IMG/VR virus record: IMGVR_UViG_3300044821_000044
Coordinates: 1 to 46,784 of that record
Direction: 5' to 3' (one strand)
DNA length: 46,784 nucleotides
Source: a virus
The notes below the pieces were generated by a model. It did no database searches and was not told the origin of the DNA. It was given only the letters and a program-made list of their open reading frames with translations. The position numbers were made by a program, and so were the translations under genes. This document shows, piece after piece, positions 1 to 46,784 of the stretch; within the stretch, counting starts at the first letter, position 1, and each line of letters starts with the position of its first letter.

Positions 1-88
1 GCCAGCGGTGCTTGCCACGGGTATCTACGGTGTGCGTCATCGTGCTCCCGCACTTTGGGCACTTGGGTCTCAGTTCTTTAGTTCGCAT
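1..88 (-). CDS. zinc-ribbon protein, N-terminal fragment
   Basis: Only the first 29 codons lie in the window; the gene continues past base 1. It begins at an ATG overlapping the last 11 bases of the SNF2 gene. The visible part holds a CPKCGS knuckle followed by THTVDTRGKHRW, the layout of a short zinc ribbon whose second cysteine pair would lie outside the window. Such ribbons occur in transcription factors and in the N-terminal domains of some transposases, so no precise function is given. Its overlap suggests that it is the next gene of the leftward early operon. Confidence 0.6.
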   Translation of the reverse strand, partial: MRTKELRPKCPKCGSTMTHTVDTRGKHRW

Positions 89-1469
89 TCCTGCTCCTAG
101 CTCGGGCGCGCTTCAGCGCCTGCTCCACGGTTATCTTACCAAAATTGCTGTCGATCACATCTCGATCTGTCGTACCTCTAGCAATAGCATACCAGATCCT
201 AACAACGCAAGTTTTCCCGGCCTGGGCCTGCCGCGCTGGGCCGACCCGCTCAACCATCTGCTGCCACATCTCCCCGCTCCATACGTAGGTGTAAAAGAAC
301 ACGTCGCGGCACGGTTTATGTAGGTTCAATCCAAAAGCACTTTGCATGTGGAGGAGGAGCACTCGGAACTTGCGCGCGTTCCAGTCTTGTTCATCCTGCT
401 GCCCCTGGTATACCCGCGCCAGAATTTTCTGGCGAGCCAGATGCGCAAGGATACGGGGAGGGTCAGCCTTCCAGAAGTAACTAACCAATATAGGCGCAGA
501 CTCAGTCTGCTCCAGAACGTAGTCGAGCGCCTCCAGCCGGGCGTCATGAATCGCATGGCTCTCTCCTGTCTCGGTGTCTATGATTGATCCAGCGCAAATC
601 TGCAGCAGCTTAGAAGACTTGACCATCGCCGTACCGGCCTCGATCTCGGCGTCGGGTAACTGCAAGAAAAATTCCTTCTCCATCTGCCGGTATTGCTCGT
701 AGACGGCGGGCGGCAACTCAAATTCTACCGGGATCAGCTGCGGCTGCTTGATGTCCAGCCAATCCTCGGCGCGGAGCGCGAGCATCGTCGGCTTCAGTGC
801 CTCATGTATCGCGGCTTCCGCACCCTGCTGCAAGGTGAGTTTGTGCGTGTACTGGTTCTCGATAAAATACGCCTCTTTGTACGCGCTGAAGCTGTACTTA
901 AGCGCCGCGCCGAAGTCCACGAACCACTGGGAGCCCCACAAGTCTATCGGGCCGTTTGGCATGGGTGTGCCGGTCATGTTGATCCACCGACCGGTACGCT
1001 TCGCTATCTTGGATAGTGCCGCGGTCCGCTTCCCTCCCTGGTTCAAGCGAAACGACTTCAGGCGACTTGATTCGTCGCAGATGACGGTCTTGAACGGCCA
1101 CCTGTCTTGGGGCCACTGCTCCACCAGCCACGGGACAAGGTCGTACGTGCAGATGTACACGTCGGCCGCCGGCTGCCGCAATGCCGCCTCGCGCTCGCGT
1201 CGGTCGCCGAGAACTTGAATCATAGAGATGTCTCTGAACGTCGACCAGCGGTCCCGCTCGCCCGTCCACACAACCTCCGCAACGCGTTTGGGGGCGAGTA
1301 TCAGCACAGGGAAGAAACTGGAGCCGACCAACTTCAAGAGATCCACCACCATCAACGCGGTGCCGGTCTTTCCCATACCAGGGTCCGCGACCAGCGTGCA
1401 CCGCGGGTGGTCTAGTATAAACTCGGCGCCGATGCGCTGATGCTCGTGCGGGGTGAACGCTACAGGCAC
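78..1469 (-). CDS. SNF2/DEAD-like helicase
   Basis: This 463-residue protein is an SF2 ATPase of the short phage SNF2 type, expected to remodel or unwind DNA during phage replication or repair. Visible motifs are Walker A ADPGMGKTG (residues 28-36), motif II DESS (132-135), motif III TGTP (166-169) and a second RecA-like lobe with the sequence QMVERVGPARQ near residue 405. In most SNF2 proteins motif VI reads like QxxxRxxRxGQ, so this version is divergent. The start is a GTG with GAGGTGG just upstream, and it overlaps the VRR-NUC stop codon. SNF2, VRR-NUC and family A polymerase genes often occur together in phage replication modules. Confidence 0.9.
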   Translation of the reverse strand: MPVAFTPHEHQRIGAEFILDHPRCTLVADPGMGKTGTALMVVDLLKLVGSSFFPVLILAPKRVAEVVWTGERDRWSTFRDISMIQVLGDRREREAALRQPAADVYICTYDLVPWLVEQWPQDRWPFKTVICDESSRLKSFRLNQGGKRTAALSKIAKRTGRWINMTGTPMPNGPIDLWGSQWFVDFGAALKYSFSAYKEAYFIENQYTHKLTLQQGAEAAIHEALKPTMLALRAEDWLDIKQPQLIPVEFELPPAVYEQYRQMEKEFFLQLPDAEIEAGTAMVKSSKLLQICAGSIIDTETGESHAIHDARLEALDYVLEQTESAPILVSYFWKADPPRILAHLARQKILARVYQGQQDEQDWNARKFRVLLLHMQSAFGLNLHKPCRDVFFYTYVWSGEMWQQMVERVGPARQAQAGKTCVVRIWYAIARGTTDRDVIDSNFGKITVEQALKRARARSRNAN

Positions 1470-1987
1470 AGGTCCACCTCAGCAAAAAAAGCATCGACGT
1501 CTAGGTCACCTTTCAGCACCCATACTCTCTGTCCCGCCGCTCGGATGTCGTCATGGTACCTGACCTGCCATGACTTCAAGTGCCCTAATCTTTGCCTCTT
1601 CAGTTCCACGAAATACGAAGGGTGCCCTGGCAACATCACTATCCTATCCGGCGCCCCTCGCCTGCTGGGGTCAATAAACTTTGGGCACATACCCCCGCGC
1701 CTCTCCACCTCCGTGCACAGGTGTTCTTCTACGTGTTTCTCTAGGGGTGTTTTTGTTGCCACAGCTTTCTGGTACGCTGCGTTATACGCAAGCCTTTTGG
1801 CCTGGTTAGCGGCTCGGTACTCAGCGTTTTTTATTTTCAGCGCCTCTTTGTTGGCCTGCTTATAAACCGCGGTCTGCGCATTGAGCGCCGCTCTGTTGGG
1901 TGCGCGACGTTGCGCCACCAAACCTTTGTTAGCGGCGTACCACCTAAGTTTGCATTGCCGCCTAGCTTCTGGATCTCGGTGCGGCAT
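1460..1987 (-). CDS. VRR-NUC domain nuclease
   Basis: The C-terminal half (about residues 80-175) is a VRR-NUC domain of the PD-(D/E)XK superfamily. GAPDRIV carries the metal-binding Asp, and YFVELKRQRLGHLKSWQ carries the ExK motif and the conserved Gln. Stand-alone VRR-NUC proteins of this kind act on branched DNA and usually sit next to an SNF2 helicase, as here. The N-terminal 75 residues are unusual: a basic, alanine-rich helical stretch with repeated YxxAN and KxANK patterns, probably a DNA-binding or coiled extension. The gene overlaps the SNF2 start by 10 bases, consistent with translational coupling. Confidence 0.85.
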   Translation of the reverse strand: MPHRDPEARRQCKLRWYAANKGLVAQRRAPNRAALNAQTAVYKQANKEALKIKNAEYRAANQAKRLAYNAAYQKAVATKTPLEKHVEEHLCTEVERRGGMCPKFIDPSRRGAPDRIVMLPGHPSYFVELKRQRLGHLKSWQVRYHDDIRAAGQRVWVLKGDLDVDAFFAEVDLCL

Positions 1988-1988
1988 C

Positions 1989-2273
1989 TCAGTTCGTCTT
2001 TTCTTCCGTCGGCTGCTGCTGCTGCTGTGCGATCACCGCCCCGCGCACCGCGCGCCCGAAGACCTTCGACGCCTGGACCCACGCCATCGCCTCGTCGCTG
2101 TCGACGAAGGTCGCGCACCACACGCGCCGCTCGCTATCGTCGCGACCGTACACCGCGTACATGGGTATCGTCGTCCCGGCCATCGGCATCAGCTGGGTCT
2201 CGGCCTGCAGGGTCTTTGGTAGCACCTGCGTGGTCTCCACTTCCTGCTTCACTTCGTACGTCGTTTTTTCCAT
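1989..2273 (-). CDS. hypothetical protein
   Basis: A 94-residue protein not recognised as a family. The start at 2273 is chosen because CAGGAGAATGCA lies immediately upstream; the open frame extends further but that part looks out of frame. The middle has a compact alternating segment (MYAVYGRDDSERRVWCATF) followed by a helix and a Q5 run near the C-terminus. It ends one base before the VRR-NUC ATG and overlaps the preceding membrane-protein frame. Confidence 0.65.
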   Translation of the reverse strand: MEKTTYEVKQEVETTQVLPKTLQAETQLMPMAGTTIPMYAVYGRDDSERRVWCATFVDSDEAMAWVQASKVFGRAVRGAVIAQQQQQPTEEKTN

Positions 2274-2406
2274 TGCATTCTCCTGTTTGAATTTGACTTG
2301 CTGAGTATTCCAGCAACAGCACGAGCACCGCGAGGGTGAACGTGAGGACCTGTATGCAAGCGAGTATGTGCCTGAGCATCTGGTTGTCTGCGTCTTCGTC
2401 ACTCAT
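2134..2406 (-). CDS. small membrane protein
   Basis: The frame opens at an ATG with an excellent ribosome-binding site (CAGGAGGTGCCTC). It encodes a short polar N-terminus, then one clear transmembrane segment (ILACIQVLTFTLAVLVLLL, about residues 13-31). The residues after about 45 overlap the next gene in another frame and have a shadow-like, charged composition, so only the first half may be constrained. Position suggests a small inner-membrane protein of the early operon; no function is proposed. Confidence 0.55.
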   Translation of the reverse strand: MSDEDADNQMLRHILACIQVLTFTLAVLVLLLEYSASQIQTGECNGKNDVRSEAGSGDHAGATKDPAGRDPADADGRDDDTHVRGVRSRR

Positions 2407-2482
2407 GAGGCACCTCCTGTTTGGCGGCACACTGAAGGTAGCGTACCGCTTTCATCAAACCATCAATGCTGTCACCTAGCAT
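2399..2482 (-). CDS. 27-residue coupled small ORF
   Basis: A 27-codon frame starts inside the stop region of the Mom-like gene (ATGCTAG overlap) and ends inside the start of the following membrane protein (ATGAGTGA overlap). It contains a plausible amphipathic helix (SIDGLMKAVRYLQCAAK). Its value may lie in translational coupling between its neighbours rather than in the peptide itself. Confidence 0.4.
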   Translation of the reverse strand: MLGDSIDGLMKAVRYLQCAAKQEVPHE

Positions 2483-3069
2483 AGATCGTACACAAACTTA
2501 TGCTTAGCGTGGTAGCCAGCTCTTACGCAGCCGATGTCCGCAAATTGCTGCGGGGTGCGACTCATTTTACCAGCTCGGCGAGACACTTGCTGTCCGGTAA
2601 TAGCGTTCACCCATCTCTGTTCTGGTTTAGTGACCCCGATGTACCGCCAATTGGCCGCGCGATAGACGTGCCCAGTATGTTCTTGAGAGAAGTCTGCGTA
2701 TGTCACTAACGTCTCGAATCGTCCGTCCTTTTTTATCAACTTAATACTACGCGAAAGCATGAATGAACACGCATTCTTCGGGACTTCAGGTTCTACTACC
2801 ATCCTAGAAAGAGATAGCACGGCGCGCGGGTTCGCTGGGTTAACAGATACTGCAGCCGGTCTTGTGGGCGGCATCCACATCAAGCATCCGTACATCTTAT
2901 CGGCGGCGTCCCACCTAAAAAGCCCGTGCGAGTATACTGCGGTGTTCGCGCTACCTCGCGCATAATGAAGACGAGCCACCATCTCACGGCACGCAGCCAA
3001 TTCTGCCGGCGCCACAAACCACTCGGATGCTTTTAATCTATCGCCTATCAGGTCATATATGCTAGACAT
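2476..3069 (-). CDS. Mom-like GNAT-fold DNA modification protein
   Basis: This 197-residue protein has the pattern of the phage Mom-like/GNAT family. In phage Mu, Mom converts adenine to N6-carbamoylmethyladenine and so protects phage DNA from restriction. Key segments are LSRMVVEPEVPKNACSFML (about 86-104), the helix SRSIKLIKK, and the signature LVTYADFSQEHTGHVYRAAN (about 120-139) followed by WRYIGVT. Length and layout fit stand-alone Mom-like proteins. It lies directly downstream of the DNA polymerase in the operon, which suits a role on newly made DNA. The family call is by motif recognition; the actual modification is inferred. Confidence 0.65.
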   Translation of the reverse strand: MSSIYDLIGDRLKASEWFVAPAELAACREMVARLHYARGSANTAVYSHGLFRWDAADKMYGCLMWMPPTRPAAVSVNPANPRAVLSLSRMVVEPEVPKNACSFMLSRSIKLIKKDGRFETLVTYADFSQEHTGHVYRAANWRYIGVTKPEQRWVNAITGQQVSRRAGKMSRTPQQFADIGCVRAGYHAKHKFVYDLC

Positions 3070-3075
3070 GGGCGA

Positions 3076-5295
3076 TCACCGCTTGCCGTATCTCGGATTT
3101 GTCCACAAGTCGGCCGCAATCGGCAGACCCTCCATCCAACTCTCCAGCTGCTTCAGAACCCGCAGGAACCGCTCCTCGGGGTACGAGCCCTTCGGGACGT
3201 CGAGCCCGATCTCGTCGTGTACGTGGAGGCTGATCGCAGTGCGCGCGTACGGCTCCAGCGTCGCCAGGTACGCTGCGATGGCCGGCACCGTCAGCGTGTC
3301 GTCGTGTACACGCAGCATGGCTGCGCGTAGAACATCATTGGCGATGGCCTGGACGATGTTCTCGACGAAGAGTCCACTCCAGGCTCGCTCCCGGCGCCAG
3401 CTCCGGCCGCGCACCGTCAGGTACGTGACGTACCGCGACTTCCAGCTCTTCCCGCCCAGCGGGTCCTCGACCTCCTCATGCTTCAGGATCGGGGCGGCGT
3501 ACAGCAGCCGTCGGCCGCTCGGCAGCTCGATGACCAGGAAGGAGGCGTTGCACCATACCTTGCAGCGCGCGACGTGGTACACGGTCCCGTTCTTGTCGGC
3601 GACCGCTTCGAGGATCGCGTCACTCAAGTCGTAGCGCACCTTGTTGATCGCGGGGTTCGCCGACCGGAAGGATTGCTTCAAGACGTCGCACGCCATGTAG
3701 ACGTCGCGCGCCAGCTCGAAGTCTTCGCCGGTCAGGAACGCCCGCTCCCAGGCCCGGTTCGCCTTCTCCAGCTGCTCCGCCGTCGCGCTCGGTAGCACGA
3801 ACGCGGGCAGCGGCTCCAAGTCCATCTGGTACCCGATTGCCATGTTGACGAGCGCCGCGACGCCGCCACCGAAACCGAACGCCAAAATCGAGACCTTTCC
3901 CATCTGCCGCTCGGACTCGTTCACGTCCTCGGGTTTCTTCCCGAGCATCTTCCCGGCGATGACCCGGTACGGGTCCTTGCTCTTGTCCTTGGGGTTCTCG
4001 AACAGATCACGGAACGCGGTGAGCACGGAGGTCTCGTTCGCGATCCAGGCCGTTACGACCGTCTCGATGTTCTTGAAGTCGGCGACCACCAGCTCGTTAC
4101 CCTGCGCCGCGACGATCCCGTGGCGTACCGCGATGGCGACCGACTCGAAGGGTCCACCGTACACCAGCGGGTTGTTCAGTGCAGCGCCGCTGTAGATCCC
4201 TGGGATGATGATAGAGTCAATAGTGTCTGCCTTAACCGGCTCCAGCTCGATTCGTCCAGCTCGGCTGTGTCCAGGAGGGCGCCGCACGGTGACAGACGGA
4301 CGTGCCATGTTGTGTGGTTGATAGCCCCGGGCGGCGTGGCGACCTGTACGGCCCGCACCCGACCAACGGCACCAGTGGCGGATGCGGTTCTGGGGGCCAA
4401 CCAGTTTAATTCCTGTCTTGAATTTAGTACCAGCACTTTTTCCAGCCTCAAGCCGCTCTTCGAGAACAGTTCGAAGAACTGGGTCCAGGTCGTCACTTTC
4501 GAGGTAGTCACGTACGTCTCCAGCTTTGAGTGAATCTATGTCAATCCCATAACGGTTTCGGATATAGGCGAGGAGCCTCTTCGCCTGCGTCGCGGAGCCG
4601 ATCTGGCCGTCGGTGTTCTCGCGCATCACCTTCCGCGATGCCTCCCGCGCCCTGTCGAGGAAGTCCGAAGCGGCAGCCGCCAGCTTCACGTCGAACCCGA
4701 ACCCGCGCTCATTGATCAGCTGGTCGAGCATCCAGCTGCGGAGGTTCACCCCGGAGTAGTTCGCCGCCGGCATCCGGTTGAAGATCGTCCGCAGCGCCTC
4801 CGTGTCCCGGATGGCGTACGCGCAGAAGCGAGCCCACTCCACCGGCATATCCTCGGGCTCGACGAACTTGCCCGTCGCCGGCTGCGGCTCGCAGAAGGTG
4901 TGTATGAGCTGCTTGTCGTCGACCAGCTTACCTTCGTCGGCGGTGAGTCCGCAGACGTTGCCCAGCGCTTCGAGTGAGCCAGGCAAGCCGTGCGCGCTCG
5001 CGGCGGCCATCGTACACCGCCAGCGCGAGATCGGGGTCTTTATGCCGAGCGCGCGGTCTAGCACCAGCCGGTCGAAGGCGGCGTTGTGGGCCAGGATAAG
5101 AAACTCGGGGTCAGTCAGCGCGTCCATCAGGTCCCGGGGCGGGATCGGGTCGGCGCGCGGGAACCATATCTTCGCTGGGCCCGTCGCGAAGGCGTAGGTC
5201 ACAATCATGCACTCGCAGTCGCGGGTGTACTTGTCCGTACCGGCGGTGATGTCGGTGCGGCTGCGGGTCTCGGTGTCTAGGAAGAGTAGCTTCAC
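3076..5295 (-). CDS. family A DNA polymerase with 3'-5' exonuclease
   Basis: A 739-residue replicative polymerase. The proofreading domain shows DTE at residues 7-9, NAAFD at 71-75 and YAIRD at 160-164. The polymerase domain shows motif A VVADFKNIE (Asp about 406), motif B with MGKVSILAFGFGGG and motif C HVHDE near residue 690. Motif A has Lys where DYSQIE or DFSAIE is more usual. The GTG start at 5295 is preferred because it overlaps the upstream stop codon as GTGA and puts the DTE motif at the usual distance; a GTG at 5322 lengthens the protein by nine residues but lacks a ribosome-binding site. It should copy the phage genome together with the DUF2815, DUF2800 and primase-helicase proteins. 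Confidence 0.93.
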   Translation of the reverse strand: MKLLFLDTETRSRTDITAGTDKYTRDCECMIVTYAFATGPAKIWFPRADPIPPRDLMDALTDPEFLILAHNAAFDRLVLDRALGIKTPISRWRCTMAAASAHGLPGSLEALGNVCGLTADEGKLVDDKQLIHTFCEPQPATGKFVEPEDMPVEWARFCAYAIRDTEALRTIFNRMPAANYSGVNLRSWMLDQLINERGFGFDVKLAAAASDFLDRAREASRKVMRENTDGQIGSATQAKRLLAYIRNRYGIDIDSLKAGDVRDYLESDDLDPVLRTVLEERLEAGKSAGTKFKTGIKLVGPQNRIRHWCRWSGAGRTGRHAARGYQPHNMARPSVTVRRPPGHSRAGRIELEPVKADTIDSIIIPGIYSGAALNNPLVYGGPFESVAIAVRHGIVAAQGNELVVADFKNIETVVTAWIANETSVLTAFRDLFENPKDKSKDPYRVIAGKMLGKKPEDVNESERQMGKVSILAFGFGGGVAALVNMAIGYQMDLEPLPAFVLPSATAEQLEKANRAWERAFLTGEDFELARDVYMACDVLKQSFRSANPAINKVRYDLSDAILEAVADKNGTVYHVARCKVWCNASFLVIELPSGRRLLYAAPILKHEEVEDPLGGKSWKSRYVTYLTVRGRSWRRERAWSGLFVENIVQAIANDVLRAAMLRVHDDTLTVPAIAAYLATLEPYARTAISLHVHDEIGLDVPKGSYPEERFLRVLKQLESWMEGLPIAADLWTNPRYGKR

Positions 5296-5486
5296 TGCGC
5301 CAGCCTGAAGTTGTGTTGCCACAGCTTGTACGCTATCTCGGGTGATGGGCCGAACCCTTGGAGCAGCGGGCGCTCACGGTGCGCGCAGACCCATGTCTGC
5401 GTCCCGCTGATCTTACGGATGCGCGGCTTCGTCAGCGCCGAGATCCGGCGACGGTTCTCCTGAACCTTCTGGAACTCCCGGTACAT
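5292..5486 (-). CDS. hypothetical basic protein
   Basis: A basic protein of 64 residues if it starts at the ATG at 5486, or 81 residues from the ATG at 5537. Neither start has a strong ribosome-binding site, and both overlap the preceding gene. The conserved-looking part is WVCAHRERPLLQGFGPSPEIAYKLW without a clear metal site: a strand-turn-helix layout often seen in very small phage proteins placed before a polymerase. It is coupled to the polymerase start by a GTGA overlap. Confidence 0.6.
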   Translation of the reverse strand: MYREFQKVQENRRRISALTKPRIRKISGTQTWVCAHRERPLLQGFGPSPEIAYKLWQHNFRLAQ

Positions 5487-5745
5487 GAGGGACGACGACC
5501 GGAGGGGTGGTGAGTCTGGCGTATCGGTTGAGCACATCTTGGAACATCCTATTTTTGGGGATCATACCCTGCTTCGAGTTTCGTATCTGGTTCATGCGCT
5601 CCGACAGATCGAAGAGCCCGCGCTCCGCGAAGAATCGGCGCATGTTCTTCCGCTGCGTGCGGAGGTACCGCGCCAGCAGCTTGTTCACCACCGGCCCGAC
5701 CGGCTGGTAGCCCATGCTGGCGAATGGTGTTTGTGCTTCAGTCAT
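5413..5745 (-). CDS. hypothetical protein
   Basis: A 110-residue protein with a good ribosome-binding site (CCAGGAGTTAATACG). The N-terminal 75 residues are predicted to be helical and basic (LLARYLRTQRKNMRRFF), and the last 30 are proline/glycine-rich and acidic. The basic helix could bind nucleic acid, but no family is recognised. It is part of the chain leading into the polymerase gene. Confidence 0.65.
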   Translation of the reverse strand: MTEAQTPFASMGYQPVGPVVNKLLARYLRTQRKNMRRFFAERGLFDLSERMNQIRNSKQGMIPKNRMFQDVLNRYARLTTPPVVVPHVPGVPEGSGEPSPDLGADEAAHP

Positions 5746-5793
5746 CGTATTAACTCCTGGTTTTTAACGCTGCGGGCTATCCCCAACAAGACG

Positions 5794-5889
5794 TTACAGT
5801 CGTGCATCTCGCACAATATCCCAAGGATCAACGTCCGGTAACCCGGAGTAACCTCCGGGGCCGGATTCCACGTACAACGCGGCAATCAT
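5794..5889 (-). pseudogene. truncated remnant of a common phage gene
   Basis: A 31-codon frame encodes MIAALYVESGPGGYSGLPDV followed by DPWDIVRDARL and a stop. This closely resembles the first 30 residues of a widespread phage protein that begins MIAALYVETGGCYFGLPGVDPWD and continues with a cysteine/histidine-rich part. Here a TAA follows DARL, and the usual continuation is not visible in any frame before the next gene at 5745. It seems to be the 5' stub of a deleted gene, or a minimised version. The start is seven bases after the stop of the preceding small gene. Confidence 0.55.
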
Positions 5890-5896
5890 CGTCAAC

Positions 5897-6037
5897 CTAC
5901 TGAGTGACCGGCTGCGCGGTTTCGTAGGTTACCTGGTCTTCCGCCGGGATGGCGTTGTCCAGGACCGGCTGCACGGCCGGCGCTACACCCCTGTGTTGGG
6001 GGTTGTTCATTCGAACGATGTCTTCGAGTGCGTACAT
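5897..6037 (-). CDS. 46-residue hypothetical protein
   Basis: A small gene with a near-perfect ribosome-binding site (AGGAGGTGATTTT before ATG). The product starts MYALEDIVRMNNPQHRGVAP and continues as an acidic, proline/valine/glutamine-rich tail. It is the first gene after the permuted tRNA-like element, so its leader RNA carries that structure. No family is recognised. Confidence 0.6.
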   Translation of the reverse strand: MYALEDIVRMNNPQHRGVAPAVQPVLDNAIPAEDQVTYETAQPVTQ

Positions 6038-6074
6038 AAAATCACCTCCTATGTTGCAGAGTCCAAGCAACTCG

Positions 6075-6186
6075 TTTATATCAGACCAAAAAGCGGGGGA
6101 GTGCTGCCACTACACCATCGGCACGGATCTCGCCGTGCTCTGCCGGATTCGAACCTGCCCCCACCCCTAGACCTTTAGATCAGACC
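6075..6186. repeat. 13-bp imperfect direct repeats flanking the tRNA-like element
   Basis: TTTATATCAGACC (6075-6087) and TTTAGATCAGACC (6174-6186) differ at one base and are 99 bp apart. The second copy contains the last codons and stop of the DUF2815 gene. Together they bracket the permuted tRNA-like element, which looks like a target-site duplication or the trace of a circular intermediate. Confidence 0.6.
6095..6168 (-). ncRNA. circularly permuted tRNA-like element
   Basis: Read on the minus strand, a canonical T-arm comes first: stem GCAGG, loop TTCGAAT, stem CCGGC at 6158-6142. A six-pair stem GCACGG/CCGTGC closed by the loop CGAGAT follows (6138-6121). Then comes a canonical D-arm (stem GTGT, loop AGTGGCA, stem GCAC; 6115-6101) preceded by TG, like tRNA positions 8-9. 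The outer GGGG (6167-6164) and CCCCC (6099-6095) can pair as an anticodon-type stem. The order of halves is therefore 3' half, acceptor joined by a short loop, 5' half: a permuted cloverleaf. A CTTTTT run follows the C tract. No CCA is encoded, and the anticodon loop is left open. The 5' part resembles tRNA-Gln-type sequences, but an identity is not claimed. Confidence 0.6.
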
Positions 6187-6858
6187 GGCGCCGCCCGTGG
6201 CCGGAGCCGCGGCACCTGCCGGCGCCGCGTCCGCGTCCTGCGGGACCAGACCGAACTCGGAACCGCTCGCGACCGAGGAGCCGCGGAGCCGCGTCCCATG
6301 CTTCGCGAACTGCACGCCGAGGACGGAGCAGCCGATGCCCGGGCTGTTGCCGTAGACGTAGGAGTAGAACTCCAGGAGCACGTTCGCGTAGCAGCCGTCA
6401 TACGGCCAGCACGGGTGCGACGGGGTCAGCACCACCGGGCTCCCGCCGAGAGCCTGCGGACGGTTCGAGATGTTGACGCCGTTCTCCGTCACCAGGATCG
6501 TCGGCTGGTCCTTATTCCCAGCGGAGATGTAGAGCATACCCGCGTAGTCCGGTTTACCCGGGCGGTACTGGTCACCGCGCTGCAGCGGGAAGCGCTGGTT
6601 GTTCCCCTTGATCATGTCCAGGTTCTGCTGCGCCAGCTCCTTCCACTTCGCGTTCGCGATGTTGCGGATGATGGTCTGCAGCTCCGGGAACTGGGGGTGC
6701 GTCGGCGGGAAGACCGCGTCGATGTGGTACTTGCCCTCGGCCTTGCCCGTCGTCGGGTCGACCTTCGCGTCCTTGCCCACGTAGGGCTTCGTCAGCGAGA
6801 CGCGCAGCAGCCGCACGTTCTCCATCTTGATCTGCCTGTTTACTGTGACTTCGCTCAT
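6175..6858 (-). CDS. DUF2815 single-stranded DNA-binding protein
   Basis: This 227-residue protein matches the DUF2815 family, phage proteins of OB-fold type thought to act as single-stranded DNA-binding proteins beside a family A polymerase. Diagnostic stretches are VRLLRVSLTKPY (about 15-26), GKYHIDAVFPPTHPQ, then RPGKPDYAGMLYISAG and SHPCWPYDGCYANVLLEFYS. The last 25 residues are alanine/proline/glycine-rich with few acidic residues, unlike the acidic tails common in bacterial SSBs. The ATG at 6858 has AGGAGATTAGGTA upstream. The neighbouring DUF2800 nuclease and polymerase are its usual partners. Confidence 0.88.
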   Translation of the reverse strand: MSEVTVNRQIKMENVRLLRVSLTKPYVGKDAKVDPTTGKAEGKYHIDAVFPPTHPQFPELQTIIRNIANAKWKELAQQNLDMIKGNNQRFPLQRGDQYRPGKPDYAGMLYISAGNKDQPTILVTENGVNISNRPQALGGSPVVLTPSHPCWPYDGCYANVLLEFYSYVYGNSPGIGCSVLGVQFAKHGTRLRGSSVASGSEFGLVPQDADAAPAGAAAPATGGAGLI

Positions 6859-6884
6859 TACCTAATCTCCTGTTGCTTCGATTT

Positions 6885-8087
6885 TCAAACTAGCCCCGGC
6901 TCCTGCGTCGGGATGAACTGGATCGGCGTCACCGCCTCCCCCTTGTGGTCTAGTGGCACCAGCCGCAGCTGCGGCTCCGACTGCGTCACCAGATCCTCGA
7001 TTGCTCCGTAGCTTTTCTTCAGAATTTTCTCCGCCTGAGTCGGCGAGACTATCTCGCGCGGCTCGTAAATTTTCGCCGGGTCCGCGAGCAGCTGCAGCGC
7101 TGCCTCGGCCTTCGCCTTGTCCGTCCACTGCCGGCGGCCCTTGTTGCCGTACACCAGCTTCTGACCATCCACGATAACACCCAGCTTCGCTCGGCGCAAG
7201 GCTTCGGCGCGAAAGTCACTGACCGCGGCCTCGATCTCATCGAGCTGCGCGTAGACAACGCCCAGGGACTTGTCGTCCAGCTCGTGACGCTTGATCAGCG
7301 GCTCGAACAGCGACATGATCCGCTTCGCGCGGGCGACGCACCGCCCCCGGACCTCGCAGTAGGTACACTGCTCCTCCCCGGCCACCAGGTGCTTCTGCGG
7401 ATCGAAGGGTACGGTCTCGTGGTAGATGTCGTACGCCAGCTTCGCAACGGGTCGCACCAGCGCCATGAAGGCTTCTAACTCCGCGCGGGTGTACGTCCAC
7501 TCGTCGTAGTGGTTCAGCTTCGGCTGGTGGATCACGAACCGGAACGCATTGAAGTCGCCGACGAGGCTGAACTCGATCATCGCGGCGCAGAGATAGATCA
7601 GCCCCTGGGTGTTGTCCCTCGCGTTGACGAGGAGGTAGCCGTCCTTGTAGTCGTGGACAGACAGCACGCCCTTGTGTAGCTGCTCGTTGACGACGGCGCC
7701 GCCCTCGGGGTACAGCTTGATGATGTCGGAGTGCCCCTCCTGGTCCGGGACACCGAGCACCGGCGTCGTGTTGAGGCGGTGCTCTACCAGCATCTCCCCC
7801 GGCTCCCGGTTGATCACGTTGACGCAGGAGCGGACACGGTCCAGGCGCTCCTCGTCGACCTTGAACGTGAAGGCCGGGTTCTCGCCGAAGGTAAGTTCTT
7901 TACCTAGCCAGCTGTCCAAGTTAAGCGAAGGGTGCTCAAGTTGCCACTCCAGCAGCCAGTGGGAGCAGGTCCCGCTGGCACTGTGCTCCTTATCCGGGTC
8001 CGGGACACCGCGCGAGAGGTAGAGCGCGCCGACGCAGCGAAGCCAGCGGGAGGAACCCGAGGGGGCTAAAATAGAATGTGAACTCAA
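6885..8087 (-). CDS. DUF2800 RecB/Cas4-like nuclease
   Basis: A 400-residue PD-(D/E)XK-type protein of the DUF2800 family, expected to trim DNA ends during phage replication or recombination. It shows an early HSILAPSGSSRWLRCVG segment, an invariant-looking GHSD, and the VHDYKDG motif with the catalytic Asp and Lys. A C-terminal cysteine cluster EQCTYCEVRGRC, with the early Cys, could hold an Fe-S cluster as in Cas4/AddB nucleases. The TTG at 8087 is preferred because GAGGTACGTGTC precedes it and the protein then starts like its relatives; a longer frame starts at 8108. It sits between DUF2815 and a small HExxH protein. Confidence 0.85.
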   Translation of the reverse strand: MSSHSILAPSGSSRWLRCVGALYLSRGVPDPDKEHSASGTCSHWLLEWQLEHPSLNLDSWLGKELTFGENPAFTFKVDEERLDRVRSCVNVINREPGEMLVEHRLNTTPVLGVPDQEGHSDIIKLYPEGGAVVNEQLHKGVLSVHDYKDGYLLVNARDNTQGLIYLCAAMIEFSLVGDFNAFRFVIHQPKLNHYDEWTYTRAELEAFMALVRPVAKLAYDIYHETVPFDPQKHLVAGEEQCTYCEVRGRCVARAKRIMSLFEPLIKRHELDDKSLGVVYAQLDEIEAAVSDFRAEALRRAKLGVIVDGQKLVYGNKGRRQWTDKAKAEAALQLLADPAKIYEPREIVSPTQAEKILKKSYGAIEDLVTQSEPQLRLVPLDHKGEAVTPIQFIPTQEPGLV

Positions 8088-8097
8088 GACACGTACC

Positions 8098-8505
8098 TCA
8101 CTTCGCAATCTCCCGCCGTAGGTCCTTCATCGCATCCCCCAGCGTCCGCGGCGGAACGTAGTTGTACAGCGGGGCCACCAGCCGCAGCGCGGTCGACAGC
8201 AGCAGCCGCGCGCTCGCGTTACGGTCGCTCCCCCGCTGGTGCTTGAACTCGGCGACGTGCGCCAGCAGCTCCTCGGTGTAGCGGAACTCCGAGTCGGTGA
8301 GATACCGGTCCCACCAGTAAATTGGTCCGGCATCTCTCTGCCGGTTGAGGTGAACCTCTTCATGCGCTATCAGCGCGGGCGGGATCACGTTGCCCGAAGG
8401 ATTATAGATGCGGTCACCGTACGCGAACACGACCCCGGGGTTCTCCGCTCGCGGGAACGCGACCTTGATCTGCTCGAAGTTCGGCGGTCGGTCGATAATT
8501 ATCAC
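8098..8505 (-). CDS. HExxH putative metallopeptidase-like protein
   Basis: A 135-residue protein that starts at GTG after GGAGGCTGAAGCT. It contains HEEVHLNRQ (about residues 48-56), an HExxH zinc motif, with a downstream Glu-rich helix (RYTEELLAHVAEF) that could provide a third ligand. Small phage proteins of this type resemble zincin-fold metallopeptidases, but their substrate is unknown. It precedes the DUF2800 nuclease by ten bases, so the two are probably translated together. Confidence 0.65.
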   Translation of the reverse strand: MIIIDRPPNFEQIKVAFPRAENPGVVFAYGDRIYNPSGNVIPPALIAHEEVHLNRQRDAGPIYWWDRYLTDSEFRYTEELLAHVAEFKHQRGSDRNASARLLLSTALRLVAPLYNYVPPRTLGDAMKDLRREIAK

Positions 8506-8606
8506 AGCTTCAGCCTCCTCCGGTTACCACGATCCGGTGCGCTTTGACGACCCTTGACCCCTATACGGGAAGTCCGGGAGCGCGGTGCCCCTTGCGGGAA
8601 CTCAGT

Positions 8607-9029
8607 TTAGACCAGTGACGCCTGCGCGACCTGTACCGCGGCTGCGTCCAGCTTCGCGATCTCTTCCTCGAACGCGTCGTACACCGCCTGATACTTCTCG
8701 GGCGGGAGGCCGACCGTGGTCGTGAGGCCGAACTTGCCGAGCAACGCCACCGCGGCGTCCCGGTTCTTCGCGGCGACCGCGAGGACCGCCTTGTTCACCT
8801 GGGCGATGGTGACGCTAGGGGCCGGGGGTGGGGTCGGCGCTGGCGCCGCCACAGGCTCCGCAGAGGCGGGTGCCGGTGACACAGGACTCGAAGCCGGTGC
8901 CGCCGCAGCGGCAGCTGCCGCCTTGCCTTTCCCCTTTTTTCCGGTCACCGCCTCCTCGACGGCGTCGACATCGGCCAGGAAGGCGTCGGCGAGCGCGTGC
9001 AGCGCAGCCGCAATCTTGGAATGGTTCAT
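8607..9029 (-). CDS. hypothetical protein with Ala/Pro linker
   Basis: A 140-residue protein in three parts: an N-terminal helical segment (1-30), a lysine then alanine/proline-rich linker (31-80), and a compact C-terminal helical domain beginning SVTIAQVNKAVLAVAAKNRD. The C-terminal domain resembles a small module repeatedly found in phage proteins beside replication genes and may mediate protein or nucleic-acid binding. The ribosome-binding site is AGGAGATCGAAGACA. The 101 bases between this gene and the next hold no obvious coding sequence. Confidence 0.65.
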   Translation of the reverse strand: MNHSKIAAALHALADAFLADVDAVEEAVTGKKGKGKAAAAAAAAPASSPVSPAPASAEPVAAPAPTPPPAPSVTIAQVNKAVLAVAAKNRDAAVALLGKFGLTTTVGLPPEKYQAVYDAFEEEIAKLDAAAVQVAQASLV

Positions 9030-9099
9030 TGTCTTCGATCTCCTAAAGTTGTGGAATCAGTACGTACACAATCAGAGGTAACAGAAAATCAGCCCTCGG

Positions 9100-9300
9100 T
9101 CAACACACCCCTCTCAGGCTCTCCGCGTAGTCCCGGGCGACCGCGAGCCAGGGGCTGCTGAACATGGTCGCCTTGTAGATGAAGGCCCGCTCGGCGGCCT
9201 CCACCTGCTGCCGCTCGGGCGGCGGCAGGCTCTCTAAGTAGGCGGCGAAGCGCCCGGAGCGCCCCTTACGCCAGGGATGGTTCTGCTTCGACATTCGCAT
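9100..9300 (-). CDS. hypothetical protein
   Basis: A 66-residue, mostly helical protein with a basic N-terminus ([20 protein letters not shown]). The ATG at 9300 lies seven bases after AAGGAAG. It overlaps the end of the upstream 55-residue gene by 35 bases. No family is recognised. Confidence 0.6.
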   Translation of the reverse strand: MRMSKQNHPWRKGRSGRFAAYLESLPPPERQQVEAAERAFIYKATMFSSPWLAVARDYAESLRGVC

Positions 9301-9433
9301 TGACTAGCTTCCTTCTGGTGACGTGGTTGATTTTGGAGTGTGCGTAGCGGTCCCCCAGCATCCGCCGGGTGCGGACCTGGGCGGCGTAGAGGCGGGCCTG
9401 CGCGTAGCGCTCGGCGAAGGTGAGGGCGTTCAT
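9266..9433 (-). CDS. 55-residue hypothetical protein
   Basis: A small basic, helical protein ([20 protein letters not shown], then [12 protein letters not shown]). It starts inside the stop codon of the serine recombinase (ATGA overlap), which supports real coupled translation. No function is recognised. Confidence 0.6.
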
Positions 9434-9960
9434 GCGTCACACTTCTGAGATCTGATCTTCGCCCACTTCACTCGGTTCGCCTCGTTGCCGGCGGTCGGGT
9501 TCGGGTTCTTGGGGCCCAGCTTCACACCCCGGGCCTTGAGCGCCGCGAGGGCGGCTTTGGTGCGCTGCGATATGAGATTCCGCTCCTTTTCTGCTAAAGC
9601 AGCGAACAAATGCAGCATAAACGGGTCAATATCGGCCCCCAGCTCGGCGACCAGGAACGGGACCTTGTGAACCATCAGCCCGCTGATGAAGTGGACGTCG
9701 CGGCTCAGGCGGTCCAGCTTGGAGACCAGGACGGGCCCCCCAAGCGCCTGAGAAGCCTCCAGCGCGGCGCGCAGCTGGGGGCGCTCCGTCAGGGTGTCCG
9801 AGATCCGTTTGCCTGACACGCTCTCGGAGAACCAGCCAGAGATGGTAATCCCCTCCCTCACCGCGAACGCCTCGATGGCGGCGCGCTGGGCCTCCAGCCC
9901 GAGACCGGACCTACCTTGTTCAGCTGTAGAAACTCTTGTGTACGCAACTGCCTGTTTCAT
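9430..9960 (-). CDS. small serine recombinase (resolvase family)
   Basis: A 176-residue protein with a resolvase N-terminal catalytic domain: [10 protein letters not shown] carries the nucleophilic serine (about residue 10), followed by [23 protein letters not shown] and [20 protein letters not shown]. The C-terminal DNA-binding part is short, ending in [11 protein letters not shown], so it is a small resolvase/invertase and not a large phage integrase. It could resolve genome multimers or invert or excise a segment, but no inverted crossover site was recognised nearby. The start at 9960 is the ATG before [10 protein letters not shown]. Confidence 0.9.
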
Positions 9961-9962
9961 AA

Positions 9963-10289
9963 TCAGATTGCCCCGTATCGGCGGATGGTAGTGCGGATTC
10001 TGTGGCAATTGGAGCACACCAGATCGCACTTTGCAATCTCAATTCGAGATTTAGCCACCGGCTTGTTATAACCGTCGGAGAGGTTGAACATTTTCACTCC
10101 GCGTACGTGGTCGAAATCCATCACGCATGGCGGAAAGACTCCGCCGCAGTCGGTGCAGGGGCGGCTCTTCTCCGCTCGGATGAACGTAGTAAAGGCCGCC
10201 CGTAGCTTAGCCTGCGCTGCGGTCCGAGAACGCTTCAGATACGTGCGCCCGTTCGCAGTCTTCAACCACGCTTTACGATTCCAACTCAT
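9963..10289 (-). CDS. HNH endonuclease
   Basis: A 108-residue HNH protein. [18 protein letters not shown] provides the first zinc cysteine pair and the DH of the HNH motif, and [13 protein letters not shown] provides the second pair and the final His. The N-terminal third is basic and likely contacts DNA. Such small HNH genes are often mobile homing-type endonucleases in phages. The ATG overlaps the stop of the preceding gene (ATGA). Confidence 0.85.
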
Positions 10290-10522
10290 CGGCGCTCCGG
10301 TACCAGCTCGAACCCGTGCCGCGTCGACCGGACGCGCGAGGAGCCCTTTGGCGGGAGGCCGGCGCGGGGCGCTATCTCCCGGGCGGCGCGCTCCTCGACC
10401 ATCAGCGAGAGCTGGCTCCCGGGGTCGACGGAGAGCGTGATCTCCTCGGTGTAGGTGCCGTTCGGTTGGATGATGCAGGTGGTCTCCACCTTGCAGCCTT
10501 GCGGAGTGAAGCGGACGGTCAC
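10286..10522 (-). CDS. hypothetical protein
   Basis: A 78-residue protein that starts with GTG, overlapping the upstream stop as GTGA. The first half is likely beta-strand-rich (CKVETTCIIQPNGTYTEEIT), and the second half is a basic helix and tail. No family is recognised. It is coupled on both sides within the operon. Confidence 0.6.
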   Translation of the reverse strand: MTVRFTPQGCKVETTCIIQPNGTYTEEITLSVDPGSQLSLMVEERAAREIAPRAGLPPKGSSRVRSTRHGFELVPERR

Positions 10523-10689
10523 AGCGACACCCCGTGATTATCCTCTACGGTCAGCTGCCGCAGCACCTGCTCCCGCTCTTCGGTAGACATTCCGGCCAGC
10601 ACGCTGTTGACGGCGTTGCCGCGTGGTAGCCCGCGCGCTTCCTTCTCCAGGATGCGGCGTACCAACCCTCTCGCTTCTTCGGTTGTCAT
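10519..10689 (-). CDS. 56-residue hypothetical protein
   Basis: A helical small protein beginning MTTEEARGLVRRILEKEARG. It has two acidic helix caps (TTEEAR and STEERE), a pattern seen in small phage regulators. It overlaps the next gene as GTGA and is followed by a polar tail. No family is recognised. Confidence 0.55.
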   Translation of the reverse strand: MTTEEARGLVRRILEKEARGLPRGNAVNSVLAGMSTEEREQVLRQLTVEDNHGVSL

Positions 10690-10690
10690 C

Positions 10691-10909
10691 TCAGCCTCCT
10701 ATCAGATCAAAGTTTCCAGTTGCAGGTTCCGATCGCTCCAGCAGATTCTGGAGCATGTTGCGGAAGTTGTCAAGCTCGCACTCCAGGGCGTAGTCGACGG
10801 TGGCAACCCCACAGTCCTGGAGTGCGTAGAGCAGGTACTGCATCGCCGGCCGCGAGAGGTCGATAGTCAGCTCGTGCTGGGTGAGGATGTTGAAGCGGGG
10901 CGCGGTCAT
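10691..10909 (-). CDS. hypothetical protein
   Basis: A 72-residue acidic, helical protein (SRPAMQYLLYALQDCGVATV, then ECELDNFRNMLQNLL). It is coupled to the HNH gene by an ATGA overlap. No family is recognised. Confidence 0.6.
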   Translation of the reverse strand: MTAPRFNILTQHELTIDLSRPAMQYLLYALQDCGVATVDYALECELDNFRNMLQNLLERSEPATGNFDLIGG

Positions 10910-11286
10910 AGTTTACCTTCGTACTGGGCGATCAACTCATGCGCCCACTTCAGTTTGTCAGATATTCGCTGTCCCATCGGCTGCGACGTGGACCACAACT
11001 CCAAATTTTCAATTCTGTTATCTTGCTTGTTGCCGTTCTTATGGTGAACCGTCTCATGCTTGAGGAGTTTTCGTCCAAGACGGCGTGCCATGATGTATCG
11101 GTGCTCAGCTTGATTTTTTCCGTCCCTGTACACTTTTCTATAGCCTTGGGTGTCTATGAACCCAGCACCGGCAGCGCGAGGCGGAGCATCCATAGGAGGG
11201 TAACCTTTGCGGCTACGCGCCCAGTGCATGGCGCACATACCTCTCGCCAAGTGAGGCTTAGAACACCATGAGCACGATCTAGCCAC
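10906..11286 (-). CDS. HNH homing-type endonuclease
   Basis: A 126-residue HNH_3-type endonuclease. The core is EHRYIMARRLGRKLLKHETV followed by HHKNGNKQDNRIENLELWS, giving the HH, Asn and final Asn/Leu pattern of phage HNH homing endonucleases. An N-terminal zinc knuckle (CSWCSKPHLARGMCAMH) precedes it. It is a second, unrelated HNH gene within one kilobase of the first, so this stretch has been invaded by mobile nucleases at least twice. The GTG start overlaps the upstream gene by eight bases. Confidence 0.88.
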   Translation of the reverse strand: MARSCSWCSKPHLARGMCAMHWARSRKGYPPMDAPPRAAGAGFIDTQGYRKVYRDGKNQAEHRYIMARRLGRKLLKHETVHHKNGNKQDNRIENLELWSTSQPMGQRISDKLKWAHELIAQYEGKL

Positions 11287-11488
11287 GCTTCTGAATCCCT
11301 GCTGCTTCCAGCTGCGTATAGGAAATAAAAAGTTGATTCAACCCGCGCGCTAGTGTTTCGTCGGTGACGTAGTAAGGGTCACCAACCCCCGCGTTGCAGA
11401 TAATCTGCCCGATACGCAGGTTCGGATAGCGCTCGACCAGGAGCGCCAGGGTCTCGATGGTCGTCTTGCGGAGCGCGACGCTATCCAT
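11279..11488 (-). CDS. hypothetical protein
   Basis: A 69-residue protein starting at the ATG at 11488, preceded by GAGGCGAAGC; a longer open frame up to 11524 lacks such a site. It has two helical parts around a GVGDPYYVTDE turn. It overlaps both neighbours by eight bases. No family is recognised. Confidence 0.6.
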   Translation of the reverse strand: MDSVALRKTTIETLALLVERYPNLRIGQIICNAGVGDPYYVTDETLARGLNQLFISYTQLEAAGIQKRG

Positions 11489-11714
11489 GCTTCGCCTCGG
11501 CATCAGACTGTGGCGGAACGGCATCCAAGCATTTGCAGTCGAACACCCAGCCGGGACCGTAGTTCGCAGTCTCCACGCGCTTCATCGGCTTCTTGCAGAC
11601 CAGGCACTGGTGATACGCCATTGGGTCGTCCATGCTCTGGTCCTGTTCGTCGTCGTCGCCCCAAGGCTCCGTTTGTGAATCTTCCCAGTCGTCCAGACCG
11701 TAATTAGTTTCCAT
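11481..11714 (-). CDS. zinc-finger hypothetical protein
   Basis: A 77-residue protein with a very acidic N-terminal third (residues 8-29) and a CLVCKKP knuckle plus a CKC pair further on, making a probable single zinc ribbon. The acidic part suggests a protein-protein role or DNA mimicry, but that is inference. It overlaps the next gene by eight bases. Confidence 0.6.
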   Translation of the reverse strand: METNYGLDDWEDSQTEPWGDDDEQDQSMDDPMAYHQCLVCKKPMKRVETANYGPGWVFDCKCLDAVPPQSDAEAKHG

Positions 11715-11949
11715 TCACCTCTCCGCTGGACTGTGAGCGCACGAACTCCTCGTGCGCCTCGCGGTAGTACCGGTGCCGGCGCTGCACCAGCTCCTGGTGG
11801 TGCTTGTGCTGGCGCGGTAGCCCGGGACCGAGCTGCGCGAGCACCAGCGCCTGGTCGCGCTTGTCGGCGGAGCGCGCGACCCGCTTCGCCTGGTTCATGC
11901 CGATGTTCATCGGCTTACCGCCGGGCTTGCTGACGTAGATGTATCGCAC
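11704..11949 (-). CDS. basic hypothetical protein
   Basis: An 81-residue strongly basic, helical protein. A GTG start at 11949 is preferred over the longer frame to 12045 because GCGAGGAGAGCTA lies before it and the GTG overlaps the preceding stop codon. The tail is rich in His, Gln and Arg (RQHKHHQELVQRRHRYYREA), compatible with nucleic-acid binding. No family is recognised. Confidence 0.6.
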   Translation of the reverse strand: MRYIYVSKPGGKPMNIGMNQAKRVARSADKRDQALVLAQLGPGLPRQHKHHQELVQRRHRYYREAHEEFVRSQSSGEVNGN

Positions 11950-12104
11950 TAGCTCTCCTCGCTGAATCCGTTGGTGTTGGTGTCGAACCAGTGTTTCTTC
12001 GGGCACGGTAACCAGCGCGCCGGCTCCGTGCCGGCGAACGTCCACAGGTCCATCTTGGGGTTCTCGCGCTTGTGGGCGATGTCTTCGAGGTACGCCTGTC
12101 TCAT
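11949..12104 (-). CDS. 51-residue hypothetical protein
   Basis: A small gene whose ATG overlaps the stop of a 12-codon leader ORF (ATGA). The product (MRQAYLEDIAHKRENPKMDL, then WTFAGTEPARWLPCPKKHWF) has several Trp and a PCPKKHW segment. It ends exactly where the next GTG start begins. No family is recognised. Confidence 0.55.
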   Translation of the reverse strand: MRQAYLEDIAHKRENPKMDLWTFAGTEPARWLPCPKKHWFDTNTNGFSEES

Positions 12105-12139
12105 AGCGCCAGGGCTACCAGTAGGGTCAATTTGCTCAT
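12101..12139 (-). CDS. 12-residue leader peptide
   Basis: A 13-codon frame (MSKLTLLVALAL) with a good ribosome-binding site (AGGAGAATCG) ends in an ATGA overlap with the next gene. The peptide is hydrophobic. It may serve mainly to load ribosomes for its neighbour. Confidence 0.4.
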   Translation of the reverse strand: MSKLTLLVALAL

Positions 12140-12201
12140 TCGATTCTCCTATTTGATGCGCAGGGGTTTCGGAAGCAAATCGCTGCCGATGTGTTTAAAT
12201 G

Positions 12202-12357
12202 TCACGCACGCCCCGCTTTGATGGCTTTTTGAACTTGACTCATGGCTTGCTCATGCGTGGCGCCAGCTTCGCGCGCTCTGCGGTATATATTTGCCTGTCG
12301 GCTGCTCAAACCTGAGAGGGAGTTCGCCTCGCGCGCCAACTTCATTTCATTTTCCAT
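12202..12357 (-). CDS. 51-residue helical hypothetical protein
   Basis: It starts at the ATG at 12357 after TGGAGAATCAA. The protein is a pair of helices, basic in the middle (SSRQANIYRRAREAGATHEQ). No family is recognised. About 60 non-coding bases separate it from the leader peptide downstream. Confidence 0.55.
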   Translation of the reverse strand: MENEMKLAREANSLSGLSSRQANIYRRAREAGATHEQAMSQVQKAIKAGRA

Positions 12358-12419
12358 TTGATTCTCCAGGTTCAAGTTACGTGCGGCCAGTATATACACC
12401 TCGCCCAGGGCCGCAAGAA

Positions 12420-12701
12420 CTATTTTTGCTGCGGTGCGTTAAGAGGGCCTTCAGCGAAGAGCTTCGCTGTCTCGGCCATCGCTGCTTTGATCTCTTTCTC
12501 GATCTTTACCTTCAGCGCCGCCTCGTACTCCTCCAGCCGCGCGATAACCGCCTCCGCCATATGCTTCAAGTTGATCTCACCCGTCACGTTCAAAAAGAAC
12601 GGGTTCGGGTGGCTGTTCACGCTCGACCCCGGGCCGCCCGCCTGCTGCAGCGACTGCTTGATCGCTCCGACTACCGTCATCACTTTCGCATCTACACTCA
12701 T
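12420..12701 (-). CDS. hypothetical protein
   Basis: A 93-residue protein from the ATG at 12701, preceded by CAGGAGAAGACGGC and overlapping the upstream stop (ATGA). The N-terminal half has a SSVNSHPNPFFLNVTGEI segment, and the second half is a long charged helix (ARLEEYEAALKVKIEKEI) suited to oligomerisation. No family is recognised. Confidence 0.6.
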   Translation of the reverse strand: MSVDAKVMTVVGAIKQSLQQAGGPGSSVNSHPNPFFLNVTGEINLKHMAEAVIARLEEYEAALKVKIEKEIKAAMAETAKLFAEGPLNAPQQK

Positions 12702-12796
12702 GCCGTCTTCTCCTGTTTGGTAAACCACTCGGGCCACTTAGCTTTGGCGTACTCCACCGGATCGAAGAGGTACGCGGGGATGTTGAACTGCACCAT
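12698..12796 (-). CDS. 32-residue small protein
   Basis: A 33-codon frame encodes MVQFNIPAYLFDPVEYAKAK then WPEWFTKQEKTA. It begins after GACGGGAAG and ends in an ATGA overlap with the following gene. Its aromatic, non-shadow composition suggests a true micro-protein. Confidence 0.5.
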   Translation of the reverse strand: MVQFNIPAYLFDPVEYAKAKWPEWFTKQEKTA

Positions 12797-12813
12797 CTTC
12801 CCGTCATACCCTC

Positions 12814-13614
12814 TCACGCATTGCCTGAGTCCCGTACCTGCTGCGCGATTGCGAGTTTTCTAGCTTCTGTATTCGCAACCGCTTCTCGGACCTCGTTGTC
12901 AGCGACAGACATACGGATCGGTATACCTGACGGCATAAAGCCCTCGAACCACATGCAGCGCCAGCATGGTGGGCATTCTTTTCCGTGACGAGGGGGTAAA
13001 TCCAGCTTGGCTATAACACGGTCTATCCATGACTCCTCTTTCGAGGCTTCCATATCAGACAGATCCTCGTCATCTGAATTGTAGTCCCCGCTCGACGACA
13101 GGCTAGAAGGCGTGTTTATCAAAATAGAGTACGTTGATGGGTCAGGTAGAAGTTCGCGGAGCCTCTTGATGGCGGCGCGGGATTGCTTGACGTCAACCTC
13201 TCTGATTCCCATATCAAGCATCTCTGCTTTCGTGTAACCCTGCATGGTGAGGGCGGCCACTCGCCGCTCCGGTCCATGTAGCTCGCGAACTATCGCCGCC
13301 GCTGAGTTTTCTGCGGCGACGATATTGTACGTGTCGTCTCTGCCGCGTATATAATCTAGAGACATATCCGACGGCGGTAACTCTTTGCGGCGCCATGACT
13401 CCCATGCGTGGCGAACTGCGTTCATAAACCATGTCTCCAGTGTAGTCGTCAAACTGTAATTATCGCGGTGCTCCCAGCACCACGCGATAGCGGCGGCAAT
13501 AATATCATCCCTGGTGGTTTCATGCACGTCTCGCATCTGTAAAAAACGGTGAGCGGTTTTCGCGCCCGCGCGGGCTAGCTGAATTATAAACACTTCGGCA
13601 GCGTTCTGTGTCAT
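12814..13614 (-). CDS. sigma-70-like transcription factor
   Basis: A 266-residue protein whose layout fits an ECF-type sigma factor. The N-terminal part (about 20-85) is a region-2-like helical bundle ending TWFMNAVRHAWESWRRKEL. The middle (about 120-165) is region-4-like: ELHGPERRVAALTMQGYTKA followed by EMLDMGIREVDVKQSRAAIK, a helix-turn-helix. A serine/acidic linker leads to a C-terminal CPPCWRC knuckle. Phage sigma factors redirect host RNA polymerase to later phage promoters; that role is inferred. It starts in an ATGA overlap with the primase stop. A different multi-helix DNA-binding protein cannot be excluded. Confidence 0.55.
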   Translation of the reverse strand: MTQNAAEVFIIQLARAGAKTAHRFLQMRDVHETTRDDIIAAAIAWCWEHRDNYSLTTTLETWFMNAVRHAWESWRRKELPPSDMSLDYIRGRDDTYNIVAAENSAAAIVRELHGPERRVAALTMQGYTKAEMLDMGIREVDVKQSRAAIKRLRELLPDPSTYSILINTPSSLSSSGDYNSDDEDLSDMEASKEESWIDRVIAKLDLPPRHGKECPPCWRCMWFEGFMPSGIPIRMSVADNEVREAVANTEARKLAIAQQVRDSGNA

Positions 13615-16181
13615 ACCAACCCGCCGTCCATCTTCTGAAGTTTCCACCTCACCCCGTACTTGCTGTGGCCGTCGTGTACCAGCTTCAGCCCCGAGCCGAT
13701 CTTGTCCTTCGAGGCCCGTAGCCAGTACCCGACCTTGATCGGGTTCGTGGGCTCCGCGCACCCCATCTGCATCAGCGAGTCAGAGAGCACGTTGTGCTCA
13801 TCCGAGAGGCTGCCGACGATCCGCGCCATGTCGCCCGCGGTGAAGGTCCGGTCACCAAAGTTCGCGACCAGCCGCTCGAAGATCGGGCCGACGTTCCGGG
13901 TCTCGTCGTCCGTCTCATTCAGCTGCGTGATAACCGGGTCCGCCATACCGAGCCAGATCAGCGGGTCCCGCGCGAGCCGCGACCACCGCTCGAAGCTGGG
14001 TAGCGTCACCGGCATCTTCACGGTCCCGGACGTTGCGAGGTATGCCTTGATGATGGTCAGCGCGTCGACTAAGAGCGCGGCCCGGTGCTCCATCACGTAG
14101 GTCCGGGGGTTCTCGATCTTGAAGACACGCTCCCGCAGGTTCTCGGTGTTCGCATCCAGCCGGATCACGATGCTCCGCCGCGCGAGCGCTGAGACCGGCG
14201 TCAAGTTGTTGCCCGACGCCACCAGCACCGTCTTGTTCGGTATCGCGCTGGTGATGCTCTCACCCAGCTTCCGGTCCTTCCAGACCGCGCTCGTCAGGAA
14301 CGCCTCAAGCACCGATGACCGGACCTTGTTCCCGTCCGGGACGTTGTCGAACCATATCGATCTGTCACCCGCCATCAGGCACGCGTAGAGGGATTTACGT
14401 AGCTCGTCCTCGTCCGCCACCCAGGGCCGCAGCGCCGGCTCCGTCCCGTGTACGATCCGGGCCGCCATCTCCTGCAGCGTGCTCTTCCCGGTGCCGGCCA
14501 TCGGGGCGTCGTAGAAGTACATCGGGCACCGCTCCATCGCGAGCCGTGACGCCTCCGCGAGGATGTGGGACACGAACGCGGACTCGGAGGCCGCCTCCTT
14601 CCAGGGGAACTCGTTGAAGGGCTCACGCAGCCGCGCGAGCGCCGCCTGCGCCATCTCACGCGTCGGCCGCTCCGGTATCGGTGGGAAGGCGATGCTGGGG
14701 ACGTACAGCGTACGTGAGGCGGCGTCGTAGCCCGGCGCGTCGCAGATACTCCCGTCCTCGCGCAGGAACGGCGCCCGGGCGATGGCATCCAGCGGCCTGA
14801 AAGTTGTCCAGCTCCCGCGGTCGAGGAGGGTGTTGATGTGCTCCGCGCTCGGGGCCACCGGCCGCCACTCGCCCTGGCTCGCGACGTACTTCTGGAACTC
14901 GCAGATCTCACCGAACCGTATCCGGGCCCAGCCCTTCGTGGCGGGTATCAGCATCAGCGCGTCGGCGCTGCGCTGTATGGTCTCATCGGTGTGGGCCTCG
15001 GTGGTCCGCACCAGGTGCGACCCCTGCGTGTAGACCTCGGGGGTGATCGCCTGCTCCAGCTGCTTCGTGATGTTCGAGAACTCCGCCTCACTCAAGCGTA
15101 TCAGTGTCCGGGGATTCGCCGGCACCTCGGGTGGGACGACGTCGACCAGGGCGTCGGGCTCCGGCACGGGAGTGAACGCGGCCGGGTCCGCGACCTTCAT
15201 CATCCCGCGCTGGCGGGCCATGTTAAAAATGTGGCGGTAGTCGGTGCGCGGCTCCTGGCTGCGGTGGGAGGCCCACCAGGCTTCGGCGGCGCCTGGCTCG
15301 TAGCCTACAGCCTTCCGGCTGAAATCCAGCCACAGCTGCTCAGCGGGGCGGCTACCCTGCAGCGAGAGGAGTGCGTAGCCCGCCTCGCTCCAGGTGTCGT
15401 TGTCCTGTACCTTGTCGAGCAGGAACCGCAGGCACTGCAGGAGGTGCTGCCAGTCCTCCTCGGTTATCGTCGTCATCACCTCCGGGGGATTCTCCGGTGA
15501 TGGGCTCGACGCCGTCGCCGGAGCAGTCGGGGCGGGCGCTGTAGAACTCTTCGCATACTTTGTAGTCAGCGTCGACCAGACCTGATTCAGCTGATCCATT
15601 GTGATCGTCGGTATGGATGAAGGCAGCTCGGGCTCCCACTGATAGCGCACACCAGAGGAGTGCGTGCCACACGCTACGAACTGCTGGCCGTCGGCGAGGA
15701 GTTCGATGGCGGGCCCGCGCGGGCTCTCGTCCAGCTTGATCTTGCGCTTCTTGCACGTCTCCTCCATCCGAAACATCAGCAATCGCTTCGAGCTGTTGTC
15801 GCGCACGCGCGTCGGTAGGATCACGCCGAACGTGCGCTCGATGTCTTCGTTCACGTTGTCGGCGCGCTCGTCATCGATGTCGATGTCAAACGTATAGATG
15901 CCAGAGATCGGGCCAGTCCGCACGCACATGCTGAGGCGCCGGTCGCTCGACCAGTACGCCACCTCGGCGGGCGCGATCTCACGCTTCTGCCAGCCCGTGA
16001 GCCCGTGCGCCTCGCCGCGCCCGTTGAACATCGAGGGAATCTTCCCGATCTTCCCTTCGAGCGCGCTGCCATCCGCCACCTTGACGTCAGCCGAGTACGG
16101 GACGCACGGTAGCAGGTTCCCGCCTAATCCTAAGATCAGGTCGAAGTGATTCCACTCGTCAAGCGTAGCACCTGGGCTCAT
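13611..16181 (-). CDS. primase-polymerase/helicase fusion
   Basis: An 856-residue replication protein. The N-terminal prim-pol (archaeo-eukaryotic primase) domain spans about 1-210 with the metal-binding FDIDIDD at 98-104 and a later His-containing segment (ACGTHSSG). A PriCT-2-like linker domain (about 245-320) contains DTWSEAGYALLSL and WWASHRSQEPRTDY. The C-terminal part is an SF3/D5- or DUF3987-like ATPase with Walker A APMAGTGKST near residue 560, a Walker B-like SIWFDNV, an ASGNNL sensor segment and ARRSIVIRLD. It should unwind the fork and make primers. It overlaps the sigma-like gene downstream (ATGA) and the preceding gene upstream (TAATG). Confidence 0.88.
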   Translation of the reverse strand: MSPGATLDEWNHFDLILGLGGNLLPCVPYSADVKVADGSALEGKIGKIPSMFNGRGEAHGLTGWQKREIAPAEVAYWSSDRRLSMCVRTGPISGIYTFDIDIDDERADNVNEDIERTFGVILPTRVRDNSSKRLLMFRMEETCKKRKIKLDESPRGPAIELLADGQQFVACGTHSSGVRYQWEPELPSSIPTITMDQLNQVWSTLTTKYAKSSTAPAPTAPATASSPSPENPPEVMTTITEEDWQHLLQCLRFLLDKVQDNDTWSEAGYALLSLQGSRPAEQLWLDFSRKAVGYEPGAAEAWWASHRSQEPRTDYRHIFNMARQRGMMKVADPAAFTPVPEPDALVDVVPPEVPANPRTLIRLSEAEFSNITKQLEQAITPEVYTQGSHLVRTTEAHTDETIQRSADALMLIPATKGWARIRFGEICEFQKYVASQGEWRPVAPSAEHINTLLDRGSWTTFRPLDAIARAPFLREDGSICDAPGYDAASRTLYVPSIAFPPIPERPTREMAQAALARLREPFNEFPWKEAASESAFVSHILAEASRLAMERCPMYFYDAPMAGTGKSTLQEMAARIVHGTEPALRPWVADEDELRKSLYACLMAGDRSIWFDNVPDGNKVRSSVLEAFLTSAVWKDRKLGESITSAIPNKTVLVASGNNLTPVSALARRSIVIRLDANTENLRERVFKIENPRTYVMEHRAALLVDALTIIKAYLATSGTVKMPVTLPSFERWSRLARDPLIWLGMADPVITQLNETDDETRNVGPIFERLVANFGDRTFTAGDMARIVGSLSDEHNVLSDSLMQMGCAEPTNPIKVGYWLRASKDKIGSGLKLVHDGHSKYGVRWKLQKMDGGLV

Positions 16182-16588
16182 TATTGCACTGACGCCGTCG
16201 TCTCGCCCTCGTGGTGCTCCTCACCGTTCGGGAGGTGGCAGGGCATGTCGATGGTGACGAGGTGCTTCGGGTTTCCGATGGCCTCAGCCAGCCCCTTGAT
16301 CGCGGCGCGGGCTGCGTCGTCGAGGGGGCCGGGGACGTTGTCGATGACGCCATCAGACTGCACAATCAGGACACCGAGCAGCTTCCCGCAGTCCTTGATC
16401 GCGATCAGCGAGATGGGGGTAATCGATGCCGATGCCGATGCCGATGCCGACGGCTTCGGGGCCACAACGATGACGGGTGCTGGGTCGGGCTTCGGTGTCT
16501 GCTTGAGGTTGTTCAGGAAATAGAAACCACCCAGAACAGCGAGGAAGGACAGGGCCGCGGAACCTACAACTATGACAAGTGAGCGCAT
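16181..16588 (-). CDS. membrane-anchored hypothetical protein
   Basis: A 135-residue protein from the ATG at 16588 (AGGAGTAAATTG upstream). It has an N-terminal membrane anchor (LVIVVGSAALSFLAVLGGFY, about 4-23), a proline/alanine/serine spacer with a perfect SASASASAS run, and a compact domain beginning ITPISLIAIKDCGKLLGVLI with one later cysteine. The spacer is encoded by a 6-bp tandem repeat (GATGCC on the plus strand near 16427-16450), a likely length-variable site. Probably periplasmic; function unknown. Confidence 0.65.
   Translation of the reverse strand: MRSLVIVVGSAALSFLAVLGGFYFLNNLKQTPKPDPAPVIVVAPKPSASASASASITPISLIAIKDCGKLLGVLIVQSDGVIDNVPGPLDDAARAAIKGLAEAIGNPKHLVTIDMPCHLPNGEEHHEGETTASVQ
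16427..16450. repeat. hexanucleotide tandem repeat
   Basis: GATGCC is repeated about four times on the plus strand, inside the serine/alanine spacer of the membrane-anchored protein. Changes in copy number would lengthen or shorten the spacer without a frameshift. Confidence 0.7.
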
Positions 16589-16839
16589 CAATTTACTCCT
16601 GGTTGAGATGTGCGGAAACATTCGAGGAAGATGTCGTCGACCTCGAATCTGACGGTGTCTGGCGGGCAGACGTTATCGGATGGTGTTCTGCCCTGGCCCC
16701 AGTTCGTGAGGCTGTCCACGGGCCTGTGCGGCAGCCCGCGGTGATACGGGAGCGCGGCGGCGCATATGATCGCGAGCACGGCCACCCAGAACCAGGCTAG
16801 GCCGCGTAGGATGCGCTCGCAGTAGGTAACCGGGTGCAT
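16588..16839 (-). CDS. small membrane protein
   Basis: An 83-residue protein from the ATG at 16839 (CAGGAGACTCT upstream). One transmembrane segment (GLAWFWVAVLAIICAAAL, about 13-30) is followed by a soluble tail with two cysteines (NVCPPDTV, FLECFR). It overlaps the next gene as TGATG. It is the first gene after a strong promoter candidate. Confidence 0.65.
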   Translation of the reverse strand: MHPVTYCERILRGLAWFWVAVLAIICAAALPYHRGLPHRPVDSLTNWGQGRTPSDNVCPPDTVRFEVDDIFLECFRTSQPGVN

Positions 16840-16864
16840 AGAGTCTCCTGTTGCTGATAATCTC

Positions 16865-16892
16865 AAGTTAACACAGTGCGCTTCACTGTCAA
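16865..16892 (-). promoter_or_regulatory. sigma-70-type promoter candidate
   Basis: On the minus strand a perfect -35 TTGACA (16892-16887) and a -10 TAACTT (16870-16865) are separated by 16 bases. It lies 25 bases before the start of the 83-residue membrane protein and would drive the primase-helicase and replication genes by host RNA polymerase. Confidence 0.5.
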
Positions 16893-16900
16893 GTACCGCA

Positions 16901-16943
16901 GGCTGGCGACATTCACAGGGGCTGTACCCTCCTGTCGCCAGCC
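16901..16943. other. 11-bp perfect inverted repeat beside the promoter
   Basis: GGCTGGCGACA (16901-16911) pairs perfectly with TGTCGCCAGCC (16933-16943), and the loop contains a further GGGG/CCCT match. It sits just upstream of the promoter candidate. No U-tract follows in the leftward direction, so an operator or RNA hairpin is more likely than an intrinsic terminator. Confidence 0.5.
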
Positions 16944-16966
16944 CACTTCCGGCTGCGGTGTCTAGA

Positions 16967-17164
16967 TCACCCAGCCAGCTTGCTCGTTTCCCCGATCAGA
17001 TCGAGATTACTTTCGCTCGTGACCACGTCCTTTGGCAGCGACATGAAATACTGCTTCGCGTGCTGCACGCAGAGCCTCGTGTGGATGTGCCCGGGGTTCT
17101 CGCTCACAACACAGCCGCAGGGCTCGATGCGCTGGTGTGCCGGCGGCGGAGTAGGCTTGTTCAT
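16967..17164 (-). CDS. hypothetical protein with Cys/His motif
   Basis: A 65-residue protein with EPCGCVVSENPGHIHTRLCV then QHAKQY, a Cys/His arrangement that could bind zinc. It overlaps the upstream gene as ATGA. It is the last gene before the hairpin and promoter. No family is recognised. Confidence 0.6.
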   Translation of the reverse strand: MNKPTPPPAHQRIEPCGCVVSENPGHIHTRLCVQHAKQYFMSLPKDVVTSESNLDLIGETSKLAG

Positions 17165-17400
17165 TGCTTCGCCTCGGCATCAGCAGCGCAGTCCCATTTG
17201 CGAGCGCTCGCGTGCGCGTGTCGCCGCGCTTCCATAGCGGCAGCTCGTTTGCTTGGGAATAGTTCCGGCTTTTGAATGTGGGCCAAGTCTGGTCGGTGCC
17301 GTAGCGAGTGCTCAGAGGCCCACGCTCCGCAGGTGAGTAGCACCCATTCGTTAATGCCGCCCTTGGTGTTTTCCGTTTGCATGCTGACTGCATATTTCAT
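17161..17400 (-). CDS. hypothetical protein
   Basis: A 79-residue protein with a strong ribosome-binding site (GAGGAGACAGCC). The N-terminal strands (MKYAVSMQTENTKGGINEWV) and a later FPSKRAAAMEARRHAHA helix resemble small phage proteins of a SPOR-like or ferredoxin-like size, but no family is assigned. Confidence 0.6.
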   Translation of the reverse strand: MKYAVSMQTENTKGGINEWVLLTCGAWASEHSLRHRPDLAHIQKPELFPSKRAAAMEARRHAHASARKWDCAADAEAKQ

Positions 17401-17424
17401 GGCTGTCTCCTCAGTCTCCTCGTG

Positions 17425-17628
17425 TTACCAGATGTTGCCGGCGCTCGCTATGATACGGCGCACCGTTGACTCTTGCAATCCCAGCTTGTCCGCGGCGATC
17501 TCTATCGCCAGATCGTGGCCGCACCAGTCGGTGATCTCGTTCTTGTACGTCTGCACGATGTGCGCAATCGCCTCCTCCAGCGCCAGCGCCCGGCGGCGGT
17601 GTGCGAAGAAATCGGCTACGGTCTCCAC
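17425..17628 (-). CDS. helix-turn-helix hypothetical protein
   Basis: A 67-residue protein starting at GTG 17628 (GAGGTGCCGCT upstream). The C-terminal part AIEIAADKLGLQESTVRRII is a good helix-turn-helix, so it may be a small DNA-binding regulator. The N-terminal helix contains RRRALALEEA. The longer frame to 17694 overlaps a real membrane-peptide gene and is rejected. Confidence 0.6.
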   Translation of the reverse strand: METVADFFAHRRRALALEEAIAHIVQTYKNEITDWCGHDLAIEIAADKLGLQESTVRRIIASAGNIW

Positions 17629-17747
17629 AGCGGCACCTCGTAGATGACCATCGCCGCGAGCCCGATGAAGAAAATCGCAGCGATGAAGAGGCACGCGATC
17701 TCGTACCGCATGAAGCTGTCGTGGCGCTGAGTGAGTGAGCGCTTCAT
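17616..17747 (-). CDS. 43-residue membrane peptide
   Basis: A small protein with a polar N-terminus (MKRSLTQRHDSFMRYEIA) and one transmembrane segment (CLFIAAIFFIGLAAMVIY). It overlaps the preceding gene as ATGA and the next gene by 13 bases. Function unknown. Confidence 0.6.
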   Translation of the reverse strand: MKRSLTQRHDSFMRYEIACLFIAAIFFIGLAAMVIYEVPLWRP

Positions 17748-17950
17748 GGCTTCACCTCAAACCGTATCGCACTGTATCGCGACACGGGTGGTGTGGCATC
17801 CGATTGCGATGCGTACTTCGCGACGTGTGCGGCGTTGCGAACGGCGTGTACCGCCATCCAGTAACCCGCGGCCGCGTCACCTACCAGCTTGTACGGCTGC
17901 GTCGCCAGTAGCTCGTCCAGGTTCTTCAGGAACAGGTCGAACTTATCCAT
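17744..17950 (-). CDS. hypothetical protein
   Basis: A 68-residue protein from the ATG at 17950 (GAGGAGAATCTGAAC upstream). It is helical (MDKFDLFLKNLDELLATQ, then AAGYWMAVHAVRNAAHVA). No family is recognised. Confidence 0.6.
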   Translation of the reverse strand: MDKFDLFLKNLDELLATQPYKLVGDAAAGYWMAVHAVRNAAHVAKYASQSDATPPVSRYSAIRFEVKP

Positions 17951-18116
17951 GTTCAGATTCTCCTCGTCGCGCTGCCTTGAAGCCGGCCCAGTAGCCGCGC
18001 TCATAGTCCGCGCTCTTGTAGGCGAAGTCCTGGTCGCTCGACTCCTGGGTGCGGCCATCGTGCAGGCCGCGACGGTAGCCGCGCTCGAATTGCTCGCTGG
18101 GGCTGCCGATGATCAC
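17943..18116 (-). CDS. 57-residue hypothetical protein
   Basis: It starts with GTG in a GTGA overlap. The sequence repeats a FERGYRRGLHDG / YERGYWAGFKAA pattern, two copies of an R/G-Y-G helix motif known from small phage proteins of unknown role. It overlaps the next gene by eight bases. Confidence 0.55.
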   Translation of the reverse strand: MIIGSPSEQFERGYRRGLHDGRTQESSDQDFAYKSADYERGYWAGFKAARRGESEHG

Positions 18117-18313
18117 TTCGCCAGCTCCTCAAGTAGGCGGTCGGCGAGCCTGACGGCGTCGGCCACCGAGGGCAGCCTGCCGTCCGGGGTGACCGAGAAG
18201 CTGCCGCCCAGGATGTGGAGCGCCATGTACTCACGCTTGCTCAGGCCCGTGTGCGGGCTGTGCGGAACCGGGTGCGCGGGCTCCCACCCCTTGCGCAATT
18301 CGAGGGGGATCAT
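18113..18313 (-). CDS. hypothetical protein
   Basis: A 66-residue protein from the ATG at 18313, which overlaps the upstream stop as ATGA; a second ATG at 18325 adds four residues. The C-terminal half (PSVADAVRLADRLLEELAK) is a long helix. No family is recognised. Confidence 0.6.
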   Translation of the reverse strand: MIPLELRKGWEPAHPVPHSPHTGLSKREYMALHILGGSFSVTPDGRLPSVADAVRLADRLLEELAK

Positions 18314-18669
18314 GACTGCCCCCATGCGCCAGGGAACTGCGCCGCCAGCTGCCGCTCCAGGTTCTCCTGGTGCGCGATGCTGAAGACGCCGGGGGCGGCG
18401 ACCGCCGGGACACCGTACTCGACGCTGTCGTCCTCCAGGTTCTCGCCGCGCATCCAGTCGATGCCTACACCCTTCAGGAGGTTCAGGTGCTCCAGGAGCG
18501 CGCCCCGGCTGCGTGCCACACCGCGCGGCACGAACTGCTCGGGGAGCCCGTAGTCGGGGGCCGCCTTGGCCTGCGCCAGCGCCTCATCGATCGTGCCGCT
18601 GAAGACCACGCCCATGTAGCGGGGGTCATTGCTCAGGGGTCTCACGTCGCCGTCAAATTTGTTCGCCAT
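18310..18669 (-). CDS. hypothetical protein
   Basis: A 119-residue protein from the ATG at 18669 (AGGAGATTGAAA upstream). The N-terminal part (SNDPRYMGVVFSGTIDEALA) is mixed alpha/beta, and the rest is helical with an ENLEDDSVEYGV turn. No family is recognised. Confidence 0.6.
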   Translation of the reverse strand: MANKFDGDVRPLSNDPRYMGVVFSGTIDEALAQAKAAPDYGLPEQFVPRGVARSRGALLEHLNLLKGVGIDWMRGENLEDDSVEYGVPAVAAPGVFSIAHQENLERQLAAQFPGAWGQS

Positions 18670-18685
18670 TTTCAATCTCCTAGTT

Positions 18686-18931
18686 TTAGTAAATTACGCG
18701 ACCGATCAGTTCGTTGATGTCCTTGCCAGCGTCCGCGGCGCGGAAGCCAGCGGAGCTGGCAGCGGCCTCGTACATCGCGTCCCAGTATGCGTCCGTCCAG
18801 TCAGCCTTCAGGAGCGAGCGCTCGATGTTCTCGCGGTCCACTCCTGGGTCAGCCAGGTAGAGGCCGGTCACTTTCTCGGCGCTCGCCAGAGCGATCTGTA
18901 GATCTTCGTATTTCTGTTTGCTGCTGTTCAT
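18686..18931 (-). CDS. hypothetical protein
   Basis: An 81-residue acidic, helical protein (NSSKQKYEDLQIALASAEKV). A perfect TATAAT (minus strand, 18957-18952) lies about 20 bases upstream, but the matching -35 is weak (TGTGAT). No family is recognised. Confidence 0.6.
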   Translation of the reverse strand: MNSSKQKYEDLQIALASAEKVTGLYLADPGVDRENIERSLLKADWTDAYWDAMYEAAASSAGFRAADAGKDINELIGRVIY

Positions 18932-18983
18932 GGGTCCAACTATACGCGATCATTATAAGGAAAGCGAGACCTACATCACACTT

Positions 18984-19271
18984 TCAGTACGTCGCCACCA
19001 CTTCCCTGGAGATCTTCGGCGCTGGATTCAGCAGCTCCTGCACGCGCCGCTCGGCCCCCTCCAGCGTACGGTAGCCGTCCCCCTGCTCCGCCGGCAGCCA
19101 TACGTCATCGTCACATGCCCAGTGCGATGTGAACACCTCAACCTGGAAGCGCAGGTACGCGCCATCCTCCACTACCTTCACGATGCGGTATCGTGGCTGC
19201 TGTGCGGGCTGCGGCGCCGTCTTCATCTCCACACCGAACTGTCTCAGCATTTTGTCCCATAGTCTGCTCAT
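18984..19271 (-). CDS. hypothetical protein
   Basis: A 95-residue protein with a strong ribosome-binding site (CCAGGAGGCGAT) overlapping the previous stop. It is beta-strand-rich (RYRIVKVVEDGAYLRFQVEV), then YRTLEGAERRVQELL. This looks like a small strand-strand-helix fold. No family is recognised. Confidence 0.6.
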   Translation of the reverse strand: MSRLWDKMLRQFGVEMKTAPQPAQQPRYRIVKVVEDGAYLRFQVEVFTSHWACDDDVWLPAEQGDGYRTLEGAERRVQELLNPAPKISREVVATY

Positions 19272-19528
19272 ATCGCCTCCTGGTCTGTAAATTCGCTGGT
19301 GTCCGTGTACTCAGTGGGCTCACCCAGCCGGCGGATGTACGCCTTCCCGCCGTCGACCGCGAAGTTGAAGGTTAGCTCAGGCTCTTGGGAGAGTACCCCG
19401 TCCACCCACGCGAGCGCCTTGCGTGGCACCTTCGGGCAGTAGTGTGGCCGGAAGTCGTGCCGGTGCGTGGACTCAATCTCCTGCCCGCAGTGATTGCAGC
19501 GAGCGCTGTTGCGGATGATAGCGCTCAT
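19268..19528 (-). CDS. DUF7695-like zinc-binding protein
   Basis: An 86-residue protein starting at the ATG at 19528 (ATGA overlap with the previous gene). ARCNHCGQEIESTHRHDF and a later HYCPK give a zinc-binding N-terminal half; VDGGKAYIRR is the usual C-terminal signature of this phage family. Such small zinc proteins are common in phage early regions and have no known function. Confidence 0.65.
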   Translation of the reverse strand: MSAIIRNSARCNHCGQEIESTHRHDFRPHYCPKVPRKALAWVDGVLSQEPELTFNFAVDGGKAYIRRLGEPTEYTDTSEFTDQEAI

Positions 19529-19797
19529 TGGCATGAGGCCGGGCTAGCTGCGCAGTTCGGTGGCGTGATGTGCTCACGGTTACGGTCGCGCCCGTCGTGG
19601 CCGCTGTTCGCCTCTATCGTGGCGGCCACGCTCCCCACCACGATCGCGCCGGCTACAGTACACACGAGCGGGTGCTCGCGGCAGGTGGCGCAGCCCCCTA
19701 CGAGGAGTACGAGCCAGATGAAGAGCGCCCACATGATCAGGGTGATTGGTATCGCGAACTTCAGGCCGTCGTTGAAGGGGTTGCCTCGGTTCTTCAC
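19525..19797 (-). CDS. putative membrane protein or lipoprotein
   Basis: A 90-residue protein that starts with GTG in a GTGA overlap with the DUF7666-like gene. The longer frame upstream reads through the repeat array and is not real. After a short basic N-terminus comes a hydrophobic segment (ITLIMWALFIWLVLLVGGC) ending in a lipobox-like LVGGC, then a second hydrophobic stretch (VCTVAGAIVVGSVAATI). It may be lipid-anchored or span the membrane twice. Confidence 0.55.
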   Translation of the reverse strand: MKNRGNPFNDGLKFAIPITLIMWALFIWLVLLVGGCATCREHPLVCTVAGAIVVGSVAATIEANSGHDGRDRNREHITPPNCAASPASCQ

Positions 19798-20459
19798 TTC
19801 AGTGTCTCCGCGAACTTCGCGTCTACCGCATCTTGTAATCTCTTCCGGGCCGCGCTCTCGGCCGCGGTCCAAGCCGCGCTCCTGGCCGCGGTCCAAGCCG
19901 CGCTCTCGGCCGCGCTCTCGGCCGCGCTCCTGGCCGCGCTCTCGGCCGCGGTCCAAGCCGCGCTCCTGGCCGCGCTCTTGGCCGCGCTCTCGGCCGCGCT
20001 CTCGGCCGCGCTCTCGGCCGCGGTCCAAGCCGCGCTCCTGGCCGCGCTATCGGCCGCGCTCCAAGCCGCGCTCCAAGCCGCGCTCCTGTACTGCTCATCG
20101 CCAGTCTCCAGCCAATGGCGAACTGCCGGCGGCACCTCTGACTTCCAAAGATGTATGACGCTCAACGCGGACGCGCGAGCATCATCTCGAAGTAGCTGCG
20201 TTGCGTCGAAGCGGGCCACTATCTTGCGGCTGCGGGCGCATACCTTGTCGCTCTGCGACTCGATTTTACCGCGTAGCTCGACCAGGCACAGCGTCGGACC
20301 TGGTGCGTATTGGAGCGCATCTGATACATGTTCGGATGCGTGTAGACCGTTGCTGCAGCATTCGATCTCACCCTTGACCGTGATCCACTCACCGTCTTTA
20401 GGTATCGGCGAGCCGTCGCGTAGGGTGTCGCCGACAAAGTGATAGTAGCGTTTTCTCAT
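19794..20459 (-). CDS. DUF7666-like protein with alanine-rich repeat tail
   Basis: A 221-residue protein from the ATG at 20459 (GGAGATTGAA upstream). Residues 1-120 match a widespread phage/plasmid family: YHFVGDTLRDG, GLHASEHVSDALQYAPGPTL, CLVELRG and RHWLETGDEQYRSAA are its landmarks. Residues 122-205 are tandem alanine-rich pentads (AAWSA, AAESA, AAWTA), which should form a long helix or solenoid. The family is often found beside replication or anti-defence genes, but its function is not established. The repeat tail is encoded by a 15-bp DNA repeat. Confidence 0.7.
   Translation of the reverse strand: MRKRYYHFVGDTLRDGSPIPKDGEWITVKGEIECCSNGLHASEHVSDALQYAPGPTLCLVELRGKIESQSDKVCARSRKIVARFDATQLLRDDARASALSVIHLWKSEVPPAVRHWLETGDEQYRSAAWSAAWSAADSAARSAAWTAAESAAESAAESAAKSAARSAAWTAAESAARSAAESAAESAAWTAARSAAWTAAESAARKRLQDAVDAKFAETLK
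19845..20092. repeat. 15-bp tandem repeat array
   Basis: About 16 copies of a degenerate 15-bp unit of the form GCCGCGCTC(T/C)(C/T)GG or GCCGCGGTCCAA plus spacer. Two unit types alternate in runs. The array encodes the alanine-rich tail of the DUF7666-like protein. Because the unit length is a multiple of three, several other frames stay open across it, producing long spurious ORFs. Confidence 0.85.
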
Positions 20460-20554
20460 TTCAATCTCCAGAGTTTGCGGTTGATCAGGCGCTGCAGCCA
20501 ATCCAGGAGCAGCTGCAGGGCGAATGCGGCGGTGAGTATGCAGAGGTAGATCAC
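20456..20554 (-). CDS. 32-residue membrane peptide
   Basis: A GTG-start micro-protein (GTGA overlap) with a transmembrane segment (IYLCILTAAFALQLLLDWL) and a basic C-terminus (RLINRKLWRLK). It ends in an ATGA overlap with the DUF7666-like gene. Overlaps on both sides support it. Confidence 0.55.
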   Translation of the reverse strand: MIYLCILTAAFALQLLLDWLQRLINRKLWRLK

Positions 20555-20736
20555 GACGCCGCCCGGTGCGCTGCGGCGGTCGCGCGGGCACGGAAGTCGG
20601 CCCATATCGCATCCAGCGTCTCGGCCTTCGTGAGCCAGGTGCTGCGTGGCAGGCTCGCGTCCGGGCGGGCGAAGGTGAACAGGTCCTTGCCGGGCATGCG
20701 GAGCATGCTGTAGCCGGCGGGTATGGTCTGGCTCAT
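20551..20736 (-). CDS. hypothetical protein
   Basis: A 61-residue protein (MSQTIPAGYSMLRMPGKDLF, then TKAETLDAIWADFRARA) that starts in an ATGA overlap. No family is recognised. Confidence 0.55.
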   Translation of the reverse strand: MSQTIPAGYSMLRMPGKDLFTFARPDASLPRSTWLTKAETLDAIWADFRARATAAAHRAAS

Positions 20737-21029
20737 GACGCGTACAGCCAGCTGGTGCTGTAGGCGGCGAGGTCGAAGCCTCGGGCAACCGAGCCGCTCA
20801 CCACATCGTCCACCGTGGCGCGCACGCCCTTGGCCGGCGCCTTGTAGCCCGCGGCCTTGTAGATCCTCCGCTCGCGGCTTGTCAGCGCCTCGCCCGAATT
20901 GTCGAGCGAGCCGGCGGCGGCCTTGCGTTTTATGCTCGCCAACTCCTCGATAGCTTGCTGAGGGGTAACGCGCCGGCCGTAGTATTTGGCTACGATGCGC
21001 GTTATTGTTTTTATGTCAACGGCGCGCAT
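20733..21029 (-). CDS. hypothetical protein
   Basis: A 98-residue basic protein. The N-terminal helices (DIKTITRIVAKYYGRRVTPQ, then QAIEELASIKRKAAAG) could form a small DNA-binding domain. It begins directly after the stop codon of the preceding gene. No family is recognised. Confidence 0.6.
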   Translation of the reverse strand: MRAVDIKTITRIVAKYYGRRVTPQQAIEELASIKRKAAAGSLDNSGEALTSRERRIYKAAGYKAPAKGVRATVDDVVSGSVARGFDLAAYSTSWLYAS

Positions 21030-21242
21030 TTAGCGTACCCCGAACCCGTCGGGCGTCATGCTGGCAATTACCACGCGGGGCCGATAGCCGGGCGCCGTTG
21101 CGTAGAACCCGCCGGCCATGCCCGTCTTACCGTTGGCCCATTTGACGGGATTGGGGCCGAACTCCCACGCGCCCACGGTCGCTGTTGGGTTGGCGCGGGT
21201 AAACATCGCTACCGCTTTACGTTTGAATTGGGCTTTTGTCAT
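21030..21242 (-). CDS. hypothetical protein
   Basis: A 70-residue basic protein with a clear ribosome-binding site (GAGGAGTGACG). Its layout is a basic helix (KAQFKRKAVAMFTRANP) followed by beta-rich sequence (WEFGPNPVKWANGKTGMAGG). No family is recognised. Confidence 0.6.
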   Translation of the reverse strand: MTKAQFKRKAVAMFTRANPTATVGAWEFGPNPVKWANGKTGMAGGFYATAPGYRPRVVIASMTPDGFGVR

Positions 21243-21274
21243 CGCTCGTCACTCCTCGTTTTCGGTACGTGTTC

Positions 21275-21303
21275 AGAGTAATCGATCTGACTCAGGATTG
21301 CAA
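21275..21303 (-). promoter_or_regulatory. weak promoter candidate
   Basis: On the minus strand TTGCAA (21303-21298) and TACTCT (21280-21275) are 17 bases apart, about 30 bases before the start at 21242. Four and three of six positions match consensus, so support is modest. Confidence 0.3.
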
Positions 21304-21336
21304 TAGGGTGTGAGTGAGACGTGCGTCACAGTTCTT

Positions 21337-21699
21337 CTATTTGTAGATTGGGGGCCACTCCCCTGGGTTTGTCTGCACCCGGGCCCTGCCCTTACCCTTG
21401 CGCCCGAAGTTCTTGCCGCGCTGCATTGGTGTGCGCTGTGCCTTGATCAGCTCGGGGTCGCGCTCGGCGCGCAGCTCCTCGATGCGGTCAACTACCGGCC
21501 ACAGCCACGGGTCCACGGCGCGTACGAGGTCGCTGTGCCTCTCATTCCAGTGCCCCAGCTTGGGCGGCAGCCTGTGCTCCTTCGCCCCGGGTGTCTTACC
21601 CACAAGCGCCAGGACGCGGTAGTGGTCGAGGATCTCTATCCTCAATCCCGCGTACTCGTTGTGGCGCTTGCTGCGCTCATCCTTCAATATAGTCGCCAT
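21337..21699 (-). CDS. hypothetical protein
   Basis: A 120-residue basic protein, the first leftward gene after the central divide. It is helical (KDERSKRHNEYAGLRIEILD, then VVDRIEELRAERDPELIKAQ) and ends with a glycine/lysine/arginine-rich tail. AGGAGGCAGG lies upstream of the ATG. No family is recognised. Confidence 0.6.
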   Translation of the reverse strand: MATILKDERSKRHNEYAGLRIEILDHYRVLALVGKTPGAKEHRLPPKLGHWNERHSDLVRAVDPWLWPVVDRIEELRAERDPELIKAQRTPMQRGKNFGRKGKGRARVQTNPGEWPPIYK

Positions 21700-21820
21700 C
21701 TGGGCGCCTGCCTCCTGGTGATGTGGCCCTATCTACAGGCTAACCCAGCCACCGGCGCCCGGTCAAGGGAGGTGATGATGATGGCTCCTAGACCGTTGGA
21801 GGCCCCCGCTACTGGGGACT

Positions 21821-21844
21821 ACTGTATATATAAATAAAGTTTCA
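21821..21844. promoter_or_regulatory. AT-rich promoter-like island
   Basis: ACTGTATATATAAATAAAG stands out from the GC-rich surroundings. On the plus strand it includes TATAAATA at 21829-21836, the sequence of a T4-type late -10 box. On the minus strand TATATA repeats could act as -10 elements for the leftward operon. No good -35 is visible on either strand. Confidence 0.35.
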
Positions 21845-21899
21845 AGTTTTGTAGGAGTCTAAGCTCTAACATCATCACCTACCAGGATGGCTCTTAGAT

Positions 21900-21917
21900 G
21901 TGACGATGGTGACGATG
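21900..21917 (-). repeat. iteron-like 9-mer pair (inverted copy)
   Basis: Two adjacent copies of GTGACGATG, the reverse complement of CATCGTCAC, which occurs four times at 22463-22507. Confidence 0.7.
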
Positions 21918-22047
21918 GTGTGTGGCCCACGCACGCGATTGCTACGCTGCCTGGGCACCTGGGTGTGGGTGTGTGGCGGGCTGTTGCTGGTCGCCGGCCA
22001 CGCGCGCCCTGGTCTTCATGAGACTGGCCGTCGGCTACCCGATCCTT

Positions 22048-22136
22048 GCCGCCGGGGTGTGCTCCTCACTCCTACTCCTGGCCGTTGGGGTGTGCTCCTT
22101 GCTCCTACTCCTGGCCGTCGGGGTGTGCTCCTCGGG
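22048..22136 (+). repeat. 33-bp tandem repeat, about 2.7 copies
   Basis: The unit starts GCCG(C/T)(C/T)GGGGTGTGCTCCT and ends CTCCTACTCCTG; copies begin at 22048, 22081 and 22114. It could be read as coding for AVGVCSLLLLL repeats, but that frame has no supporting features. Confidence 0.7.
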
Positions 22137-22238
22137 ACCACCAGACACTACTGGTCGCCGACCCGTTGCACCGCAGCATGGAGATACGCCTCGGGAGATT
22201 CATGCAACCAGGGCCTCAGTTGAATGATATTCATACCC

Positions 22239-22266
22239 GGACCACGATACGACCGTTTCGTGGTCC
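22239..22266. other. perfect 9-bp hairpin
   Basis: GGACCACGA (22239-22247) pairs with TCGTGGTCC (22258-22266) across a 10-base loop. There is no following T-run, so it may be an operator or an origin hairpin rather than a terminator. Confidence 0.55.
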
Positions 22267-22462
22267 AACCGAGCGCCTGGCCGCTGCTGTTCCACGCTCG
22301 CCTCGGCTCCCTGGTCCTGGGGGTCTGCCGCTGGGGGTAGGACCGTCGCCCGCCGTCCCGGCATAGAACCCAAAACCCCCACGCGAACCGGCGGTAACGG
22401 TTACGTCCCCATCGTCGCGGCGGGGTCGAAAACAGTTTAGACCCAGCGGCAAGGAGTGGAAC

Positions 22463-22507
22463 CATCGTCACCATCGTCACTCACCAAAACATCGTCACCA
22501 TCGTCAC
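22463..22507 (+). repeat. iteron-like CATCGTCAC cluster
   Basis: Four perfect copies of CATCGTCAC lie at 22463, 22472, 22490 and 22499: two 18-bp tandem pairs separated by a 9-base spacer, so everything is on a 9-bp register. Inverted copies lie at 21900-21917. Confidence 0.8.
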
Positions 22508-22585
22508 CAACCTCTCTTTCCCGGTACCCTCGGTTTTGACGTTAAACTAAGTGGAGGGGACCTACACTTCGCCCCTGGTGAGAAC

Positions 22586-22816
22586 ATGACGACAGAGACC
22601 CAGCGGCCGCCACCCGGCGCCCAGACGATGTACACCCGCGAGAACCTGACCGCACTCTTCAAGTGCAGCCACGGTGAGCTGGGCCGCCTCCTCTCCAGGA
22701 AGATGGCCCCGCTGCCTGTGCGTATCGACGGCCAGATCCTGTGGTACGTCGACGAGGTCCAGAACGCAACCGCCCAGGTACAGCGGACCCTCGAACGATG
22801 GAAGACGCGCCGATGA
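22586..22816 (+). CDS. small helix-turn-helix (excisionase-like) protein
   Basis: A 76-residue protein, the first rightward gene. MYTRENLTALFKCSHGELGR resembles a winged or excisionase-type helix-turn-helix, followed by PLPVRIDGQILWYVDEVQ, the usual beta-wing and helix of such proteins. It may bind the repeats just upstream and control the divergent region; that is inference. GGTGAGAAC precedes the ATG. Confidence 0.65.
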   Translation: MTTETQRPPPGAQTMYTRENLTALFKCSHGELGRLLSRKMAPLPVRIDGQILWYVDEVQNATAQVQRTLERWKTRR

Positions 22817-22962
22817 TCGTCGGCAAGTTCGTCCACAGGTTCCGGTGCCCGAGCTGCCGCCAGATTTTAGAGCGGCAGGTGCACGGCAACGTCAAGACCA
22901 TAGAGAGCTACTGCTCTACTGTGGAGAAGAGCGTCCGCCTACGCAAGGTGCAGCGCCGATGA
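22813..22962 (+). CDS. 49-residue zinc-ribbon protein
   Basis: It starts in an ATGA overlap. CPSCRQILERQVHGNVKTIE followed by SYC gives a small Com-like zinc ribbon. The last residues are basic. In phage Mu a small zinc protein (Com) controls mom translation; here the resemblance is only in size and fold. Confidence 0.55.
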   Translation: MIVGKFVHRFRCPSCRQILERQVHGNVKTIESYCSTVEKSVRLRKVQRR

Positions 22963-23240
22963 GCGACGTACCGACACGAGTCGTCTGGAAGATCACCGAC
23001 GCCGTCTGGATTGACGATGACCCGGACTGCTCCGTGATCGCGGTCGCGCTCCTCGCGAACGGGAAGCAGTACACCGTAACCTGCGCCGGCCCCAAAGGGA
23101 TGCGCTCGGATGAGTTCATACCGGCGGTGCGGGTGGCGGCGGCCGGGATGATGCGCGCGAACGGTGGCGACATGGCGGAGGTCGGCGCCAAGGAAGTAGG
23201 CGACCCGAGTTGGGACACCGGCAACCAGAGGCCGTCATGA
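22959..23240 (+). CDS. hypothetical protein
   Basis: A 93-residue acidic protein (ATGA overlap with the previous gene). The first half is beta-rich (TRVVWKITDAVWIDDDPDCS, then VIAVALLANGKQYTVTC). No family is recognised. Confidence 0.6.
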   Translation: MSDVPTRVVWKITDAVWIDDDPDCSVIAVALLANGKQYTVTCAGPKGMRSDEFIPAVRVAAAGMMRANGGDMAEVGAKEVGDPSWDTGNQRPS

Positions 23241-23341
23241 ACCGCAAGCGATGGCGCCGACGCGCAGCGAAGCGCCGGGCACTAGCCCGCGCGCTGATCG
23301 ATCGGGCGATGTTCGATCAGCTGATGGCGATGCTGCAATGA
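23237..23341 (+). CDS. 34-residue basic micro-protein
   Basis: Starts and ends in ATGA overlaps. The first half is almost all Arg/Lys/Ala (NRKRWRRRAAKRRALARAL), the second a short helix. It may bind nucleic acid. The chain of overlaps supports translation. Confidence 0.5.
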   Translation: MNRKRWRRRAAKRRALARALIDRAMFDQLMAMLQ

Positions 23342-23409
23342 AGTTCCTGGGTAGGCTGTTCCTGTGCCTGCTGATGGCGCTCACGCTCCTGAAGGCGGCG
23401 CTCTCGTGA
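23338..23409 (+). CDS. 23-residue hydrophobic peptide
   Basis: MKFLGRLFLCLLMALTLLKA then ALS: a single hydrophobic helix with a basic N-terminus. It is linked by ATGA upstream and GTGA downstream overlaps. Confidence 0.45.
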   Translation: MKFLGRLFLCLLMALTLLKAALS

Positions 23410-23615
23410 CGACCCCCTGGGATTGGTGGGCTCCGCAGCACCGCACACCGGAAAGTATGTTCCAGCACTACTGGCGCTGCGCGCACCACCCGAGCGCGAT
23501 ACAGAATTTCTTCGAGCAGCGCAACTCCTGCGAGTGGTGCTGCGAGGAGTCGCGGCTGCTGTGGCATCACGGCGGCGAGCACCCGCAGCCCAGGAGCTGG
23601 GGCGGCCCCTTTTGA
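23406..23615 (+). CDS. 69-residue Trp/Cys/His-rich protein
   Basis: A GTG start (GTGA overlap) and a composition rich in Trp, Cys and His (TTPWDWWAPQHRTPESMFQH, then CEWCCEESRLLWHHGGEH). The cysteines and histidines could bind a metal. It ends just before the tRNA genes. No family is recognised. Confidence 0.55.
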   Translation: MTTPWDWWAPQHRTPESMFQHYWRCAHHPSAIQNFFEQRNSCEWCCEESRLLWHHGGEHPQPRSWGGPF

Positions 23616-23619
23616 TTTT

Positions 23620-23694
23620 TGGCGTGTAGCTCAGTGGCAGAGCAAGCCGCTGTTAACGGCTAGGTCGAAGGTTCGAATCCTTCCTCGCCAGCCA
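23620..23694 (+). tRNA. tRNA-Asn (GTT)
   Basis: A full cloverleaf: acceptor TGGCGTG/CTCGCCA with one T-T mismatch, D-arm GCTC-AGTGGCA-GAGC, anticodon arm AGCCG-CTGTTAA-CGGCT with anticodon GTT, T-arm GAAGG-TTCGAAT-CCTTC, discriminator G and an encoded CCA. The Asn-rich virion proteins downstream could explain its retention. Confidence 0.95.
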
Positions 23695-23700
23695 GACTTT

Positions 23701-23776
23701 CGCGGGATGATCTAGTGGACTACGATCCGGGACTCATATTCCCGGTACGCGGGTTCGAATCCCGCTCCCGCAACCA
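23701..23776 (+). tRNA. tRNA-Met-like (CAT) with initiator-type acceptor
   Basis: A cloverleaf with anticodon arm CGGGA-CTCATAT-TCCCG (anticodon CAT), T-arm GCGGG-TTCGAAT-CCCGC, discriminator A and encoded CCA. The acceptor is CGCGGGA/TCCCGCA, with a C1-A72 mismatch, the hallmark of bacterial initiator tRNA. The D-stem, however, has an elongator-type T11-A24 pair, and the GGG/CCC run in the anticodon stem is shifted by one position. It could be a phage initiator-like tRNA, an elongator Met, or an Ile(CAU) tRNA modified by TilS. Confidence 0.9.
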
Positions 23777-24025
23777 GCTTTGAAATTTGAATCTGCAGGC
23801 ACTCTCTTTTTTTCCGTCAAGATCCTTATGTGGGATACCGCACCCTGTACGGTACCGCACACAGGCGGACGGAGATCAAGTCGCGGCTAACATCACACCG
23901 GGGCCTGTATAGCAGAAGAAGCTCGACCAGTGGGCGCAGGGCAAACGCAAGACGCCCAAATGATTTTCTGAGCGGGTGGTGAGAGACCCGATGCCGATGC
24001 GATTTCTACAAGAGGGATTCTCACT

Positions 24026-24535
24026 ATGACGTTTGGTAATTTCGGTGCCGCCTCCGGCGCGCAGCCAGTCTCGCCCCAGCCGACGCTGGTGCAACCCTTC
24101 GCCCCCGGCGTCGTGGGCCAGCCGCCCGGTCAGGCCGGCGCGACGCTGCCCCAGGTATTTAACTCGGGGTTCGAGTCGATCATGGCCGCGGTCTCCCGTG
24201 GTGAGGTCTCACTCAACCAGATCTACGCGGTGGCCGGCCTCGGTGGCATCGGCAACTTGAACGGGAACCCGACCCTGATGCAAGCCATCAGCCAGGGCGT
24301 CCCACAGAACGCGACGAACGGTATCGGTGTCGTCTCGGGCTACGGCGTCGGCGCCGGTGGCGGCCCGGGTGTCCCGGCGGTAGTCTCAGGGACCGGCGGC
24401 TTAGGTGCCGCGGTCTCGAACGCGTCGGGCAACTCGGCGACGAACTTCGGCGGGGCGCAGCTCGCGGACCCGAAGCAGGTACTCTCCGCGCCGGCCGTTG
24501 CGCTGGCGTCGCCCATCCAATACGGTGGCAATTAA
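24026..24535 (+). CDS. Gly/Asn-rich virion-type protein 1
   Basis: A 169-residue protein of low complexity, rich in Gly, Ala, Val, Asn and Pro. It has one ordered segment (GFESIMAAVSRGEVSLNQIY, about 48-67) and ends IQYGGN. It is the first of four consecutive proteins sharing an MTxF-type start, similar composition and an aromatic-x-Gly C-terminus. Its place before head genes suggests a minor virion or appendage protein. The 249 bases upstream, after the tRNAs, hold no clear gene. Confidence 0.65.
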   Translation: MTFGNFGAASGAQPVSPQPTLVQPFAPGVVGQPPGQAGATLPQVFNSGFESIMAAVSRGEVSLNQIYAVAGLGGIGNLNGNPTLMQAISQGVPQNATNGIGVVSGYGVGAGGGPGVPAVVSGTGGLGAAVSNASGNSATNFGGAQLADPKQVLSAPAVALASPIQYGGN

Positions 24536-25009
24536 ATGACAGTGTTCAAGTCGACCGACGGCCTCGCCATCGGGCAGCCGATGTCGCCTTTCTTCGGCGC
24601 ACAGAACGGTGCCTCGGGTGCGGGCGCCCCGGTGATCCAGCTCCCTACCGGGATGCCGCTCCTCGTGGCCGCTAGCTTGGGGCTCGTACCCGCGAACGCG
24701 CTCGTGAACACCGTGAACGGTATCAGCGTCGGTGGGACGGTCTCCACCAACGGTATCGGCGCGGACCCGTGCTCGGTGATGGAACTCCTGTCCTCGGGTA
24801 ACGGTAACCAGGCGAACGGCGGCGTCAGCCAGGCACCGATCCCGCTGCAAGGGGGCGAGAACCAGCAGTACACCGTCGGCCAGTCCGCGGTCACGATGTC
24901 GGCGAACGGACCGACCCCGGTGAACGTCGACACCCTCGGGCTCTCCGCGGTGGCCGCCGGGATACCGAGCAACAGCGTCGGCCTCGTGTCGAGCGGATTC
25001 TCAGGGTAA
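24536..25009 (+). CDS. Gly/Asn-rich virion-type protein 2
   Basis: A 157-residue protein starting one base after the previous stop. It has MTVFKSTDGLAIG at the N-terminus, a hydrophobic centre (GMPLLVAASLGLVPANALVN), repeated NGI/NG turns and the C-terminus SSGFSG. Probably structural; no family is recognised. Confidence 0.65.
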   Translation: MTVFKSTDGLAIGQPMSPFFGAQNGASGAGAPVIQLPTGMPLLVAASLGLVPANALVNTVNGISVGGTVSTNGIGADPCSVMELLSSGNGNQANGGVSQAPIPLQGGENQQYTVGQSAVTMSANGPTPVNVDTLGLSAVAAGIPSNSVGLVSSGFSG

Positions 25010-25015
25010 ACACAC

Positions 25016-25477
25016 ATGACACTATTCGGTACACCGGGCGGCACCGTCGCCAACACCCAGCCCTTCCAGGGGACCACCCCCGGGATCGCGGGTACTCCCA
25101 TCCTCCAGGTCGTGAACCCGGGCGTGGGACTCTTCCCGCCGAACTCGGACAACCGCAGCGGCGACACGATCACGGCCTCAGTCTCCCGGGCCGCGTGCCC
25201 GGCGAACGTCGACATCACGAACGCGGGCACCCGCGACTCCCGCCCGGGGCGGACCGTGCATGAGAGCATGTCGGACGCGACCGCGACCGGCACCGGTTCC
25301 GCGTTCTCCACCATCTTCGGCGGCTCCGCGAACCAGGGCCCGGCCGGCGGCAACAGCTTCGGAGCCGGCGGACTCAACCAAACCAACACACCGGGCGCTG
25401 GCGTCGGCTGCATCCTCCCCGCGAACGCGGACGTGAAGGTGCCGGCCATCCCCGCCGCCCCGCAGTACCAGGGGTAA
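25016..25477 (+). CDS. Gly/Asn-rich virion-type protein 3
   Basis: A 153-residue protein with MTLFGTPGGTVANTQPF at the start, a central VSRAACPANVDITNAGTRDS segment, and the C-terminus APQYQG. It is the third member of the set and has more charged residues than the others. Confidence 0.65.
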   Translation: MTLFGTPGGTVANTQPFQGTTPGIAGTPILQVVNPGVGLFPPNSDNRSGDTITASVSRAACPANVDITNAGTRDSRPGRTVHESMSDATATGTGSAFSTIFGGSANQGPAGGNSFGAGGLNQTNTPGAGVGCILPANADVKVPAIPAAPQYQG

Positions 25478-25480
25478 CCC

Positions 25481-25927
25481 ATGACAAATTTTTTCGGCAT
25501 CAACAGCCCGACTGAAGTCAACGACGGATATCCGGGCGCGCAGCCCGTACCCGGCGCCGGGAACCAGATGCAGGGGAACCCGAATACCGAGCCCTCCGGG
25601 ACGACGTACACTCTCCCCGGGAACCAGAACGCCGTCCAGCAGCTGACCGGCACACAGATCTCGGCGGGCAACATCAACACCAACTCGGTGCCGACGAACG
25701 TGAACACGGCGCCCGGCACCGACTCACTCCTCGCGCAGATGTCGCGTGGTCAGGTGCTGATGGCGGACTCGACCTACGGCCAGAGCGGCTTCATCCCGCA
25801 GAACGGCGGGGCGAGCCCGCAGGCCGCGACCCCGGCCGCGAACATTACCCAGCCTGTGCTCGCGCGTGTCGCGAGTGGGCTCACGTATCCCGTCACCGGC
25901 TCCTCGCAGAACTACACGGGCAACTGA
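25481..25927 (+). CDS. Gly/Asn-rich virion-type protein 4
   Basis: A 148-residue protein, very rich in Asn, Thr, Gln and Pro. It carries SLLAQMSRGQVLMADSTYG (about 87-105), which recalls the AAVSRGEVSL segment of the first member, and ends QNYTGN. Probably structural. Confidence 0.65.
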   Translation: MTNFFGINSPTEVNDGYPGAQPVPGAGNQMQGNPNTEPSGTTYTLPGNQNAVQQLTGTQISAGNINTNSVPTNVNTAPGTDSLLAQMSRGQVLMADSTYGQSGFIPQNGGASPQAATPAANITQPVLARVASGLTYPVTGSSQNYTGN

Positions 25928-25932
25928 TTCCG

Positions 25933-27075
25933 ATGGCGACCTGCGACCCGAACTTCGCGCAGGTCAGCTTGTTGTTGACGTTCGATGGAACGAACGGACA
26001 GACGACATTTACCGACCTGTCACCCGCCGCGAACGTGATGACCAGGAGCGGCACCGCGCAGATTACGACAACGAATCCTAAATTTGGGTCCGGCGCGCTG
26101 ACTGGTACGAAAATAACGACACCGATAACAGCTAGCGGCGCGCTAGATTTATCTGGTGGCGGTTCGTGGACGATCGAGGGATGGATAAAGACTACGGGGG
26201 CCAGCGAAGACCCGATGTCTATGGGCATCTTCGGTACGACCAACGGCTTACGTTTTTTTGTATCCGGTGCAGGTATAGTTCAGGCTAACATCACATGCTC
26301 ACTGGGTGGCGCGTCGCTAGTCTCTGGGTCGGCGATCATCAATGACGGTAACTGGCACGCGTTCGCGCTTGTGTTCAACGGTACAACATTCGGGCTGTGG
26401 TCGGATGGCGTGTCGCAGGGTGTGACTAACATATCTGGCCTGGGTACAATCATACCTTTCACGAATACGGTTGATATTGGCGGTTGGCAAAATGGAGGGT
26501 CATTTTCGGGGCAGCTGGACGAGATTCGCGTTACCAAAGGTCTGGCGCTATATACGCCGGGATTGAATTACACACCAGCCACCATCGCATTCCCGACCTT
26601 TTCCTGCACCCCGACCGTTCCGAACGTTGTCGGGCTGACGACCGCGGCGGCGACTGCGATCCTGGTGGCGGCCGGCTTCATCGTCACGGTGGTGCAGTCG
26701 GAGCACCCGACCGTGCCCGCCGGTATCGTGATCAGCCAGAACCCGCCGGCCGGGCTCTCGTTTTCGCTGGGCTCGAACCACACGATAACGATCTCGACCG
26801 GACCCGCTACTACCGCGGGCGCGGGCGGCGATATCTGGGGCGCGTTCGGGGGCTCGAACATTTCAGAGACCACACCCGACGTGCTTGGGAAGGTGCTCGC
26901 GCTCGCGCAGCAGCCGATCAATGCGCTGAACGCACCGACGAACCAGTCGGTTTCGGCCGCGATGTCGCTCGGACTCTCGGTCACGCAGGCGACCCCGGCC
27001 GCGAACGTACCGACGACCCCGAAGCTGGGACCGTTCGGTGGCGCTGGCGGGAGCGCGCCGGGCCCAGCAGAATAA
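25933..27075 (+). CDS. LamG-like plus PASTA-domain virion protein
   Basis: A 380-residue protein. Residues about 10-210 form a LamG/concanavalin-like jelly-roll: SLLLTFDGTNG, SWTIEGWIKT, NDGNWHAFALVFNGT, LWSDGV and GQLDEIRVTKG are typical. Residues about 225-290 form one PASTA repeat: TVPNVVGLTTAAATAILVAA, then GIVISQNPPAG. The C-terminal 90 residues are low-complexity and Gly/Ala/Pro-rich, like the preceding proteins. LamG folds bind glycans, and PASTA domains bind peptidoglycan or beta-lactam-like structures, so a cell-surface binding role is inferred. The jelly-roll part has less GC-biased codons than its neighbours, suggesting a later acquisition. Confidence 0.8.
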   Translation: MATCDPNFAQVSLLLTFDGTNGQTTFTDLSPAANVMTRSGTAQITTTNPKFGSGALTGTKITTPITASGALDLSGGGSWTIEGWIKTTGASEDPMSMGIFGTTNGLRFFVSGAGIVQANITCSLGGASLVSGSAIINDGNWHAFALVFNGTTFGLWSDGVSQGVTNISGLGTIIPFTNTVDIGGWQNGGSFSGQLDEIRVTKGLALYTPGLNYTPATIAFPTFSCTPTVPNVVGLTTAAATAILVAAGFIVTVVQSEHPTVPAGIVISQNPPAGLSFSLGSNHTITISTGPATTAGAGGDIWGAFGGSNISETTPDVLGKVLALAQQPINALNAPTNQSVSAAMSLGLSVTQATPAANVPTTPKLGPFGGAGGSAPGPAE

Positions 27076-27083
27076 AATTTCAT

Positions 27084-27119
27084 GCAGGCATACGCCTGCT
27101 GCTTATCCGCCACAGGCGG
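27084..27119. other. two adjacent small hairpins
   Basis: GCAGGC/GCCTGC (27084-27099) and CCGCC/GGCGG (27107-27119) lie between two genes. No T-run follows, so termination is doubtful. A copy of AAAATTTCATG occurs on each side of the pair (near 27074 and 27139), the second containing the real start codon. Confidence 0.4.
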
Positions 27120-27145
27120 CGACGAGTTGATACGAGGAAAATTTC

Positions 27146-27631
27146 ATGACAGCATTGGGCGTCTTCCGAGACGATTTCTATAACGCGGTCGGCGTACTGC
27201 CGCAGTCGCAATTCAACGCAACCACGCAGGCGACCGGCACCACGCTGGCGGCGGCGTCGATTGCCGGAGCCGGCGACTGCTACGTCAGCTTCAGCGGTCA
27301 GGCTGCTACGACCATCACGACTGACTCCGCGATCAACATCATCGCGCAGATTCAGAACGCGGTGGCGACGGCGTACAAGCAAGGTCTGGGCTCGTTTGCG
27401 GCCGGCGTCAACCCGCCGCCCGGCGTCCCGAACCTGTTCAATGTGAACTGGACGCTGACGCTGATCAACTTGAACTCCGCGACGATCACGCTGTCGCCGG
27501 GCACCGGTGTGACTATTGCCGCCCCGGGCGGCAGCATCCTGACATCGACCGAGCGCGTCTATGTCGTGACGATCACGTCCCCGACCACGGTGACCTTCCA
27601 GACCACAAACTCTGGCGGCGTCGCAGCTTAA
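27146..27631 (+). CDS. putative structural protein
   Basis: A 161-residue beta-rich protein. The N-terminal part (MTALGVFRDDFYNAVGVLPQ) is followed by a segment starting TTLAAASIAGAGDCYVSFSG and a C-terminal set of Thr/Val strands (VYVVTITSPTTVTFQTTN). It probably decorates the head or tail; no family is assigned with confidence. Confidence 0.65.
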   Translation: MTALGVFRDDFYNAVGVLPQSQFNATTQATGTTLAAASIAGAGDCYVSFSGQAATTITTDSAINIIAQIQNAVATAYKQGLGSFAAGVNPPPGVPNLFNVNWTLTLINLNSATITLSPGTGVTIAAPGGSILTSTERVYVVTITSPTTVTFQTTNSGGVAA

Positions 27632-27663
27632 TTTTTCGATTTCAACAGGAAGGATTTTTTCAC

Positions 27664-27936
27664 ATGAGCAAAGTAAACAGCAAGCACGGCGACAAGGCCA
27701 ACGAGAGCGGCGAAACGTACCTGAAGGGCCGCAAAGCCGGCGTCGAGGGAACCTACGGCAAGAAGCGCCCGGGCCACTCGGCTGAGGAGACCAACGTGGC
27801 GGATAAGATGGATCAATCGGACTCTGGCTCACTCCAGAGCGACCTGACCAGCGCCGCCTCCAGCATCTACTCCCGCGCCGTGGGCCCGGGCGAAGACCCC
27901 AGCAAGATGGGCGACCAGGCACTGCGCGACCGCTAA
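27664..27936 (+). CDS. hypothetical charged protein
   Basis: A 90-residue, Lys/Gly/Ser/Asp-rich, mostly disordered protein (MSKVNSKHGDKANESGETYL). The AACAGGAAGGA ribosome-binding site is 11 bases upstream. Its stop is directly followed by the next GTG start. Function unknown; a packaged accessory protein is possible. Confidence 0.6.
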   Translation: MSKVNSKHGDKANESGETYLKGRKAGVEGTYGKKRPGHSAEETNVADKMDQSDSGSLQSDLTSAASSIYSRAVGPGEDPSKMGDQALRDR

Positions 27937-28140
27937 GTGCCAAGCAAGTCTCCAGCGCAAGCGAAACTGATGCGGGCGGCCGCTCACGGGTGGAAGAAAC
28001 CCGGGGGCGGCGGCCCGTCGGTCGCCGTTGGGAAAGAGTTCATGCATGCCGATGAGCGCCAGCGCAAGGGCACACGCTCGAAGGAGCAGCGCGCTGACCA
28101 CAAGCGCGAAATGAACGAGTGGGCTGAGGGGAAGAAATGA
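27937..28140 (+). CDS. conserved small phage protein
   Basis: A 67-residue basic protein that starts at GTG. MPSKSPAQAKLMRAAAHGWK and VAVGKEFMHADERQRKG are the signatures of a small protein found in the structural region of many podo- and siphophages. Its function is unknown. It overlaps the next gene as ATGA. Confidence 0.75.
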   Translation: MPSKSPAQAKLMRAAAHGWKKPGGGGPSVAVGKEFMHADERQRKGTRSKEQRADHKREMNEWAEGKK

Positions 28141-28463
28141 GCATCGATACCACGTTCCAGCCGAAAGGCTCTTCGCTAGCTATCACATCCGGCGCACCCG
28201 CGCAGCTGAATGGTGGCCAGAGCGGACAGATCGGTGTGACTACTTTTCGCGTTGTGAACACGACCGCGGCCAGTGCCGCGACACGCATCAGCTGGGGGGC
28301 TACCGCGGCGACCACGCCGGTTCCGGCGGCTCCCGGCCCCAGCAGCTTGTATTTGCTACCGAATGAGGCGGTCTATATCGAAGTTCCTCCCAACGCCTTC
28401 TTCAACGTCGCCGCAGCCGGCACCGTTGAAATCATGGGCGGCCAGGGTGGAGTAGGCGGTTAG
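28137..28463 (+). CDS. putative virion protein, paralog A
   Basis: A 108-residue beta-rich protein with MSIDTTFQPKG at the start, a central TTFRVVNTTA and ISWGATAATTP, and a late NEAVYIEVPPNAFFNVAAAG. The next gene has the same plan, so the pair arose by tandem duplication. Probably a capsid or tail decoration protein. Confidence 0.65.
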   Translation: MSIDTTFQPKGSSLAITSGAPAQLNGGQSGQIGVTTFRVVNTTAASAATRISWGATAATTPVPAAPGPSSLYLLPNEAVYIEVPPNAFFNVAAAGTVEIMGGQGGVGG

Positions 28464-28467
28464 AAGA

Positions 28468-28788
28468 ATGTCAATAGATACAGTTTTCAAGCCGACGGGG
28501 CCGACAGCCCTGGTGGTAAACACCGCATCCCAGGTGGCGAATCAGAACGCGGGCGGTGTCTACATGTTCCGCGTTATCAATCTGTCGACATCGATCCAGC
28601 GATTCTCATGGGGGCGCACCGCTGCGGCGGCGACGGCATTGGCCGGAGCTGCCCCGGCAGTGACCGGCACACCGAACACGATAACCATGCTCGGCGGCAC
28701 CGTCGAGACATTTGAGATTCCATGCGATTCTTTTTTCATCGCGAGTACTGTCACAGGGTTTGAGTTCACACCCGGGCAGGGATCGTGA
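28468..28788 (+). CDS. putative virion protein, paralog B
   Basis: A 106-residue protein similar to its upstream neighbour: MSIDTVFKPTG, then MFRVINLSTS, FSWGRTAAAA and GGTVETFEIPCDSFFIAS line up with the first copy. It ends with GFEFTPGQGS and overlaps the next start as GTGA. Confidence 0.65.
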   Translation: MSIDTVFKPTGPTALVVNTASQVANQNAGGVYMFRVINLSTSIQRFSWGRTAAAATALAGAAPAVTGTPNTITMLGGTVETFEIPCDSFFIASTVTGFEFTPGQGS

Positions 28789-29801
28789 GCCTCCGAGCCG
28801 CCGCAGGAGGCGCGGGCGGCGGCTCAATATCTACGATCACGAGTAACGATCGGAGTATCACCGTCACGAATGGCGGCGGACCTTCGACCGATCTCTCTGG
28901 GACACCCGCTACCGATGTGCAGGTGTTCACCTCCAGCGGCACATGGACGAAGCCGGCCGGGCTGCCCAAGTCGACGCGCGTTATCGCGCTCGGTGGTGGC
29001 GGCGGTGGAGGCGGTGGCGCGCAAGTGGCTTCAGGAACCGCAGCCTCTGGTGGGGCGGGCGGGAGTGGCGGCGGGTTTCAAGACGAGACCTTTCCAACCT
29101 CGACCCTCGGAGCTACCGAGACCGTAACCATCGGGGCTGGTGGGACTGCAGGGACGGCCGGCTCGGCTTCAGCCGGCGGCAATGGCGCCGTCGGCGGCAC
29201 CACGACCTTTGGGACTTGGCTTTCCGCCTTCGGTGGAGGCGGGTCTGCGGGTGGCCAGGTTGCCGCCGCCTCAGGCTCAGGAGGCGGCGGCGGCAATATC
29301 ACCGCAGGTGGCAGCGCGACCACCAGCTCAGGAAGCTCAGCCGGCGCAGTCGGCGCGGCTGCGGGCAGTTCCGGCTCCTTCGGCGGCAACGGCACAAGTG
29401 GAGGTGGCGGCGGTGGAGGTAGTGGAGTTACCGGCGCTGGCACCAATGGCGGCAATGCCTACCTCGGTGGCGCTGGTGGTGGAGCTGGTGGGGGAATCAG
29501 TGTAACTCCAAGCGCCTTCTCCGGCGGTTCCGGTGGCCGCACAGGCTCAGGCAATGGATCTGGCTCCGCCGGTGGCACGGCCAACAATCCTGGAACCTCT
29601 CCCGCAGCTCCCTCGGGATACTACCCCGGCTACGCTGGCGGCGGCGGCGGTGCTTCCATTGTCGGCGCGGCTGGTGCGGGTGGGACTGGAGCCATCGGCT
29701 CGGGCGGCGGCGGCGGCGGCTCGGCTTTGACGACTACCGCTACCGCAGGTACCGGCGGCGCAGGTGGCGCCGGGTACGTTGTCGTTATAACGATTTTCTG
29801 A
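28785..29801 (+). CDS. glycine-rich tail/adhesin-type protein
   Basis: A 338-residue protein starting at GTG. A short N-terminal part contains VQVFTSSGTWTKPAGLPKST followed by RVIALGGGGGGG, the entry of the Gly_rich domain found in phage tail and adhesin proteins. The rest is more than one-third glycine in runs, with YYPGYAGGGGG near the end and a closing YVVVITIF strand. Such polyglycine sandwiches form receptor-binding tips in some phages; that role is inferred here. Confidence 0.75.
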   Translation: MSLRAAAGGAGGGSISTITSNDRSITVTNGGGPSTDLSGTPATDVQVFTSSGTWTKPAGLPKSTRVIALGGGGGGGGGAQVASGTAASGGAGGSGGGFQDETFPTSTLGATETVTIGAGGTAGTAGSASAGGNGAVGGTTTFGTWLSAFGGGGSAGGQVAAASGSGGGGGNITAGGSATTSSGSSAGAVGAAAGSSGSFGGNGTSGGGGGGGSGVTGAGTNGGNAYLGGAGGGAGGGISVTPSAFSGGSGGRTGSGNGSGSAGGTANNPGTSPAAPSGYYPGYAGGGGGASIVGAAGAGGTGAIGSGGGGGGSALTTTATAGTGGAGGAGYVVVITIF

Positions 29802-30286
29802 TGGCACTCTACGCGCGTGTCTCGTCGACCACCGTCACCAACATGGTGCAGTGGGATGGCGTAACTCCGTACGACGTGTCCCCGGATACGCTTGTACTCG
29901 CGACCGGGCAGCCGAATGCGCAGGTGGGCGGCACATACATAGGCGGCGTCTTCACCGCCCCGAGCGCGCCGCCCGCGGCACTCGGTGTGGTGTTCACAAA
30001 CTCACCCTCCAGCGGGGCGACGGTGAACATCCCGAACATGGCGCCGCAGATCGGGCCGCAGACGCTATATGCAATCTTGCAGCCGGCGGCCACGCTCGCG
30101 GCGCTGACGCTCAACCTGCCGTCGCCGCCGAACGATGGCAGCATACTGATCATTTTCTGCACGAAGGCCGTGACCGCCCTGACACTTATCGGCGGCACGG
30201 TAAACAACGCGCCGACGTCGCTCGTCGCACTCGCCCAGATGAACATCATATGGAGCCAGCAGTTCAATGTATGGTTCCAGTTATAA
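29801..30286 (+). CDS. putative structural protein with beta-decoration domain
   Basis: A 161-residue protein. The second half (LQPAATLAALTLNLPSPPND, then AVTALTLIGGTVNNAPTSLV and QQFNVWFQL) is a beta domain seen in many phage virion proteins, and it resembles the domain in the protein at 40468. The first half includes MVQWDGVTPYDVSPDTLVLA. Its start overlaps the end of the glycine-rich gene. Confidence 0.7.
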   Translation: MALYARVSSTTVTNMVQWDGVTPYDVSPDTLVLATGQPNAQVGGTYIGGVFTAPSAPPAALGVVFTNSPSSGATVNIPNMAPQIGPQTLYAILQPAATLAALTLNLPSPPNDGSILIIFCTKAVTALTLIGGTVNNAPTSLVALAQMNIIWSQQFNVWFQL

Positions 30287-30296
30287 AGGAAATTAA

Positions 30297-30650
30297 ATGG
30301 CTGACATAGCCCCAATGCTCGGCGCCATCCTCGGCATCAGCAAGACCCCGAAGGGTCAGGACAAGAAGCGCGCGAAGAAGTCGAAGGGCGAGAAGTCCGT
30401 GACCGAGCCCGAGCAGCAGCACGGGGAGCTGGCGTCCGCGAAGGCGCCGCCCGCGCCGACGGACAAGAAGTTGATGCGCGAGAGCGCGAAGCACACGATC
30501 CGCAGCTCGACTGATAGCTGGGTCTCGGGGCACATCTCCACGAAGGAGCACAAGGCCGTCGTCGACCGCGCGAAGCACGTCCTCGCCGGCAAGAAACCGC
30601 ATGAGTTCAAGGGCCCGAGCGGCGAGCGCTCATTCAGGAAGATGAAGTGA
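30297..30650 (+). CDS. hypothetical lysine-rich protein
   Basis: A 117-residue basic protein with a Lys-rich N-terminal third (TPKGQDKKRAKKSKGEKSVT) and a helical C-terminal half (DSWVSGHISTKEHKAVVDRA, then KHVLAGKKPHEFKG). It may bind DNA in the particle. No family is recognised. Confidence 0.6.
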   Translation: MADIAPMLGAILGISKTPKGQDKKRAKKSKGEKSVTEPEQQHGELASAKAPPAPTDKKLMRESAKHTIRSSTDSWVSGHISTKEHKAVVDRAKHVLAGKKPHEFKGPSGERSFRKMK

Positions 30651-30718
30651 TCATAGTCACACAGATCCGGTTCGGCATGTGCTACTGCGGCATCCGAATG
30701 GATCGCTCGTGGCGATAG
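30647..30718 (+). CDS. 23-residue micro-ORF
   Basis: A GTG-start frame overlapping the previous stop (GTGA) encodes a peptide ending FGMCYCGIRMDRSWR. Only the coupling and the non-shadow position support it. Confidence 0.3.
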   Translation: MIIVTQIRFGMCYCGIRMDRSWR

Positions 30719-30770
30719 TTTGTGCCCAAACGAGTAGGTAGCTACTTGGCGTCTTACCTGGAGAAGAACA

Positions 30771-31223
30771 GTGCCGCAAATCGGTAATCGCTACTTGCAG
30801 GGAACGCCGATTTTACCTTATGCCAACGTCAAGGCGTACCCGAACACGGACATATTTTTCGATCTGCAGTTCGTCGACCACACGAACACCCCGGTCATCC
30901 CAACGGACATCCGCCTGGAGATCGATGACATATCGAGTGCGACGGTGGCGATGGCGTCTAGCCCGGTGACACTGAACTCGGCTGGCGCGATTGGTAACGC
31001 GTCGTCCCCGTACACGTACCCCGCCTTCGCGGCGACGATGTACCTGCAGGTACTCGCCTCGGCGTGGCAGATGACGTTCCCCTACGTGGGGTCGCAGCTG
31101 TGCCAGGTCGGTATGCAGTTCACCGCGGTCGACACCGTGACCGGTCAACCGTTCACGTCGACGTCGATCATTGCGATTATCGAGCTGTGCGCCATCGCGA
31201 CGGTGAGTGGTTTAGCGTATTAA
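30771..31223 (+). CDS. putative virion protein
   Basis: A 150-residue beta-rich protein starting at GTG after GGAGAAGAACA. FFDLQFVDHTNTPVIPTDIR followed by LEIDDIS suggests an Ig-like or baseplate/decoration domain. It is low in charge and rich in Ser/Thr/Ala. No family is assigned. Confidence 0.6.
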   Translation: MPQIGNRYLQGTPILPYANVKAYPNTDIFFDLQFVDHTNTPVIPTDIRLEIDDISSATVAMASSPVTLNSAGAIGNASSPYTYPAFAATMYLQVLASAWQMTFPYVGSQLCQVGMQFTAVDTVTGQPFTSTSIIAIIELCAIATVSGLAY

Positions 31224-31254
31224 TTTTCATTTCGTAAGGTGAGAGGTACGAGAT

Positions 31255-31551
31255 ATGTCGAAGATTGAATTTTCTCAGATTTTGCTTGATGATCTGATTG
31301 CGGTGGCGCTCCTGGATAAGGCCGAAGGCATGATCAAATTACCTGACTGGCAGCGAACGCTGCGCGGGGAAGTTGTCGCCGTCGGGCCGGGCCGCATGTT
31401 GCAGTTCGGCGAGCGCGCTCCAATGGAGTGTCGCGTCGGTGACACGGTCACCTTCGCGGCCACCGCGGGGATGGACGCCGACTACGGTGTCGGGAAGAAG
31501 GTCCGCCTGATGAAGGACACCGACGTCGACACCATCGAGGTGGCGGCATGA
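31255..31551 (+). CDS. GroES-like co-chaperonin
   Basis: A 98-residue protein of GroES size and fold. ILLDDLIAVALLDKAEGMIK and LPDWQRTLRGEVVAVGPGRM match the core strands and mobile-loop region of GroES (GEVVAVGPG is near-identical to bacterial GroES), followed by CRVGDTVTFAATAGMDADYG and a C-terminal VRLMKDTDVDTIEV. Phage co-chaperonins such as T4 gp31 form a cap for host GroEL so that the coat protein folds. It sits just before the packaging and head genes, and P22-type coat proteins are GroEL clients. Confidence 0.8.
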   Translation: MSKIEFSQILLDDLIAVALLDKAEGMIKLPDWQRTLRGEVVAVGPGRMLQFGERAPMECRVGDTVTFAATAGMDADYGVGKKVRLMKDTDVDTIEVAA

Positions 31552-32090
31552 TGCTCACGCCCGAGCTGGAAGAGGTCGGCCGACGCGTCCGCGTCTTGCG
31601 TGACCGTGTCCTGGTGAAGGTACTCCCCTACGTCCATCCGACGCTTGAGACTCCCGGCATTGAAATTAACAAAGGCGTCATAGTGGGTGTGGGCTACGGC
31701 CGACGCCAGCGGCGTAAGATGCCGTTCCAGCAATCTATAAGCGACGGTCCGCCTGTGTTCGGCCCAGATGGTAAGGTAATGCAGTTTGCCAAGAGCAAAC
31801 TTTCCGGCCGCACGCTGTGGTTCGAAGACGGACCCGAAACGGGTGCGATCATACCCATGACCGTGAAGCCCGGCGACGTCGTGGAGTTTTCATTCCGCAA
31901 CATCACCCTGGTCGACTTCGACCGCTGCGGGTTCCCAGGGATCGGCCACCTCGCGTTCGTGTGGCAGAAGGCGATCTACTCAATCGACCCCGACGAGTCG
32001 CTGCAGGACTGCCTGCTGTGGCAGCAGAGCGCCGGCTACGACCGAAACGGAAATTTCATGAGCGGCGCAGAGGACTGGCACCGCGCCTAG
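31548..32090 (+). CDS. second, divergent GroES-like protein
   Basis: A 180-residue protein overlapping the first GroES-like gene as ATGA. RVRVLRDRVLVKVLPYVHPT, LETPGIEINKGVIVGVGYG and MTVKPGDVVEFSFRN follow the GroES strand order, but a long insert (about 65-105) and an extended C-terminus (about 135-180) are added. It may form mixed caps with its neighbour or have changed function. The match is weaker than for the first gene. Confidence 0.55.
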   Translation: MMLTPELEEVGRRVRVLRDRVLVKVLPYVHPTLETPGIEINKGVIVGVGYGRRQRRKMPFQQSISDGPPVFGPDGKVMQFAKSKLSGRTLWFEDGPETGAIIPMTVKPGDVVEFSFRNITLVDFDRCGFPGIGHLAFVWQKAIYSIDPDESLQDCLLWQQSAGYDRNGNFMSGAEDWHRA

Positions 32091-32093
32091 TGT

Positions 32094-33209
32094 ATGGGAC
32101 AGAACGTACCGGACGACGAGCAGTATGGGAGTATGGCGAAGGCGGCGACGCCCGGCGCACCCAAGACCCCGTGGGGTAAGTGGCCGAAGATCAAGCCGGA
32201 GTCCGTCGCGCCGCTACGCGATGGGAAGCCAGACTTCTATAACCACACACCGACGCGCTTCGTATCGAAGGATGAGGCGAAGGCGCGCGGCTGGACACAT
32301 TTTTGGACCGGAGAGATCTGCGTCACCGGGCACCGCGCCGCGCGCTATGTCCGGAACCCGAGTATCTGCGTCGACTGCCACCGGATAGAGAACGGCCGCT
32401 TACCGGTCTACGGTAAGGGCGTCCCCGAGCTGGAGGCCGCCCGGAAACGGAACTACACGCAAAAGAACACTGGCCCGGCCGCGCCGCCGGTGCCGAACGC
32501 CTCGGAGAAGCTGTTCCTGACGAAGTACGCGGAACACAAAGACTTCGCGAGCGCCGCGGAGGCGTGCGGGCGCAGCGAAGCAGAATTTTTGGCGGTCTTG
32601 AGCTGGAACACAACCTTCCGGGAGGCAGTGAACCGCCTCGAAGAGAGCTTAGGTATCGCACGGACGCAGCAGGTGACGACAGATTTCGATTGGACCGACG
32701 AGAAGCGGCGCAGCTTCCTGATCACGTACGCCAACACGGCCGACATGACGAAGTCTCTGCGCTCGGTGGGTGCCACCAACGTGCAGTTCCACAAGGAATT
32801 GTCCGTCAACGGAGAATTTCAGCGAGATTTTGACGACGCAGCGCAGATAGCGCGCTCCGTGTTCGACCACGCAGCCTCCGCGGCAGCCACAAAGGGCGAC
32901 GCGCGGATGCTCGGGCGCATCGCGGCGAACTTTTTCCCGGAAAAGTTCGGTGAGAGCCTGAAGATGGACCTCAACGTCAAGCAAAACCTCAACCCGGACC
33001 AAATAAATGCAGAAATTACCCAGCTCCTATCAGGATTTGCTAAACAGGGTCTACTCACCGCTCCCCGAAGAGCTGAACAGCCTATTACTGATGCAGAGTA
33101 CGGGGAACCTGAACCTGGTGGGGTCGATGAAGCTCCTGAATCTGCTGAGGGAGAGGGCCCAGACCCAGAGGCAGACGCAAATAGTGACCTGGTTTCAGGA
33201 CCCGAGTGA
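32094..33209 (+). CDS. putative small terminase subunit
   Basis: A 371-residue protein in the TerS position, directly before the large terminase. The N-terminal 120 residues include a CVDCHR motif. The middle (about 135-260) has paired helical, HTH-like segments: FLTKYAEHKDFASAAEACGR and LITYANTADMTKSLRSVGAT, apparently two copies of one unit. The segment ARMLGRIAANFFPEKFGE with NLNPDQINAEITQLL is typical of phage TerS C-terminal parts. The last 50 residues are acidic and overlap the TerL frame by about 200 bases. Its role is to recognise the packaging site. Confidence 0.65.
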   Translation: MGQNVPDDEQYGSMAKAATPGAPKTPWGKWPKIKPESVAPLRDGKPDFYNHTPTRFVSKDEAKARGWTHFWTGEICVTGHRAARYVRNPSICVDCHRIENGRLPVYGKGVPELEAARKRNYTQKNTGPAAPPVPNASEKLFLTKYAEHKDFASAAEACGRSEAEFLAVLSWNTTFREAVNRLEESLGIARTQQVTTDFDWTDEKRRSFLITYANTADMTKSLRSVGATNVQFHKELSVNGEFQRDFDDAAQIARSVFDHAASAAATKGDARMLGRIAANFFPEKFGESLKMDLNVKQNLNPDQINAEITQLLSGFAKQGLLTAPRRAEQPITDAEYGEPEPGGVDEAPESAEGEGPDPEADANSDLVSGPE

Positions 33210-33939
33210 CCACCCGAGCTTAAGAAACTGCCCGCTCGGGAGGAAACACTACCCGAAGCAGATGAAGTTCTTCGCGTTGGAGAAAACCGACGACGAGATC
33301 GCGCTATTCGGCGGAAACCGGACAGGTAAGACACATTGCGGGTGCTTTGCGGACGTTTTACACCTCACCGGGCTCTACCCAGAGTGGTGGCCCGGTCGGA
33401 GGTACACGCACCCCATCGATATGTGGGTCGCGACGGACACCGCGAAAAACACGCGCGACATTTTGCAAGAAAAGTTCTGCGGGAAGCCGGGGCAGGAGCA
33501 GGCGTACGGCACCGGGATGATCCCCGGCGACTTATTGGTGCGGAGGACGGTGAAGCACGGCCTCGCCGACGCGTTCGAGTCAGTTTTCGTGCGGCATGTG
33601 TCGGGCGGGGTCTCGACGCTGCAGTTTAAGTCATATGACCAGGGCCGCGAAGCCTTCCAGGGCACGCGCCAGCACAGAATCCACCTCGACGAAGAGCCGA
33701 AGCTGGAGATCTACACCGAGTGCCTGCTCCGACTCATGAGCACGGTCCCCGGCGAGACAAACGGCACCCTGGTGCTCACAGAGACGCCGCTGCTCGGTGT
33801 CTCGGACCTCATGATCACGTTCATGCCCGACCTGTCGCCGGAACCTGACGCCATACCGGCGCAGGCGTGGGAGTTAGGCGAGGAAGAAGAGGAGATCGTC
33901 GTCGATGAGCCGCGCAGCGATATTTCTGGACATGGATGA
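33007..33939 (+). CDS. large terminase, ATPase part
   Basis: A 310-residue N-terminal half of TerL. Walker A GGNRTGKTH (about 101-109), a Walker B region HRIHLDEEP (about 220-228), and the coupling motif VLTETPLLGVSDLM (about 258-271) show an intact ATPase motor. It ends in an acidic stretch (ELGEEEEEIVVDE) where the normal protein would go on into the nuclease. The start is uncertain because it lies inside the terS frame and has no clear ribosome-binding site; later ATGs at 33091 and 33127 are possible. Confidence 0.85.
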   Translation: MQKLPSSYQDLLNRVYSPLPEELNSLLLMQSTGNLNLVGSMKLLNLLRERAQTQRQTQIVTWFQDPSDHPSLRNCPLGRKHYPKQMKFFALEKTDDEIALFGGNRTGKTHCGCFADVLHLTGLYPEWWPGRRYTHPIDMWVATDTAKNTRDILQEKFCGKPGQEQAYGTGMIPGDLLVRRTVKHGLADAFESVFVRHVSGGVSTLQFKSYDQGREAFQGTRQHRIHLDEEPKLEIYTECLLRLMSTVPGETNGTLVLTETPLLGVSDLMITFMPDLSPEPDAIPAQAWELGEEEEEIVVDEPRSDISGHG

Positions 33940-34681
33940 CGTCCCTCACCTAGGTGAGAAGGAAAAAAAGCAGATCCTCGCGGGCGTCCCCTCGTGGCAG
34001 CTGCAGGCGCGTAAGTCGGGAATACCCGGCCACGGTACCGGCGCGATCTACCCAATCCCCGAGGACGTGATGCTGATCGATCCGTTCGACATCCCGGCAC
34101 ACTGGCCGCGCTCGTACGGGATGGACCCAGGCTGGAACTGCACCGCGGTGATCTGGTTCGCGTGGGACATCGACAACGGCTTCAAGGATGCCGGCGGGAC
34201 GATGCGCTACCCCGCGGTGGCGTACGACGAATACTACAGGGGGCAGGCCGACCCCGCAGTTCACGCGGCTGCCATAATGAGGCGCGGTTCGTGGATAAAC
34301 GGTGTCATTGACCCCGCCGCCCAGAAGGCTCGCGGTCCCGACGGCGAGCTGCTGATTGACGCGTACTGCCGGCTCGGCCTAAAGGTCAGCAAGGCAGACA
34401 ACACGGTGGTCTCCGGCCTCGTGCAGACATGGGACATGCTCTCGACGCAGCAGCTGCGGATCTTCAACACGCTCCAGAATTGGCGCAAGGAAGTCCGCCT
34501 CTATCGCCGCGACGAGAAGGGCAACATCATCAAGAAAAATGATCACTTGATGGACGCCACACGCTACAACGTGATGAGCGGCTTCGATGTTGCAAAGCCC
34601 CCGCCAGCGAGTGAGGGCGGGATGCCGTGGTTCCAGTGGGACCCGGCGATGGTGACACAGGGCGGCGTATGGAGTGGGTGA
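33905..34681 (+). CDS. large terminase, nuclease part
   Basis: A 258-residue protein in the next frame, overlapping the ATPase part by 35 bases. It begins RAAIFLDMDDVPHLGEKEKK, the segment that in one-piece TerL proteins joins ATPase to nuclease. GAIYPIPEDVMLIDPFDIPA and YGMDPGWNCTAVIWFAWD (first catalytic Asp), GVIDPAAQ (second) and HLMDATRYNVM (third) mark the RNase H-like nuclease. GAGGAG ten bases before the ATG could allow separate initiation. A +1 frameshift would also join the parts. Confidence 0.85.
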   Translation: MSRAAIFLDMDDVPHLGEKEKKQILAGVPSWQLQARKSGIPGHGTGAIYPIPEDVMLIDPFDIPAHWPRSYGMDPGWNCTAVIWFAWDIDNGFKDAGGTMRYPAVAYDEYYRGQADPAVHAAAIMRRGSWINGVIDPAAQKARGPDGELLIDAYCRLGLKVSKADNTVVSGLVQTWDMLSTQQLRIFNTLQNWRKEVRLYRRDEKGNIIKKNDHLMDATRYNVMSGFDVAKPPPASEGGMPWFQWDPAMVTQGGVWSG

Positions 34682-34887
34682 AGCCCATCGACCAGGTTGA
34701 GGCAGACATCCGCAGCAAGGGTATGTTCTGCCTAGTCGACGTGAACCGTAAGCGGCTGTGGTTCTTTGGCTACAAAAAAGACCAGACGGACATCAGCCGG
34801 GCGATACAGTCAGTGAATGGGCGCAACCACGAGATGGTGAATTTTTTAATCGCGCGAGCGAGCTACAGAGGGGTGAGACCAGAATGA
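34669..34887 (+). CDS. hypothetical protein
   Basis: A 72-residue protein from the ATG at 34669, overlapping the terminase end. EWVKPIDQVEADIRSKGMFC then LVDVNRKRLWFFGYKK and a helical tail suggest a small alpha/beta fold. It is coupled to the next gene by an ATGA overlap. No family is recognised. Confidence 0.6.
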   Translation: MEWVKPIDQVEADIRSKGMFCLVDVNRKRLWFFGYKKDQTDISRAIQSVNGRNHEMVNFLIARASYRGVRPE

Positions 34888-35378
34888 GTGTTACGTTGAA
34901 GTTACAGCACGAGGAAGGTATCCGCCTGCGGCAGCAGACGGCCCACAAGATCGAGCAAGTCGACAAGCTGACGGGCGAGAAGTCCGTGTCTGTTGACTGG
35001 CGCTTCGTGAAGCGCCCGGCCTCCGACGGGAAGATCGTCGAGGAGTGCCAGCAGGATGAGGACCCCCGACGCGTCGACGCGAGCGGGCGCAAGGCGCAGC
35101 TGGGGACCTACACCACCCACGTCACCGCCGGCATGAACAACCTCGTCATCGAGAAGAAGGGCAAGGTCGCCCCCTACCAGTTCAAGAACCCTGCGATACG
35201 CAACCAAGTCCGCGTCCAGCACCAGCGCCTGGTCGACAGCGGCAGAAAAACAAAGGACGGCAAACCCGTGCATGAGTGGAAGAACGATGGCCCGGCGAAG
35301 TACGTACCACCCAACACATTCGACGGCGTATTTGTCGGCGACGGCCAGCGCGCGATCCTGGACGAGTGCCCCACCTAA
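34884..35378 (+). CDS. hypothetical protein between terminase and portal
   Basis: A 164-residue charged protein with VKRPASDGKIVEECQQDEDP, then a segment starting QLGTYTTHVTAGMNNLVIEK. It is mostly beta and basic at the end. Its stop is directly followed by the portal start, suggesting coupled expression. A head-assembly accessory role is plausible but not shown. Confidence 0.6.
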   Translation: MSVTLKLQHEEGIRLRQQTAHKIEQVDKLTGEKSVSVDWRFVKRPASDGKIVEECQQDEDPRRVDASGRKAQLGTYTTHVTAGMNNLVIEKKGKVAPYQFKNPAIRNQVRVQHQRLVDSGRKTKDGKPVHEWKNDGPAKYVPPNTFDGVFVGDGQRAILDECPT

Positions 35379-37868
35379 ATGAGCAGCAACTCAGGCGACA
35401 ATATTGACTTGATCAGCAGCATACCGGGACAGACCGGCGCGCTCCCCCACTCGCCTGGGTTCGACATCGAGGACGAGGACGCGCTCATGTCGCGCATCCG
35501 TACCTTCCACGACGACGGCGTCGGGGCCTGGGAAGAGAACAGGCGGATGCACTCCGAGGACCTGAACTTCATCTACAACGCGGAGGCGATGGGGCAGTGG
35601 GACCCCGTCGTACTCCAGAACCGGCGCGGCAAACCCTGCTACACCTTCAACCGCTGCCTGCAGCCGGTGAACATGGTGGTGGCCGACATGCGGCAGACGC
35701 GCCCCGCCGGCAAGGTCCGCCCCGCCTCTGAGGGCGCATCTGAGGCGGTCGCTGAGGTTTTCGCCGGCCTCTGCCGCTCCATCGAGCAGTGCTCCCGAGC
35801 GGACCAGATCTACAAAGAGCAATTCAAGTTCGCGGTCGCGGGCGGCTTCGGTGCCTGGCGCATCATGCCGACCTACATGCAGGACGACGGCGAGGGTGCG
35901 TTCGATCAGGTGCTCCGCATCATCAACATCGCGAACCCGCAGACGGTGGTCTGGGACCCGCAGTGCGCCGACGCCTGCGCCGGGGACGCCAACCGCTGCA
36001 TCGTCGCGGAGCGTATCTCCGACGACATCTACGACCAGCTGTACGGGAGCGGCGACAACCCGCGCGGGAACCGCTCCAGCTTCCAGATGTCACGCGACAG
36101 CTACGGCTGGTTCACGGACAAGGAAGTGCGGATCGCCGAATACTTCGAGCGCGTCCCCCGCGAGAAGTGGATCGCGAAGATGACCGACGGCACCGTCCGC
36201 GACTACGACTCGGATCTGAAGGCTCTTGAGAAGCACCTCGACGAGAGCGGCCTCACCTTCGAGAAGGACGGCGTCACACGCATCGCCACGAACAAAAAGA
36301 CCGGCGAGAAGATGATCCGCCGCACCACGAAATGGCAGGTGATGTGGGTGAAGGTCGACGGCTCCAACGTCCTCGAAGGGCCGTACTTCTACGACTGGAA
36401 GCGTATCCCGGTCGTACGCTGCCCCGGTCGCTACATCAACATCGAGGGCCGCAAGAAATTCCAGTCGCTGGTGCGCCACTCCAAGGACGCGCAACGCAGC
36501 TACAACTCCCGCGCCTCGGACATGATCGAGCGCAGCGCGCTCCTCCCGAAGGCACCGTACCTCGTCACTGAGGCAATGATCAAGGGCTACGAGAATGAGT
36601 GGAACCAGGCGAACGTCGCCTCCCGCCCGTACCTACCCTACAACGTCGACAAGGCTGCGGAGGGTGGTATGCCCTTCCGGACGCCACCCCTTGATCTACC
36701 GCAAGGCGCAATGGCACTCGCGCAGATGTCCATCCAAGATATTCAGGCGACGATAGGGTACTTCGACCCCGCGCTCGGTAACTCGGAGGACATGAACCGC
36801 GTCTCAGGTAAGGCGCTCGTGCAGCACACGAAGCGCTCGGACCTGGGTAGCTTCGAATTTATTGACGGCTTCAGCTCCGCGCTGCAGCTCACCTGGGAGA
36901 TGATGGTCGACATGATCCCGACCGTCATGGACTCCGAGCGCGTCGAGCGCATCATCGGGCAGGACGGCTCCGAGAAACTGATCCAAGTGAACCAGGGCGA
37001 CCCGAACGCCGGGGACCTGATCAATGACCTCTCGAAGGGGTCGTATGACGTTGAGGTTGTGATCGGCCCGAGCTTCCAGTCCGCGCGCCAGGAAGCACTC
37101 GACACACTGATCTCGTTCGCTGAGGCGATGCCGACCGCGGCCCCGGTCATCCAGGATCTGATCGCGAAGAACATCGACTCCCCGGACGCGCAGGAGATGG
37201 CGAACCGGCTCCGGATTCCGCTGATACAGCAGGGGCTGATCCAGCCGACGGAGAAAGAGAAGCAGCAGGGCGTAGGCTCCCAGAAGAACCAGCAGCAGCA
37301 GATGCAGGAGCAGCAGCAGCAGCTGGAGATGCAGCTGCTGCAGGCGAAGACCCAGAAGATGGGCGCCGACGCCCACATCGCGCAGTCCCGTGCGCAGGCG
37401 TCCCCGATGGAGCAGCAGAAGATCCAGTTCGAGGTGGCCGGCAAGCACCTCGCGAACATCAAGCTGGCGCACGAGATCGGCTCGGACGCGAAGCAGGCGC
37501 AGACTGACCAGCAGTCCGCGCAGCTGGACCTCGCCGCGAAGCACGTCGGTAACCTGCAGGACATGACGCACGCCTCCCAGCAGCACCAGCAGGGGCTGAT
37601 CCAGGAGCACCAGCAGCAGCAGGCATCCATGCTCAAGGACCGCGCCGCCGCGGAAGAGAAGATGCGGATGGAGCGTGAGGAGCACGCGCACGAGCTGCTA
37701 CTCGAACGCGCCCGCTTCGAGCACGAGAAGGCGCTGAACCACGACCGCCACAAGATGGAGATGGATCTGGCCCGCGAGAAGCACGCGCTGGACCTCAAGA
37801 ACGCGAAAGAGTTGGCCGCAGCGAAAGCGTCCGCAGCCAAGAAGACGAAGGCCAAACCGGCCGCTTGA
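35379..37868 (+). CDS. P22-type portal protein
   Basis: An 829-residue protein in the size range of P22-type portals (P22 gp1 is 725). The N-terminal 600 residues show typical segments: WEENRRMHSEDLNFIYNAEA then MGQWDP near the start, RGKPCYTFNRCLQPVNMVVA, DMRQTRPAGKVRPAS, AEYFERVPREKWIAKM and RASDMIERSALLPKAPYLVT. About residues 625-800 form a Gln/Glu/His-rich coiled coil, followed by a Lys/Ala-rich end. P22 gp1 has a long helical barrel at its C-terminus; the Gln-rich region may play that part. It forms the ring through which DNA is packaged and ejected. Confidence 0.88.
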   Translation: MSSNSGDNIDLISSIPGQTGALPHSPGFDIEDEDALMSRIRTFHDDGVGAWEENRRMHSEDLNFIYNAEAMGQWDPVVLQNRRGKPCYTFNRCLQPVNMVVADMRQTRPAGKVRPASEGASEAVAEVFAGLCRSIEQCSRADQIYKEQFKFAVAGGFGAWRIMPTYMQDDGEGAFDQVLRIINIANPQTVVWDPQCADACAGDANRCIVAERISDDIYDQLYGSGDNPRGNRSSFQMSRDSYGWFTDKEVRIAEYFERVPREKWIAKMTDGTVRDYDSDLKALEKHLDESGLTFEKDGVTRIATNKKTGEKMIRRTTKWQVMWVKVDGSNVLEGPYFYDWKRIPVVRCPGRYINIEGRKKFQSLVRHSKDAQRSYNSRASDMIERSALLPKAPYLVTEAMIKGYENEWNQANVASRPYLPYNVDKAAEGGMPFRTPPLDLPQGAMALAQMSIQDIQATIGYFDPALGNSEDMNRVSGKALVQHTKRSDLGSFEFIDGFSSALQLTWEMMVDMIPTVMDSERVERIIGQDGSEKLIQVNQGDPNAGDLINDLSKGSYDVEVVIGPSFQSARQEALDTLISFAEAMPTAAPVIQDLIAKNIDSPDAQEMANRLRIPLIQQGLIQPTEKEKQQGVGSQKNQQQQMQEQQQQLEMQLLQAKTQKMGADAHIAQSRAQASPMEQQKIQFEVAGKHLANIKLAHEIGSDAKQAQTDQQSAQLDLAAKHVGNLQDMTHASQQHQQGLIQEHQQQQASMLKDRAAAEEKMRMEREEHAHELLLERARFEHEKALNHDRHKMEMDLAREKHALDLKNAKELAAAKASAAKKTKAKPAA

Positions 37869-37930
37869 TTGATGTCTGGGTGAGACCTGACCGCCTCGCG
37901 GAAGCGTATTCCGTGTAACAGGAGACTAGC

Positions 37931-39145
37931 ATGGCATTTACTCGTGAAGATTTGGAGCGGTACGAGAAGGCACCGCAGAAGCAGGTTGATGACAAGGTGA
38001 ACCCGTTCCGCGGGGCCACCCCCGCCCGAGCAGCCGACGCCGCCGCAGTAGCCGCCGTCGCCGCGGGCCAGAATGTTGATGCCACTCCGGGAGGCAGCGC
38101 CGCAGCAGCGGCCTCGGATACGTCAGTCGATGACGATGGCCCCATCGTCGATGAAGACGGAACACTCGGCGACCCGACCGATTCGGGTGAGGGGACTTCG
38201 GACGAAGACGCGGACTCGTCCACCGCAACCGCCGATCTCAGCGGCGAAACGGAACCCAACACGGATTTAGTCGGCGAGACGGAGGAGGAAGAGGCCCCCG
38301 CCGCCCGGCCGGCACCGAAGAAAGGATCTGCTGAGGAGCGCATAGTAGAGCTAAACGATCTGCTCGAAGGCACGAAGATATTTGGTAAGCATATGCAGAC
38401 CCAGCTGAAGGACGCACTGTCCGAGCTGGAGCGGCTGAAGAACGGCGGGAAACCAACCGCCTCCCAGACGCAGGCTGCCGATGCTCCTCCTGTAGTTGAA
38501 GACACCCCGATGCCGGATCTAGCGGACGAGGATGTGGCCTTCGATAACGACAAGTATCGGGCCAAGATGCAGAAGTGGTCACGAGATCAAGCGAAGATCG
38601 CCGCTCGCGAATTGATACGCGAGATGTCGGGTGCAGATGAGGCGGCGAAACGCCGCGCTGCAGTCGAAGAGAAAATCGAGAAGTTCGCGAAGGCGACCCC
38701 CGATTACAAGGCGGTCGTGACGGAGAACCCGATCCTGGCACAGCATCAGCTGGCACCAGACGCAGGTATCGCTGTCGCGCAGTCCGAGCACACCGCCCGG
38801 TTGCTGTATAAGTTCGGGAAGGATACTGCCCTCGCCATTCGAACGGCCAAGCAGTCACCTGCCCAGCAGCTCATCACAATCGGTAGGATGATCGCGGAGA
38901 TTGAGAACGAAGATCGTGTGAGCCGCAAGCAGAACGGAAACGGCTCGAAGCCCACTGCGCAAGCTGGGCAACAGAAGTCCATCACCAAGGCGCCTCCCCC
39001 TCCCACCCCCACGAAGGGTGGCGGACGTGCGACCGGGCGAGACCCCACCGACCCCAACATGTCGGTAGAGGAGTTCGCCAGGCAGCACAGGTTAGGCAAA
39101 CAGTCAGCCCGCGACTCCGCAAGGAAACTGCGCGGGCTGGGCTAA
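37931..39145 (+). CDS. head scaffolding protein
   Basis: A 404-residue acidic protein placed between portal and coat, the usual scaffold position. The N-terminal 130 residues are disordered and rich in Asp/Glu/Ala. The middle is helical (EERIVELNDLLEGTKIFGKH, then MQTQLKDALSELERLKNGGK). The C-terminus is basic (LGKQSARDSARKLRGLG), as needed for coat binding in P22 scaffold. CAGGAGACTAGC precedes the ATG. It should guide procapsid assembly and then leave. Confidence 0.8.
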   Translation: MAFTREDLERYEKAPQKQVDDKVNPFRGATPARAADAAAVAAVAAGQNVDATPGGSAAAAASDTSVDDDGPIVDEDGTLGDPTDSGEGTSDEDADSSTATADLSGETEPNTDLVGETEEEEAPAARPAPKKGSAEERIVELNDLLEGTKIFGKHMQTQLKDALSELERLKNGGKPTASQTQAADAPPVVEDTPMPDLADEDVAFDNDKYRAKMQKWSRDQAKIAARELIREMSGADEAAKRRAAVEEKIEKFAKATPDYKAVVTENPILAQHQLAPDAGIAVAQSEHTARLLYKFGKDTALAIRTAKQSPAQQLITIGRMIAEIENEDRVSRKQNGNGSKPTAQAGQQKSITKAPPPPTPTKGGGRATGRDPTDPNMSVEEFARQHRLGKQSARDSARKLRGLG

Positions 39146-39165
39146 AAACAATCGGAAAGGAATAA

Positions 39166-40449
39166 ATGGCTAACTCACTAATCACCGCTCAATGGGTCGC
39201 ACGCAAGGCACTGGTCCTGCTGCACGCCAAGAGCAACTTCACGGGTCGCACGAACCGTGATTACCAGAGCTTGCTGCCCGGCCCCATCAACGGGGTTATC
39301 TTGGGTCAACAGCTCTCGATCCGTCTCCCGTTCCAGTACACTTTGCGTACTGGTCCGCAGATGAACGCGCAGAACTCGGTTCAGCGTTTCGCCACCCTGT
39401 TGGTCAACCAGCAGCTCGGCGTCGACATCAACTTCACCTCGGTGGAGCGCGCGATGTTGCTGAACAACTTCGAAGAGCAAGTGCTGGAACCCGCGATGGC
39501 TCGCCTCGCGGCCGGCATCGAGAACTTCACCACGGGCCAAGTCAACAACGTCCCGAAGTTCACGGGCGCCTTCAACACCACGGCAACCTACGACCAGCTG
39601 CTGCAGAACGAGCAGTATCTGACGGAAGCCTTGGCCCCTGAAGACGACCGGCGCACCTTCACGGCGACCCCGCAAACCTCGCGGTATTTCGTCCGTGACA
39701 ACAAGGGTCTCTTCAACCCTGAGTCCACGATTTCCGACCAGTGGTTGGAAGGCGTGATTGCGGATAAGGCCGCCGGCTACGTCTGCTTCCGTAACACGAA
39801 GCTGCCGACGCACGTCATCGGAACCTTCAGCACCACGGCGGCTCCCGCTGTCAACGGCGCTGGTCAATCCAACCCCGGCGCGGGTAACGCGTTCGTCTCC
39901 ACCTTCACGCTGAACACCAACGGCTGGGCGTCGGGTCTCACGACCTTGAACGCTGGCGACGTGATCAGTATCGCGGGCGTGAACGAAGTCGATCCGGAGA
40001 CGAAGGCGTCCCTGGGCCGGCCCAAGCAATTCGTCGTGACTGCGACCATCAGCGACACCGCTGGCGCCATCGCTATCCCGATTGCCCCCGGCATCATCAC
40101 CGGCGGCGCATACCAGAACGTGGACAACGTCCCGGGCGCAGGCGCTTTGATCAGCGTCTTCGGCCAGAGCGGTGCCTCTGCCATCGCGGCCCTGAACGGC
40201 GCGTTGATCAAGCAGTCCCTCGGCTGGTACCGTGACGCGATTGTGTTTGCGAACCCCCCGATGCTCGACCTCAGCCCCCTCGTCAAGATGACGGCTGCGG
40301 AAGCGTTCGAAGGGTACAACATCCGCTTCGCTCAACAGTGGGACCCGTCAAATGACGTGCTCCCGGCTCGTCTCGACTCCATTGTCGGTGCAGTGCTCGC
40401 TTACCCCGAGCTGGCTGTGCGGAACATTGAAGTCGCGTCGGCTGCCTAA
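39166..40449 (+). CDS. P22 gp5-like major coat protein
   Basis: A 427-residue protein, close to P22 gp5 (430 residues). The N-terminal half carries the HK97 fold features of this family: SLITAQWVARKALVLLHAKS, an E-loop-type GQQLSIRLPFQYTLRTGPQM, and LNNFEEQVLEPAMARLAAGI. A beta-rich region about 210-330 (FVSTFTLNTNGWASGLTTLN, then AGDVISIAGVNEV) corresponds to the extra telokin-like insertion domain of P22 coat. The ribosome-binding site is GGAAAGGAATAA. Codon use is less extreme than in its neighbours, as expected for a highly expressed gene. Confidence 0.9.
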   Translation: MANSLITAQWVARKALVLLHAKSNFTGRTNRDYQSLLPGPINGVILGQQLSIRLPFQYTLRTGPQMNAQNSVQRFATLLVNQQLGVDINFTSVERAMLLNNFEEQVLEPAMARLAAGIENFTTGQVNNVPKFTGAFNTTATYDQLLQNEQYLTEALAPEDDRRTFTATPQTSRYFVRDNKGLFNPESTISDQWLEGVIADKAAGYVCFRNTKLPTHVIGTFSTTAAPAVNGAGQSNPGAGNAFVSTFTLNTNGWASGLTTLNAGDVISIAGVNEVDPETKASLGRPKQFVVTATISDTAGAIAIPIAPGIITGGAYQNVDNVPGAGALISVFGQSGASAIAALNGALIKQSLGWYRDAIVFANPPMLDLSPLVKMTAAEAFEGYNIRFAQQWDPSNDVLPARLDSIVGAVLAYPELAVRNIEVASAA

Positions 40450-40467
40450 CCCATAGGAATATAGAAA

Positions 40468-40878
40468 ATGGCTAACATTCAAGTAGGCTATGGGCACGGT
40501 GACGTCGTCGGTATTCCGTTCGACTTCTATGCTGGTGCGACCCTGGTGACAGGTTCGACGATCACCATGCAGACCGGCATTCTCGTCGTGGCGCCCCCGG
40601 CCACGATTGCGACCCTGACGGTCAACCTGCCCCTTAACCCGGTAGACGGTGCTATTGCTGAGATTTCGGTTGCGGGAGCCGCGGTGAACGTCACCTCGCT
40701 GACCGTGGCCGCAAACACCGGCGACTCGCTTCTCGGTGCCGCCGGTAACACTGTCACGGCGCTCGCGGCCGGCGCCGGTGCCGCCACCTCCACGGTACGC
40801 TATCGCTACACCCTGAACGGCTTCCAGCCGGCCTCCGGTGCGGCGGTCAATCCGCGTACGTGGATTCGAGTGCAATAA
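40468..40878 (+). CDS. capsid decoration-type protein
   Basis: A 136-residue beta-rich protein directly after the coat gene. Its core (PPATIATLTVNLPLNPVDGA, then VNVTSLTVAANTGDSLLG and RYTLNGFQPASG) matches the beta domain in the protein at 29801. Position and composition suggest a decoration or head-completion protein. A strong terminator follows. Confidence 0.7.
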   Translation: MANIQVGYGHGDVVGIPFDFYAGATLVTGSTITMQTGILVVAPPATIATLTVNLPLNPVDGAIAEISVAGAAVNVTSLTVAANTGDSLLGAAGNTVTALAAGAGAATSTVRYRYTLNGFQPASGAAVNPRTWIRVQ

Positions 40879-40886
40879 AAAGAAAT

Positions 40887-40918
40887 AGCACCACCGCCCT
40901 CACCCGGTAGGTGCTTTT
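40887..40918 (+). terminator. intrinsic terminator after the capsid genes
   Basis: AGCACCACCG pairs with CGGT-A-GGTGCT (one bulged A) across an 8-base loop, and the stem runs into TTTT. It lies nine bases after the stop of the decoration-type gene and would separate capsid from tail transcription. A second short hairpin (AGGAG/CTCCT) follows at about 40921-40935. Confidence 0.75.
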
Positions 40919-40993
40919 AAGGAGAACGTCCTCCTATTTAAGATAGACGCGACAGCTCGGAGAGTACGGCACTGAATTTTAACGAGAGGCGAC

Positions 40994-41428
40994 GTGGCTC
41001 AGACCAACCAGCAGATCATCACCGAAGCGTTTCAGATTCTTGGCGTAGTGCGCGAAGGGCGCGCACCCACGCCCACGCAATCCGCGAACGGTATGACGAT
41101 CCTCAATGACAACCTCCTCACGCAGATGCGTGACGGGTGGGGTAACATTGGCTGGTACCCGCAGACTGTTGCGCAGCTGAATAGCATTGCGCCTCTCAAG
41201 GATGAAGACATCGCCGACGTCAAGTACTGCTTGGCGGGGTGGCTCTCCGTCCGCTACGGGATCACGATCCCGCCGTCACCGGACCCGGTGAACGGCTTCG
41301 ACTTGGGCGCCCTGATCTATCAGGCCATGCGCCGACTCACGAAGCGCTACCTCAAGTACACTGAGTGCGATCTCGGGGAACTCTCACGAGCCAACGGCGG
41401 CTTGTGGGGTGGATCTTACTGGTTCTGA
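40994..41428 (+). CDS. P22 gp4-like tail accessory factor
   Basis: A 144-residue protein starting at GTG after GAGAGGCGAC. NQQIITEAFQILGVVREGRA, PTPTQSANGMTILNDNLLTQ and MRDGWGNIGWYP match the P22 gp4 family, whose members bind under the portal ring to close the head and begin the tail; P22 gp4 also has lytic activity. It overlaps the gp10-like gene as TGATG, as the paired roles would suggest. Confidence 0.85.
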   Translation: MAQTNQQIITEAFQILGVVREGRAPTPTQSANGMTILNDNLLTQMRDGWGNIGWYPQTVAQLNSIAPLKDEDIADVKYCLAGWLSVRYGITIPPSPDPVNGFDLGALIYQAMRRLTKRYLKYTECDLGELSRANGGLWGGSYWF

Positions 41429-42972
41429 TGGGACGCGCGCAGCCGACCGACATCCCGCTGCCTCTCGCCTCGTACCAGCTCGCGGATCTGCGGGCGGGCT
41501 CGAAGCGGCTGATCGGGTGCTACCCGGAGCCGGCGCCGCAGGCGCAGCCCGACGACATGAAGTCACAGCAGCCGGCGGTACTCCGCCGGTGGCCGGGGAT
41601 CACGACCTTCACACCGAGCGGCCTCACGAACCCGCTCCGGGGGCTGTGGGAGATGGCGGGGACGGTCTACGCCGTCGTCGGCTTCGATTTATTTACGGTG
41701 AGCACGATCGGCACCTTCACGATAGTCCCCGGCTCCGCCAGTCAGATCACCGGCACCGGATTCGTGCGGATGACGGACAACGGCGCCTGCCTGGTTATCC
41801 TGGTGCCGGGGACGGACACCTGCTACACCTACACACCGTTCACCGGCGGCGCGGGGTTGCAGCAGCTTACCTCCGCGTTCTTCCTGGCGCTCGGTGGCGC
41901 CATCGACGTCTGGTACGTCGACACCTTCATCGTGTTCCTGGCGAACAACAACGGCGGACAGGGCTCGTACACCTTCTTCAACGACGACGGGCGGCAGGTG
42001 ACCGGGAACGCGCAGATCACGTTCACGACCGCGGCCTCATTCAACCGGCAGTTCGGTACCGACCCCTTCTACGGGATGTGCGTCGACCACCGTGAAGTTT
42101 TGATGTTCGGCTCACGCTCCTCGGAAGGATTCGTGAACACCGGCAACGCGACCGGGTCACCCTTCAGCGCGGCCTCCGACACCTACATGCCCTACGGTGT
42201 CCACCCCCTGGGTGCGTTCACGATTGCATTGCAAGACAACTCAGTGTTCTGGGTGTGCAACGACCTCACCGTACGCCGACGCGTCGGGCAGACACCGACG
42301 CGGGTCTCGACAGCGGGTGTGGAGCTGGTGCTCTCGAACGCGAACAAGCAGGGGCTCCTCACGGGGATGTACGCGGTCTCCTCACCGGCGGGCGGCCCGA
42401 CCTGGAACGGCCACCCGTTCTACATCCTCACGATACCGATGGCGGAGCGGACCCTGGTGTATGACTGCGTGACGCAGCAGTGGTTCGATCTGGTGTCGGT
42501 GGTGAACGGCCAGGAGATTCAGTATCGGGCGCTCTCGTACCTGAACGCCTTCGGTAAGCAGATGATCGGCGACTCCGAGAGCGGCACCATCGGCTACCTC
42601 GATGACACGGTGCAGACGGAGTTCGGTAACGCGAACGCGCCCGTTGTCTGCGCCTTCACGACGCAGCCACTCTACAGCGGCAACAACCGCCAGATCGTGC
42701 GCCGCGTTGAGGCTGTGGTTACGGCCGGCGCCGGCCCGACCCCCGCCGTTGCGCCACGGATCTCGCTCCTACTCTCGGACAACTGGGGTGAGACCTTCGA
42801 CGTATCGGGGGACGACTCCCAGACCCTGGGTGTCCCGGGTGACACATCGAACCGCGCGATCTGGTGGAACATCGGACAGTATTACAGCCTGGTGATGCAG
42901 TTCCGTGTGACGGACGCGTCGCCGACGTTCGCGGTCTCGATCACGGCGATGGTGGAGCCCTGTAAGTGGTAA
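41428..42972 (+). CDS. P22 gp10-like packaged-DNA stabilisation protein
   Basis: A 514-residue protein (P22 gp10 is 472). The first 60 residues, PTDIPLPLASYQLADLRAGS then KRLIGCYPEPAP, match the conserved gp10 N-terminus. GTVYAVVGFDLFTVSTIGTF and later repeats with VYDCVTQQWFDLVSVV suggest the beta-propeller-like body of the family. It would form the second collar ring of the tail and keep packaged DNA inside. The longer frame to 41365 is inside gp4 and was not used. Confidence 0.85.
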   Translation: MGRAQPTDIPLPLASYQLADLRAGSKRLIGCYPEPAPQAQPDDMKSQQPAVLRRWPGITTFTPSGLTNPLRGLWEMAGTVYAVVGFDLFTVSTIGTFTIVPGSASQITGTGFVRMTDNGACLVILVPGTDTCYTYTPFTGGAGLQQLTSAFFLALGGAIDVWYVDTFIVFLANNNGGQGSYTFFNDDGRQVTGNAQITFTTAASFNRQFGTDPFYGMCVDHREVLMFGSRSSEGFVNTGNATGSPFSAASDTYMPYGVHPLGAFTIALQDNSVFWVCNDLTVRRRVGQTPTRVSTAGVELVLSNANKQGLLTGMYAVSSPAGGPTWNGHPFYILTIPMAERTLVYDCVTQQWFDLVSVVNGQEIQYRALSYLNAFGKQMIGDSESGTIGYLDDTVQTEFGNANAPVVCAFTTQPLYSGNNRQIVRRVEAVVTAGAGPTPAVAPRISLLLSDNWGETFDVSGDDSQTLGVPGDTSNRAIWWNIGQYYSLVMQFRVTDASPTFAVSITAMVEPCKW

Positions 42973-43865
42973 ACGCGCTCGCCACGAAGCCGGGGATCAA
43001 CGGCGCGAACACGCTCTCTATCCCGAAGGAGTGGGACTCCGTCTGGTTCCGCAAGTTCATCGCCAACTCACTGAAGGGCGCGGACGTGCGGAATGCGGTG
43101 GGGGCGAACGGTATCTCGGTAACTGGGACGATCGCCTCACCCTACGCGACAATAGGTTTCGGCGCGCCGGTAACGCTGCCGGCCCCAGTTACGATCAGCT
43201 CGTCGCCAGGCCAGATATCGTTGACGGTGAACGGCGCCAGCGGACTGACGGCAATCGTCATCAACGCGACCGGCACCTCGAACCCGGTGCAGGGTCTATT
43301 GATTAGCAATGACGGCGTGCACGACGTCGACATGGCAATTTCGACTAGCAGCGCAGGCGATTCGTACTATCGCGCGGTGAACTTGGGCGGCGTCAACTGG
43401 TCGTTTGGTAATCGGCGCTCTGATAACGCGTTCGTTATATCCGCAGCGGTGGGGCTTACGAACCCTAAGTTCACCATAGCTACGACAGGCGCGATCACTA
43501 TACCGGTACCGTCAGCCGGCACCTCGCTTACTGTGAACGCGATAGCCGGACAAAACTCCATCATAGCTACAGACGGGACCGTGATATGCGCTTTCGGCAC
43601 CGTGGCCGGCACCGAGTTTTATAATGCAGTCACATCGAATCATGCACAGACATTTTACACAAACAACGTCAAACGCTTGACGATAGCAGCGGCCGGCGGA
43701 GCCACCTTTACTGGCACTCTTGCCTATGCTGCCACCACCAGCACTGGCGCCAACACGGCTACTCTAGGCGCTAACAAACCCGGCAGCGCTGTGGCGCTCA
43801 CCCCGAATACGTGGGAGACAGTTGTGATAGGCGGCACCACATTTTTCCGCCCCCTTTGGATTTAA
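42966..43865 (+). CDS. putative tail fibre or spike protein
   Basis: A 299-residue protein starting at GTG in an overlap with the gp10-like gene. The N-terminal part (IPKEWDSVWFRKFIANSLKG, then ADVRNAVGANGISVTGTI) occurs at the start of several phage tail proteins. The middle is made of irregular beta repeats with NG and GT turns. It ends PGSAVALTPNTWETVVIGGT then FFRPLWI, a common C-terminal fibre ending. No trimerising or peptidase domain is seen. Codons in the second half are less GC-biased, hinting at exchange. Confidence 0.65.
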   Translation: MVNALATKPGINGANTLSIPKEWDSVWFRKFIANSLKGADVRNAVGANGISVTGTIASPYATIGFGAPVTLPAPVTISSSPGQISLTVNGASGLTAIVINATGTSNPVQGLLISNDGVHDVDMAISTSSAGDSYYRAVNLGGVNWSFGNRRSDNAFVISAAVGLTNPKFTIATTGAITIPVPSAGTSLTVNAIAGQNSIIATDGTVICAFGTVAGTEFYNAVTSNHAQTFYTNNVKRLTIAAAGGATFTGTLAYAATTSTGANTATLGANKPGSAVALTPNTWETVVIGGTTFFRPLWI

Positions 43866-43882
43866 ATTAAGAGGTGAGAGAC

Positions 43883-44053
43883 ATGACAAGCACAGAAGAG
43901 ACTCCTATCCTGGTGACGATACCGCCGCACATCGCGGGCAACCTACTAGAGTTTTTGCGCCGCGTGCAGTCGACGGGTATGGAAGCGGTAGCCTGGGTAG
44001 AAGCGTACACGTTTGTTCAGCAACATGCACCGGCAGCTGCGCCGCCGAAGTGA
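43883..44053 (+). CDS. 56-residue hypothetical protein
   Basis: A small protein with a good ribosome-binding site (AAGAGGTGAGAGAC). MTSTEETPILVTIPPHIAGN is followed by LLEFLRRVQSTGMEAVAWVE, so it is mainly helical. It opens the lysis cluster. No family is recognised. Confidence 0.6.
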   Translation: MTSTEETPILVTIPPHIAGNLLEFLRRVQSTGMEAVAWVEAYTFVQQHAPAAAPPK

Positions 44054-44062
44054 GAGAGAGTA

Positions 44063-44344
44063 ATGTCTATGCTGAAGTGGACGATGGAATCAGTTTGGGC
44101 TGCGACCGCTGTGGTGATAACCGCCGCCGGTGGCGTGTATCAGATGGGGCACACCGCCCAGCAGATCGCGGACCTGCATACCCAGAACGATCAGACAGCC
44201 GCCCACGTCGCGAAGCATGATGACCAGTTGACGAGCATCCAGCAGAACCAGGCCGGTATGAAGCAGTCACTGGATGACATCAAGGACACCGTCCACGACA
44301 TCCAGACACAGGTGAGGAAACCAAAACATGGCGATAACCAATGA
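44063..44344 (+). CDS. one-TM coiled-coil lysis-region protein
   Basis: A 93-residue protein with one N-terminal membrane segment (SVWAATAVVITAAGGVYQMG, about 9-28) and a long coiled coil (QIADLHTQNDQTAAHVAKHD, then MKQSLDDIKDTVHDIQTQV). The plan resembles XhlA-like or accessory holin proteins. It overlaps the endolysin gene by 17 bases. Confidence 0.65.
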   Translation: MSMLKWTMESVWAATAVVITAAGGVYQMGHTAQQIADLHTQNDQTAAHVAKHDDQLTSIQQNQAGMKQSLDDIKDTVHDIQTQVRKPKHGDNQ

Positions 44345-44828
44345 GACCCTTCTCGATCCCTCGATTGATCGGCGTCTTGCGGTTGACTTGGATGCTGCGG
44401 AGAAGGATACGCTCGACGCGTATCTCGATACCAAAGGGAACTGGACCTGTGGCCGTGGTCATCTGCTTCCGCAGGCGGCGCCGGGCAGATCGTGGGCTGG
44501 TTTCTCCGTCATCCAGTCGACCAGCGACCGCTGGTTCAGCGACGACATCAACGCCGCGACGCGCCTAGCGCAGCAGTGGCCGGAGTACGCGAAGTGCGAC
44601 ACCGACTGCCGCCGGAACGCGCTGATTGAGATCGCCTTCAACATGAGCCACCGCTGGGCGAAGTTCGTCGACACCCGCGCCGCCATCGAGGCGCAGAACT
44701 GGCAGGACGTCCACGACAATCTACTGGACAGTCTCTGGGCCAAGGAAGTGCAGCCGCACGGTCTCGATAAACCGGGCCGCGCCACGCGCATCGCGAACTA
44801 TTTTCTGACCGGCGCCTACCCGGCGTGA
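44328..44828 (+). CDS. T4-type endolysin (glycoside hydrolase 24)
   Basis: A 166-residue muramidase. AEKDTLDAYLDTKGNWTCGR gives the catalytic set Glu-8x-Asp-5x-Thr with the same spacing as T4 lysozyme (E11, D20, T26). CRRNALIEIAFNMSHRWAKF matches the C-lobe. There is no signal peptide or SAR segment, so it should need a holin to reach peptidoglycan. It overlaps the holin candidate as GTGA. Confidence 0.9.
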   Translation: MAITNETLLDPSIDRRLAVDLDAAEKDTLDAYLDTKGNWTCGRGHLLPQAAPGRSWAGFSVIQSTSDRWFSDDINAATRLAQQWPEYAKCDTDCRRNALIEIAFNMSHRWAKFVDTRAAIEAQNWQDVHDNLLDSLWAKEVQPHGLDKPGRATRIANYFLTGAYPA

Positions 44829-45130
44829 GCAAGGAATGGTGGCTCGACGTGGCCGAAGTTATCGACGCGCTCCGAATCTATCCCCGCCTCCTGGTGACCT
44901 GGTACATGGGCATCTTGAATTGGGCGGTGTGGTATCAGACGCAGTGGTACGCGCACCTCGTTCCGCCGGCTTCGCGAACGGTTGAGGTGACGGCGTTCTA
45001 TGGGATGGAGATGGGCGGCCTCTTTGGGCTGGCTGCCTACATCTTCAAGGTGTACACCGACGGTGGCAGAGACTGGAGCAAGCGGTATGTGGTTAGCGAT
45101 TCAAGCACTCCTCCGACGCATTCCGGTTAG
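44825..45130 (+). CDS. holin candidate
   Basis: A 101-residue protein starting at GTG. Two hydrophobic segments (RLLVTWYMGILNWAVWYQTQ, about 22-41, and FYGMEMGGLFGLAAYIFKVY, about 59-78) and a charged C-terminus give a class II holin-like plan. Its position between endolysin and Rz supports the call. The overlap with Rz is about 44 bases. Confidence 0.7.
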   Translation: MSKEWWLDVAEVIDALRIYPRLLVTWYMGILNWAVWYQTQWYAHLVPPASRTVEVTAFYGMEMGGLFGLAAYIFKVYTDGGRDWSKRYVVSDSSTPPTHSG

Positions 45131-45596
45131 AGATTACCTATACCTCGCCGCCATCGTGGCGCTGGGTGTGTACACGCTTCACGAGCGCCACGTCGGTGCG
45201 TCAAAGATTGAGGCGGCGGACGCGAAGGTTGCCGCCGCCCAGGTTGTTCACAATGGCGAGGTTCAAAATGTTATCAAGGCAAAGGTCGCTGCCGCTGTCG
45301 CAGACTATGATGCTCTGTCTCCTATTCCTGTCGCTCGCGCTGTGCCTGTGCTCATGTGCCACGCGTCCGGTAGCGGTAGCGTGCCCGCGAGCGGATCGCC
45401 CGCCAGCGGAGGCGATGTCGCCGGAGCCAGCGTACCCGTCGGTGCAGAATCAGCTGGTGCAGGATTTGACCCCGCCCCGGCTGTCAGCAAAACCGGCACC
45501 GCAGCCGACATCGAAATAGATCACTTGCAGAAGAAGGTGAAGCTGCTACAGCAGCTGGTGAGTGCGTATCAGGACGGCGGACTCGTCGCGAAATAA
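45087..45596 (+). CDS. Rz-like inner-membrane spanin
   Basis: A 169-residue protein from the ATG at 45087. One N-terminal membrane segment (RDYLYLAAIVALGVYTLHER, about 13-32) is followed by a helical periplasmic part (SKIEAADAKVAAAQVVHNGE). A Gly/Ala/Pro-rich stretch lies where Rz1 is encoded in the other frame. The C-terminal coiled coil is IEIDHLQKKVKLLQQLVSAY. It should pair with Rz1 to fuse inner and outer membranes. An upstream ATG at 45000 lies inside the holin gene and is rejected. Confidence 0.75.
   Translation: MWLAIQALLRRIPVRDYLYLAAIVALGVYTLHERHVGASKIEAADAKVAAAQVVHNGEVQNVIKAKVAAAVADYDALSPIPVARAVPVLMCHASGSGSVPASGSPASGGDVAGASVPVGAESAGAGFDPAPAVSKTGTAADIEIDHLQKKVKLLQQLVSAYQDGGLVAK
45268..45519 (+). 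CDS. Rz1-like outer-membrane spanin lipoprotein, nested in Rz
   Basis: An 83-residue protein in another frame, entirely inside Rz. It has a signal peptide with lipobox (MMLCLLFLSLALCLCSC), so the mature lipoprotein would begin at the last Cys. The short Pro-rich mature part (CPRADRPPAEAMSPEPAYPS) is typical of o-spanins. GCGAGGTTCAAA precedes the ATG at 45268; ATGs at 45253 and 45307 are alternatives. The nested layout is the classical lambda Rz/Rz1 arrangement. Confidence 0.75.
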   Translation: MLSRQRSLPLSQTMMLCLLFLSLALCLCSCATRPVAVACPRADRPPAEAMSPEPAYPSVQNQLVQDLTPPRLSAKPAPQPTSK

Positions 45597-46784
45597 TGGC
45601 GGCCGCACTTCCAGCCAACCTGCAGTCGCTTATCCCGACGACCGCGCAACTCAACGCGGCGTACCAGGCTGCCGGCGTCGGCGCAGGCACACACGACAAG
45701 GGTGGCGGCAATACCGCAGGACCCAACGCGGCGGAGCTGAAGAATCAGGCCGGAGCGTCACTGTACCTGCCCGCACTGAAGGCGGCTATACAGGCGGGCG
45801 ACTACAACAGCGCGTGGCAGATCGCGAGCACGAACCGAGACGTTACCGCGTACCTGACGAACCCGCAGACGATGCAGCAGCTGAACGGCGGCAAGCCGTT
45901 CACGACGCAGCAACTTGGCGGCTTCTACAAGGCGGCTATCCCGTTCGCTTCCGCCATCGCGTTGAGCCCCGGCCCCGACGGCCACTCGTTCATAGCTGAC
46001 AACAATCAAGCTACGTCGACTGCCAACATCACGGCGCAGCTCACGAAGCTCGCCGCCGACCCGAGCAGCTTCGGCTCGACACCGAACATCGGCCGCATCG
46101 CAGGCTCGAACGCGTCGACGACGTTCTTCGACAAAGCGGTGCCGATCGCAATCGCCGCCGGCTCCGCGGCCATCGGCGGCCTCGCCGCACCGGAAGTCGC
46201 GGCGGCGGTGGGTGGCGGCCTCGGCGGCGCGGCGGCGGGCGGCGCCGTAGCCGGCGCGGCCGGTTCGATCACGAACAGCGGCATTAACGGCACACCGATA
46301 ACGGCGGGAAGCATCGGGAAGGGCGCTGCGCTCGGCGCCGTCGGCGGCGGGCTCGGCTACATTGCGAAGCCAGCGGTCGGTGCGCTCACAGGCGCCGGAG
46401 TCAACCCGACCGTCGCGAGCGGCATCGTCAAGGGCGGTATAGGCGCGGCGACTGGCGCGGCCGGTGCGGCAGCGTCGGGACAGAACGTAGGCACGGGCGC
46501 GCTCATTGGCGGCGTCTCGGGCGCGGTGAAGGCTGCGGTGACACCGACGGTGAGCGGCCTGACGGGGAGCAACATAGTCGGCTCGCTGGCAGGGACAGCG
46601 GCAACGACGGGCGCTAAGTCGCTTCTAGGTAGCAGCAGCGCGCCCGTCGGTAACACAAGCAACGGCAACATAGGCGCGACCGTCGGTCAGCCGACGGCGC
46701 CGGCAACCGTCCCTGCCAAAGCAACCGCAACGCAGGGCGGCTCTAATTTTCTCGGTACCGGTGCCGCCGTGATAGGCGCGGGAG
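45596..46784 (+). CDS. Gly/Ala-rich internal virion/ejection-type protein, partial
   Basis: It starts in a TAATG overlap with Rz and is still open at the end of the window (396 codons seen). The first 180 residues are soluble (PANLQSLIPTTAQLNAAYQA, then FTTQQLGGFYKAAIPFASAI). The rest is a very long Gly/Ala-rich, hydrophobic region (VPIAIAAGSAAIGGLAAPEV, then GGGLGGAAAGGAVAGAAG). Glycine/alanine-rich, membrane-active helices occur in P22-type ejection proteins, which sit inside the head and form a channel. That function is inferred from composition and position. Confidence 0.7.
   Translation, partial: MAAALPANLQSLIPTTAQLNAAYQAAGVGAGTHDKGGGNTAGPNAAELKNQAGASLYLPALKAAIQAGDYNSAWQIASTNRDVTAYLTNPQTMQQLNGGKPFTTQQLGGFYKAAIPFASAIALSPGPDGHSFIADNNQATSTANITAQLTKLAADPSSFGSTPNIGRIAGSNASTTFFDKAVPIAIAAGSAAIGGLAAPEVAAAVGGGLGGAAAGGAVAGAAGSITNSGINGTPITAGSIGKGAALGAVGGGLGYIAKPAVGALTGAGVNPTVASGIVKGGIGAATGAAGAAASGQNVGTGALIGGVSGAVKAAVTPTVSGLTGSNIVGSLAGTAATTGAKSLLGSSSAPVGNTSNGNIGATVGQPTAPATVPAKATATQGGSNFLGTGAAVIGAG

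Follow-up and report, generated by a model that had tools for sequence, protein, structure and literature searches.

A tRNA-like Element Separates Two Replication Genes

The DNA that we analyzed, referred to below as the window, is a virus record 46,784 bases long. On its minus strand, a gene for an Enc34/Gp2.5-like single-stranded DNA-binding protein (SSB) of 227 amino acids (6175–6858; Pfam PF10991, E 5.9e-20; phrog_112, E 1.2e-24) is separated by a structured intergenic element from a small open reading frame of 46 amino acids (5897–6037) that is equipped with a strong ribosome-binding site (AGGAGGTG). Upstream of the SSB gene, the same strand carries genes for an exonuclease-like DUF2800 protein and a primase-like protein, while the small reading frame downstream of the element is accompanied, again on this strand, by a 110-amino-acid reading frame and by genes for PolA, a Mom-like protein and a helicase. 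The Mom-like DNA modification protein (2476–3069, minus strand; Pfam E 1.4e-27) adjoins PolA.

Read on the minus strand, the element comprises, in this order, a G tract (GGGGTGGGG, 6167–6159), a T-arm (GCAGG-TTCGAAT-CCGGC, 6142–6158), a 6-bp acceptor-type hairpin (GCACGG-CGAGAT-CCGTGC, 6121–6138), a D-arm with GG in its loop (GTGT-AGTGGCA-GCAC, 6101–6115), a C tract (6099–6095) and a run of five U residues (TTTTT, 6088–6092). The segment from the T-arm through the closed hairpin to the D-arm (6158–6101) is designated here the permuted module. An earlier note on this sequence had placed the T-arm, the CGAGAT-closed stem, the D-arm and the two tracts exactly where we find them. The 5′ arm of the outer stem, which includes the G tract (AGGGGTGGGG, 6159–6168) and stands at the position of an anticodon stem, pairs with the 3′ arm (CCCCCGCTTT, 6090–6099) in the best predicted fold as well as in a fold constrained to the permuted arms. 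This outer stem depends on G.U pairs, and its extended form overlaps the first three residues of the U tract.

The letters of the T-loop and the D-loop that are generally required for a tRNA elbow are intact in the element. A central A.G mismatch leaves four of the five pairs of the T-stem, and an unpaired 3 × 3 patch (AGA/CGA) separates the acceptor-type helix from the T-arm and the D-arm. There is no anticodon-type arm. Neither of the tRNA halves that would flank a junction of two tRNA genes is present around the element: upstream, the T-arm is preceded by the SSB stop codon at a distance of 16 nt, and downstream, the D-arm runs directly into the C tract. With these halves missing and with the hairpin centered between the arms, the permuted order of the halves reported in the earlier note is confirmed. 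A motif scan of the window revealed only the T-arm at 6142–6158 outside of the window's own tRNA genes. The latter are tandem tRNA-Asn(GTT) and tRNA-Met(CAT) genes (23620–23776, plus strand).

The T-arm and the D-arm Score as tRNA Parts

A covariance model (R1) built from 22 other phage elements with the same order of arms scored the element at 37.9 bits (E 1e-10; next best match 18.5), a value that is inflated and circular, because the pattern used to collect the elements in R1 had been taken from the window itself. We therefore built a second model (R2) from 11 Y RNAs adjacent to Ro60 genes, which had not been picked for a match to the letters of the window. R2 matched the T-arm and the D-arm as R1 did and gave the element 24.9 bits (E 4.9e-6). 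The T-arm and the D-arm are of the tRNA type beyond reasonable doubt. R2 gives, however, the junction of the window's own tRNA-Asn and tRNA-Met genes an even higher score (31.0 bits). Hence, the permuted reading rests on the centered hairpin and on the absence of flanking tRNA halves. When the spacer between the two arms was shuffled, a hairpin of at least 6 bp arose in 7% of the shuffles, and one centered as in the element in 1.8%.

The permuted fold (−29.8 kcal/mol) is 4 kcal/mol less stable than the best predicted fold (−33.8 kcal/mol), and the latter is no more stable than the folds of shuffled sequences (z −0.47). ARAGORN, which the earlier note had recommended, called no tRNA at the element when run on the window, nor did Rfam, whose tRNA family RF00005 was not matched there. 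Searches of phages, plasmids and IMG/VR yielded no DNA-level relatives of note.

A Terminator-like Feature Recurs behind the SSB Gene

For comparison, we assembled 21 sites located behind SSB genes, comprising 12 loci found via the SSB protein, a few phages from later scans and six isolates; the sample hence represents one phage group plus six distant isolates rather than phages in general. No SSB relatives were found in GTDB genomes. Strong stems can form after the SSB stop codon at most of these sites and differ in kind. A terminator-like stem followed by a U tract is present directly after the stop codon in 12 of the 21 phages, compared with 2.9 expected from shuffled sequences. The script used for this comparison accepts any stem of at least 6 bp with a loop of any length, and a comparable stem is found in 21% of the shuffles of the window's own intergenic region; single matches are therefore weak, and it is the count of 12 that constitutes the evidence. 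On the basis of this excess, termination or attenuation after SSB is the role of the site with the best support.

Short terminators of the ordinary kind occur at the 3′ end of the SSB gene in the locus L117, in Yersinia phage YeP5 and in Bordetella phage BPP-1, and stem-loops of about 47–103 nt are found in other relatives. The window element has the GC-rich stem (GGGTGGGGG/CCCCCGCTT) followed at once by T residues that is a feature of intrinsic terminators, and a loop of about 58 nt in place of the short loop (3–8 nt) typical of them; a standard terminator scan, which allows loops of 3–8 nt only, does not list it. Taken together, termination at the element is moderately supported.

Three close relatives (L090, L096, and L098) carry a complete T-arm at the SSB 3′ site in a non-permuted order, enclosed by a 7-bp outer stem that shows paired changes and has a U tract behind it. 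In the loci of 18 relatives, no other complete T-arm motif lies outside of tRNA genes. The permuted module itself is present at this site in none of the 14 SSB relatives, and there is consequently no covariation to be had for the window element itself. The earlier note had made compensatory changes in relatives a touchstone for its proposal; the 14 relatives without a permuted element count against it in part, and the other T-arm elements in three of them qualify this outcome. A pattern search for further terminator-borne permuted modules retrieved tandem tRNAs and additional permuted modules, none of them seen in this terminator arrangement. A different structured element, GAGTCCCGCCC-[variable stem]-GGGAGATGGGC, follows the SSB stop codon in five relatives (L089, L091, L092, L095, and L097), in most cases with no U tract.

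The Permuted Module Has the Layout of the tRNA-like Domain of Bacterial Y RNAs

Bacterial Y RNAs are encoded together with Ro60 in RNA-repair operons (PMC7790460). The tRNA-like domain of the Y RNA YrlA (Chen et al., 2014; PDB 6CU1, both as cited in PMC8394870) is described as binding PNPase and as a substrate of TruB and DusA (PMC8394870). This domain, which the earlier note did not consider, is the right comparison for the window element.

Scanning IMG/VR with a T-arm/D-arm pattern yielded 77 loci. Roughly half of these are tandem tRNAs; among the others are many elements in which a T-arm is followed by a hairpin-closed acceptor helix and then by a D-arm. Across 22 such phage elements, 98.9% of the cells are paired (71.5% in shuffles), with paired changes at 10 of 16 pairs. 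Ro60 (TROVE) genes are also present in six of the phage records tested, and in several phages (L044, L059, L064, and L039) the element is situated within about a kilobase of the Ro60 gene, on its upstream side. Matches to R1 were likewise found beside bacterial Ro60 genes, for example in the gap between rsr and rtcB in Methylosinus and Rhizobium. The 11 Ro60-adjacent elements covary strongly, with 98.8% of their cells paired and paired changes at 14 of 16 pairs. Because the Rfam consensus of YrlA (RF02553), the Ro60-adjacent RNAs and the window element all present a T-arm, a closed acceptor hairpin and a D-arm in the same order, the layout corresponds to the tRNA-like domain of bacterial Y RNAs.

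By layout, then, the window element is a Y RNA; the other tests speak against this assignment. The Rfam covariance model of YrlA did not match positions 6060–6200 at E ≤ 10, and no other Rfam family matches the element. The TROVE domain (PF05731) was found neither in the record nor in the 14 relatives, although all of these records, that of the window included, may be fragments. The motifs that characterize the basal stem of Ro60-adjacent RNAs, GGGTCGA...GGTTATC at actinobacterial and phage loci and GAATGC...AACTAC at rsr-rtcB loci, are absent from positions 6060–6200 by inspection. The acceptor helix of true members is moreover a continuous 7-bp helix, whereas that of the window element is offset by the 3 × 3 patch. 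By eye, many of the Ro60-adjacent Y RNAs (L131–L135, L081, L129, and L130) appear to have a small hairpin directly 5′ of the T-arm, with a 7-nt loop and a U at the U33 position; the Rfam YrlA consensus is without it.

A Family of Permuted RNAs without Ro60

A separate family, found in cyanophage-like genomes, comprises 19 distinct elements from phage loci, many of them beside tRNA genes (L003, L005, L010, L015, L016, L032, L036, L041, L046, L051, L052, L054, L060, L062, L070, and L079). One member (L079, 6000–6119) belongs to Synechococcus phage BUCT-ZZ01, whose genome is complete; it occupies positions 122115–122237 of ON615601.1 and is left un-annotated in the record of the isolate. The members share the T-arm, the closed acceptor helix and the D-arm, and have in common an outer stem (AGGTTCT/AGAACCT), a TTTCAGCAAT motif and an anticodon-type arm with a 7-nt loop. 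Across the family, 98.3% of the cells are paired, and paired changes occur at sixteen pairs, in all five helices. TROVE was not found in the tested records of this family. We found no description of this group in the literature; key papers on Y RNAs lay outside of our search, so that we make no claim to priority.

Two further loci, L065 (about 1–480) and L055 (around the match at 7165–7217, minus strand), hold tRNAs in normal order with an apparent insert of ~40–75 nt between the D-arm and the anticodon arm. By eye, the insert of L065 contains TTTCAG...ACAGCA and a stretch complementary to the region of the anticodon loop. ARAGORN did not call these insert-bearing tRNAs in the scanned stretches.

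A Direct Repeat Brackets the Element

The element is flanked by a 13-bp direct repeat whose copies agree at 12 of 13 positions. Copy 1 (GGTCTGATCTAAA, 6174–6186) is formed by the 3′ end of the SSB gene including its stop codon, and copy 2 (GGTCTGATATAAA, 6075–6087) follows directly after the U tract. The repeat was first spotted by eye and then evaluated against shuffled sequences (P about 0.001); none of the 14 relatives has such a repeat. Since copy 1 of the flanking repeat coincides with the 3′ end of the SSB gene, the module probably arrived there by insertion or recombination. An attP origin was discarded, given that the element has no CCA end and includes the D-arm, and that the recombinase of the window is of the resolvase type and encoded about 3 kb away.

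Discussion

We consider it an even call that the element is the terminator of the SSB operon with a Y-RNA-type tRNA mimic in its loop. Its position directly after the SSB stop codon and in front of a small reading frame with a strong ribosome-binding site is consistent with a terminator. The element would then form the 3′ end of the SSB transcript, and the stem built by the G tract and the C tract, with the U5 run behind it, would act as a terminator or attenuator that sets SSB apart from the replication genes downstream (the small reading frame, the 110-amino-acid reading frame and PolA). The loop of this stem would bear a tRNA-elbow module whose T-arm, closed acceptor hairpin and D-arm follow one another as in Y RNAs. 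By folding on itself, the loop could bring the G tract and the C tract, which lie far apart, into contact, and transcription would thereby stop or be attenuated after SSB. The released or read-through RNA would carry a tRNA-like knob, whose putative function would be that of a mimic; judging from published YrlA, PNPase, TruB, and DusA are candidate partners. Two of the options that the earlier note had offered, a regulatory tRNA mimic and a structured terminator, are thereby retained and combined, and its third, a processed tRNA, does not fit.

Several other explanations have to be weighed against this terminator with a mimic in its loop. Circularly permuted tRNA genes occur in some algae and archaea, and the order of the halves would agree with such a gene, processed to a working tRNA, as the earlier note had suggested. 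However, the element has no anticodon arm or loop, its two acceptor strands are joined by the 6-nt CGAGAT loop, which leaves no room for mature ends or CCA, and neither ARAGORN nor Rfam called a tRNA; this highly improbable reading is nearly refuted. That the element could instead be the functionless, decayed junction of two tandem tRNA genes, with the T-arm of one, the D-arm of the next and a hairpin between them due to chance, is suggested by the higher R2 score of the tRNA-Asn/tRNA-Met junction (31.0 versus 24.9 bits), by the T-stem mismatch and the 3 × 3 gap, which resemble decay, and by the direct repeat, which suggests insertion. We regard this as unlikely, with both flanking tRNA halves missing, a centered 6-bp hairpin in 1.8% of the shuffles, and the element enclosed in a stem of the terminator type, at a position where other T-arm RNAs are maintained in relatives.

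Quite unlikely, too, is a bona fide Y RNA that is bound by a host Ro60/Rsr protein and uses its tRNA-like domain as an effector module. Its order of arms is that of YrlA, many phages carry Ro60 and such RNAs adjoin the Ro60 gene, but this record and the 14 relatives lack TROVE, and both the basal-stem motifs and an Rfam YrlA match are wanting. tRNA enzymes recognize a T-arm that is stacked near an acceptor-type helix. The element with its T-arm near such a helix might accordingly be a processing site at which host RNase P or another tRNA enzyme cuts the message between SSB and the downstream genes, and T-arms do recur at the SSB 3′ site; no 3′ RCCA is found beside the helix, though, the 3 × 3 mismatch lies between it and the T-arm, and the U tract favors termination, which makes a processing site improbable.

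On a broader scale, it is conceivable, if doubtful, that phages employ permuted tRNA mimics of the Y-RNA type without Ro60, in the form of the conserved cyanophage-like family and of the terminator-borne variant at the SSB 3′ end, and that the shared elbow would bind tRNA enzymes or nucleases of the host rather than Ro60. If this is true, the tRNA-mimic fold of Y RNAs would be separable from Ro60, and phages would have put it to new use, in one case within a terminator. The permuted family that lacks Ro60 would then allow the tRNA-like half of a Y RNA to be tested directly for what it does alone. Permuted tRNA-like modules at the phage loci scanned were missed by ARAGORN and by Rfam at its thresholds.

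Like the permuted tRNA genes of algae and archaea, the window element has the 3′ part (T-arm) ahead of the 5′ part (D-arm); unlike them, it lacks an anticodon and mature ends. A permuted tRNA-like order is also seen in permuted tmRNA (Rfam RF04321), a candidate that was dropped since an Rfam model search of the window region gave no hit at E ≤ 10. With the intrinsic (rho-independent) terminators of YeP5, BPP-1, and L117, the element shares a GC-rich closing stem and a U tract immediately behind the SSB gene, and it differs from them in its ~58-nt loop that holds a tRNA-like module. In common with YrlA, it has the T-arm, the hairpin-closed acceptor helix and the D-arm in the same order, and its two ends pair where an anticodon stem would be. 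It departs from YrlA in the absence of a Ro60-binding basal stem and of a Ro60 gene, in its imperfect T-stem and offset acceptor helix, and in the U tract directly after the closing stem. Collectively, this tRNA-type element, which is not due to chance and is set in Y-RNA order within a terminator-like stem, is a variant of the known Y RNA layout with a putative role at the 3′ end of the SSB message.
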